The position numbers and the translations under genes are program-made. From contig NC_135260.1 of NCBI RefSeq assembly GCF_964204865.1, positions 8,308,001 to 8,372,000 on the forward strand: DNA of 64,000 bases, given 5' to 3'. The first letter of the stretch is position 1. Every line of letters starts with the position of its first letter. The notes beneath the pieces are model-generated. The model was given only the letters and a program-made list of their open reading frames with translations, did not search any database and had not been told where the DNA came from. Below are positions 1 to 64,000 of the stretch, piece after piece. Source of the DNA: Styela clava. Lineage: Eukaryota; Chordata; Ascidiacea; Stolidobranchia; Styelidae.

Positions 1-317
1 TCGACATTATGTCGTGAATTTAATTTATGTCAAACATTCCAAGTGCTCCTTGTTTATGTCTGCACTATAGCATACGAAATAAAATAGTATTTAATTCATG
101 TGATAAGTTTATTTACTATATGAACAATTTTTATATAATATTAATTAGTATATTCGTCATGACACCGAGTGGGATTGACGCGATAAATTTGCTTTAATAT
201 TCAAAATAAGAGTGCGCATGTTCAAGTATTTGTCGTGCATAAAAGTTATCCAGCTTGCAGCATACTGACTGTAGATTATTCCTCACTCCAGTATTGCGCA
301 AGGCTAAAATTTGATAG

Positions 318-3300
318 TTACTTAAAATAGAAATAGCCAGCTATGGAAAGAAGACCGACAAAAAGAGTGAGGATTATTTTCATTTCTTTTTTCATTTGCA
401 AAAATACCGGATTCTCTTTCAAATAATCATCCAATAAGCTGGCTCCCTTATTTCTGTGAGGAAACTCAACTTCAGGTATAGGCTTTCCGAGAAATTTGCA
501 AAGAGGATCCCATCCTTCGCTTAGTGTGAACTCGATAACTTGATCTTTTGGTGCTCTCTATAGGAAAAAATGAAACACAGGTGTAAGGTTCGTATATTTC
601 AAAAATGGTAGAATTAATTAGGATAAAAGTAATTTTTGTGAATGAATCCGCACAGGAATCCAATAAACGTTCAAGTAAAAGAATATAAGTGGTGGTAGAT
701 TTTCTGACTGCGTATGTCGTTTTAAAACATACTATTGACGCAAAAGTCATAAACATCGCGGGGTGTGGCGTTTGCAGAGCGGCTAGAAGCACGTCTGAGA
801 TCCTACAAATTCCAACATGATTATTCTTAAATTTCAGGACAAAGTTGGCATTCACATTTTTAAGCATGGCACATCGCTTCACTTGGTATATTTCGTGCAA
901 TGTATAATATCAAGTGTTTAAATTGAGCATATGGAGCGGTGATATAAACATATTTTTGCTTTATTATCCTCACAAAAAAGGTGTAATTTAAATTACACCA
1001 ATAATAAACCAATATACAAATACCGTCAAAACTGAAGTATTATGATCACGATATCTCTTTTTCGCCACAGTTGGACTTATTCCTTGGTATGCTTCATACC
1101 ATCTGTGAGGGCGAGCGCCGAATGCAATTCGACCTAAAATAGGACAATGCAGTCATGGCGTTACATCAATTTGCTTTCTTTCCAAAAAAATAAAAATATT
1201 TGATGCAACAAATGAAATCGTGAAACATGCTGTTCTAGTGTGGTTATTAGGGATGGGATGAGTCCGGTATTACAGGGATTCGACGAATCCGAGTAATAGG
1301 CCATGGACTCGAATCCGTGACGTCACAATGGAAACAACAAAAAACACGTTTTCGACTGTGTTAACTTCGTATTTTCTTGCCTAAGCGCCGTAAGTACCTA
1401 ATGAACTATTTTAGAAGTATATTTTTCTTCTTCGGCCGCAATACCAAAGCCGAATTCAGGACAATGTTTGTCTTGGCTGTGAACTTGCTTCAAGGTCCAC
1501 CGGCTTTCGTTATCCCTAGCGGCGATTCAGCACAGATGATGTTCTAATGCCGTCGTTACGTGACCGTCTGAACCCAGGATACGTCGGAATGCTTTTGTGT
1601 CAATAAAAAAAACACGAGATTTCGACTACGACTCGACCCCGTAATTGCAGTAAGTTTTAGCTGTAGTCTTACCATATCGGATCCGCAATTGGTAGCGAGA
1701 TGTCACTCGTTACTTACTTACTTACTTACTAATGTTTCATTTTTACGTGGATCAAAAACTCAAACACACTGCACCAACTTATACGGTACTTCTCCATATA
1801 TACGTACACCAATGAGGATAGGCTATATATATGATTTACTAGGGAATTTGGGGGTAGATATTTCAGTTTGGGTGGCGTCAACATTCCTAAAAATAGCTTT
1901 TACCTTGCGTCATTTTATTGGGATATCTGTCGTCGTTTTCTATTATATTTCATAGATTTATAAAGCTAAAAAAACATAACGAAGGCGTCAATTAATAAAA
2001 ACAAAATGGACTGAGGACTCGGTAAAAATGACGTGGACTCGAAATCGAATCCGAGTCTGAAAAATGCGTGGATTCGAATCCGAGTCCGGATCCGAATCTC
2101 GGCCCATCCCTAGTGGTTATGTAGGGATGGGACGAGTCCGGTATTACAGGGATTCGACGAATCCGAGGAACAGGTCATGGACTCGAATCGAATCCTCCTA
2201 ATCCGTGACGTCATAAACTGAAGAAAAAAAATCACAACAATGTGCGCTCACTAACATGAGTCGATCTCGTAATTTTTTTGCCAAATAGTGCCGTAGGTAG
2301 CTGCTGAACTATTTTAGAAAGATATTATTCTTCGAAATTTGGGGTGCAATACAAAAGCGAACCTATGACAATGGCTGTCTTGGTTTTAAACTGGCTTTCA
2401 TCGCCTCCGTTAATTCTAAGCGGCTATTTAGCACAGATGCTGTTCTAATGTCGCTATACGTGACCGTCTGAACCGGAAAGAGGTCAAAAATTTCGAAATT
2501 TTTCTATGTCAATACGAAAAACACGATTTTGACTAGGATGCGTCTCCATAATTACAGATAGTTTTAGCCGTAGACTTACTATGTCGGTCCCGAAATTGGT
2601 AGAGAGATGTACAAACATACATGTACATGAGATGCCACTCGTCAATACAATGTGATACATTTAATAGGACTTCAGTAGCTGTGAAGATCACTCGTTTTAT
2701 GATTTGACTGCTTGGAGTTGTTGATTAACTTCGCTCTGATCGGAATTTTGTAGCTTTTAGCAAAAATCTCAAATACATTGCTCCGACACATACTTGTTCA
2801 TATATACGCCAGTATGGTTAGGTTATATGATTTTTCGTAAACGGCGGCAACATTGTTATATGTAACCAATAGTTTTCGACTTGCGTCATTTTATCTGGAT
2901 ATCTGTGGTAGTATGAAATTTTATAGTAGCCTATATAGTATATACTATGTACATACCTATGTATGTTTTTCAAGCATCGAATCTTGGGTTCAACTATATA
3001 TAGTTTGTACTGAGATTTATTGAGGTATTTTACATAACGATGACGTTAATTAAAGAAACAAAAATGATTAAGGATTCAGTAAAAAAAATGACGTGGACTC
3101 GAAGTCGAATCCGAGTCCAAAAAATGCGTGGCTTCGATTCGAATCTAAATCTCGGGCCATCCCTCTTATTTTGCGCTGGTGGGGATGAATTTTGATTACA
3201 TGTTAATCCTTTCTTACCAACGTGATGACTGTACTGCATGATAGAATAAGCAGTCGGAGAAAAGCAAGAAAGTAACTTCATCAAATAATTGTCTGCTACG

Positions 3301-5016
3301 CTTTTTGCCTGTTTTTCCCAACTCTTTATCCAATCTTCCTCATCTTTCCGTCGCATGAAAATTAGCTGAGAAAAGATATATGCTTCGTAACCTTGCCAAA
3401 ACTAGGCCGATTTCATAATATAAATAGATTACGGAAATTGAGAAGTTCCCGAACTTTGACCGCGACGAATACGCTATGATACGTGACTTCGTTCACATGG
3501 GGGATTACATCAGCATTTAGAATTCCGGGAAATAGGCGTCACGTATCAAGTATTTCGACCCTGATAAAATATCGTCTGACATAAAATACTTTTTAGAATG
3601 AGCGTGTGTTTACCGCCACCGATATAATATCATGCGACTCCATGCAAGCTAATCATAAAGGATATTCGTCCTATTTACATGGAGATATTTAATTTTCGCC
3701 TTCTTATTATATAGCACCTGAAATCAGCTACTTCAACAAATTTGAATAGAATGAACATTTGCAATCGAAAAACAAACTCGATTCGGATAATAGCATGAAA
3801 TGTTGTCGTTCCTTAATATTCTATATGTTATTAACTGACCCTCGATGTACGTCCGTTGGGATTCATAATGAATGTTGCATAAGGTAATATCGAATATGGT
3901 GATATAATAAGGCTATAGCTTGTGGAGTTAATTCCCATGTATTAGATGCCTCATCGTTTTCGATTTAGTCTACAGCGTAAATAATTTAAAACATAAATAA
4001 GTCAAATTGAGGAAGCGTTCTTAAGCAACTGGGGTGGCACAATTTAGATCAGGGGTCGGCAAACTACGGCCCGCGGGCCAGATCCGTCCCGCGGAACAAT
4101 ATAATCCGGCCCGCAACGCTTCACTAAATTATATTAACAAAACAACTGTATTGACGATCATATTCTTTACGTAACAGAATTTGTTTTAAGAAACTAAATT
4201 ATATTATAACATAACAAGTATATAATTCACAATCACTCGTTTAATGAGCCTATAAATTGATTATAATTGGACAAATGGCAACAGAGCGTAAAAAGGTGAT
4301 GCTGAGTGCAAACGGTTTAATGCCGCAGGAAATATACAAATGATCAGTCTTTGCGTGTTGCTTGAAATTTAACTGAAATCTGTTGGAAAAAATGTGATTC
4401 ATTGGCCATTCCCTCGGTTTTTAACTTTCTAAAAATATGTGCGGCCCACCAATGGCTTGCAACCTTTTATTTTAGCCCGCGAAAGACAAAAGTTTGCCGA
4501 TCTCTGATTTAGATCATTCATTTGTCTTCTAAACATGAATGTAATCAAAAGATTAAAAAATTCTCGCAGAATTAGTTTCTGCCAGGAACAGGATTGTGGA
4601 TAAGCAAATGCAACGCTTGCATAAAAACTGCGGAAATAAGAGGTAATGTCGACAGTCGTTCTTTTGAACTATTTTTTTCTTTCAATTTTTAGCTTTAATT
4701 TGAAAACATTTGTCGCCAATATCAAAACAATAGCCGTATAGAGTAATATATATTTGTTTCATACTTTACAATCCGGAAAAGCCTCCAAAATTTCTTCCCA
4801 AAAAATGACGACCGGAATATCCATGGAGGCATCAACATTTTTATACATTCGATAAAAGTCTTCTTTTGTTCCTCCTTTTGTGAGAATCTTTATCCAATCG
4901 TTTCGCAGATAGTAAAAATTATCTTCATAATCATAAATGCTGTATCCAAGGATGCGAAGAGCAGAATTCATTGTTTTTGTTCCCGTTTTGGAAAACCCGA
5001 CAACTAAGACCTTCAT
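318..5016 (-). CDS. Sulfotransferase-like P-loop protein (Sulfotransfer_4 type) with C-terminal membrane anchor, 4 exons
   Basis: Coding exons, in order of transcription: 5016-4765, 3365-3218, 1133-1024, 557-318. They total 750 nt, giving 249 aa plus stop. All introns are GT-AG and the phases agree. The N-terminus carries the PAPS-binding P-loop SKTGTKT (residues 9-15) after a beta strand. It is followed by FYRMYKNVDASMDIP and WEEILEAFPDCK, both typical of the Sulfotransfer_4 family of animals. Later family landmarks are RKDEEDWIKSWEKQ, RYRDHN and EGWDPLCKFLGKPIP. These proteins are presumed PAPS-dependent sulfotransferases, but their substrates are largely unknown. The last ~20 residues form a hydrophobic segment ending in FYFK, so a tail-anchored protein is likely (inference). 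Length is normal for the family. Intron 2 holds two hAT MITEs. The 3' end of exon 1 was also copied into a transposon at 9209-9320. The start is the first Met, directly before the P-loop strand. Confidence 0.88.
1248..2112. mobile_element. hAT-type MITE, copy 1 of a head-to-tail pair
   Basis: The element starts TAGGGATGGG and ends CCCATCCCTA, a perfect 10-bp inverted terminus. It is flanked by a perfect 8-bp target duplication GTGGTTAT at 1240-1247 and 2113-2120. Eight-base duplications are the hallmark of hAT insertion. It has no transposase. Near both ends are many GGACTCGAATCC-like subrepeats, and there is a short TTAC microsatellite near 1710. It lies in intron 2 of the sulfotransferase gene. 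Confidence 0.9.
2122..3164. mobile_element. hAT-type MITE, copy 2 of the head-to-tail pair
   Basis: Same family and orientation as 1248-2112: it starts TAGGGATGGG and ends in a degraded GGCCATCCCT. It begins one base after the right target duplication of copy 1. Its own target duplication is not visible. The right end lies about 53 bp inside intron 2 from the splice donor of sulfotransferase exon 2 (3218). The two copies share the terminal GGACTCGAATC subrepeats and the internal order of segments, but have diverged by indels. Confidence 0.82.
4050..4506. mobile_element. hAT-type MITE, 457 bp, perfect target duplication
   Basis: Left terminus CAGGGGTCGGCAAACT. The right end reads in reverse as CAGAGATCGGCAAACT. 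Both flanks carry ATTTAGAT (4042-4049 and 4507-4514), a perfect 8-bp duplication. The CGGCCCGCGGGCC-rich left arm is shared with the elements at 7283 and 59500. Non-coding. It sits in intron 1 of the sulfotransferase gene. Confidence 0.92.
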
Positions 5017-5146
5017 TTTTTATTCGGATTTTGCTTACTAGAATTTACTATATAATATATTTGAAAGACACCATATTTGTAAAAAAAAGTACAATCAATA
5101 CTAAGATACCGAGAGCTTTGCTCCAACCCATTTGGGACCTCCAGAA

Positions 5147-5247
5147 TGATGTGCACCGAGATGGCGCACAACCTGAACATAGTAGTTGTACCAGGTTAGG
5201 GTTCAGGTTGTGCGCCATCTTGGTGCCCATACTTCGGGAGCGCCCCT
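5147..5247. repeat. Hairpin-forming copy of a dispersed GTACTCC / ACCAGGTTAGG repeat
   Basis: A 23-base arm (5156-5178, containing GATGGCGCACAACCTGAAC) is repeated in inverted orientation at about 5200-5223 with one mismatch, around a loop containing ACCAGGTTAGGG. Related sequence occurs at 27059-27235, 35460-35518, 36139-36250 and 36538-36606. This is a short interspersed family with foldback potential. It lies upstream of the sulfotransferase start codon. Confidence 0.7.
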
Positions 5248-7274
5248 ATTTGAAGCCGTAACTATGAACTATTAATGAAACAGCATGAAGTTGGATCTAT
5301 TTTCCTCGTCCATATAATATATACATCTGAAAATTAGAACTCACTTTATGCTGTCTCGTTATACATATGTATTTAAACATATCAATTTAGGCAAATTAAC
5401 GCTGCCGAGGAATCGTCAATCAATCCGACCAGTCTCTTTCTGATATTTAAATAAAAAGAAAACCACCTACATCCAACACTAATGGAGGGCAGACACATTG
5501 CGAAATATATTACTATTTAAAGCATTAAATTGCAACAGTCGTAAAGTGCCTACCCCCTCCATGTAAACATACATGCAGTGGTAATTGTTTGCCTACGCTC
5601 TTTGCACGTAACTGTCATTAATCTATATACGTATTTCAGCAAGCAAGCGCGTCTCTCTTTCATGTTTGCCAATCGACATTTTATCAGAATTGTAAGTTTC
5701 CAAATGACTGTTTACTTTGATCATACAAATTTTATCTGCAGAGACAAGTTACAGTAAGGATGGTACCGTTGTGAGGTTAAATATCTTAGGTTAACCCTGT
5801 TTAAGAACATCCGAATACTAATTTCAACAACTATGTAAAACATCAATATAACTAGACGATGTCCAAACAGGTAAGAACACAGCTTGGTCAGTCATACTTT
5901 GACTGAGTTTGTGGCTGTGCATATGACTATTAAAGTGTATGTTCGGGAATTATTTTACAATGTTGACTTTTCAAAGATATGACAGTTGTAAAACATTTTT
6001 GCGGTGTGCAATGATCCATGCAGCGGTGTATTTGCTTTTTACTTGGTTACCCTTATTTACTATTGGAATCTAGCCACAAGAGCACGGATGTGTTACCGCT
6101 GAATTATATTACAAACCATTTTATATATTAATTTAGGCCAACAGCTGTGTAATACTTCAGGTAGTAACACGTTAATTTAACTATACTTCAACAATGTCAG
6201 TACTACACCTAAAGTAAATAACACAAGTTATTTGAAAGGCACGCCCTAAAAACGTCAATCATATTGGAAAACTTTCTGGTGCCTCATAATACAGGAATGA
6301 ATAAAGCACAATATCTAGTTGTTTTAATAGAAAAAATTATACACTGCGCCGCTAGCTGCGGCTACAAAACTGTTTACTTTTTGATATATTCGTAGAACCT
6401 GGCAAACCAACTTTCAAATAAAAAAATTTTTTATCAACTGTAAAAGTATTCTTTAGTTTAGAAAACATAAAACTTCATTTTTCCTTCATCCCTTCACTAT
6501 TATTCTCTCCCGGACTTCTTTTTTTTATTATGCTTATTTCAACACATATTTATGATTGGCTACACAATATTATTAGTTTATCATCTTCAAATACCTCAAG
6601 GCGATGTGTAGAAATGAAGAGGACTTGCTGATGAACGATTACGCAAAAGCAAACTCACTTGACCTTGATAGAGTATTTATTATAATTCAGTATTTGAACG
6701 CTCGCGTGATCACAAACATGACGGTGAATTACAGTGTTGTGCAACGGAAGTTCAATGACTCGTCGAACATTGCATAAATATGTTCCCCGTAGCTTCTAAT
6801 TTCTTCGAAACGCTAACTTATTATAGTTTTGATGGGTAAACAAGATTGGTGGAAATACATTTCCTGACGGCTGACATTTTAGTAAAGTAAATTCAAATGA
6901 GTATGTTTTTGAGTAAGTTCCACTTCCGAGTGACTGACTACTCGCTCGTCGCTTGATATAAACATATCGGTATGATTTGGAGCGAGCATTATAGGGCTTT
7001 CATCTGATTAAAACTTACGAACCAGACGTTCAGACGATGCTTTAAGCTTCTATTATTTTGTCCCACATTATAGAGTATATGGGCCATGAGTTTGTATTTT
7101 AGATTGACAAAATGAGAAAACAAGTTTTTAGTAATTCTACGCAATACTTGTGATGCAAACAACTTCTGAAGTTCCAAAAACATTCAAATAAAAATTTCTT
7201 GATTATTGATATTCTATTGAATATATATCAATCTTCAAACATTCCATCAGAAATGTTGGATACCACAGCCGTCT
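5248..7274. other. Intergenic, no supported gene
   Basis: I see only short open frames without splice context or family resemblance. A run that would read ATG TCC AAA CAG followed by a consensus donor occurs near 5860, but no downstream exon was found. Base composition is AT-rich and featureless. Confidence 0.5.
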
Positions 7275-7282
7275 GTCTACAA

Positions 7283-7576
7283 CAGGGGTCACCAAACTTT
7301 TTTGACCGAGGGTCAGGTATGAATGACTATTTTTGTCAATGCAATACAATAAATTCACAAAAGTTGGGAAATCCATTCAATTTATTGCACAACATAAATT
7401 CTAACATTTCTGAAATCTCTAATATTATATTCTATATCGCAGAATATAGATCAAGTACATCATAGCAAAACATATATATATATAAAAGATTTCGCCATTT
7501 TTTCGTGTTATTACGGGTCAGATGATAGGACGACAGAGCCGGATCTGGCCCGCGGACCGTAATTTGGTGATCCATA
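7283..7576. mobile_element. hAT-type MITE A, 294 bp, sharing a target site with the next element
   Basis: Left end CAGGGGTCACCAAACT. Right end AATTTGGTGATCCATA reads in reverse as TATGGATCACCAAATT. Perfect 8-bp duplication GTCTACAA at 7275-7282 and 7577-7584. A GCCCGCGG-rich block precedes the right end. A related right end is seen near 59500-59590. Confidence 0.9.
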
Positions 7577-7584
7577 GTCTACAA

Positions 7585-8339
7585 CAGTGATTTCCAATCG
7601 GCGTTCCGCGGAATACTGACATTTAGTGAACGACATTTTTTACTTGTTCCCGTCAAATTGTTTTTCTCATATTTGGTGATAACAATTGAACGAAGTAGAA
7701 ACCAAAAGTCACCAAACCCGTATTTGGCTTATGATGAGTTTGTTATTTGATAATAAAATCCACAGCGCTAATTCAAAAAATCTACAAATCTTGTCCAGAT
7801 GTTTTATAACATCATTCATAACATAAAAATATTTAGCCATTACTATTTGTCAGTAGTGATGGTTTGCCGAGGTTATTCATACCGCATAACGAGCGTTATA
7901 AAAATCACTCTTGCCACAATGAATAGATATTTGAAAATAAATAAACTAAAGAACGACAGATATTGAGAACTCATGTAGAAGAACTGTGTGTTTGTCCCTT
8001 TTCATTCCATGTTAAAATAAAAAGTTTGTACACACCGAGACATGCCCAGATATAACATTGAAATGTGATTGCTATTTCTATTTACTTGCAGCATGTTCTA
8101 TTGATATTTTAGTATTCTGTACCCTAAGTTATCAAAGTTTAATTCATACTTGAGCTCTATGTAGTCACGAATTAGAATTAGTTAGGTCTTTATGCTATTC
8201 CATATCTATACAAAAATTGAACGAGACTGTAATCAAGATAATTGGATCTTTCTTTTGCAAATAATCTGAATTTTTATTCGATGTTCCACAAGGAATTTAT
8301 GATAGTGTTCCGTGGACCATAAAAGGTTGAAAAGCACTT
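7585..8339. mobile_element. hAT-type MITE B, inserted at the duplicated site of MITE A
   Basis: Left end CAGTGATTTCCAATCGGCG. The right end reads in reverse as TAAGTGCTTTTCAACC. Left flank is the GTCTACAA duplication of MITE A (7577-7584). Right flank is ATCTACAA (8340-8347), a 7/8 match. The target octamer therefore appears three times in a row, separated by two different elements. Confidence 0.82.
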
Positions 8340-9208
8340 ATCTACAACACTCCACAAGACTGAAGTGCGCGAGATATAAACCGTCAGCTGGCAGTGAAGC
8401 GCTGCTATATTGAACTGCAAATTTTGAGTTATGGCGGCGGTTACTCCGTGGTTCAATTGAGATATTCCGCGAGCAACATTACGCTGTGTTCTTGTAGGAT
8501 TCTTCATTTATATTCTGGAAAATTGAAAAAAAATCCAATATGTATATATATATAGGGTGACAGAACCCACAAATTTACCAATTACGTGTACAAGAAAAAC
8601 TATATATATATTTATTTTGTTTTCGCTTGAACTCCTGTTTGTGTATGATTAAACCAAAAAGTTTCAGTAATTTCGGCCTGACACAAAAGTTATGTTATCT
8701 CTATAATATTTTCGAAATTACTTTCTTGGCATTGGAGACAGATTTTCACCCGGTGCGCAAAATTGTCAATCACTCACTTGATTTTGTGCTGAAGTACATC
8801 TTTCACCAGGAACTGTCAATAGCAAGTATATTGTATACAGGGAAACAGTACCTCCGAAAGAATTCTTTCAGGGACTGTTAGACTCAATAAATTGCACGAC
8901 GTTGGAAGACTTTTCCCAACATGGAATGGGCAATCGGTTCATATTGGTTTGAAGACGAAAATGGAAGAGCTCAAACGATGAATACAGAACGTTACCTGGC
9001 GCTGTTAAGGGAGTTCTGGACATCACGTGGACAATGTATAGAGATTGACTAAGATGACCAGTGTTTCCAGCAAGACGAGGCGACCCCCACGCATCAAATC
9101 ACACCCTTGACTGGCTGAAAAGGCAATTTCAGGAAATGAGAATAAGCAGTCAGTCCGTCGGTCACGTGAAGTGGGCGGCACCTCAATCACAATGTGTATC
9201 GAAAATGA

Positions 9209-9320
9209 TTGAAAACATTTGTCGCCAATATCAAAACAATAGCCGTACAAAATAATATATAGTTGTCTCATACTTTACAATACGAAAAAGCCTCCAATAT
9301 TTCTTCCCAAAAAATGACGA
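9209..9320 (+). repeat. 112-bp copy of sulfotransferase exon 1 / intron 1 sequence
   Basis: Matches 4700-4811 base for base over an equal length of 112, with about 8 substitutions (roughly 93% identity by eye) and no gaps. The source segment spans the splice donor and the last ~47 coding bases of sulfotransferase exon 1. On both sides of this copy the sequence reads as mariner transposase, so the patch was placed into the transposon. Confidence 0.88.
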
Positions 9321-9823
9321 ATTAGAGGCTGCCATTGCAGCAGAAATCATGCGTGTATATGGGAAGGATGTCCCTATCAGCGTGTCCTGTATTATTATTA
9401 TACATATATGTTAGCGGAGTAAGCCCCAATCTGAACTCCTCAAGAGAAGTCAATAAGCACAAAATATAATGTAATGCCAAATGTTCTTATATTGTAAAGT
9501 TGCACGATCGAATTGAATCCAAACAGATATATTGAAATATACATTTTTACCACAATACCAGCTATACGGGTGAATTCCAAGTCAATAAGAATGCACAAAA
9601 CAGGAAAAACACTATATTCTCAACTGTCGAATGTAGGCCACTCATCAGAACTCAGTCGATACAAAGAAAGCTCGACATAAAGAGTAAAAGCCTTTGCTAC
9701 GATAAATCACCATCAGGGAAATCGCTAAAATGACACATTCTCGTTAAATTCACATACTATTAATACAAAGAGGTTGAATAACATTAAAATCCATAGCGCA
9801 TTATTGCCACCGGGTAATATTTA

Positions 9824-10003
9824 TATCGATGATAAATAAAGCCCAACCGGTGTTAGCAAAACGATTTAATTTGCCGACGTTCCGAACGACGTTTTTTTTT
9901 ATCCCTATCATGCCCTGTTGAAGTTTTTATGAATAGAAATTCTAAAAATCGGCAAACTAAATCGTTTTGCTAACACTGGTTGTACTTTGTTTATTATCGA
10001 TAT
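9824..10003. mobile_element. Foldback / MITE with ~50-bp inverted arms
   Basis: The left arm begins TATCGATGATAAATAAAG and runs to AACGATTTAATTTGCC. The right arm is its near-perfect reverse complement, ending TTTATTATCGATA. The arms are ~52 bp with a ~75-bp centre. The word ATTAAAATCCATAG occurs left of the element (9783-9796) and again at its right edge (10002-10015). It lies inside the block that interrupts the mariner remnant. Confidence 0.78.
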
Positions 10004-10280
10004 TAAAATCCATAGTTATGTTCCCCATTCCTTACACGCGCGAGTGATCAACAACTTTGCGCAACGGATGCAGATCTGTCTCCAATGTCGGGGAAGTCAT
10101 TTGCAACATATTCCTGAGATAATATAACTCTTGTGAAAAGCATCCTAGATTTTTGAAACTTTTGGGTACAATCATACACAAAACAGAAGTTCAACTGTAA
10201 ACAAAATTAAATAAGTTTACTCAATTTTATAGGAGTGAATAATAAATTCATGGGTTCTGTTTTATTATATCACCCTTACA

Positions 10281-10736
10281 TTATTTATTCCTAAAGAAAT
10301 TAAAAATTGCATTTTTATTGCTTTGCACATGTGTTATAATGATAATTTACATAACTGGACTAAATATCTGGCAATGATATAACGCCCCTCAAAAGCCGCA
10401 GCAAGTTGAATAATATACCACTCACTTTGTTGCTGAATCGGATTTGAGAAAATCCACGTTTATTTACTTTCAGCCCACGTGCGAGAGTGAGAGAACGATC
10501 AAATAATTCCCATATATGTTGTATTATTCCATGACATCAAGGGTAACCACCGCTATCGATAACCAAAACTTTCGAAATGACGTCAAACGTTAATTAAGAA
10601 CATATGTATGTGTGTCATAGATAAAATAAATGTTGAGAAAAATGAAACCTATATCGTCTGCAATACTAAACTATTTTTACTCATATTATGACATCATGAA
10701 GATATTATCGAAGTTATGAGAATTGCATTTGTTGCA
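10281..10736. other. Intergenic, no supported gene
   Basis: AT-rich stretch between the mariner remnant and the 3-kb hAT element. No open frame, repeat terminus or splice-consistent exon was found. Confidence 0.5.
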
Positions 10737-10744
10737 CTTTGAGG

Positions 10745-13700
10745 CAGTGGCGGCGCGTGGTCATTTTGACAACCGGGGCAAGCTACTGCGGGACCAAGTC
10801 ACCCCCATCTACGGGGACAGGATGAGCGCTGTAAGTTCTCCCATCATTTTATGAGTATAAAAACCATTCCATCGGTAACAACCAATCGGCAAGAGCGACA
10901 ATTTTTAACGATAAGAAAGTGTCTTTAAAACCGGTCCAAGTCAAGGGATTAATAAATATAGACATAGTTTATTTTGAAACCTCTTTCAAAAGGAAAGGCA
11001 ATATTTACCCAGATAAATACAATGACATATTAACAGAAACTTCGGGAAAGCAGACAAAACCTAAAATAAGGTTTAAAACGTTACTATGAAGAAAGGAAAG
11101 GTAATGCAAAGATAAGGACATGCGTCGCTCACTCATAGATATAATGCTGCTAGACTTCTACTGCTTGAATATATATGCAACACTCCGCGGTTTCTTGGAA
11201 GCAAAATGCTCAATAACGCGCTTATTAAAGTCATGCATCCCAGAAATAACGTCTCTGTGAATGGATAAAACAGCCAAGGAATTTAATCTATCTTGCTTCA
11301 TTGTGTTTCTGAGATACGTTTTAATACGCTTCAGCGTGCTGAATGTTCGCTCTGCGTCGGCGGAAGAAATAGGCGTCGTCAAAATGATGTCCAGAAATTT
11401 TGCAGACGCCGCAAAGGTAGTTACTAGAGTGTTATCTATGAGGAACCCATAGAGCGCGCCAGTTGATGTGATGTTCAAAAAAGTTTGATTGGTGTATATA
11501 CATCGCGATTCATTTTCCAATTTACCCACGTTTATCATGGGGTAAAATTTGGAGACAGTACCCAACAAATGGATGGCAAATTGACGTGCAAATTTTGAAA
11601 AATTTTTGGGGTTCATCAAAGAGAACGCGGCAAGGTGTTCAGTGCGCAGACGATCGCCTATTTGATTCACCAGAATGTCACAGCATTCCTTTGCAGACAA
11701 AATCAAACGCTGCGTTGTTTGCCCGCGGCGTAAAGAAGCACTCCATGTGTCGTCGTATTTTATTGTTTCCCGGATACGAGATACAGCATCGCAGAAGTCT
11801 GAAATACACGACTGCACAGACGCTCCATCCATTAGCCTTGACTGCAATGCGCCGTATAATACATCCACGTGATAGAATATTGTGGAGAAAAAAACGAGAA
11901 AAAATGAAAACTCACCATCTTCTAGCAGACGCTTTAGACCTGCCGCCTCCCTCACAGAGCGTTCGTCCCAAACCAGAGAGCTCTGAATGCCACTGAAACA
12001 CTCAATGAGCTCAGACCTAATTTCGGACACGCCCTGCACCACGCGTAATTGGAAGTTCCAACGTGTTGGTGCACAAGCTGGGAGACGGCGGCTACATATC
12101 TGCGAAGGAGGTCAGAGCGCTTCGGCGAAACGGAAAAAAATGAAGAAAACCCCGAAACATTTGCAAAAAATATACGGACGAGAGGGGTATCAAGACACAT
12201 ATTTTCAATAACGAAGTTAAATTGGTGTGCATAACATTGTAAAAAATGCGCATGAGGAAAATCTTATATAAACTTGAACACCATGTTTCGACCCACTCAT
12301 GACTGCCGCGCCGTCATAAGTTTGAGCTATCAATTTTGACTTCGCGTTGTAAGGCTGTAACACTTCTTTCAGTAAAGCCGATATCCCGCAAGCCGTGCGA
12401 TCAACGATTGGTACAAAGCTGTGAAATCTCTCGGTAGGTTTACCATCTTTCACAAACCGAAAAATCACAGCCAGTTGGGAAACGCACGTGATGTCAGTTG
12501 TCTCGTCAGACTGAATCGAAAAGAACTGGCAATTCTCAAATTCCAGAGCCAAATGTTGTAAATAAATTTTATAAATTGAGTCGAGCAAATCATTTTGGAT
12601 ATCCTTAGATGTCCCTTTCGAAACAGTTGCGGCATCAAGATGATCTCTCAATACTGTATCTAGGGATGCGGTGTATTCCACCATATCCAAAAATACCCCT
12701 CTATTATAAGAGCCAGCCCGTTCATCGTGCCCACGGAGGGACAGCTCGTGACAACCAATGAACTCCAAAACATCTATCAATCGACCGAGAACATGGCGGT
12801 TTTTCTCGACGTTTTGGTTGTGCCGACGAATAGAAACCGCGCGTCCTTCATCCAACCGTGCTGCAATATTACCATTTCCGAATGTTCGGTATTTTACTGC
12901 ATTGTCCAGATGCTCCATAGAAGATTGATGATCCCTGGCACGCTCGGAAAGATGTTTAAGATCTCTAAAACCAAATTTACACCAACGTGAGTCACGGGCA
13001 GTAGGAAAAAGTAGGCAATAAAAACAAAAAATGGGATTTTTGTCCTCGCTGTAACACAACCATTCGTGTTTTTTATACCAAGTTTCTGCGCAGAATGTAC
13101 GCCGACGCTTTCCTCCGTCATGGGATTGTTCCAGTGAACAATTTTTTGGTTGATAAGGCCTAAGACGTTGTACCTCTAATTTTTGTTCCAGCGGCAGCTG
13201 CGAAAACGGAGTGCGAACCTTATTCATTATGAGGTCTAAGGCTAAGAAATGCAAAGCCGGAAAGAAGTGAGGAGCTCAAAAGGAATGTGGAAAATCGAAA
13301 GCAAATGGACTAAAGGTCTCTAACTGATTCAAATAGCAAAACAAGCGACAAAAACGAAGGCGAGGAAACTATCAACTCTTCAAGCAACCAACGAACGAGA
13401 AGGAATGCCTGAATATGTCAACACGTTGTTGTAAGAAACGTCGGCATTGTGTCGTCATAATTTCGGGGCTAGTTCCGATCGGCCCCGATAATTTAGTAAA
13501 AGAAACAGAACACAAACGAGACAAACGCGGCGAGTGGAAGATAAAAGAGAGAATACGATATACAATGAGCAACCGGGGCAAAATCGGCGTCGCCCCGTCG
13601 ACGTTCGGCGCAGGCTTTGCGAGCGAAATATGAACCATGTCGGGAGAATATGGCTAGTGTAGACAGTCTGTGCAACCGATATTGAGTATTTTTCGAATAT

Positions 13701-13766
13701 TGTTTATTATACCGAAAAAACAACCGGGGCATTGCCCCGGTTGGCCCTATTGACGCGCCGCCACTG
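10745..13766 (-). mobile_element. Near full-length hAT transposon, 3.0 kb
   Basis: Left end CAGTGGCGGCGCGTGGTCA. Right end TGACGCGCCGCCACTG reads in reverse as CAGTGGCGGCGCGTCA. Perfect 8-bp target duplication CTTTGAGG at 10737-10744 and 13767-13774. The subterminal ACCGGGGC and GCCCCGG motifs are also inverted. The interior codes on the minus strand for a TTF-type zinc-finger / DUF4371 / hAT-dimerisation transposase that is now frameshifted. Clean ends and target duplication indicate a fairly recent insertion. Confidence 0.95.
11158..13254 (-). pseudogene. hAT transposase (TTF zinc finger, DUF4371, hAT C-terminal dimerisation), frameshifted
   Basis: Three minus-strand frames together make one transposase. 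13254 down to about 12270 gives the N-terminus with a TTF-type zinc finger (CAETWYKKHEWLCYSEDKN, CFYCLLFP) and DUF4371 (FSIQSDETTDITCVSQLAV, the first catalytic-Asp region). About 12270-12095 continues in another frame (LLRRYVAAVSQLV). About 12095-11158 returns to a third frame and ends with the hAT dimerisation motif (SSADAERTFSTLKRIKTYLR). At least two frameshifts, near 12270 and 12095, break it. The family acts as a cut-and-paste transposase. This copy cannot make a full protein unless the shifts are sequencing errors. Confidence 0.9.
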
Positions 13767-14051
13767 CTTTGAGGTATTTTGAGGAAAGTATAGCGAGCAT
13801 AGCAAAATAGTTTGCTTGTAGTTCAGTCACCCAGCTTAACAGTGATCAGTTATCGTTTTGACAAATCAAATACAATCTCAGACACTGAATAATTAAGCAA
13901 AGTGAGATCCATTGTTAATAGAACGCAATTTACCAAGCGTTTTGACTCATTTCATTTTTAAAAATCATCGCTCAAACAACAAGAGAGTGATGCCCGAATA
14001 TATGGACACAAAACGAAGTTTTACGGGTATGCAATCTATCACAGTAGAGTC

Positions 14052-15652
14052 CAGGGCTTCCCAAACTTTTGAGCTCGCGGCCCCTTTTAATATATTAAAA
14101 TTTTTCGTAGACCTTGTTCACGTTAATAAGGCTAAACAGTTCGAAATATGCCTTTTTAAAATATTATTGACACAGCTAATTCTCAACTTTTAGTAGGCCT
14201 ACTCACCTACTCACTAACAAAAACAAGCACGTATTTACTCAAATTAACATTACTCAATTATCCAGTGTAATGGGTGTGAATGCTTTTTGCTGCATAGCAA
14301 GTCCAGCCGTGGCTCAATGTTTGTTCATGCAGGCCTAAATGATAAATTACGATGTCTGGCCACAGGCCACCGACGGCATGGTTCTTATCTGGAATTGTTA
14401 CGTACTCTTATTCATCAAATTTAGCATAAGGCAGCGGTTTGTGCGACCCCAAATTATTAGGGACAAAACTCGCGGCGCACCTATACACGAAAAATACGCT
14501 GCCTCAAAATAAAACACAATTTTGTCATCGTTAATGTGTACTTTATGTTTTTCAGGTTTATAAACATGTAAACCTAATGAATAAAGGCAAAAGGTTAACT
14601 TTTATTTCTTATCCCTGCCTGGTTTTCTTTAAAATGCTAAAAAATCACTCATGTTCGATAATCTCGGTTCAGCAAATGAATAAACGGCAGCCTACGAAAT
14701 TGCAGCTCTTCTGTTAGGCAACAATTAAAAAAAGACTTGGCGATAGTGCAATTTTTTTTGACCTAGTCCCGTGGTTCTCATAGCGTCGTTGTTTCAATTT
14801 TGCTAGGGCGTCGCAAAATTTTGTGATTCGTGAACGTTTTCAAACAACCCATATCTTCTACTTTTACTGAAAAAGTAAGATCAGATAATATAGTTTAAAG
14901 TTAATAAAGGTTTAATAAAGATTATAAAGCTTAATTCTGAAAATTCGGGTTTCTGTAGATGAAGATTATTTTTTCTTGGTTCAAAAAGCGATGCGCACTC
15001 CCATGCATCCCCTTCGCGATTTCGTATTTATATAAAGCAGGGTTTTCTACCAGGGCCCATTAAATGTGATTTCACTGACTGTCGGTGAGTTTTGTTTGTT
15101 CGTTTATATTAAACTCATTGCAAAAAAGGGCTTTTATTGAAAGGCCTGAATACGTATTTTCACGGGAGCCGCAACTGGAGCATATTTTTGGAGGGCTTCA
15201 AAATGCAATGAAGTTCGAGAACCACCGAGTCTTATATATATAGTCTTATAGTCCATAGCAATAAATCTTTTCTACTTTTTAAATGGTTAATAATCATTAT
15301 GTAGCAGTTTTTTTTTTTTAAATTAAAACGTGCTATTTATAAGTAATGAAAATCGGTATTCATATTTGGCATAATAAAAAATCTCGTTATTCTCTACATC
15401 CTCCACAAATAAGCCCTAGTGTTATATTTGAAAGAAAATCGAAGACAGACACCGTCTTATTTTCGGGGAAAAACACGGTATGATGATGTATGTATTCACT
15501 CGTAATCGTGAAATTTTTGTTTCACACTATTTTTGATAATTGTATTTCAAATCAAGAGTCTGAATTGTGTAAATTTGGTGTTCTCTTTGCGGCCTCTAAA
15601 ATTCGTTTCGCGGCCCCTTCGAGGGCTGCGGCTCCTAGTTTGGGAAGCCCTG
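14052..15652. mobile_element. 1.6-kb hAT-type MITE
   Basis: Left end CAGGGCTTCCCAAACTTTTG followed by GCGGCCCC. The right end read in reverse is CAGGGCTTCCCAAACTAGG and then GGGGCCGC. The flanks CAGTAGAG (left) and CAGTAGAC (right) look like a duplicated target within an older repeat, although two extra bases sit at the left junction. No transposase frame. Confidence 0.83.
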
Positions 15653-15814
15653 CAGTAGACTACCGGTAACACAGACTTCACTACTTCACCTGATCACCAA
15701 CGAGAACAAGGAACCACCACAATGTGCGCAATTTTTAATTTTAAAACGAATCCCACAGCGCCCACAGTATTTTTTGAAATAAATAATGGCATTCTAGCAA
15801 AATATACAAGCTCT

Positions 15815-16120
15815 ACGACATAATAACGAGAATATCGGTCAGAGACCGAAGACTTATCGATCGAAAGTTAGGGTTACCCCAAAACAGCGTGACACCTTGT
15901 GACCCACCACTAATTAATTGATAACTCGCTAATTATACGACATATTTCGCCCAAAATCAATAGACTTCTGGTACGAGATATGATGAATGCACATGCAAAA
16001 TCTGCAGCAGATCCAATCTCGCTTTTGTGCGATATCGCGTGCATCTAACAGACAGACAAACAGACAGACAGACAAATACTTATCAACATACTTACCGATT
16101 AAAATCGATAAGTAATAACA
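15815..16120 (-). repeat. Dispersed repeat with GACA-rich tract (inverted relative to 38236)
   Basis: Reverse complement matches 38236-38560 over ~300 bp. Shared blocks include GACCGAAGACTTATCGATCG, TAACTCGCTAATTATACGAC, AATCAATAGACTTCT and an imperfect ACAGACAGACAAA tract. Both copies end in CTTACCGAT and an ATCGATAAGT palindrome. Not coding. Confidence 0.75.
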
Positions 16121-16499
16121 CAAGAGAGTGATGCTCAAATATATGGACCACAAAATGATACTGGCATGCAATCTGCCACAGTAGACTACCGGTACCGTAT
16201 CGCAGCTCAGCAGCACATTTGAACTTACGCGAAAGTGGAACAACCACACGGAGCACAATTTTTAATTTTAATAACGTCATCGCACACAAAAAAACCAATT
16301 CCATAGAGGCCACAGAAAATCTTTGAAATAAACAAAAGAAATGGCTTTCTAGAGAAAAATACAAATTTTCAAACAGTGAAAATTTCAAGGCAATTGGTCC
16401 AGTTGTTAATGAGGAAGAGAAAATACTGACCAGGACATCAACAACAACAAAATAACAAAACGATTCCTGGGTTCATTCAAGTCCAAAAACGATCCATAT

Positions 16500-18080
16500 G
16501 TACACTAGGTGTCCAATAAGTTTTTGATATTCTTCATAGCCACATGCAAATGTCTTTGCTTTTTTGGACTCGAAGTGGCCATATTGATCGACTTACTTTA
16601 ATTTATGGAAATACCATCTTCATTTTGTCAGTCATGACGGCTATGGCTGTCCTCCGTTGCGAAATGTTGAGTTGTCCTACTTTGCGAATACTAGGTTCTG
16701 CGGTTGATTATTAGTCATTTGTATCCATGTACCGATTATTGAACATCGCTTGTATAGTATATACTAAAACGGTATAGTATAGTATATATGTATTATTATT
16801 ACAATCACTTCATGCTATGTAATTTAGTAATTTGTTATATCTTAATTGAAACACGCCATGAATACATTTTAGTAGGTATTTAAACATTAAAAAAAATTTC
16901 ACTTTCAGATGTCATATTTGTTCCATTGATTTTTTTTTATTTATGATGACATAAAAATGTTTGCAAACAAATTATTCTACCAAAATTCATATCAAAGAAA
17001 ACGTTTACAAATTAATATTTAACAAAGTATTTCGAGAAAACATTAATTAAATTAAATTCCACGACGTGTTAGCTATTTTTGGAAGCTTATCTGCGAGCGC
17101 TTCTATACATTTAATTATGAATTTTGGCAAATAACATTTGAGGTTATCATAAAAACGCTATCATAACTTTACTTGTTTTATTCCTATCTGCTGTAAGTTT
17201 AAATCAAGCAGCTACTGATGCAAAATTTCTGGCTTATTGAATTTGAAAGTTTTGAAAAATTTTCCCAGTGACTTTTATGCAGTTTCGACGTTACTTTAGT
17301 TTTAAAATAGAGAAACGATAGCCCGGGAATTTTGCACCAGTAGCTACTTAATTTGAACTGACAGAAAATAGGAATAAAACTAGTAAAGTTATGATAACGT
17401 CAATATAATTGTTTCCAAACTCGATCGATGATGTAGTATGCACATAAAACGTCACAAATAGTTTCGGGTGTTTTTTGAATACCACAACGCCAATGCAGAA
17501 GGTGCTAAAATTTCTTTTGTTTGAATAAGGATACTTCTTCATTGCAAGCAATTAAAGTGTTTGCTTAGTCCATTACAATACAGAGTTCTTAATTATCGTC
17601 GTTAGTTGCCAAAACAAACATTGCGCAGAAGCGCATAATCCATGCCGTAATTATCCAAACATTTGTGACGTAATATATATTCTGTTGTGTAATCAGTGAC
17701 GACGTTATCTTCGTATTGCATTTCTAAAAATAAAGTTTACACTCCAAGCTTATTTACTTATCATTTGATATATTAGAGTAGGGAGTTTTACTTCAAAACC
17801 CTAAACAAACACGCGATAATAAGCTATCTGAATAAAATACAGCTATATTCCGAGTTTCGTGCAAACAACAAACTTTAGCATGATTATGAATAGAGATGAC
17901 ATCCGCAATTAACAGGGCACAAAAAAGATTCTGGATGGAAATACCCAGTGCCAAATTTTTCCGTCAAATGGGGTATATATATACAATCGAAGTGCAATGG
18001 ATATCCACACACCTCACAGATCAAGAAATATATTTGACAACAAAAACAGTATCACTTGATATCAAGATCCTGAAACAAAG
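16500..18080. other. Upstream region of the IL-17-like gene, no other gene seen
   Basis: No exon with splice support. A TATATATATA run at 17972-17982 lies ~100 bp upstream of the first coding exon. It could be a TATA element or simple repeat; I cannot decide which. Confidence 0.45.
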
Positions 18081-20050
18081 ATGAATCCTAAGCAATGCCA
18101 AAAGGTAAGATTAGATAATTTTGATGTGTCGAATTATATTGATAATTTGTTTTTTTGCTTGATTTGATGCATTACTGTGTAGCAAATTTATTTTCCAAAC
18201 ATTCAACTACTGTTTTTGGTTAATCTTTCGCTGATTTAGCTAAATTACCTGCAAAATTATCGAATTCTGGGCCCCAAATTTATCCATTTTTACATCAAAC
18301 GAATCTAGTTTCCAACAACTACTGAAGCGTGCCATTAGACTATATGGAAAAGCAAAAAAGACCTGCGAGTGAATGAAAATGGGAGTTTTTTTTTCACATG
18401 AAAAGGGAGACGATTGCAACTTTTATAGTACTTATATTTTTCATACTTGTGATTTGATAACGACGTCGCATTGCTGTACGAAATCATATTGAAGAAGGGG
18501 CCATGTCCAAATTTGGAAGAGCAACGTAAATTAAACTATAAACTCGAGAAACGTGTTTAAAATTCTCTTATCAATAAATAATTCAATTGAAGAATCATTA
18601 ATTACTGTATAGTTATGCGGATGAATATCCATGAAAAGTATTTTTTTTAAACTTCGAATTTTGCAAAACATTTCAAATATCTGATAAAGTCGTATATTTT
18701 CAGATCATGTTTGCTCTCATAATTGCAATGTTATTCATTGACAATGCCAGAGGAAAACCCAAGATGTGAGTAAATTTATATGCTTTAGTTCAAACAACTT
18801 TTTGTACACATTGGGTGTCTATACAATAAAAGCGTAACGATACTGTGTTTTTCCGTAAAGCAACTAGCGACGTAGTTGATGCGCTGTTGTGGTGTGTAAA
18901 TCCCGAGTTTTTACTTTCGATTTCGGCCCTTTACATTACAGTTGGTAATCTTTATAAGATTTGATACCATTTCACTAGTTTTTGAAATAAAAAATGTTTA
19001 TATATGAATAAGCTCACGAGTCAGATTGCTGAATGATTCTCTTTTCAAAATAGTAACACTTAACTTTAAATGGAAGTTACAGATTGTTCGAAATATTTAA
19101 TGACTTGACTTCTAGCCTACTGTTTTGTAACTTGTAATACTTTATTATAGTCACCTCCCTGTTTATGAGTGTCTAGTATTAATTTAATATACGATTTTGT
19201 AAAGTTTCAAAGGAAAAAATTGGGAGGCAAAATATAAATGTGAAAAAAATGTAAGAATACGAAGAGATGGATTTGCAGCATACAATGAAACTACGTAAGT
19301 GAATGTCTATCAGTTTGAAAGTATTTAGAAATGAATATACTATTAGTTTGGAATATAAACTCATTTTCATACCATGAATAATTTTTGAATTTATAAAATT
19401 GATATGCTTTACAATAGACTCAGATGTGCAGGAAGCAAGATATCGCCTAACATGATCACCTATGTTGACAAATGTAAATTTTGTTGGAATCCACTGAAAA
19501 ATAGAGTGATGAATGATGATCGATACAAACCGGTTCCTATTACAACAGTGATTGAATTTATTCCAACTGATGCTGGAACTAGAAATAAGCAGTATACAGT
19601 TATCAAAGCTTGCACGTAAGTTGATTATTATGAAATTGATTGAGAGGATATAAAACATCTGAATTATTAATCAAGATTATAAGTCGTGGCAGCAGCATAT
19701 CTTTTTTTTGTAGGTTATTACAGTCCTTATACTTACACGCTATAAGTAAATGTTGAAAATTTGCAAACTTTCAAGAAGCCTATGTATTTAAAATGTAATA
19801 GTTTAAAGATGGACTCCATGGAATATATTTTTAGAATCCGGATGTTATGAGTCTTGAAGTTTACTTCCTTTTAAAATCGTTAAGGTATCCTAATTTAACA
19901 TTAGAGGTGTTCTACTTCATCGCCATTACAAAGCTTGGAGGTCATTAACACTTGCTCATATTTCTGTAAAACTTAATATACAGATGCTCAAGGAAGAAGA
20001 AAAGCATTGGAATAAGAAAGAAAAAAAGAGATGTCGGGATGAGGGATTAA
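18081..20050 (+). CDS. IL-17-like secreted cytokine, 5 exons
   Basis: Coding exons: 18081-18104, 18704-18765, 19205-19294, 19418-19615, 19984-20050. They total 441 nt, giving 146 aa plus stop. All introns are GT-AG with matching phases. The N-terminus has a hydrophobic signal core (MFALIIAMLFIDNARG, residues 10-25). The mature part has six cysteines: C41, C62, C78, C81, C124, C126. The KCKFCWNPLKN segment followed by PVPITTVIEFIP and the final VIKACTCS match the IL-17 fold order (CxxC loop, two strands, Gly-Cys-x-Cys type end). One possible N-glycosylation site is NET at 56-58. The tail SRKKKSIGIRKKKRDVG is strongly basic, suggesting binding to matrix polyanions (inference). It is short for IL-17, and the first Cys of the usual CxCxxC is absent. 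Another cystine-knot factor is the main alternative. Confidence 0.68.
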
Positions 20051-20863
20051 GTATAACTTATGACGAAAAAATCAGTCTTGAACACGGTCGAAAAAGAATT
20101 CGTATTTACGAATCTACTGTATACTCTATGATATATATAAATCTAGTTTTATTTGTAACTAGAAATTTATCTAATTTTATCCTGACAAAATTAAAACTGA
20201 ATGTGAAATATTATTATGTAACAAAATATTCATATCAGAGTTATCACATTTTTCGCCCGAGACTATTACACATTCTTTGAGATTTCTTTCATTACTTTTT
20301 TTATTGCTACATGTATATATTGAAATACAGCGTGTCAACTTTATCCGGAGTTAATATATAAACTTGTTGAGGATGGACCCTTTGCGAAAGTACTCGGTAA
20401 TAAAACATAACAACTCGAAAGATAGGTTGGAGAAATAGTCAATGTTGAGAGTATATAAGTCGCCGCTGCAAACCGATATTGCCCAAAGCGAGACTTTTAC
20501 GGTGTGGATCCAATGTTTCCCAATTGAGAAGCTAGAAACAGATGCACGGAAGAATTCTAGCGATATATAAAATCGGCTACTTGTGACGAAAACAGTATGC
20601 TCAAAGAAGTCTCGCATTCAATAAGAAAAGAGAAAATTGTTGATCGTTTTCATTCATCAGCGAAACACTATATATATAAGATGATACTATTCAATTTGTA
20701 AGATTTGTCTGTGATTGTCATTTCTTACTATTGCAGCTATAATACTAGGTCACTCTTAACAATATCTATGAAATATATGTTATGATTATATTTATTCTAA
20801 ATTAAATTTCGAAAAATAAAACTGCTAAAACACTGAGTCATATAATATATATATTGGCTGATG
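20051..20863. other. 3' flank of the IL-17-like gene, no further gene
   Basis: AT-rich. The plus-strand frame of the last exon ends at the TAA at 20048-20050. Longer open frames here lack any family resemblance. Confidence 0.5.
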
Positions 20864-20871
20864 CCATAAAG

Positions 20872-21714
20872 CAGGGGTGACCAACCTACTTTCGGCCACA
20901 ATCGACTAAAATCTTTGAAACAGCTCGCGATCGACTGATCGGTAATAAGGTCCAAAAACGAATTAGTACTGAATATGCAGATAACTGCACACATGCATAC
21001 AAAAGATTCCGCCGCTGTCAATCAAGAAGACTTCGTGAGCGCATTTTTAATAAAATTGACGCCAAATTTGTATTTTTATGCTTCATTTAAGCGTTTGATT
21101 TGATTATTTAATTGTACCCGGAGTAAATGTTTCATCATTTATTTAAGATTTATTCAAATCATACATTTCAGATATAAAGCGTCCCTAATTTTTATTCGTA
21201 AGTGTTGAAAATTCGTCAAAAAACTTTGCCATTCATCCATTATCTAAATAGCGAGAATAAATATTTTCAAACCACGAATGTTACATGACTGCTCAAACTT
21301 CAGTATCTAATATACAATTTCCTCCAAGCGCGATTCTTCGCTTGCTTGGAATTTGAAAAAAATTGGGCATTTTGATGCCACTGCTTAGATTGTGAATGCA
21401 TTAATCTATTATTGGATTGAGACAATAACTTTTTAAGTTATTGTAGGATCGATCGTTCGTCAGTCCAGGCAGGCACTTCATTTTTAAACCTTGGCAGCGG
21501 CGAAACTTGCATTTGTTAAGTAACAATATGCTCTATCGCGCTTGCACAGACTCAAATACACTGTACTTGTATTTTGCCCATGTCCAGTAATGTATTCTCA
21601 ATGTTCTAAAACACACAACTGGTTCAAGGCATTTTTGGGGGTATTTTATCAAATATCATCAGCATCAACTGCTCGTGAGTCGTGACGTTGCGATCGACGT
21701 GTTGGCCACCCCTG
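20872..21714. mobile_element. hAT-type MITE, 843 bp
   Basis: Left end CAGGGGTGACCAACCTACTT. The right end read in reverse is CAGGGGTGGCCAACACGTCGA. Flanks CCATAAAG (20864-20871) and CCATGAGG (21715-21722) are a 6/8 target duplication, so the insertion is older. The CGATCGACT-type subterminal words are inverted at the two ends. The internal part 21250-21540 recurs inverted at 38925-39230. Confidence 0.85.
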
Positions 21715-21722
21715 CCATGAGG

Positions 21723-22474
21723 CGTAAGCGTAACCACTAGTAGTTTCCTGAGGTCGGTTGAGCCATTCGCTCACTGAAATAAGTCCACTTATGGTAATTT
21801 ATTCCTCTCCCCACCACTTGCCTCCACAAATTCAAGCTCGGCAATGGTCTTGCAACTCAACATATTATACTATATTATATACATATATATATCAGTTTTA
21901 TACCGGTCGCCTACATTATCCCAAGTTTAATTTGCAGTATTTGGCACATGTCACCAAAAATATAATTGTAATAATAATCTTTGAGTTTTTTTTGCCATAT
22001 TTCAACGTCATTCCGGTCGATAGTACAAGGCGAGCGGTACCTATAATTCAATTTTTATTTTCATGTCCAGAATCCATTGCCAAGTTAGCCAGCACTTCGC
22101 AGCAATTTTATTTTGGTTATTTTGGTTTATCTGTGTGCCTTTCGCCTAACAGGTTGGTCGTGACTTTATACACTTTAATTGAAATTGAACTAAAACTTGA
22201 ATATTATTGTAGCGCTTGATCCTCAAAACAGCAGCTGTTATTTATTGGATACAAGAAAGCTGGTTAAAATAGCCATGTTTTTCCGCAATTATGCAGACGT
22301 ACCTCTGTTTGTAACAAGTTGAGTTTTCTATTATTGTTGGTTTTACTCTGGAAACCTTGACAGGAAAAGCAACTTGCTCGTTGCAAAATCTAATAATTAA
22401 CAAAAATAAAATATTCAAATGCCGTTTTTCTATGCCGTCATTTTCATGATTAGTGTACCGAATGCAGTAAGAAA
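21723..22474. other. Intergenic between MITE and GH31 3' end
   Basis: A 153-codon open frame runs at 21758-22219 (plus), but its composition (runs of Tyr/Ile, no domain, no splice context) looks like chance in AT-rich DNA. Nothing else supported. Confidence 0.5.
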
Positions 22475-25400
22475 TTATGTCTCCTGGTGTCTATCTATAC
22501 GAAAATATGCAACCTCGTCCAAGTCGATGACGAAATCCAACAACCATATTCCACTTTCATAGACCTGAACAAAAGATAAGGAAAGAATTGAGGATATAAT
22601 ATATACCTACATCAATTATCAACAAATCAAAAACCGTTTATATTTTTGTATTTTAGTATACCTTGTTTGTCTTCTGGTCAATCCATCTAATATTCGGACC
22701 TCCGGGCAAATAAATGTCTCTCTGCCTCGCATTATACTCTAGAATCGGAGCTACCAATACTTCTTCTCCTATCAAAAATTCATCGTCGATAGACAGTGCT
22801 GTTCCATCAAGAGGGTCAATCCACCATAAAGGACGAATAATTGGCATTCCATTTTCTTTTGTTGATACATCTGCATATCTGGATTAAAGATGAAAAGAAA
22901 TGATTGAGCATACGTAAATTTGAACAGTAATTGACTAAAATATCTAATTTTCAATGAACAGTTAGCTTAATTAATACAACATGCAAGGCAGGCAAACAAT
23001 AACTACTCTGATAGCAATTTAAAATTCGTTACTTCAGTACGATAGGTGTGACGTATTCCCTATGAAGGTCCACAAATTTCTTCGCGATTCTAATGACTTC
23101 CTCATCATACTGCCATGGTGCAACAGAAAACTGCATAGCCGGCATGAACGCTGTGATTTCTAACCACCGGATATATAATTGTCTGTCCGGTATTGGATGT
23201 CCATAATACACATTTCCTCCGATCATATCCGGAAGAATAAAAGGATATCCGTTGATACCCAAAGTGAGGCATGTTGGAATTAGAGTCTTTAATCCATTTT
23301 CATACCTTAAATTAATAAAGCATTATACTGCTTGATGAGCCCATTGCCCTACTTAAGCAGTGTCGAGCATAAGATGGGTTCTTAGTTATATGAGTGAATT
23401 TCCGCCCTACAATTCACTCCGCTTTGAATACGAAAATAGCCAGGTCATTTACGATTAACACTCAATTAGAAAAGGGGTAGTCTGCAGATATCCGTAATAA
23501 TGAGTAATCTCAAACTAAACTAATATTTGCAAACATTGAGGTTTAGGATGAGTTTCTAGTAATTACATTGAATATTGAAATTAAAAATTTAATGTCACAT
23601 AGTAAGTAGTTTGTGGGATCGTTTTTTTTTATTCATACATAAAATTTGAAATCACCATTTGAAAATTCACTTCACGTCAAGTCAAAAAATATCACACAAA
23701 CCAACAATAGTTTTCAACATATGTCAGAAAACTCATCAGCTTACCCCCACTCTGAGTCCTTGTCCATCATTCGAACAAATATCGGAAGATGCTGCGTTTT
23801 GTAACCAGATCGAACTTCCACCATTCCACCTAACTGGGATATAGTTTGGACATAATGTGTGCTATAGAATACGGGACTGTCCATGTCAATCTAAAGACAA
23901 AAGAATATAAAAATTACACTACCTAATAAAATACCAGAATTTATAATATCAAGAATTGAATTTGCTAAGGATAGAAATAACGTTTAATATTAATAGTATC
24001 ATATAGTTATAAGACTTCAATTATGTCTTTCAAATTATTCACTGTAAATATATTCAGTAACCATTAAACCAAGGCACACTATTTTACACAACTTGAAAAT
24101 CCATTGTGGATAGTTGGCTGACTTTTTTGTCATCTATTATTCAAAATGTGAATAACAAAAATTTTAAGAATAGGGCAATTGGTCTCAATAAATTGAACGC
24201 CATGGTTAGGGCTGGGAATTAAAAAAAAAAACACTTAACCGGTTAACCGCAGCGTGCTGTTTGACGTAATAAGTTGGTGACCGTACATTTGAACCCATGC
24301 GTATATCCACGGGTTCAATCTATATGCGGGTGCTAAAACCCATGGGTTAGGGTTAGTATGGGTTTAACTATCCGTGAAACAAAAAAAATTCCATAGGTGC
24401 AATAGCATACGGGTGCAATTGTCATGGGTTCAAATGTACGTGGGTTCGAATGTAATGGAACCTAATAAGTTATAATATCTGCGTGTTACGTCACCATGGT
24501 TCCAAAGCAATTTCGCGTGATCTCATCCTGGTATCGCCCGAAAATATTCACGGATCGAGATATTTTCAAGATCGCTCTACTTTTAAGAGAAATGCAGCGT
24601 ACTTTAGACCAGGGATGTCCAACCCGCGGCCCACAGGAAGAATTCGTGCGGCACAGTTGAAGTGTTTATATAAATACGAACATATAAACATATTTAACAT
24701 AAAAATTTCCTGGTATGATACCAAATTCTAATAGAATTTAGGCTATAATTTCACGCGACTCCGTCATAAGAAAAGCGTTGTTGAGCGCCACAGAACATGA
24801 TTTTACAGCGGGCTAAAGCGTGCAACATCTGTGTCGATAAAATGAGTTTTCTACCCATTGTGAAGTCACATATCGGTACTGTGTTCTATCGATGTTGTAT
24901 CACAAAAACAAATCTACCATTATGTTTGGAACAAAATAGATGAAGCTTGAGGATGAAAATCGAAAATATCAAAAGGATTGGGAAGAGTTGTAAGCAACGA
25001 TGTATGCCTAATATGCCATAAATCTGTTTCGAGCTTGAAGTCGTATAATTTGAAAATTATGAAGTCGAAGCATAGGAGTAACCTGAAGAACAAATATTTG
25101 ACAAGCCAGTTAGTTACATTGTGCGGTATAAAAACTACCCGTTGATATTAAACAGTTGAGCAATGACAATCAAAAGCAAGTTTGGAGCTAGTTGAAGAGA
25201 AAAATTGCTGGCTTTATTTTTTTTTCTTTTCACACCAATGTATGTGCATTTTGCATAAAATTTGAGTTGAATTTCATGGTCTTTGTGTGCATCTTGTGTT
25301 TAAAAAACCGCAAATATGTTGTGCAATATTGGGCTTGATTTAGCGACGCTTAAATTCTAACGTAAATCGGGATTGGGTTGCTATTTCAGTTTGGTAAAAA

Positions 25401-28400
25401 CGTTTGCGGCCCGCAATGAATTTTCCCATGTGAAAGTGGCCCGCGGCACTAAAAAGGTTGGACATGCCTGCTTTAGACATATATTTTAGTAAAACCCGAT
25501 TCCGTTATTTATGCCATTGTTTGATGACATTTCAATGTTTGTTGTGCAACTTTGAGATATCATAAAGATAGGAGTGTACCACCAGAGGAGTGTTTCCAAC
25601 ACGACCGGAAATACTATTAATTCAAAGCGTATTATATGTACTATGATATTATCAATTTGTAAATGCAGATCACTTTACACCATATTCATTGGGAGTAGTC
25701 TATTTATTCAGATCTATGTTTGTGATTACGTGTCGTTTATGAAAACAGAATTTGACGTACTGGATGGTAAACTGATTGTACAAAGATATGCGATTTTGAA
25801 AAGTCGCCATTCGAAACATAAATCCAACCTTTGTTTTTGAAGGCATTGGGAAATATTCAACTTCACCGGCATCAAATTTGAATGAATCAACTAGATAGCA
25901 ATCTTGCATCTGAAATATGAATCACCGAACATTAGGTAACTTTATGTATTTCAAGTATGAATTGAATCGATTATTTGCAGATACATTTTTCATTCAAGCA
26001 CGCAATAACCCTATATAGAAGATAAAATTTTCCAACACTTTACCCAATTTCTTTATTTTTTGGTTCAAGCTCGTAATTTTAAAACTCAGTGAAATTGGAA
26101 TATATTTTATATTGAACTTGCCGACTCTTAATGACTTGCCGGGTAAGACGTTAAAATTCTTATTAACTTGAACAAGCTATAGTTGCCATACTTTTCTATG
26201 CAGGTCAAGATACCATTCAGATGCAATCGAACTGGTAAAATCAACCAGAGCTCCGTAGCCGTCCCACCATTTTATTAATGCAGGTGTATCAGCATATTGG
26301 GTTTGAACAAACATTGATCTTAGTGTTGATGCCTTTAATATTTCTTCGTCACTTTCAAGCCAACAGAAGTTCATACTGCTTTGAAAAAGCTGAAATCAGA
26401 TCAGACATAGACACAGTAAACCTAATTGAAGTTCTGTGTTTATGGTTATAAAATTCTGGCTGTATTTTATTATGCTGATTTTACAAATTAAAATTGGACT
26501 AATGCAACATTGCTATATGTATCTCGCTATGAGACAAGTGCGTACAAATAACTCTATAACCAGATATAGTTGCCTCTTTTACATTTAGTATACTTGATAG
26601 CAGGGGCGAATATTTCGTAAAAAACTGGAACTCAGCATTGCAAACTGTGTAATGTGCAATTCGTAAGATATTCATTCAATTTTTTTCCATTCCTCGATAA
26701 GCATACGCATTTGATGAAATTGCCAAACAGATTTGATAGCGCCTCACTGTATATTGCTAAACCATATTACAGCGATTCGAAGTACCAAAAATCGTCAATT
26801 CGTTTACCTTAGAATTTACATTGACAAATGGAGTTGTCCACAACGTTACACGGAAGCCTTTATCGTGTAAAGATTGAATCATTCCTTTTGGGTCAGAAAA
26901 TGTGACAGGGTCAAAAGTCAAATCGCCATAAGCTGTTGACCATTTGTCGTCAATTTCCAGTTGGGAATTTAAAAATCCATTCTTCAAAATTTCGTCAGCA
27001 AATTGTAGTGTAGCGCTTTGGTTTATGTTTTGCTAGCAAAATAAAATATAGAATCGGTACATTTTTCGGTACTCCGGTAGTGTGTGTACCAGGTTAGAGT
27101 TAGGCCCTAATTTTATTCCGATTTTAGTTCTATTACAAGTTCTGGGACTGCCTGTGTTAGCCAAGTGAATATACCCCCTGCCCATAGGTTTCAGTTCCTT
27201 TACATAACTTGGTGTAAAGTGGGCGAACAAAATTAGTTACCTCCAATGGTACACACGCCCAATTTTCAACAAAGAAATACGATTTCTCCTAATTTATTCA
27301 TTAGCGTTCTTCTGGACTTTTTGCCCCTTTTCAAAGAAGGTTTTTTTTATCTCTCTGATTAGTTCTCATTCATACATTGTAAAAATTCTCGTTTGTGAAC
27401 TATGCTAAAAGGGAGCCGCGGTTCTGAAGTACTCCTTCCGTCTATCGTTTCCCTGTCAGTTCTTCTCAACTTGTGCTATAGCCTATATTTCAACACTCGT
27501 TTTACGCCCAAGACCTCGCTTTGAGCTGAAACATATTCGAGCATATTCGCCATAATTTCGGATGCAGGTATGCCACTAACGTCGAAGGGGTCATTTGGAA
27601 CTCATTTTAAAAATAACATAACTTTGGTGCAAAGATCATAGATTACTTGAATTTTTGGGTACAATCTTACAAAAACGGAAGTTCAAGTGTGAACAAAATT
27701 AAATAAATGTTCTTTATTTTCATAGAAATATTCAAGAAATTTTCTTCCCTCGTTTCCACAATTAATTAATTAGTCAATTAGCAAGAAGTTTTGCCTCAGG
27801 TCGGTATCTCACCTTGTATTTCGCCCAGGTAGACCACACTGGATCACGAAACATTCTTTTGTCTGGAATTCCATCCGGCTTTGAAAAGAAGGTTTTCATC
27901 GCATGCAGATGAACTTCCTAAACGTTGTGTTATATGAAAACATAAATAAGTCTTCAACAAGGTAAATTTTTGTTTAAAATTGATGCTGTACATAGTAAAC
28001 ATCCCGTGAGAATCGTTCAACGCCTCGACAAAATGTTTGTTATTTACTACTTTAACCAACTACAATTGCTAATATATAAAATCAACTAACCTTTAGATTA
28101 CTCGCTGTACAAATGTTGTATTTCAATATTGTCTTTTTATTATCCTTTCTCGGATATTCAGGATCAAAATACTTCGCCATCAAACAAAGTCTATCGTCAA
28201 AATTGTCGTTGATACCGATCCACAACGGTGTCAGATCATCAACTATGATGGCAATTCCTAAAGAACTGTGATCAAAATATAAAATAAAATTCTGTAATTT
28301 TCTGTAAGGTTCAATTTCAAAACTTTCTTTAGGTATTTCAAAAATAATGTCTGTGTGGTTCTAAAGTTATGTGTTGAATAGGGAGATTAATATTGTACTG

Positions 28401-30125
28401 TACTGTATTCATATTTTAAAGCGGAAGCCAGAATCATCCATCTACTTATTCAGCCATTTGCATACTTACTTTAAAAAGTATCTTTCCACAAATGATCCAT
28501 AGACCTCTTCTTCTTTGTGCGCTATCACGTCTTTCGATGTATACATTTGCATAGGAATTGAAAGATTGTTGCTGAATGGCCAATGTGGTCGAAAAACCTC
28601 AGGTCCTCCGAACCACTGTCCTGTGGTCATCGGAAAACAATCTTTTGGAGACCCGGATTGCTTATCATTATAATTTGAAGTCCATGTCATTTCATAACAA
28701 TTTGTTTCTTTATCTGTCCAAGTCGACTGGTTAATGCAAAGGGTTGATCCAACATCCCACGATATGCAATAGTGCGATTCAAAATCTTCATTTCGTATGA
28801 TTTCTGTAGAAAGTTGTTTGTTTTATAATTCTAAAATATCTTTCAATTCAACTTATAATGCAATAACATAGGGGTCAAAACTCAAAAGAGACGCACATCA
28901 AAGACGCGCCAGTTAGGTAATTCAAGCAGATAATAAAATATACGTTATTTACTATTTTTCCATCGAGTACATGACAAATTTACATGAATGTAACCTGAAT
29001 TTAAATCAATAAGATGCAATCCCAGATCAGCTCTCAAGCCGCCAACATCCGTTTGTATATAGAACGTTCTTTCGTTTGTGTCGAACTCCACATTCTTGAA
29101 ACTTTTCACTTGTTTCTTGTCAATCTATATACATGTACAAATCTTAAAATCTCAATGATAGAGTCATTTAGCTTGTACTACTCTTACAACACGGTCAAGA
29201 CAAGACAACATAGATAATAAAATGCATACGATAGTATAGTTTTTTACTGAAAGCAAATACACTAGTTTGATTTCAATATTGTTATGTACTTTTGTATGCC
29301 ATTCCTTTTCAAAGTAGGCTATTACCAGTGGTGGGATTCAGGCGGTTCGCACCGGTTCTATAGAACCGTCTCACGGAATTTTGTGAGATCAGCGAACCGG
29401 TTAGCATTACTGGTTACTGTCAATGACTTTTGGGCAACAAAACCGGCTGAAACATATGACTTTTGTGATGGAACCGGCTAACAACTATTACCTACTAGCT
29501 CTCTTACGACTTATACGTCCACGCCCACAGACATTCGTTCTTTTAAACGCCCCTGCATTTTCAGCAACTGCTTGCAGATTGCACTCGTGGATATCTGTAC
29601 CAATGAACTTTGCATTCATAAATATGTGCACGTGACTTTGCACCCAACAAATGTCTGTCGTCACAAATTTCCATGGCTGCGGGGAATAATATATGTACAA
29701 GGATATAGTTATCGTTTTCAAGGCCACGAGGTGAGTGGAATATACGCAAACACCATCAAAAATTATTCTGCGAGACGCGAGAATATGTTAAAACCTATAC
29801 TCTATCTAATTTTCCTATACGCTCATGTGTCGCTGCATGCAGATCAGCTTTATATCATATATACTTTTAAATAGCAGGCTCCTCGCCAGCATAACAAATA
29901 TATATACTACAAATACATATTACACAGCTTTATACGTACCTTTTGAATATGTAGTCATTAACATTCAAAACGTTACTCGACACGTTTCAGCACAAACTAA
30001 AGCCAGAAAAAATTTCAAAATCAAATTTGTCTTACCTGCACTTCGTAGTAATCGAGATACACTGCAATGAATATGGTCACAAATTCGTAGATCAAAACGT
30101 TTTTCAGAGACAGAACGCTGTTCAT
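22475..30125 (-). CDS. GH31-family glycosidase, MYORG-like, 12 exons
   Basis: Coding exons: 30125-30036, 29124-28995, 28803-28470, 28265-28091, 27917-27813, 27032-26808, 26389-26192, 25909-25829, 23890-23745, 23305-23033, 22878-22662, 22564-22475. They total 2064 nt, giving 687 aa plus stop, and all phases fit. Exon 1 encodes a hydrophobic signal or anchor (VLIYEFVTIFIAVYL), so a secretory-pathway enzyme is expected. Landmarks are GQWFGGPEVFRPHWPFS (substrate-side loop), RDPVWSTWAKYK, KWWDGYGALVDF, the nucleophile motif SFKFDAGE (Asp432), and the acid/base motif FILPDMIGGN (Asp521). The C-terminal beta domain contains EVLVAPI and IYLPGG. Human MYORG is a GH31 alpha-galactosidase; the substrate here is not determinable. 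Exon 4 needs acceptor CACAG at 28266-28270, because the nearer TTTAG breaks the frame. The donor of exon 8 (GTTGGA) is weak. Both catalytic residues are present, so the enzyme is probably active. Confidence 0.93.
24276..24462. mobile_element. Palindromic MITE with 9-bp target duplication (Mutator-like)
   Basis: Outer ends GGTGACCGTACATTTGAACC and, read in reverse, GGTTCCATTACATTCGAACC. An inner 18-base word CGTACATTTGAACCCATG recurs as its exact reverse complement. Flanks TAATAAGTT at 24267-24275 and 24463-24471 are identical nonamers. Nine-base duplications are characteristic of Mutator-type elements. It sits in GH31 intron 8. Confidence 0.82.
24610..25470. mobile_element. hAT-type MITE, 861 bp, perfect target duplication
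   Basis: Left end CAGGGATGTCCAACC, followed by CGCGGCCCACAGG. The right end read in reverse is CAGGCATGTCCAACC. Perfect 8-bp duplication CTTTAGAC at 24602-24609 and 25471-25478. It lies in GH31 intron 8 together with the Mutator-like MITE. Confidence 0.93.
27059..27235. repeat. Dispersed GTACTCC / ACCAGGTTAG repeat, uninterrupted copy
   Basis: Reads GGTACTCCGGTAGTGTGTGT, ACCAGGTTAGAGTTAGGCC, then TTTTAGTTCTATTAC, CCCCCTGCCCATAGGTTTCA and GTAAAGTGGGCGAAC. The same order occurs at 35460-36250, where a LINE fragment splits it. This copy shows the empty target of that insertion. It lies in GH31 intron 5. Confidence 0.8.
27540..27740 (+). mobile_element. 3' fragment of the mariner-like family
   Basis: Aligns with 10060-10245: GGATGCAG, then CATAACTTTGGTGCAAAG, TGAATTTTTGGGTACAATC, CGGAAGTTCAAGTGTGAAC and AAAATTAAATAAATG. 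It corresponds to the transposase C-terminus and 3' end. No left half was found, so it is a truncated copy in GH31 intron 5. Confidence 0.65.
29326..29483. mobile_element. Truncated hAT-type MITE (same family as 42910)
   Basis: Starts CAGTGGTGGGATTCAGGCGG and follows the 42910-43089 element through GGTTCTATAGAACCGTCTCA and AGATCAGCGAACCGGTTAGC to AACCGGCTAAC. The right inverted terminus is missing. It lies in GH31 intron 1. Confidence 0.82.
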
Positions 30126-31351
30126 TTTCAAGATTCAATGTCTTTGTGTTTACCAAACTATTCACCCATATCGCTGCTACGTTACAATATATACAACTAA
30201 TATTTGCTATTACCATTGTACGGGTTTTGCGAGAAGGTCACTCACTATTCGAGTTAACCAATTTGACTTGAACTCTGAAACGCAAATAAATAGACCGTGA
30301 GAACACATTGAGTTGTAATCAATGCAGAGGTTGCTTTCGTTCGCTGTATTTGTTGGTTTCCTCGCGAAGAAAAAGTGACAGCAACACCAATCAGTCACGC
30401 TGCTCATAACAACAAATTGCGGGTCTAGTGTACTTCTAGTGGGCGTAGCAAAACAATTTTTGCATATGTCAATCCTAACCCCACACCTGACTGCGTCATC
30501 CAAATATCACGTCACTACGACACCACAGTGACGTAATAAAGCCCTTTAAAGTATACAAACTGTCATCCACGACGCGTAGGCGATCCTCCGAAATCTAGCA
30601 AGCTATTTCTCTGATCCCGATATGAAAGAGATCGCTGCCATTAGTGGGCTCTTTATCGTCGGCGTGATTGCCATTTCGGGCGATAGGTTTCATTCGATTT
30701 CGTGGTTATCGTCTAACATGCTGTTGGCAAATTTCCTTCACCAATTGAACACAAGGTGATCAATGGCTCGTATGCAAAGTTGTTGTTGCAAATCATTTTT
30801 TTGTTTTTATCATTATTGTTGAGGTGGCTGATGAAAATTGTTGTAGGGACAAAAATGAAAATTTACTTTCTTCAACATATATAGGCTACATAAAATTAAT
30901 CAATTAAGAAAATTAGAGGAAATTAAAATGCTACAAATTAGGATTCATGTTTGCCATAAATGCACCTGTAACCAACGACAAATCCCGGATGAGTGGAAAA
31001 CAAGATTTCTCAAGTCAAATGTATGTTTTCAAGTTGTTAATAATTTAATACGTATACAAAGTGTGTTAGTACAACGTATTGTTATCTTTCGAGGTGCATC
31101 CCATATCATATCAAATGCCAGAAAAATGATTATGTCAGATTACAAGTAAATGTAGAAACAATCTTGGAATTTATTTATTAATTTATGAAGGCAATATACA
31201 AGTTTGGGACTTCATGAGCGATGTTTTTTGATTGGTTAATTTAAAGTTCAAAGTAAATTACCACGTTTCTGTATGCATGGTGTATCAATAATTTGCTCTA
31301 TATTTCGTTTTTGACATAGTATGAAGCTACAAATCAGCAATATATATTTGT
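30126..31351. other. Region between GH31 start and orphan gene, possible GH31 promoter
   Basis: 30210-30720 is less AT-rich than its surroundings and contains more CpG, as a promoter region might. A short plus-strand frame, ATG at 30622, would give a hydrophobic start (KEIAAISGLFIVGVIAIS), but no following exon could be linked. No other gene. Confidence 0.4.
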
Positions 31352-33373
31352 TCAGAATTCTGAATAATTTTTGAGCAAAGTAAAAGTAGAAATAATCGAG
31401 GTCAATGAAGCTTGTGCTTTCTGTTTCTCGTCCTTATTTTTCGACTTCGTAGAATCAACGTAATCTCTGACTTCCTGCATCTCTAATTTCATAAACTCGC
31501 ATTGCTTTGTTGAAAAAGTTTTTCCTTTTTTTCTGTATGGTACAGCAGGTGCATTTTGAACTTCATCGTAGATACGAACACTTAAAAATGTTTGAATATA
31601 ATGTAAACAACTCACATCGTAAAAAATATAAATTTCGTGCAATAACTGCCAAAACGCAGACCATGAATGGATATTGTCGAAGAATGGTGATTTATGGCCG
31701 CGAATCATTATTTTATCAAATCACCCATTTAAAACGTTTTTTGGGAATATTTAATACGTGGACGGACATACAAACAACTACCCAACTCTTCTTCATTTGT
31801 TTCGCTAGCTAACATCAAGCGATAGACAGAATCAACGTTTGGATACGGGTTTGACTTGGACAAGTGCGATGTATTCAGGAAGACGTTTAATCGTGATTTC
31901 ATAAAATTGAATACGTGCATATATGACTTGCCAAACATTGTTGACAAGTAAGAAATAAGAAATAGTACGCAGGTGTGGGTTTTGGACTTTTCCGATTGAA
32001 TTGTGACTCAAAGATGATATTAGAAATCTCAAATTTGAACTGTCAGAATAATATTGCATATTTCAACTGATAAAATTCACTAGTTCAAAAGAGGATCCCA
32101 CTCATGGCTGGTTTACTCTCTATTCCCTATCGAGTTTAAAAGGCACATGTATGAACGTGGTATGAATAAACCCGGAAACTGTTCTTTTGTTGTAAACTAA
32201 TTGAAAAAATTTTTTCACACAAACTTGAATGAAACTCCAAAGCCTTAATCAGATCGCTCATGCTTCGCTGCATAACTGAGTATTCCTATCAATATTCCTC
32301 CCATGCCTAGTCTTATTCTATTATATCAATCAAGAGAATTGTCTAATCGCAAGGTTCTAATAATACGTACAGTATGCAATCACAAAAATGAAATGTGTTC
32401 ACACAAGTCAATATAGAGTGCGTTTTTGATTTCAAGAGCTAAATTTCGAAGTAAGCTATTTCCCTTCACTTTCATGTCTTTGAGAGGCTGGCCCAGGACT
32501 ATCCGTTCATTTCATATATCTTTCATTACATGTTCAATTCATTTCTTGTTTAGTATAAAACGTGTTTATGTTCATGAACACCGTTATTGCCCTCTGTGAG
32601 AAAGGGCAAAGTTGCTTGCGAATGTGCCTATTTGTTGACAATAAAGTGCAAAAGCACCAATGCATTGCACAATAAAAATTCCAGATATCATTAATTGTAC
32701 TTACTCATTATCATTGGTATCACTTTGATGAGGAAGTGATGATGTTGGTGACTGTGGTTTAGGAGGAAGAGATGGAGCATTGATTTGCACCACTGCTGAC
32801 TCAACTTCTGTTATTCTAGTGTTGATAGCATTTATAGATGAGATCATCTGTGACGAATACAATAAAAAGTATTTATCAGTGATGAATTGCTTCATCATCA
32901 TTACTATAAACACTGTTTTTTGTATTCTTCTGCATCAACGTTGTTAAATTTCTTAATATAAATGGTCTTTGGTTGATAGGGATTGAGAGACTATATACCT
33001 GACATGAAAAAAATATGGCCCGCGGGACAAATCCGGCCCGTTGGGTAATTCGATCTGACCCGCCTGATATGCCACGACCCAACTAAAAGTTTGATGTTTC
33101 AATTAAAAATAGATCAAGAGATTTGTTGAGATTGCGATTCAATTTAGTTTTGGCTCGAGGCAATGTTTTCCAAATGTCCCCTGGTCCAAAAACCTCGTTC
33201 ACCCCTGCATACCTTTCAACTTCAATCTTTTAGAACTAATTGTGGAATAGTACTTAAAAATATTACCAATTGTGTTTTACCATAACGATGAATCTACTCA
33301 CCCTGTCAAGTTTTTCGTTCATTTCAATAAGAGTCGTTTGCATCAGTCGCACTGATTCTTGTTGTTGTGACAT
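31352..33373 (-). CDS. Small coiled-coil protein of unknown family, 3 exons
   Basis: Coding exons: 33373-33302, 32847-32705, 31580-31352. They total 444 nt, giving 147 aa plus stop, with consistent phases and GT-AG introns (donors GTGAGT and GTAAGT). I do not recognise the family. Exon 1 and the start of exon 2 (MSQQQESVRLMQTTLIEMNE, then AINTRITEVESAVVQ) form heptad-rich amphipathic helices typical of a coiled coil. A Pro/Ser linker follows (APSLPPKPQSPTSSLPHQ). The third exon is charged (KQCEFMKLEMQEVRDYVDS, KSKNKDEKQKAQ) and ends in a more hydrophobic helix (SIISTFTLLKNYSEF). No signal peptide, so cytoplasmic or nuclear is likely. The domain order suggests an adaptor or complex subunit (inference only). 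Extra exons between 32705 and 31580 cannot be excluded. Confidence 0.62.
32995..33110. repeat. Fragment of a GCCCGCGGG-type hAT MITE
   Basis: Contains GGCCCGCGGGACAAATCCGG, the subterminal block also found in the elements at 4050, 7283 and 59500, but no intact termini. It lies in intron 1 of the orphan coiled-coil gene. Confidence 0.55.
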
Positions 33374-35459
33374 TTTGATTGTTATTATACATTTACCTGT
33401 GATAAAACTGTGATAATGTTTTGCTATCCTAATGTGAAGTTGAATTCGGCTAACAAATAGTTTTTGCCGAAAACCGTACATACTTGATCAGTTCAGGCTA
33501 TTCTATCTCATCAAATTTTATATCTGATATCCCTTCTCTGATTGAATTCAAACTTCCTTTATTAACGCGATTCAAGGATTATACAAACCAACAGATGACC
33601 AGTGAAATTACAATCTATTAAAGCAAAGGTCCCTTTGACACGCACAGAAGTTTTAATTTCGAATGTGAAACTACCTCAAATTCCACTGTGTGTATTCGAG
33701 GTGAAATCCAGTAAAGCTCTTCTCATATTTTATTGCTATGATATGTATATTTACACAAAATATGAACATCTCTCTCTTACCTAACTTTACAGTGTTTACA
33801 TTGTCAAAGCGAAACGATAGACTTGCAATATAAGAATATATTACTAAGAATTTGTTATTTTTTCACATAAATTTTACAGCCCAACATTTAAACATTTTCT
33901 TTCATTTGCACCATTAATATTGAAAACTTCTGTTCATCAATTGATTTGTTTTTCAATAAAACTAACTTTAACTCATTCATTTCAGTTAGGTACATCACAA
34001 TAACAACATACACTGTGAAGACCATCAATTGGTTTTACGCAAGACTAACTAACTACTGTATATCCTTACGCGACTCCATAGAACAAACGCCACAATCAGA
34101 AAACAATATGAACGTGATGTCATCTATGCGTACAGAACTAATAGCATCTAGGTAGACGGATCTCTATACTACGATTTGGAGGGAATGTTCTGTGTGATTC
34201 TGCTTATTACATACTATAGAAATTGTGCGACAGAAAAGGCCATTATACACTAAAAGGTCGGCATTATACACTAAAAAGGTCGGCTCTTTTAACGAGCGAT
34301 TTAGATTTTTGGTAAAATTCTGTTGTGTTGGGTTTTATTGCTTCTTCACACAGAGTAGCCTACGGTTGCAAATATGCACCTTGAGTCCACAAAGATTTTC
34401 GCCGTCGAGAAAATAGTCCGCGACCAAAAAAGGTTGGGAAACGCTGCTATAGAAGAATGAAATAACGCACACTTTGTCACATATGTTTACCTAAATCCAC
34501 GATGCAGCTTCCCAGGTCGACTTTAATCAGTTCTAATCTGAAAATTTGGATTCTCTGACGTTAGACGAATCCAATAAACTGATATTTATGACTATTTGGC
34601 AGGTCCGAATATAGTCCGCGCACATAAATTACGCATGTTCAAAAAAAGCAATCCAAATCATTAAAATTGACGTACTCATTAGTCTATTCTTTCGATATTC
34701 TGCATCATCAACATTCAATACGATGACTCATGAAGCATACACATGTATAGTAGACATAATAACATTGCGGACTTCTCGTTTTATATTTATGTTAACCGCC
34801 TTCACACTCGTTGAACATGGTTTGAAATGTTTGTGCTTGCATACACTGTGGTATCTATAGATTACAGGAATGGTTCTAATCTATGTATGTATATGTATAC
34901 TCGTGCTGACCCGAAATTAAAAAGTAGCAAACCATTGACGCAATCTGCTCGCGCGCATACATATGTATGTATATCATTTAGAATTGGTTGGCCATCTCTT
35001 GTGTCATGAAATTCGAGCAGATTCTAATCTTATTCTACTTTTTTACTATACAAATATTAACCTATAGAATGTGCTACTTTCTTATGTATTGATTGATAGG
35101 AGGGTTGTTGGATCACGGACCATCGATATCAATGATCATCCGTCCTTTCTGTCTCATTTGCATATTCGACCCATTTCCTTACGATTCCCCCCCCCCCCGA
35201 AAATGAACCTGCCAAAACAGACCCGGTATCTACAGCATTCGACTGTGCATATAGGCCTGCCAGTCAATAACAAGGGTCTCTACGCTGGATCGATCATTTT
35301 CCCCCTTTTTTGGGTAGCGCCTAGAAGCCCTTCTGTTTAGTGTTGAAGTATCATGAGTCAAACTTGAGTAGCATTATTTAGACTGGACTTGACTCAGGTA
35401 ATTTTCTCCATTTATCTCCTCGCTTCGTAATCGTGACACCTCTGCTCAAATTCGATATT
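33374..35459. other. Intergenic, repeat scraps only
   Basis: Near 34230-34275 the phrase CATTATACACTAAAA is tandemly duplicated. 34400-34450 reads like the end of a hAT element (GACCAAAAAAGGTTGGGAAA). Alternating ATGTATGTATAT words occur at 34880-34980 and a run of nine C lies at 35191-35199. No gene is supported. Confidence 0.45.
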
Positions 35460-36250
35460 AGGTACTCCCGTAGTGTGTGTACCAGGTTAGGGTTAGGCCA
35501 TAATTTTATTCCTATTTTCTTTATTGTTGTTGTTGTTATATGTTTTATGGCGCTTATAACTTCAGTGGTCTTTTGCGCCATTGATCAATTCAAATTTAAA
35601 AATACTATACTAACATATAATACAATATTTACGAATATATAATTGTACAATTGAATCAATTACAATAAGTAATTATTCCTAAACATTTCTGCCCGTAGAC
35701 AAAATAAATTCGATAACAGTTTCAATAATGTCCATGTTACTAAGCACTTCTTCCAAAGTCATTTCCAGTTTAAGTTTTCTGGCTTTGCTAATGACTGGGC
35801 TCCTTTGATGATTATATCGTTGACAATGCAATAGGTAGAGGGCTACGGTCTCGGGTACGAAACACTGTTCACAAAATCCGTCAGAATGACAGCCAATTTT
35901 ATGAAAATGTGCATTCAGGGCGCAATGACCACTTTGCAGTCGGAATAAAAGAACTCGATATTTACGTGACAAAGTTTCGTTTTCTAGTCGTGACATCGTG
36001 GTAGGATGAAATCTTTTATAATGGCTTGCTGATTTACTATTAACATATTCCGTATTCCATTTTTCCCGAGCCAATGTATCAAAATATGATTTTGCTTCTG
36101 AGACGGAAAGTGGCAGAATTGCATCAAGGGAATTTCTTTATTTTAGTTCTATTACGAGTTCGGGGACTGTCTGACTTAGCCTAGTGAATATACCCCCTGC
36201 CCATAGGTTTCAGTCATTTTACACAACTTGATGTAAAGTAGGCGAACAAT
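35460..36250. repeat. Dispersed GTACTCC repeat, split by a LINE fragment
   Basis: 35460-35518 and 36139-36250 are the two halves of the repeat seen whole at 27059-27235. The join TATTTT is present at both edges (35513-35518 and 36139-36144) as a short target duplication. A further hairpin-forming piece lies at 36538-36606. Confidence 0.75.
35519..36138 (-). mobile_element. 5'-truncated non-LTR retrotransposon (LINE) insertion
   Basis: Minus-strand frame from about 36128 to 35679 encodes SEAKSYFDTLAREKWNTEYV and LSRKYRVLLFRLQSGHCAL. These are followed by a zinc-binding C-terminal pattern (GFCEQCFVPETVALYLLHC) as found after the reverse transcriptase / RNase H of several LINE clades. The 3' end finishes in a CAA-type tail (ACAACAACAACAAT, plus-strand 35521-35537), and a short duplication flanks the insert. 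Only the last ~150 codons remain, as expected for 5' truncation. Confidence 0.8.
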
Positions 36251-36297
36251 GTTTGTATGATATAATTAGGATATAGTATATATCTTTTAAATATTAC

Positions 36298-37150
36298 CTA
36301 CGTCAATATAAACGCAATCCAATAAAAACATGAGGCTAAAGGCTAAACGATCCTAATTCACATATTCCATTTAAATCTCTTGTTTCCGTCGAATCCTGAC
36401 ATATTCAGTTTCGATTTCTAAAAACATTCTGTCTCACACATAGCAATTTTTAGAACATCAGTTCCCTTAGAAACTCGCGTTTTGCGGCATCCGTCCAGAC
36501 CACCTGTTACAGTCAAACTTGGCAATTACAAATTTCAGGGTACTCCCGGAGTATGTGTATCAAGATTAGAATTCAGGTTTGTGCGACATCTTGGTACACA
36601 TACTCCGGAGCGCTGAATGCTAAGACACTTGGCACTTATGTGTTCATATACAGGGGACAGAGAATATGGAGGTAAACTATTCATTGTGAAATTTCAAAAC
36701 TACTGTATATGTATATGCATCCAAACTTTACATTTTCAAGTCCTATTCCTGTAAATCAAAGTTACATTTTATGATAATAGGTACACATCTTCACATGAAA
36801 TTAGGTACAAATCTTTAAACATTTTGCTGGAGTCTTGACAATGCGGTAGTTGATTGAAATTTGAGTCTATATATTTTCACTTTGCTCGCTTTTTTCATCC
36901 GAAGCTATTTATCTATCTCAATTTTTTTGTAAACATGAATAAATAGTTGAGCTGTTCAAATAGTCAATAGGATAAGCTCTATTGGGGTTGCTACTTATTT
37001 GTACTGTATTTTACGGAAAGTTCTCATAACAATCTTCGAAGTCAGTACATATAAATATTATTCCGAGATTCAGTTTATTATTGAATTTTCTTATGTCAAT
37101 ATAAACGCAATCCAATAACAACATGAAGCCAAAACGATTCTGATTCCCCC
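36298..37150. repeat. Pair of ~60-bp direct repeats ~790 bp apart
   Basis: 36300-36350 and 37095-37140 share GTCAATATAAACGCAATCCA followed by ATAAAAACATGAGGC / ATAACAACATGAAGC and AAACGAT. The intervening sequence is anonymous. Confidence 0.6.
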
Positions 37151-38235
37151 TTTATATTACCAGAAACCCTTGACGACATTGGTTCGCATCAACGAACATT
37201 AATGCTAACCACATAAGAATTTGAGTGGGTCGGATCACGAATACTCTTTACCACAATTGTATAATGATTTCATAAGTAAAGGAATTTATTTGTTTTTCGT
37301 ATGATTTTGCAACTTATACAAAGAATGCTTGTCGCAGGATGTTAACTCAGTTGAATTTCTAAGCATGATGGGCAAATGTTTCAAAGTTGGCTAGAGCGAG
37401 GATTTTTTTACGTAAATATGCTTCTTGGTTAAATATGCTTAGTGCTATACAAATCTTTTGTTTTGATCGCTGGTCGTCTGGCAATTTGTACCGAAATTGA
37501 GATCCTACATGAGGTTGTAATCAATTCGATAGATGGCTAAGAAGGATTATATAAACGTTTATTTTTTATGTTTGCTATTTTATAACTACTAAAATTAGTA
37601 TCAGTAAAAATAGTAAATCAGTCACTTCAATATAGTAACAGCTTATAGCGATATCTTATATCGATCTTTCCCATGTTGTCGAAATCTAAACGGGGACAGA
37701 AGATTAATAGTGTTCGTACTTCCGGATTCAGATATCATGCCGGAAGTCGTTACAAGTAATATGATACTGTAATTAGGGATTTGTTCATTTGCTTTCCGTT
37801 TTTATTGCCCTCTTGCTTTAATGCATATTTCAATTTACATTTTCTTTTTCTCTGCTGAATTAAGTATAGATGCGTGATTGCCTTTTCAGTTAAGACTTAA
37901 TTTTGGATGGCCAATGCTGGCAGATTCTTGTTGTTGCAAACGCCAAATAAATCTGTTATTCCCTTCCTGTAACATAGCGGCGAGATTTTGTAACGGTTTG
38001 AGGAAGGATCTCGGAATTCCGTTAAAATATGCATCGCAAACGAAATCATACACATACTTTGTCAAAATAGCTACGGTTCGCGCAGGCTTTGATTGAAAGG
38101 GTAGTTTATTAAGACGTACTTCAAAAGAGATTTAAAAGGTTTGTGGTACCTGCTGTTATCAAGCTACCTAAAATACAAGCTACAGTAGATGCAACATATT
38201 AGAAGTTTCTTTGAACAGTTATTAAAATGAATGTT
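37151..38235. other. Intergenic, no supported gene
   Basis: A 72-codon plus frame at 37878-38096 is cysteine-rich but has no splice or family support. Nothing else stands out. Confidence 0.45.
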
Positions 38236-38560
38236 ATTATTTATCGATCTTAAGATCGGTAAGTATGTCGATAGATATTTGTCTGTTTGTGTGTTTGTCT
38301 GTTAGACACTTTCGTATGTTACGCGCTATCTCAAGAAAGCGAAGTTGAATCTCCTCCAAATTTTGCATGTGCATTCATCATATTTTAGAAGTCTATTGAT
38401 TTTGGATGAATTATGTCGTATAATTAGCGAGTTATTATTTAATTAGTGATGGGACACACGATGTGAATCAAAACCGCAGTTTCTGTTTTGGGGATTCCCC
38501 AACTTTCGATCGATAAGTCTTCGGTCTCAGACCGATATTTTCGTTTCTTTAGTTATTCTG
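38236..38560 (+). repeat. Dispersed repeat with TCTG/TTTG tract (inverted copy of 15815-16120)
   Basis: Contains ATCGATCTTAAGATCGGTAA, a TTTGTCTGTTTGTGTGTTTG tract, AATTAGCGAGTTATTATTTA and CGATCGATAAGTCTTCGGTC. It reads as the reverse complement of 15815-16120. Non-coding. Confidence 0.75.
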
Positions 38561-38924
38561 TTTTGATCGATGGTTCATCCTTTATTGTCCTGTGGTAAAA
38601 TTTCAGCGCCAAAAGAATAGCGGGCCCGCAAAACGTCTATATTTCGAATATCATGAAAAAATTTTTTCTCATTTTCCACCTAATGCCGGAATTGGTTTTG
38701 GTTTATTGGTCGTAGAATACGAAATTTGACCTTTTTTGCGATCAGAACCACTAAATAGGAGAAATACTTTTGTCACGAAATCGATACACTCGTCCGTGTT
38801 ATGAATTTGTTTTTGTCAATACACACAATTATTGCGACAGAAACAAATGGAAAAGTTACAAATCAATTCAAAATAAACGAAACCGGACGAAAGAAAAAAG
38901 ACACATACACACAGTATAAAGCAT

Positions 38925-39300
38925 ATTATCTCTTAACAAATGCAAGTTTATCCGCTGCCAAGGTTTAAAAATGAAGTGCCGAATATCGCGTGTCTAGACT
39001 GACAAACGATCCTACAATAACGTCCACAGTATGCGGAAGTTATTGTCTCAGTCCAAGAGTAGTGTGATACATTTTATTCGCAATGGTAGCAGTGGTATCA
39101 AAATGCCCAAATCGTTCTAATTCTAGCGAAGCGAAGCGAAGAATCGCGTTTGGAGGAAATTGTAAATAAGATACTGAAGTTTGAGCAGTCATGTAACATT
39201 CATGGTTCGAGAATATTTATTTTTCGCTGTTTGGATAATACTTGGCAACGTCGGTCGCAATCTATTTTGAGATTTTAGTCGATCGCGGTCGAAACCAGGT
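38925..39300 (-). mobile_element. Fragment of the 20872-21714 MITE family, inverted
   Basis: In reverse it follows 21250-21540: AGAATAAATATT, GTTACATGACTGCTCAAACT, CGCGATTCTTCGCTT, GAGACAATAACTT, and TTTAAACCTTGGCAGCGG. The terminus near 39290 is degraded (GGTTTGCCCCCCTTGG). Confidence 0.7.
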
Positions 39301-39556
39301 TTGCCCCCCTTGGTCCTGATATATATTGTACGCAAAAATCTATTGCCAAACGAACGTCCCTAATCTGACATACATCCAGGCTTGTATTTTCGAATTAGAA
39401 TATTATAAACTTCTGCTGTGGAAACCATGCCAACAAAACGCAAGAACTCTTTCTCCAAAGAATCAACATCGTTTGTTTCCTCTTATTCGCTATTTTATTT
39501 CATGTTCAGTGTTTTAACATAACGCTTTACATTTTACAGTAAGACGATTAGACAAA

Positions 39557-41596
39557 ATGAACGGCTCGATTAATAAAAGAAGCGAAAAGCTCACTGAAAC
39601 AATTTTTGACGATCTGAAATCTGGCAACGAGTGTAACATAGACTGCTATTCCAAGCATGCAAAATACTATGAAGAAGCATTGACTGGTATCGGATATGTT
39701 GTTCCCCGTTGGTGTGCTGAACATTCGCTGAAGCATGTTGCAACTTCATCAGAAAATCTGAAGGCGTTGGACATTTGTGTTGGTGAGTTACTCGCATAAT
39801 TTTCACGGATTTTTGCACTGGCATGATTCTTTTCGGCGATGCTCACATATTGTTGGTAAACGCGTCCGACAGACCCAAGTTAATTGTATCGTTCTATGAG
39901 GTCCCGAAAAATGAGTGAACCTTCTGTTGCAAGATGGGAGTATATATACTTAAAAAAGTGCGACTCTCGCTCAAACACATTACGCTTAAATAGCACCAAA
40001 TCATATTTCAAAAATATTGTATTTCACAGGCACTGGACTTGGAGCAAAATCGCTGTCCGATTCGGGATTTATTGGCGTTATCGACGCAGTAGATGGAAAT
40101 GCAGCCATGTTGGAAGAAGCTAAAAAAAAGGGAATCTTTCGGTACGTGATTGTTTTCGACTTGCTCAAAACCCTTTTATGATCTATTCTACTGTTTCGTT
40201 ACATTGATATTTTGTACAATTGCAGAGATTTGAAGCAATGCATCATAAAACCCGATGTGCCACTGCCGTTTGAAGATGAAACCTATGATATTGCAATCTG
40301 TATTGGGTCATTTAGTGCTGGTCACATTCGAGCAGAATGTATTGTGGTAAAATTTCGTTTTTTTTTCAAATAAAAACAAATTCACCGTTTTTGTAATTAG
40401 TGTTTGAACTTTATTTATGTTTTGAGCAAGTATTATATTACCAGGCTTGTCCATGGGACGCAGAATGTATTGTGATTAAATTTCGTTTTTTTTTTCAAAT
40501 AAAAACAAATTCACCGTTTTTGTAATTGGTGTTTAAACTTTATTTATGTTTTGAGCAAGTATTACCAGGCTTGTCCATGGGACGCAGAATGTATTGTGGT
40601 AAAATTTCGTTTTTTTTTCAAATAAAAACAAATTCACCGTTTTTGTAATTGGTGTTTAAACTTTATTTATGTTTTGAGCAAGTATTACCAGGCTTGTCCT
40701 GGTCTCATGGGATGGGATGGGGCGGCACACATTTGTATTTCCCATGAGACACGAAAACCGTATAATTTTTGGGGAAATGATGGTAAAACATTTCGTTATG
40801 GATTTCGTATTCATATATTTCAGTATAGCTCTCTTGTTAGTTATAAAGAGCAAAATATATTTACTATTAACAATATACTTCGTGAAGGGCTGATTATAAA
40901 GTTAACAAAGTCCGTAAATTTTGTTGTTTTGCATGTCTTTTCATGCATGTAGTCCTATTTAGTAGACGCTAAACCTAGATTTAACAATTTTTATTGAATT
41001 GTATTACAATGGGAATCCCGTGGGATGGGACAGAAAAATATGTCTGAGTATTAAGGGTTGATCGGGGTTTTGAAACTCAAATGAACTTTTTAACTCAGCT
41101 GTTACTAACCTTGCTTAATAAAGAAAGTAATGTTTCCCTTTTCGTTCAGGATTTCTTTCGAATTCTGAAAAAAGGAGGGACCTTTGCTTTCAACACTACG
41201 AACTTTCATTCCGATGATAATCAAGCGAATGATGATGACTTGAATAAAGCTGATCAAGTCATTGATGCCCTTATAAAAGACGGTGTTTGTGAACTGATGA
41301 GTCTGGTAAGTTTTGTGGTGTGACTGCAATGCCTCTTCGATACAATAGCCTTCCCATATTTATCATGGGAAGGGAAAACTTATATATATATACTACTAAC
41401 CAGTTTATGTGGAGTATGTTGGAATAGCTTACCATTTAATCGGATCCGTAATTAGAGTTTTGTAATTTTTAGTAACTTTCGGTTTTAATTTGTCTCTTCA
41501 TTTCAGAATATTTGCGAGAGCATGGACCGCGTATCAAAAGATTACAAATACATCAAAGGGAATATTGACAAACTTCGTTGTCTGAGAAAAAAGTAG
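39557..41596 (+). CDS. METTL27-like class I SAM methyltransferase, 5 exons
   Basis: Coding exons: 39557-39782, 40030-40141, 40226-40346, 41150-41305, 41507-41596. They total 705 nt, giving 234 aa plus stop. All introns are GT-AG with matching phases. SAM-binding motif I is LDICVGTGLG (residues 71-80), preceded by an N-terminal helical part with YSKHAKYYEE. Acidic motif II (GVIDAVDGNAAMLEEAKKKG), motif post-I/III (PLPFEDETYDIAICIGSFSAGHI) and the FFRILKKGGTFAF strand follow, as in the METTL27 / WBSCR27 family. Members are presumed small-molecule or protein methyltransferases of unknown target. Length matches the family. No signal peptide, so cytosolic. Intron 3 starts with a tandem array that repeats the exon 3 end and donor (40332-40707). 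The start Met at 39557 is the first in frame. Confidence 0.92.
40332..40707 (+). repeat. Three tandem ~125-bp units that include an exon end and splice donor
   Basis: Units start with GCAGAATGTATTGTG at 40332, 40460 and 40584. Unit 1 contains the last 15 coding bases of methyltransferase exon 3 and its donor GTAAAA. Unit 2 has the donor mutated to ATTAAA. Unit 3 keeps GTAAAA. Each unit ends ACCAGGCTTGTCC. Units 2 and 3 resemble each other more than unit 1, so the array grew stepwise. Confidence 0.92.
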
Positions 41597-42901
41597 AATG
41601 CGGACATATATGGTGTGAAAGTCCACAAAGTTTATATTGATATTACTTCTTAGAAGTGTAATGTTTTAGAATGCTGATATTTTCGCCAAGGTACAATTTT
41701 GAACAACAGAAGATGAACTATATGTAGTATATATATATATTTCTGTTTTGTGTTTTTCCGAACTCTCCTGAGTGTATGTTTCTCAACGTAAGAACTATAA
41801 TACTACATTAGCCTACTTTGTTTTCTATCTTCAATATAGCTGTTATCCAGTATATGTCAATGTCATTAAATACAAGGTCATACAATCAGTTGATGCGCCA
41901 TTTGTTCATCCAGCAAGTAGCCTAGTTGATCCGGTATCCGAGGGTTGGTAATTATCAACTGTGCAGTCAAGAACGCGCTGATAACGTTTAACTGCAAACT
42001 TCCTTCCGAGCCACTCCAAAATGACGGAGTGTAAACGGCGACTATATGGTCTCGAGGTTACAAGGATATCATCACTCGTTGCTCTCATCATGTCTAGCTA
42101 AATAAAATTCAATTCTACTTTGCAAAGGAACACTCCCATTCGCGCTTCTTCACAATCACAACACACATAAATACATATACAAGTCTTATTTGACACCCCT
42201 AATATGACTTTTTCTACCAACCGGATCTTGTCATTAGGGGCCCCTAAGCACTCGAAACTTTGGATATTTTGGTGTCCTTTTAAAATAGATTAGATAGTGA
42301 GTTGAATTTAGAAACACTTTAACAAACTCAAGCTGTGATAAATCTTCATGACACCAGAAATCCGATGTTATATTATATCCGTTTTACATGGCTCATAAAT
42401 AAAACATAACTGGAAAATAAAATTATCTCAAGATTTTTTTAAATAAACGGATCTAAGACGAAAAAGATCAGAAATAGTAAGAAATATAATAAATAATAGA
42501 TTTGCTGTTGCTAAGATAAATTTAAATAAATTGCTATATGTCGATGTTTTTTTGTCAAAATATAAAAACTCTATTATTTTAAACACTGTTCAATTTTATA
42601 TAAATAAGTTCATAAGGTTAGAGGGGTAGAGACAAATTCATTATTTATATATTCGGTCGCATTTATTTTTTTACCCATTTAAATGATAAACATATGAGAT
42701 AAAAATTATCAACACTGATTAAAAATTAATCAAATATTAGTTTATGAAATTCTTGAACAAGCCCTTACAGTAGGAATTTTTTTTGAAATAATCGAAATTT
42801 TAAAATTCAATGACGCTGCTACAAGGCCTAATGGTAAATCCGACACCGCCAATCAGACATCTCTTTCCAAGCAACGTTGGATTGCTTTCTTTTATTAGTA
42901 T
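41597..42901. other. 3' flank of the methyltransferase gene, no further gene
   Basis: A 61-codon minus frame (42091-41906) lies in a locally less AT-rich patch but shows no domain or splice link. 42260-42900 is very AT-rich. Confidence 0.45.
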
Positions 42902-42909
42902 TTTTGTGT

Positions 42910-43089
42910 AGTGGTGGGATTCAGCCGGTTCGCACCGGTTCTATAGAACCGTCTCACGGAATTTTATAAGATCAGCGAACCGGTTAGCATTATTGGTTAC
43001 TGGCAATGTTCTGTTTGTAACAGAACCGGCTGAAAAATATGACTTTTGTGAAAGAAGCGGCTGACAAAAAATTTGAATCCCACCACTGG
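42910..43089. mobile_element. Short hAT-type MITE, 180 bp
   Basis: Left end AGTGGTGGGATTCAGCCGGT and right end GAATCCCACCACT are inverted. Duplication TTTTGTGT at 42902-42909 and 43090-43097. The centre is filled with AACCGGTT / GAACCGGCTG words. A truncated relative lies at 29326-29483. Confidence 0.88.
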
Positions 43090-43439
43090 TTTTGTGTATT
43101 TTTTGTCAGTTTTCAATTGTGTTTCCGAAAAGTAGGTCTAAATCCAATAACTCAATTATCACTGTGTCTTTCGAGGAGATTCAGTTGGAATAATCCAAAA
43201 TTAGTCCCGCAAACGCTGCGATGGACTAGTAGGCCAAAATTAACCATCAGTGCCTGCAAGCTGCACGTGGTCAAATAGTTTTGAAAATCATGTTTTTAAA
43301 CATTTAAACCAATTTAATTTGTCTTTTTTCCCAATATTTATTATGCAGTTGTAATCAATTTTCTGAGACAGTACAACATCTCTGAATCAAATTTATCTCA
43401 AGGAAAACATAGACTTTTGTATGATATATATAATTTTGA

Positions 43440-44010
43440 ATAACGTAATGGGTGGGGAGAGAATTCTGTTTATCAGAGATGGTAATTTGGATGGAGCTCG
43501 CTCAACTATTCATTTTAAAATTTTGGCCAAAAATATCAGGACTTCTAATCTCAAATTGATGTGGAACATTCTTCCAGTTGAGGTAATACAAGAATAAGAC
43601 GTATTTCTGGGGATGACATATGTATACGGTGTAAACAAAACCCTGAATTTGTATCTCACCAGTTTTGGAATTGTATTTTCACACAAAATGTATTTGATCA
43701 TGTTTTTTTTCTGTTTCATTAAAAATGAATAACTGTGTGTTGAAAAATGGTTATAAAACTTGCATCTAAATGGACTTAAATGATCAATGCTACTCACATT
43801 TATTCAATGTGGAGCGTAATGCATTATATTGTGTACACTGTACAGCAAGGTATAAAATTTGGTTGGAACGAAATGCCACCATTTTTCAAAATCATAATCC
43901 AAGTGTAAATAATGTAAATATGAAATGTAGAAGCTCCATTATAGCAAGAAGTAGCCTAATATTGAAAAATATAGAAAAAGAAATCTTGTTATATATATAA
44001 GAAAACCCAA
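43440..44010 (+). mobile_element. Degraded LINE C-terminal remnant
   Basis: Broken plus frames read AKNIRTSNLKLMWNILPVE, then ISGDDICIRCKQNPEFVSHQ and FWNC, a CxxC...H...C zinc-binding pattern like the zf-RVT end of non-LTR elements, then ARYKIWLERNATIFQNHN. Frameshifts are needed to join them. No ends are visible. Confidence 0.55.
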
Positions 44011-44098
44011 CTTGATATGTGATAGCTCATGACTAATTAGGATCTTTGTTATTATAAATATATCACATAACTGGAATGTCCTGGGATTTACATATTTA

Positions 44099-44413
44099 GC
44101 CCGGGGGAGAGGGAAGCCGATAAGACGGCTTAACCATGTGGCGAACCACGGCCTCTCGCCCGGTTACCATTCCATGTCGGTTATGGGATAAGTTAGTTAC
44201 CGTATTTGTTTTCGGAAGCGTGGACTTTAAGGTGGAGGAGCTGTAACCGACCAGCGGTTACGTGAATCACCTCACGGCGGCGAGTAGTCCAGCAATCCTC
44301 TCGCACATAACCATCCCGCATGGGATTTGAACCTGCGAACTCACGCAGAGTAATTAGAAGTACGGTGGCTAGCGTACTCTTAACGCTTAGCACGATGAGC
44401 CACACCACCGCGC
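44099..44413 (-). mobile_element. tRNA-derived SINE
   Basis: On the minus strand it begins GCGCGGTGGTGTGGCTCATC, with an A-box-like TGGCTCATCGTG (within 44384-44402) and a perfect B-box GGTTCAAATCC (44322-44333), the pol III promoter of tRNA genes. The tRNA-like head (~100 bp) is followed by an unrelated GC-richer body of ~200 bp. It is not a functional tRNA: arms do not pair cleanly and the 3' end runs into the body. Confidence 0.82.
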
Positions 44414-44789
44414 TTTTTGAGGCATAAATACAAAAAAAAAATAAGGCAAGAAAAATATACGAATTGTGCGAAGCAGATTTAATTATTCAACAAAAAAAAC
44501 ACAAAAAGTCAGTCTTTCTGGTAATTAAATTTGTGTTTTTCTCGTGATTTTCCCGCTTTAAAAAAATCTTTGTTAGTTTCCACAAGTTTAATTTCCTGCC
44601 AAAAGTTTATGTAAATTTGTAATCCTCACGGAAATATAATAATCAATGAACTCTCGCTAAGACAAAGAACTGTCAGCAAGGCGCCGTAAAATAGAAGGCT
44701 ATGCAAACCTGAAAACTATCTGATTAATAGAACCTGCTCATAAAAGAGCCTCCCACTAGCAGTGCGTTATAAACTAAAAATAAGAAACT

Positions 44790-45240
44790 TACCCAATTTT
44801 GTCATCATCAGGGCAGCCCTGTCATAAAGCCCGACCTGTCGTGGTTACGACAGCAAAATTTTACCCGCCATCGGAATATCTACTTAAAAACCTGAAACCT
44901 AATCCCAAATACATCTAGACCGTATCTATAAAAAAAATGTTCCAACTTACCCAATATTTGTCATCATCAGGGCAGCTATGTTTTAACGGCCGACCTGCCG
45001 TGGTCACGACAGCAAAATTTTACCCGCCATCGATTTTCAATTTGCTGCGCGGTGGCAGCTAAAAAGTCAGTCGCCGTGAGTTTGGCCATAGCGGCCGTGG
45101 TTTGAAAATATCGCCATGGTTTTGCGGCAGCTCCGGACGCCGCGAAATCTTAAAACCATGGTTAACTGAATATTCAGGTAACCATGTTAATTAAAACTGC
45201 ACTTGGAGGCAGGAGCTGCCATGAAGTGGTAAAAACTGCG
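44790..45240 (+). repeat. Dispersed repeat with internal tandem duplication, inverted copy at 51470
   Basis: An ~85-bp unit (CTTACCCAATTTTGTCATCA through ACAGCAAAATTTTACCCGCC) occurs at 44790-44873 and 44946-45031. Downstream come GGTGGCAGCTAAAAAGTCAG and GCTGCCATGAAGTGGTAAAA. The reverse complement of the same blocks lies at 51470-51850, on the other side of the BTB gene. Confidence 0.8.
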
Positions 45241-45260
45241 CCTCAAATTGTGGGCTAGAG

Positions 45261-46078
45261 CAGCGTTGCCATATTGGCTTTTTTAAAGCCAAATTTGCCA
45301 TTCTGGCTTTTTTCAAACACGTTTGGTGTCAGCATTTCCGTTTGGCTTACTGGCGTTTTTTAAGTCCATTCTAGTTTCTAATATTAAAATCATATGGAAT
45401 ACAATATTTAGTGTGTAACAATAGCCTATTGCCGGTACTGTAGTACCGGTACTTAGTAACCGGTTCCGGTACTTAACATTAGGATTTCCCGAGCATCGAT
45501 TTCCTTGTTTATTACCTTAACGCTTAATCATACCCAATAAGAAATAATTGCAGTTTCTGCAGCCACTCAAACAGATATTCAAGCAGGGTTGTAAACATTG
45601 CCTAGTTTTCATAGTTTTGCGTGTTATTTGTCAGTTTTTAGTTCTGTTTCCAAAAAATAGTTGTATAACTTACTTTAGTTTTATTGCAGTCTCACAGATA
45701 TTTCTGCATTTTGTTTGTCTGTTTACTTTTTGGATTATTTATGTCAGAGAACCAAATAACATTTTTTTAAGAATACAAATGCCTAGTTTTATCTCTGATA
45801 GCAAATCATTTACCACCTCCTAAATTTTGAAACTCCCCCCCTAAAGAGAAAAGCTGGGGAACATACGGTACTGCTTTAAACCCTTCATCCCGCGTATATG
45901 GAAATTCGTTGAAAATACAACTTTCAATGGGAAAAGACATTTGTGTGGCTCACTGAGGGCTTAAAATCTGACAAATCACGGGGCTTTTGTACTTACCGGT
46001 AGTAAAATTGTTGGCTTTTCCTGACTTTTTTTTATGTCTTGATTTGGCTTTTTTGACTGCTGGGATCTGGCAACGCTG
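45261..46078. mobile_element. hAT-type MITE, 818 bp, perfect target duplication
   Basis: Left end CAGCGTTGCCATATTGGC. The right end read in reverse is CAGCGTTGCCAGATCCCAG. Perfect 8-bp duplication GGCTAGAG at 45253-45260 and 46079-46086. TTGGCTTTTT-type words are repeated near both ends. No transposase. It ends ~390 bp before the BTB-Kelch start codon. Confidence 0.93.
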
Positions 46079-46469
46079 GGCTAGAGTGTAGGCCCTAAGA
46101 AAAGGCAGTCAGGGCCAAACAATGTTTATTAAGTTCGACAATTTATCTGATATGGAGTTTAGATTCATAGCCTATGTCAAAAAAATATAATGGATGAGTT
46201 ATTCATGCAGTTTTAATTCATAAAACAACCTAGCTTCAGGAATTACATATCAGCATATGGTCAGTATGACTGAGGTTCATTCAATATATGAAATCATGTT
46301 TTGTATGGGCGGTAGACTACTATGAATACAGGAATAAGAGACCGAATTAATCATGGTTTTAAATAGTTAATATGTATCAATGTTAAAATTATTCGACTTT
46401 ATTTTTCGTATGGTACCGTACGGTAGTAGTCTATTGTAATACAGTAATTATTGACTAAGTTTCGTCATT

Positions 46470-48719
46470 ATGGCAATGCGGAAGAAAATAAAAGATAATC
46501 ATCCACGTCAGGTGTTACTAGCTTTGAATGAATTTAGAGCATGGGATTCAATATGTGATTTTACAATTAAAGTTGAAAATGAAACATTCACTACTCATCG
46601 AGCTGTTTTGGCTTCATGTTCAAGCTATTTCAAAGATTTATTAACAAGTGGTGGCCCGGAAGTAAGAGAGGGAGGTGTGGAACTGACAGGAATTAGTGCT
46701 CGTGCTGCTCGAAGATGTATCGAGTTCATGTACTCTGGGGAAGCGATGATAACAATGGAAAGTGTCGACCATATTCTGATGGCGGCAGATTTTTTCAGAT
46801 TGCAAAATCTCACCCAATTGTGTATGGAATTTTTAGAGGGAAAGTTAGATGCTAAAACTTACTCTTACATAAAAGAAGTATCAGAAAAATACAACATGAC
46901 CCATTTGGGAGATAAAGTTGAAAAATTCATTAATGAAAATCTGGAGAGTGTTATTGAAACAGATAAATTCTTAACTCTCCCTAAAGATGGAGTAATAAAG
47001 TATCTTGCATCTCCAAATATTGGACATTCAGTTATATGGGCTGCTATTGCGGCATGGGTGAAATTTAGGCTAAACAAAAGGAAGACTCATTTGTTGGAAC
47101 TTCTGTCCTTAAATTTGGTGAATTGGCCGATTGATTATTTGCTTAATACTGTATGGAAAGATGATTTAGTTCGTCCATCTAATCCTTGCCAAAATTTGAT
47201 TATTGGTTTCATTTTCCGAGAAATGGATTTTTTCAAATCGTCAATCACAATCAATAATTGTTTTCTGCTGAGAGAATTATGTGATTCACATCGTCATAGC
47301 AATTCTACCAAAGCTCGAAATGAAGTTCGTCTTTTTATGATGCGTAATTTCGAAAAGATTGCTGATATGAATGAAATTTGTCAACTCTCGAAGGATGATA
47401 TTTTTGAAATTTTAAAAAACGGGAGAACTAGAACTGCTACTGAAATTGCAAAATGGGAAGTTGCTGTTCGATGGACAAAATTTGATATGCGGAAACGAAA
47501 AAAGTATTTTCCAGAGTTATTAGCTCTAATAAAACTTGAAAATACCTCAGCAGATTTTATTCAGGATGTTGTCAGAGCTGAACCACTCGTGCAGGATTCC
47601 AAACAATGCTTGGATATTATAATAGATGCTTTATATGTTCTATCAGATAAACCACAAATACCGAGCAATGTTGAAAGTAGAAAAAATATAAAAACGAAAC
47701 CAAAAAAGGTTGTAGCGTTTCCTGAATCAAGTTCTTCTGAAAGTTCACCCGAAAAATCTCAGCAAAATTCAAAGATAACAAAAAGAAAATTGTCAGATTC
47801 ACAGGCCAACTTTTCTGGCAATACTGAACCTAAGAGAATAAATCTGAATCCCACTACCAAAAAACATCAAGAAATAGCCCAAACTAGATTTTCTGACTCA
47901 TCGCAATCACCTATAGAAACTTCACTATTCGTCGCGGTTTACAACAAAAATTTAGGCAAAATAAATGGCTTCACTCCCAAACAAACTCAATGGAAGAACT
48001 TAGCCATCACAAAAGTTATGGTAAATGGTTATCAAGCCATTGTGAGTGTCAACTTCCAGCTTTACCTTTTGAAAAATAAAAATTTGTTTCTGTTAGACAT
48101 GAAAAATGGTTGGAAAAAGTTGGCTGAAAAAGAAATATCACCCTCTTTGACGTCAAAAATAGTTTCTTACGAAAATTCCATATTTGTTATTGAAAAAAAC
48201 AAAGTTTCAACATATGATACTGAATATGATTCTTGGGAAGAAATAAATCATATTAAAGTTGCTGATGAAAGTTTCTGCGTTTGTTCCACCACTCAATTTA
48301 TTTATATCCTTGGAGGAGAGCAATTTCCATCTAAGGCTAGAGTGTTTGATCCGCTTCAGCGTAACTTGAAAGACATCAATCAGATGACATTTGGAAGGCA
48401 AAATGCTACAGCTACTACATTAAAGGGAGATATATATGTTTTAGGGGGTATTCAAAATGGTACCAAAACTAATTCAGTTGAGTGTTACAATAGTACAATG
48501 GATACATGGATGAATATTCCCAACATGCAAGTGCAAAGGTCTGGATTTGCATCCTGCACCTTGAATGATCAAATTTATGTCCTTGGTGGCGATGTAACTG
48601 GAGACAGCTTTTGGTCTGTTGAAGTGTATGAGAAACATAATAAGAAATGGAAAATCTTTCACAGAATGTTAAAAATAGATGGCTCTTTCTCTGCTTGCAT
48701 TGTAGAAAATAATAAATAA
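46470..48719 (+). CDS. BTB-BACK-BACK-Kelch protein, intronless
   Basis: One uninterrupted frame of 749 codons. A BTB domain lies at about residues 20-125 (WDSICDFTIKVENETF, THRAVLASCSSYFKDLL, FMYSGEAMI). A BACK domain spans ~130-245 and a second, diverged BACK-like unit ~265-390 (NEICQLSKDDIFEIL and AVRWTKFDMRKRKKYFPELL). A Ser/Lys-rich linker spans ~395-470, then Kelch repeats (IYILGGEQF, IYVLGGIQNG, IYVLGGDVTG) run to the end. Such proteins usually serve as CUL3 ubiquitin-ligase substrate adaptors: BTB-BACK binds CUL3 and Kelch binds the target. The Kelch part is short and only the last blades keep the Gly-Gly motif. No introns, unlike every neighbour, which suggests a retrocopy origin that stayed coding. 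AATAAA overlaps the stop codon. The start is the first Met; a second Met lies two codons on. Confidence 0.93.
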   Translation: MAMRKKIKDNHPRQVLLALNEFRAWDSICDFTIKVENETFTTHRAVLASCSSYFKDLLTSGGPEVREGGVELTGISARAARRCIEFMYSGEAMITMESVDHILMAADFFRLQNLTQLCMEFLEGKLDAKTYSYIKEVSEKYNMTHLGDKVEKFINENLESVIETDKFLTLPKDGVIKYLASPNIGHSVIWAAIAAWVKFRLNKRKTHLLELLSLNLVNWPIDYLLNTVWKDDLVRPSNPCQNLIIGFIFREMDFFKSSITINNCFLLRELCDSHRHSNSTKARNEVRLFMMRNFEKIADMNEICQLSKDDIFEILKNGRTRTATEIAKWEVAVRWTKFDMRKRKKYFPELLALIKLENTSADFIQDVVRAEPLVQDSKQCLDIIIDALYVLSDKPQIPSNVESRKNIKTKPKKVVAFPESSSSESSPEKSQQNSKITKRKLSDSQANFSGNTEPKRINLNPTTKKHQEIAQTRFSDSSQSPIETSLFVAVYNKNLGKINGFTPKQTQWKNLAITKVMVNGYQAIVSVNFQLYLLKNKNLFLLDMKNGWKKLAEKEISPSLTSKIVSYENSIFVIEKNKVSTYDTEYDSWEEINHIKVADESFCVCSTTQFIYILGGEQFPSKARVFDPLQRNLKDINQMTFGRQNATATTLKGDIYVLGGIQNGTKTNSVECYNSTMDTWMNIPNMQVQRSGFASCTLNDQIYVLGGDVTGDSFWSVEVYEKHNKKWKIFHRMLKIDGSFSACIVENNK

Positions 48720-49039
48720 GTTTATTTTATTGTTATATATTAGCTTCGTTCCATTTTCAAATAGATTTTTATAACATACCATAATTCAATTACTGATTTT
48801 TATATTGGAAATATTTACATTTATTTGTTTTATGCCTTTGTCCAGCTATTAGTTTCTCATTCATTAAATCACATATAAAATTCCCTTATGTATTCTTAGA
48901 TTGGAACAATTGACATCATGTTTGATTTCCAATTTTTTTTTTCATCATGTGAATGTTATATTAATATAGTTTGAAAAAATTGAAAAGGTGATTATTTGTA
49001 AATTGATCATGTAAATTTTGTACTGTATTGCATCATATA

Positions 49040-49775
49040 TAGGGATGTAAGTTTCAGAATTTCGAATCGAAGCAGTTTGGGAAAAAACGGCTTGATTCTA
49101 TTTAAAAATATAATAATTTAGATAACACGAGGCGATTGCACGACGCAGCAGCGTTGTCTTATCATCGAACAAAAACGTTCATTTTCCCCAAGCTTGAAGC
49201 ATTCCCAAGTCGTAACACTCCGGGGGTTGTTATATTTCATATGGGTCGCCGCCTCAGAGAAAGATTGGTTTCGTTAAATTGTTTTTAGATTATTCAAAAT
49301 GTTATGAAGTTCTACCACTATGTTATTATATGAACATGTCTTTAAATTACTTAAGTTATATAATGTCATTATAACAACAATATTCCTCATTAAAACATAG
49401 GTTTGCGATGCTCCCCTTGTTATCATTTGCTTTCTTTAAAATCACGGCGCAAGCGGCACTATCGCATATTTAACTGACTTTTATCATTTGGATGAATTTT
49501 AGAAGAAACCATCACTATACGTCCGGTATTGTTTGCGAACATAAATTAATGTAATAAGTAAATATAACGGAGTGTAACTCTATATAGAAATAATACATAT
49601 TCTCTAATATATTATGTAGTTGAAGCATCAATTTAATGTTTTCTTCTACTAACTTCACTCATTTTTCAAGTTCATTATTGTTATTTAATCACACTTTGTG
49701 CTATAGTTCTTTCAAATCTAAGGAGAATTAACGATATTATACTAAATAGAATCAGATTCGAAACTTACATCCCTA
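49040..49775. mobile_element. hAT-type MITE, 736 bp, perfect termini and target duplication
   Basis: Left end TAGGGATGTAAGTTTC and right end GAAACTTACATCCCTA are exact reverse complements (16 bp). Perfect 8-bp duplication ATCATATA at 49032-49039 and 49776-49783. Non-coding. Confidence 0.95.
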
Positions 49776-49783
49776 ATCATATA

Positions 49784-51295
49784 TTACCAGTTACCACTAT
49801 AAAGAGATAAATCCAAGCCATTATGTAACGAGAATTCCTGTATCTACTTCTTCAAAAATGCAAAGAAAATTCTTTTTAAAATCTTATTTGATCCAGGAAA
49901 AATGAGAATGTTTAGCTATGCAACTAATTGATTTTGATTTAATTTCTGTAATATAATTCATATGCTATGTTTATAAAGTCGTTTACACTTTTTCTTGTGT
50001 GTCTAATCTCAAATCTAGCTGACAGTAGTGGGAGGTAGGCTTTCTTATTGATCCAGAAGTTGTTGAGATAGCTTAATTAAATTGTAATCGACCAGCCAGG
50101 CAACAATGATGAGTTCAGCTATCATAGTTCCCCACTCTGTCCAAACCTGCTAACAATATGATTACCAATCAGCCAATTGCAGAGCCTAAGTAAAACAGGG
50201 GATTGTGGGTATCGGATTTTTACAGTGACGATTCCAGAAAAAGGGTTTAAAAGTCATCACATCAATGTATAAGTCTTGTACTAATTTTCAGCAATGTGAG
50301 TGAAATAAAAGCGAGTAGATTGGTAATGGACATCAGGTAAATCCTTTCATTTATGCATGAAATCTACAATGCTAAATTAAGGTGTTGGAACAAGTATGTG
50401 TTTAAGCATTCAAGCTGAAGTGATTATCATTTCATAACCCCACCCTTTAATAATAATACTTCGCACAATATGCGTTATTTAAATACTTCTTGCAGTTAAC
50501 CATTAACTTGGTTAGCTGACTGTACAGTATACTACGCATTATCGCCCATCTATGAGGAGTGTGTATGCCCCACAACGTTAATCATTGATTCAGTTAATCT
50601 AACACGAACCAACGTTCCCTGCCAGGAAACACATGAAAACCAACAACCAATTTCTATGTTACCCAAGTGTATTTTGAAAATAAGAAAAAAATAATGTTGC
50701 TCATATTTTAGTCTAAGCTTGTGTGATGGTGTCTTGTGTGCTTCAATAGGAAACCATGAATCCAACAGCCAGTCGGCAAATAGGTAAATATTTAAAAATT
50801 TGCAGACTAGCACAAATCACCATTACATTTTTACAGTTAGAAGTGTTATAGCTGATATCATATCCTTGCAAAAACATTCTGATCACAATTTCGTTTATAA
50901 AATACTATTTTAAAATCCCAACACACTCCAAAAAATATTCTTTGCTGAGGTGATAAAAAAAATTCACCGAGCTATAAAAGTAATCACCAGTGGAATAATT
51001 TCAATACTGAGCTATTTAGTACGTTGTTGATATTGGGATTAGCATATTGCCTAAGAAAAAGGTTGTCAGACATCAAAAATAATGAAGAAATAAATATTAC
51101 ATATTTCAGACATCAGTGACCAATAAAATAGCTTACAGTATATACAAACATGTTGCTAAAATTGTACGTAAAAACAGTAATTGAAGTACAGCAGGATGAA
51201 ATAAATAAAATCAACACAAAGCTACATAAAAGACACTAAAACGATGCTGAAGACTTAGTAAAAGTAATTAAAACTAATGGTGTATAAGGCAGTAT
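49784..51295. other. Intergenic between BTB-Kelch and cathepsin L 3' end
   Basis: No supported exon. The stretch next to 51295 is the likely cathepsin 3' UTR. Confidence 0.5.
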
Positions 51296-55943
<4,648 letters not shown>

Positions 55944-58900
55944 AGTTTGATTTGGGTAGCTCAAAGCTGCAGCAAAATTATGTATAGTCTATTACACTAT
56001 TGTTACAATTGGGCTTAGCCTACTTATTGACTAATTTATATTACTCTAAAAAAATATGAGCTTATGTTCAGTTTTGTCTTTCCATGTTACAACCGCCACA
56101 GTCGTCAGAACTGCAGAATAAATTTTAGACTATTATGGCATGAGAATATCAAATAATAAACAACAATATCGCACTGCTGCACTGGAACTGATACAGTCAA
56201 CAGTGACGGTAGTCAGATCTGAAGGTAGTACCGGTATTGACCAATTGGTAGATGCAGAACTGAGGTATCGACAGCATAAAGACTAATATGAAATTTCCTT
56301 ACGAGTGGTTGCATTTATAAGCTTTCCTTACATGCTGACGAATGCGAAACTACGAAAAAAACTGCGGGAATTAACAGCGATCGCGTGACCTGCAATACTT
56401 CACTGTAAGGGCCGAAGGGAGCGAAATTGAGCTGCTGCAGCGATAGACAAAGAGCAAATCAACAAAAACAAAGGCTCCGAGCAGCGTCCATCTGACGTCA
56501 TGCAATCCCATGACTATGATTCACTCCAAACCAACGGCCTCAAACAGATCACGATAGACTACATCCGATATGGAACAAGGACCTATAAGAGGACTTATCG
56601 TTATGTTCGACATATTCAGAAGTACGGTATCGTACGGTATTATATCCCTGTCCCAATTATTACCGCTATCTCTAACGTTAACGCATACTATAAAAATAGT
56701 ATAAACTTACTTATAACTACAGACCACTTGTAACTACGATGAAAAACATATAACCCTGATATGTATTGGTTCAAATGTGCTTAGTATACGTAAGTGAAGA
56801 TGCCAACACTACATATCTATTGCGGTGCTTTTCTCTTTGTTCCACTTCTACAGAGAAACTATTGTTGAATAAATTTAGCATGATATTCCTTTCAACTGAC
56901 AGATCGAACGGCTCCCGTAAAGTAACGTCTTGTGTATCCCCAACTCAAATAAAATTATTGGTTAAAAATTATTCTGAACTTGAACTAGTTACTTATAAAT
57001 AGATACTTCTTAAAAAGTTGTGTCTTTCCTATAATTGCTGCTCAAATTCAGCAACAATGTGTTGATGACTGGATTATTCAATATGATTTCAAAAATAACT
57101 TAAATGTAGAACAAATGTTTGATTCAATTTGTTCGAATATTTCGCGAGGTTACCTATCACTAGAATTGGAAACGTACTAGGATTTACTATGCTTAGGTTA
57201 CAGACAGGCAGGCATTTAGAAAAAGCAGTTACTGTATCCGTAATCTCCGTATCAACACAGAATCTGCAACCTTCATTCCGTTCCAACAGATTTTAGTTTA
57301 ACACGAATAAGAATGATTCTACTCTGAATACCTACTGTACGTGAAGTACGGGAATTTATATATATTAGATCAAACGCATAACACTGCCGCTATAATTTTC
57401 AGTTGCATACGAGTTTCCAGCAGGTTTTATTGTCCCCTGGGGTGCCCACAAACAGCTTGAGCCTACGCACAGATGATGAACGATTGTCGCTCTTGTATCC
57501 CGTAATCCCCTTTCAAGTCACATCTGTTGTTTACGTAATTAGCGACCTATTGTGTTACTTTTTACTAGCGTACATGAAAGATAAAGATTTCACTTAAGGA
57601 GGGAGTGCAAGCGCTATTTCCTAAAATAATATTAATTGCAACAAAAGCTTAGTTCGCCGAAAATAAGGAATACGAACTTATCAAACATACCGCCCAGATG
57701 TATAATTAATAGTTATATTATTGTTACTGAATAAATTGTACAATAATACAGCGAAATGTTTACCAGCGGAAATAAGGACTTTCGAGTCCAGATTCTTTTT
57801 GAGATTTACGAGATGCAAAGGGGGCAAAAACAGTTTGAATTTCCATTATTTACCTCGAGTTATATATTATAGTATTGTATCGACCATTTTTTCAGTATCG
57901 GCTAAATCTAGACCGATATATTCAGCTTTTTGATCTTATCCAGTTTTAAAAAATAAGTTACGATACAGACGTTAACATTATTTTTTGCAGAATCTTGTTT
58001 GCGGTATTTGCCTCGTTAATCGGGAACAGGATGCTGACCTGTTTTTAGCTATTAACGGATTTATCTATTTCCGATGCGAAATTTTTATATTGACATTTTC
58101 AATATTTCATACATATAGAAATATATCAATTGAATATTAATGAATTTTCCAATGTGTGAAATACAAAATACGACGTTACATTGGCACAAAATCCTGCGTA
58201 CGCAACTCAATGTATCAGCTTGATAGGATAAGTAAACATTTACTTATTTTACCATAGTATCATCCATAGCAACCAAACTCTATGATTTTTCTAATTGAAC
58301 ACCGAGATTACTAGCGTCGGCGCACAAGGCATCTGAATCAACCAAAGCATCTGGATCACAAACCTCAAATCCGCATTATCTGGAATATCTTTTTTTCAAG
58401 CTGGAAATATGTGCACGATGAATAATGCTCACAGACCGACTATTGTTTTAATCCGTCTGCCTTGCACACTTCAGTTTCAGTACTAAAAATAGCTTCCAGC
58501 TTTTAAAGCTAGAAGCTTTTAAATCTAGAACCATGTTTCTAACTTTCCTTATTAAACGTAACGTGGTAACACATTTCTTTGTGAATTCATATATCTGTTC
58601 GCCATAAATTTGCACTGTTCTGTAACAATGTTGACTATATCATTTTGTGTTAAAATTGCATATATCATCACAGTATGATAAATATAAGGCATTCAAGTCT
58701 CTTTTTCATATACGACCGACAGAGATTGCGTCTACCATTATACAATTACGTTTAAGGTTTCACAGGTTGCTCGTAAAATTATACAACCAAACAATTGATA
58801 TATATTCTTCAGGGCAGGCTCAGGACGACGGTCCTATGGTCGACCACTGGGTTGGAGTCTTTTGGAACAAGCCGTATGTATACGTTTCGTAGTTTCCATT

Positions 58901-60353
58901 ATTGACCGAGAAATTTATACATTTGAATCACTCAAAAACATTAACATAAATTATTATGTCTAATGTCTAATTATGATGATGTCTAATTAGAATTAGATGC
59001 AGCGATATTGATTCGCCTTCTGGCAATTGGCATGCCCATATCACACGGGAAAAAATAAAACTGTCTATGAAATTTTGTTATTGTATTAAATTTGAAATAT
59101 TTGTCATTTGACAGCAGGCGCCACGAGTGTATGAGTGCATCCTTCGCAGAAAACGCTGCTTTCCGGTATAGAATTTTAGCCTACTTTATCACAGCTATTT
59201 CTAGACAATTTTTGATTACTGCGATTAAACTATAACTTCTAAGAAGGCAAAATGATGATTCACTTTTTTGCTTCATACTTAAATTTCTGAATTCCGACCA
59301 GAAACTAACGAATAGCATTCCAATTCGCGAAAACGAGATATTATTTGAAACCATTGCTGAAAATCTGTGCGAATGACAAAAGTGTCTGAGCGGATGCGAA
59401 AAGGCATATTGTTACGTGACATTTCGCATGTTGCTGATTGGCCAATGTTACAAAATAAACAAGGTAGTCGATGCTTGAAGAAACATACATTGGAAAAAAA
59501 GCGCTATTATTATTTTGTGTTATTGCGGGTCGGATGAAAGGACGCCACGGGCCAGATCCGGCCCGCAGGCCGTAGTTTGGTGACCCCTGGCTCAAGCGAA
59601 TAAACATTACTATCGTGGCATAGGTATTTTGCAAAAAGTATTAATTAATTTTTTCATGTTAGCATGGGTTCGCTTTAGAAAATGTATATTGTCCAATGTC
59701 CATACCATTTGACTTCTCTTTTTCAGTTGGTAATAAACCGACGTTTCTGTGAGTTATGCTAACGTGGATGATATAAAGGTAAAAATGGTGGCTTGTTTTC
59801 TCAATTGTGGCACATTTATTCGATTTATTATTGAACTAAATACCGGTTAGAAATTTATGTATTGTGTGAATATGTTGTTTTGTCTGAATGGTTGTGCATA
59901 AGAACCGACCAATGGAGTAGTCCACATCTACCGAGCACCTCGCGAATCTTTATCAATATCGGCATACAATAATATATATATGGGATAGGAGAATATATTA
60001 CAGGGTAAAAAATATAACTTTGATTGACGCTTTGCACAAATGTTATATTCTCTCAATAATATGCCTCAAAAGACCTGGGCTCTGTTTTGGCGTGGGTCGC
60101 TTTGTAAGAAAAACATTTTGATATCGATCGACCAGTACTAGAACGAACGTCACTCGCCTAATTGTGCCAATACCATATGTGGAAAGTGTAGAATTAAGCA
60201 TCACACCTTCAAAAAATTATGCAGCACGTAGTAATTGACTAAACCATGTTTATATAAATTGTATGCGGTTTGTTTACGTGTTCATTGCAAATGATTGTGT
60301 CCCCGCCTCTATTGTATCATAGATCATATTGTGCAAAATTTGCTTTTATTGAT
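55944..60353. other. Upstream of cathepsin L, large gene-poor stretch
   Basis: No exon chain could be built on either strand. 56100-56480 is locally less AT-rich and could hold the cathepsin promoter. Only the repeat end at 59480-59590 is recognisable. Confidence 0.45.
59480..59590. mobile_element. Right-end fragment of the MITE A family (7283-7576)
   Basis: Reads TTTGTGTTATTGCGGGTC, then GGATGAAAGGACGCCACGGG, CCAGATCCGGCCCGCAGG and GTAGTTTGGTGACCCCTGG, paralleling 7495-7576. The matching left terminus was not found within 300 bp. Confidence 0.7.
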
Positions 60354-60486
60354 ATGCCGCTTCACAGCAGAAGACGAAGAGTCGCTCCTCTTTTTGTCGT
60401 CACAAGAGGAATTCACAGCGTAGCTGATTTGGATAGCAGCATTGAAGACAGATTTCAGAATGAAGATTACGTTCGCGCCGATCAAG
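60354..60486 (+). CDS. Candidate first coding exon of an unidentified gene
   Basis: An open frame from ATG at 60354 (an in-frame ATG also exists at 60270) reads MPLHSRRRRVAPLFVVTRG, then SVADLDSSIEDRFQNEDYV, to ADQ. It ends at a consensus donor G|GTACGT. The residue mix looks more protein-like than nearby chance frames. A phase-compatible acceptor at 62659-62660 opens a short frame (ATTLIQMLFTEGEPIRPS, then stop at 62714-62716), which would make a 62-residue product, but other exons may exist. I do not recognise it. Confidence 0.28.
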
Positions 60487-63400
60487 GTACGTTTATTCCC
60501 ATTGAATTTTCATTAAGATTGTGTTATGTAATATAACTCGAGGAGCAAATATAATCATTTATGCGATAAATATCTTTCGAAAACTTATGAATGTACATAC
60601 CACGGAAAGTAATGAAAATATTTTACACTCTCATTCATGTATTTACATTGTGCCAGTTTGATCACAAATAATATTCGTTTCACGACGTAAGTTAGAATTG
60701 GTGTGCCTTAATGAACATAAGATGCTAAAACAGATTGAGTCAGCATCATAGTAACGTGAGTTTCGCATAGCTCAGATATTTCAATCTACGGTACAGTTTC
60801 AAGAATTTTTCTAGTGGTCTTTCGAAGCAAAATTAACCTTAATTATTATTACCATGTGATGGTGCTTGAAACTGGCGTAGTTTTGTGCACCAGGACTATG
60901 ATATATTTCTCGTCATATGTTCAAAGGTTTCTTCCCGATATGATGAGGATCTTGGGACGTCATATATCATAAAATGTTTGACGGTTTCGATTTCCAAGCA
61001 AAGTCCAATGCCGTGGCAGAAAATTTTGTGTAGATGATAGTTTAAACGACATGGTCTGTTTGTAGTCCGAATAAGATTATTTCATATCTTCGAGATAATT
61101 TGCAGGAAAAGTGATCTTTAACAGATGAGGAGAATAATTTGTAATTATCTAGTGCGATATACTAATTATTTCCATTCATGTCGCACTTTGACTTGATAAT
61201 CGACTTTCTCAAATTCTTAAGGTAATTAAAAATTAAAACTTGCTTCAATGTACGTCATCCGATTCGTCGATAATAAGTGTTGCCTTTCCTTGCATCAAAA
61301 CACAGAATATCATGTCTATGGGAAATTTTATGCTTGAAACTATTTGTATAGTAAATAGCACATTATCGAAATTTAATTGACGTTTAGCAGAAAAACAAAA
61401 GAATGATTCCCCTATGTAGGTATGTGTTTCAATACAAGGTCGCGTGCCCTATAAGGTGTAAACCCACGTATGGGAGGATTACAAGAAATAATTGGCTGAC
61501 TAATGAAAAGATGAATATTTATCGTTGTAATAGGATATTCGCCGATAAATATCGATTAATCCCAGACTTGATTCCCATGCATCTACATGGCACTGCAAAT
61601 AGCTGGGCTAAAATAAATACATTGAGTTAAAACTAGTGTGAAAAACTCGAACAAACAAGCTATTTGTAAATATTTATGAAATAAACAATGTGATCTTATG
61701 ATAGATTTTAAAAGCTTCGAACAATGTGAATAATAAAATTGACTTAAGCATCACTACGTAAAGGCGGGCGACTGTAAAGTCGAACACAAAAAAGAGATGG
61801 TCACTCTGAATATAATTTTTGTAGAATTTGTCAAGATATTATTTGTAAACACTTGTTCGTATAAATAGGACGTTCGGGTCATCAACCATTTTTACGACTA
61901 GGGGGCTTGAGGCAAATATTTAATCTTGATATTTTATGGAAAGTAAACACTTTTATTATTTGTCTTGATTTGAGAAAATGTATACTTAAATATAGTGTAG
62001 ATACATGGTAAAAATCCTAATAAATGTCAGTAAAAACAGGCGAATGCAACAATGTATTTATAGAAAATGTAACAACGATTGAAACAATAAATCAACAGAA
62101 GCATATGGTATTCTACTACCATTTACTGTGGTAGCTTCTCGGAAAGCGGGTCTGTGTTTGCTATATACGTTTCAGATCGTTTTTAGTAGCTTATTTATGT
62201 TTTACTGTATGTTCTTTAAACAAGTCAAATCTGTCCTATTATATTTTCCTTGTACAAAATTGAGTGAATTCCGACGCACCCTTCCCGCAGATGGACTTGA
62301 TGGAAACATATTACAACCATAAGTACAACACAACAGGCACATAGGGAAGAAAATGAAAAATTACCGCCGTTTTGAAGATCAAAACCTCAAGTATAGAATG
62401 AATAAAATAAAATTCAATATCAATAACGATATAAAATTTCTCATGATATTTTCTTTAAAAGTAAACTTCCATTTGTATGCTCTTCGATATGAAGTATAGC
62501 GGCAGTGAACAATCCTCTTTTTTGTTTTCCTAATTAAAATATTGTGCTTGACTTATTTACAAGTAATATTGGCGACCGCATTTTATCACTGTGGGTAGCA
62601 ATAAAGCAAACAAATACCGTACCTAATTAAAAGCAATTAAAATACTTGTTTTCAATACAGCAACAACACTGATCCAGATGTTGTTCACAGAAGGCGAACC
62701 GATAAGACCATCATGAACTCTACACTCAATTTAGCATATATATCAATATATTAATTCAGTTTGAAGTTATTCAATTGTAGTTTCATTGGTATTTTGTGGG
62801 ATTATTAATATATTTTCATTAACCTAATTGTAAATAATATAGAATTGATTTATTAAATCACCCAATGGCAATTCCCCAGCATCATTGATGGAGGAATAAC
62901 ATTCAGCTAGTGACTGGCAGGATTCGATTTGTTATGTTTAATTATGTAGTTTTTTTAGTCTCCAAAAACTCTGAGAACGCCAAATAAAATATCAATTGGA
63001 AATTAATTTCGTCTGTGCGCCTGATTTAGCCAAAGCTCCGCCATGTTTATTGATTCATATATTGTAGTATTGAATAATACGGTCAACATGTCTTCCTCGT
63101 TCTCATTGATGACGCTCTATCGTTCGTGGAAATGATAATATTTTGTTGAATGGAATACTCATAAAAATGAATGTCTTCATTTCTCAAGATAAAAACTATT
63201 TGATAAAATAACAAAAGTGTTTTTGAGAATGTTATTTCCAAAAAAATTCTTGGTCGCTTTTGTGGTTTTCTTTTAATTTCATAATGGCGTTTTGGACCTC
63301 TTTCCTAACTTCTATTTCATTTGGATCGCTGTCATACCCTTCATGTTTTCCGCGCCTCGATCGAATCGGCGCGTCATGGATTTTTGGAATTGAAATTGAT

Positions 63401-63900
63401 ATCAGTCAAATTTTTAAAACTTGTAATTGTATGTCTATAAAATTGTAGTCGACCAACGCTGGCGCAGATCTAAATTCTTCGAAGTACACGCAATTTATCC
63501 TCGAGCCTCGCGCATTTACGTATCATCAGTGTTTGTCGGGGTGTTTGACGTATTTTGAGATCCCTATCAATGTTGAAGTTTGTTTTTAAAGCGCTCAATT
63601 AGTTAGGTAAAGCGTATTTATCGAAATATCTCACCAATTGTGCTAAATTCTGATACAGTCGCGTCGAACGTTATTTATATCGGATATTTTACAGAATGAT
63701 GTCGTTTTGGTCGTACAGATACGCCAGGTCAGCTGATGTATTCAATATTAGGACAGAAGTAATGAGAACCGACCGGTATTCTTATCTTACCAAAGAAAAT
63801 TGTGGTTATATTTTTTTTTCTCAAGTCGTAGCTTCCATGGGTATAAATACGAGAGAGATTCTAAAAAAAAATCCACTACAGCTTATTAGATGTCGCGCAG
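60487..63900. other. AT-rich stretch without a supported gene
   Basis: Several frames of 60-80 codons occur (61403-61630, 62128-62322, 63260-63448), none with splice context or family resemblance. It could be intronic if the candidate exon at 60354 is real. Confidence 0.4.
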
Positions 63901-63902
63901 AG

Positions 63903-63950
63903 CAGGGACATGTCAGTCAGGGCGGCGAGGCCGCCACCTTAGCTTAAACC
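63903..63950. repeat. Possible left end of a hAT-type element
   Basis: CAGGGACATGTCAGTCAGGG followed by CGGCGAGGCCGCC resembles the CAGGG...GC-rich left arms of other MITEs here. The partner end would lie beyond the window. Confidence 0.35.
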
Positions 63951-64000
63951 AGTTTCATACTTTTCATTTTAAATAATAATTTCAATTTTACTGAACTTTG

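Follow-up and report, generated by a model that had tools for sequence, protein, structure and literature searches.

How does a short piece of a host gene, its exon-intron boundary included, come to lie in the middle of a decayed transposase? This question is raised by a stretch of 64,000 nucleotides from the ascidian Styela clava (NCBI RefSeq GCF_964204865.1, contig NC_135260.1; C14:8308001-8372000 in the genome searched), hereafter called the window, in which 112 bp of a transposon-like sequence match the edge of a sulfotransferase exon lying 4.5 kb away. A sequence-only reading of the window had proposed that this patch results from templated repair or gap filling from the neighbouring locus and not from transposition, a proposal supported by the presence of the sequence at two genomic places, by the empty site in other copies of the element and by the sharp ends of the patch. 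The features on which the analysis bears are collected in Table 1.

Table 1. Position, strand and supporting evidence of the features of donor and recipient (window coordinates; mariner-type as assigned in the text)
Feature	Position	Strand	Evidence
112-bp patch, copy of 4700-4811 within decayed transposase	9209..9320	+	104/112 identity, sharp ends
Source of the patch: 3' end of sulfotransferase exon 1 and start of intron 1	4700..4811	-	Sulfotransfer_4 match, SgdX2 alignment
Sulfotransferase exon 1, part within the patch source	4765-4811	-	Sulfotransfer_4 match of exon 1
Splice donor GTATGA of sulfotransferase intron 1	4759-4764	-	Read in the sequence
First 65 bases of sulfotransferase intron 1, donor included	4700-4764	-	Acceptor found near 3365
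Sulfotransferase exon 1 coding sequence, 84 codons, begins MKVLVVGFSKTGTKT	4765..5016	-	Pfam PF17784, E 3.2e-21
Left terminal inverted repeat, mariner-type element	8560..8775	.	164/212 ungapped positions match the reversed right repeat; blastn 8560-8775 vs 10042-10260
Right terminal inverted repeat, mariner-type element	10042..10260	.	blastn and alignment to left repeat
Decayed transposase left of patch, with stops and frameshifts	8780..9208	+	Genomic copies; alignment to site
Decayed transposase right of patch, ELEAAIAAEIM...	9321..9394	+	Aligns with ...GELKAAIAAKI... of relatives

The patch and its two genomic places

Window positions 9209-9320 and 4700-4811 align without gaps and in the same orientation, with identical bases at 104 of 112 positions, as the about 93% identity announced beforehand had implied. 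The similarity breaks off sharply at both limits, beyond which the two sequences are unrelated, and the eight differences are distributed over intron (5/65 positions) and exon (3/47 positions). Chance similarity is ruled out by 20 first-order Markov randomisations of the window, searched on one strand each, in which the best ungapped match to the patch reached only 51-56 of 112 positions. When the window is compared with itself, the patch and its source appear among several repeat pairs of about 90% identity lying within 15 kb of each other.

At the scale of the genome (376,610,584 bases, i.e. 376.6 Mb, in 379 contigs), a search in which very common words were skipped returned the 112-bp sequence at two places, the source and the copy (two candidates, both scored). 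Since only these two places were found, the sequence is not a dispersed repeat, and a third, genome-wide repeat family shared by the two segments, for which a check had been suggested from the outset, is thereby ruled out. Segmental duplication and homologous gene conversion are likewise ruled out by the abrupt ends of the similarity and by the lack of any further blastn match between donor and target. The eight differences between donor and copy are in themselves compatible with copying from another paralogous gene, now lost or unassembled, or with the joining of the donor as a ready-made DNA fragment; against both stands the fact that the genome search gave no third place with the 112 bp and that the sole match lies 4.5 kb away, and we attach scarcely any probability to either.

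The donor and the nature of the template

The identification of the source as the 3' end of a sulfotransferase exon 1 with its intron donor, already made in the sequence-only reading, holds. Residues 2-85 of the protein read from this locus match the Pfam family Sulfotransfer_4 (E 3.2e-21), residue 85 being already an intron codon, and residues 1-85 of exon 1 align with the solved sulfotransferase-like protein SgdX2 (8y9p, E 4.2e-07). Exon 1 ends with ...PDCK at 4765, where the boundary reads AAA/GTATGA, and an acceptor is found near 3365 after TTTTCTCAG, so that ...PDCK continues in frame into LIFMRRKDEEDWIKSW of exon 2. The patch is thus made up of 47 exon bases and 65 intron bases, the splice donor being among the latter. 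As the exon part belongs to a protein family and the transposon relatives are devoid of it, the direction of copying is clear, from gene to transposon; the reverse direction, from mariner to gene, is ruled out by the alignment of the exon part with Sulfotransfer_4 and SgdX2 and by the absence of the 112 bp from the mariner relatives examined.

Intron 1 of the same gene also harbours, at 4050-4504, a probable non-autonomous element recognised by eye from its CAGGGGTCGGCAAACTACGGCCCG end and from ATTTAGAT on both sides, which we take to be of hAT type. Related ends are seen at 7276-7301 and 7540-7581.

Because the unspliced exon-intron junction of the donor is kept in the copy, spliced mRNA was not the template, and a retrocopy of such an mRNA is ruled out. 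In the same line, the features of class 1 (LINE-type) templated insertions are lacking, since the intron is retained and neither poly(A) nor target duplication is present. A reverse-transcribed, unspliced sulfotransferase pre-mRNA could still have filled a break, as proposed for the class 2 templated insertion polymorphisms of humans, which, as described in the excerpted report, share with the patch the absence of target duplication and poly(A), a small deletion and microhomology (PMC5110952). The source lies within a gene, so its RNA would presumably have been available. However, the class 2 insertions have distant templates and are proposed to be RNA-derived (PMC5110952, excerpts), whereas the donor here is near and unspliced: the piece spans an exon-intron boundary, and a donor in cis at 4.5 kb is explained by DNA templating without an RNA step. 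An RNA template is accordingly held to be highly improbable, and the argument is pursued with gap filling from genomic DNA.

The recipient element

Elements of the mariner and Tc1-mariner groups encode, between terminal inverted repeats (TIRs), a DDE/D transposase that bears motifs like FQQD and an SPDLNPxDFYLW-like stretch. The transposase piece of the window reads FQQDEATP, and in-frame pieces of single relatives contain stretches such as HSSDLNP, FYLW and DNVYQNNPQTIGELKAA; on the basis of these motifs, we tentatively take the element at 8560-10260 to be of mariner type. No transposase model was matched in a Pfam scan of the decayed transposase pieces of the window, a PDB search with the same pieces gave no transposase match and two weak unrelated ones, and a viral-contig scan for transposase produced 24 pattern matches, none of which was confirmed. 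Insertions of this superfamily are expected to be bordered by a TA target-site duplication; both ends of the element adjoin TA-containing sequence, the exact ends being eroded. The gene piece lies antisense to the transposase.

A genome search with 8780-9208 gave at least 40 matches, self included (63 candidates, 40 scored). The 39 other copies are 68-80% identical to the element over stretches of varying length, with a plain mean of 71.9%, and the matches to 8780-9208 extend no further than about position 9169. As transposase-like flanks on both sides of the patch align with other genomic copies, the earlier statement that transposase precedes and follows the patch is borne out.

The element has undergone other changes. 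Near 9183, shortly before the patch, the element lacks about 60 bp of its transposase, corresponding to the DLNPxxFYLW part; similar losses are seen in three relatives (L006, L025 and L026), and the loss may go back to the repair that left the patch or may be older. Right of the patch, from about 9395 to 10037, the element contains a further stretch of about 640 bp that is absent from the aligned relatives, with a near-palindrome at 9817-10009 (70-nt arms, 83% complementary). Part of this stretch resembles L041:7045-7315 (66%) and 44 bp of it resemble L005 (86%); it would probably represent another nested, repeat-derived insertion. Given this further deletion and this further insertion, the history of the element is not one clean event. 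Elsewhere in the window, a terminal-repeat fragment of the same family is found at 27559-27725 (76% to 10065-10232), in what is presumably an intron of a glycosidase-like gene. In one mariner relative (L030), a short stretch is repeated (GGAGAGGAAA...GCTAATCAAG) directly before the region that corresponds to the patch site, one more small rearrangement of this part of the element.

The empty site and the junctions

Comparison with the other mariner copies, which had also been recommended, shows the patch in none of the 39 by blastn, while the site is uninterrupted in 27 of them, the remaining 12 copies not showing it. For this purpose, 55 bases of one relative (L012), taken across the junction, were scored against all loci, letter-shuffled controls reaching at most 16.5. 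Among L004-L032, the score exceeded the control in 22 of 29 copies, the hit lying past the matched stretch where it was expected and in the expected orientation. Among L042-L051 the site was counted in five of ten, six having passed the control and L049 (17.0) having been left out as spurious, as it lay 2 kb away from its mariner. In several of the 27 empty-site copies, small gaps peculiar to the copy occur at the site (e.g. L014, L026, L042), and L008, L011 and L018, also among the copies, may not be independent.

A typical relative reads ACAATGTGTATCAGAACAATCCTCAAACAATTGGTGAACTCAAGGC across the site, where the window reads ACAATGTGTATCGAAAATGA, then the 112 bp, then ATTAGAGGC. Compared with seven of 15 aligned copies (L012, L013, L019, L021, L024, L025 and L028), the patch stands in place of 15-18 bp of transposase; six copies misplaced by the local alignment (L006, L007, L015, L017, L020 and L022, the value of 15 for L017 being accidental) were left out of this count, as were L009 (-9) and L026 (4, with a deletion of its own). 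Read from these alignments, the event is the replacement of a small gap and not a plain insertion.

At the right junction (marked by a slash), the donor reads ...AATGACGA/CC and the family ...TTGGTGA/AC, GA being common to the donor and most relatives. In L022 and L024 (TTGATGA/AC), TGA-GA is shared with the donor with one mismatch, and in relatives with GTAA or GTCA (L009, L013, L019, L021, L028, L031) only A is shared. The exact microhomology therefore amounts to only 2 bp, and shrinks to 1 bp should the lost bases have been GTAA or GTCA. At the left junction, 8 of 13 positions are the same in donor TTGAAAACATTTG and family CCTCAAACAATTG, over a stretch picked after seeing it; such an agreement was matched by 0.9% of 20,000 random 13-mers of the window. 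Microhomology at the junctions is thus suggestive, not proven. Neither target duplication nor poly(A) is found at the patch, and no mariner sequence is repeated at its junctions, in keeping with the initial remark that the patch has no transposon termini or target duplication of its own.

The short bases shared at the right junction also speak for end joining by polymerase theta, a pathway that might alone have produced the filler as a templated insertion. According to the excerpted report, its templates are usually flanking, short similarity is used, and the resemblance to the present case extends to filler copied from nearby at an end-joining junction (PMC2895639). However, polymerase-theta insertions are often complex and far shorter, with means of 5.5 and 7.6 nt in flies whose polymerase theta is normal, some exceeding 20 nt (PMC2895639, excerpts), and for such a pathway a single colinear tract of 112 nt copied at a distance of 4.5 kb is long. 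Polymerase theta acting alone is for this reason considered unlikely, and longer synthesis on the sulfotransferase locus is preferred.

Timing of the event

The corrected distance between patch and donor is 0.075 (the patch is about 7.5% diverged), compared with a mean of 0.35 between the element and its other copies and 0.27 between its own two TIRs. Because the distance to one decayed copy does not alone show age, the relatives were also compared with each other (29 copies, L004-L032; pairs with at least 100 bp aligned, n=343). Their median identity is 71%, and only three of the 343 pairs reach at least 90%, all of them within one trio. This trio (L008, L011 and L018) is 96-98% identical, lies within about 91 kb on contig C1, and may reflect recent local duplication or late local transposition; pairs outside it are at most 82% identical, and no sign of recent spread outside it is seen among the 29 copies compared.

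It is from the patch distance of 0.075 set against 0.35 for the element, and from the existence of only one trio of closely similar relatives, that we draw a probable arrival of the patch after the death of the element. The mariner-type family looks old and the patch younger. If the copies were alike at insertion and the two TIRs alike at the start, the patch probably came long after the element had stopped moving.

This relative dating bears on a further explanation, namely that the transposase cut the mariner out and that abortive gap repair followed, in which interrupted copying back from the template would have strayed to the gene. Abortive gap repair is an established route of internal change in DNA transposons, but excision repair is expected to leave larger deletions towards the ends (PMC8277862, excerpts), whereas only 15-18 bp were lost, in the middle of the element, relative to the cleanly aligned copies. 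Besides, the spread of the family seems to go back several times further than the patch. We consider such an origin very unlikely and retain gap filling without transposition.

A proposed mechanism

The genome search gives one donor and one copy, the patch is a replacement with sharp ends, and it is absent from the copies examined. The patch has sharp ends, a single donor close by and an intron that was kept, very little was lost, and neither poly(A) nor a target duplication is seen; all of this fits template-switching gap filling. We judge it likely, with good though not full confidence, that a break set off such gap filling, independently of transposition, and that the template was DNA lying 4.5 kb away. 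In such a scenario, a long-inactive mariner-type element would have been broken within its transposase region, with the loss of few bases (15-18 bp relative to cleanly aligning relatives). One broken end would then have annealed to the sulfotransferase locus, 4.5 kb off, over a very short stretch of similarity, and a polymerase would have copied 112 bp of genomic DNA there; finally, the newly made end would have returned to the element and been joined to the far side of the break. The pathway would correspond to synthesis-dependent repair with template switching, finishing by microhomology or end joining. What we infer from the sequence is that there was a break, that DNA served as template, that a polymerase acted, and when and in what order the steps took place. 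The 15-18 bp loss fits a spontaneous break, a nick or a fork stall alike. Of the sequence-only claim that a double-strand-break repair is recorded here, the templated repair finds support, the double-strand break itself being deduced.

Comparison with known captures of host sequence

Single-copy Pack-TIRs of animals, for which Tan et al. (2021) proposed a gap-filling pathway, are the closest parallel in the systems compared (PMC8277862, excerpts). In the excerpted data, 160 of 281 Pack-TIR donors lie within 15 kb and most of those within less than 5 kb, microhomology is present at one breakpoint or more in 67.6% (median 2 bp), the gap has a median of 4.6% of the element, and exon capture occurs in 13.4% (PMC8277862). 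The patch resembles them as a short, single-copy host piece in a TIR transposon with a donor in cis a few kilobases off, the distance of 4.5 kb fitting their bias towards nearby donors; few element bases were lost, microhomology is at most small, the capture is exonic and probably followed transposition (PMC8277862, excerpts). Host sequence lies between two recognisable TIRs (8560-8775 and 10042-10260) with transposase-like sequence on both sides. The parental copy, sought at 90% identity or more outside the transposon, is unique, with 93% identity, two genomic places and the source in a gene, and the patch itself is a single copy in the genome search, with 0 of 39 mariner relatives carrying it. 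Unlike Pack-TIRs, the element here is much decayed and shows further rearrangements. BLAT scores are obtained as matches minus mismatches. By this arithmetic the patch would score about 96 (104 matches minus 8 mismatches), against the Pack-TIR cut-off of 100, and its 112 bp compare with a Pack-TIR median of 224 bp in the excerpted data (PMC8277862).

The patch shares with plant Pack-MULEs and similar gene capture, as mentioned in excerpts of the same paper, the presence of host gene pieces within DNA transposons (PMC8277862). The piece described here, however, is found in one decayed copy only. Captured pieces of the Pack-MULE type can be mobilised and multiplied.

Frequency and significance

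No similar low-copy patch from the neighbourhood was found in 19 of the 39 other copies (L033-L051, of which L033-L041 are the same copies as L024-L032), each taken with 10 kb around it; the survey covered the recognised element limits, 142-1632 bp long and often short, inserts outside them being missed. Four self-matches were obtained, each common to 10-14 other loci and hence repeats, and the same rules run on the window recovered the 112-bp case and nothing else. This small sample hints that such patching is rare per copy.

Taken together, these data make the patch an instructive but ordinary example of a process previously reported from animals. The view that the locus shows how transposons acquire exon pieces stands in so far as an exon piece does lie in a transposon, and is softened by the fact that the element was probably dead and the piece is antisense. 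One could go further and imagine dead transposons near genes as recurrent repair targets that gather splice-ready pieces, the present one offering a possible exon and splice donor to minus-strand transcripts running through the old mariner; we put this forward as a speculation of very low probability. What the patch offers is an unusually legible record of repair, as its donor is known, near, still present and the only other match in the genome search, as 27 sister copies display the empty site, and as a junction left unspliced points to DNA (or pre-mRNA) as the template. It adds a case to the evidence that pieces of host genes in animal DNA transposons can stem from the repair of breaks after mobility has ended.
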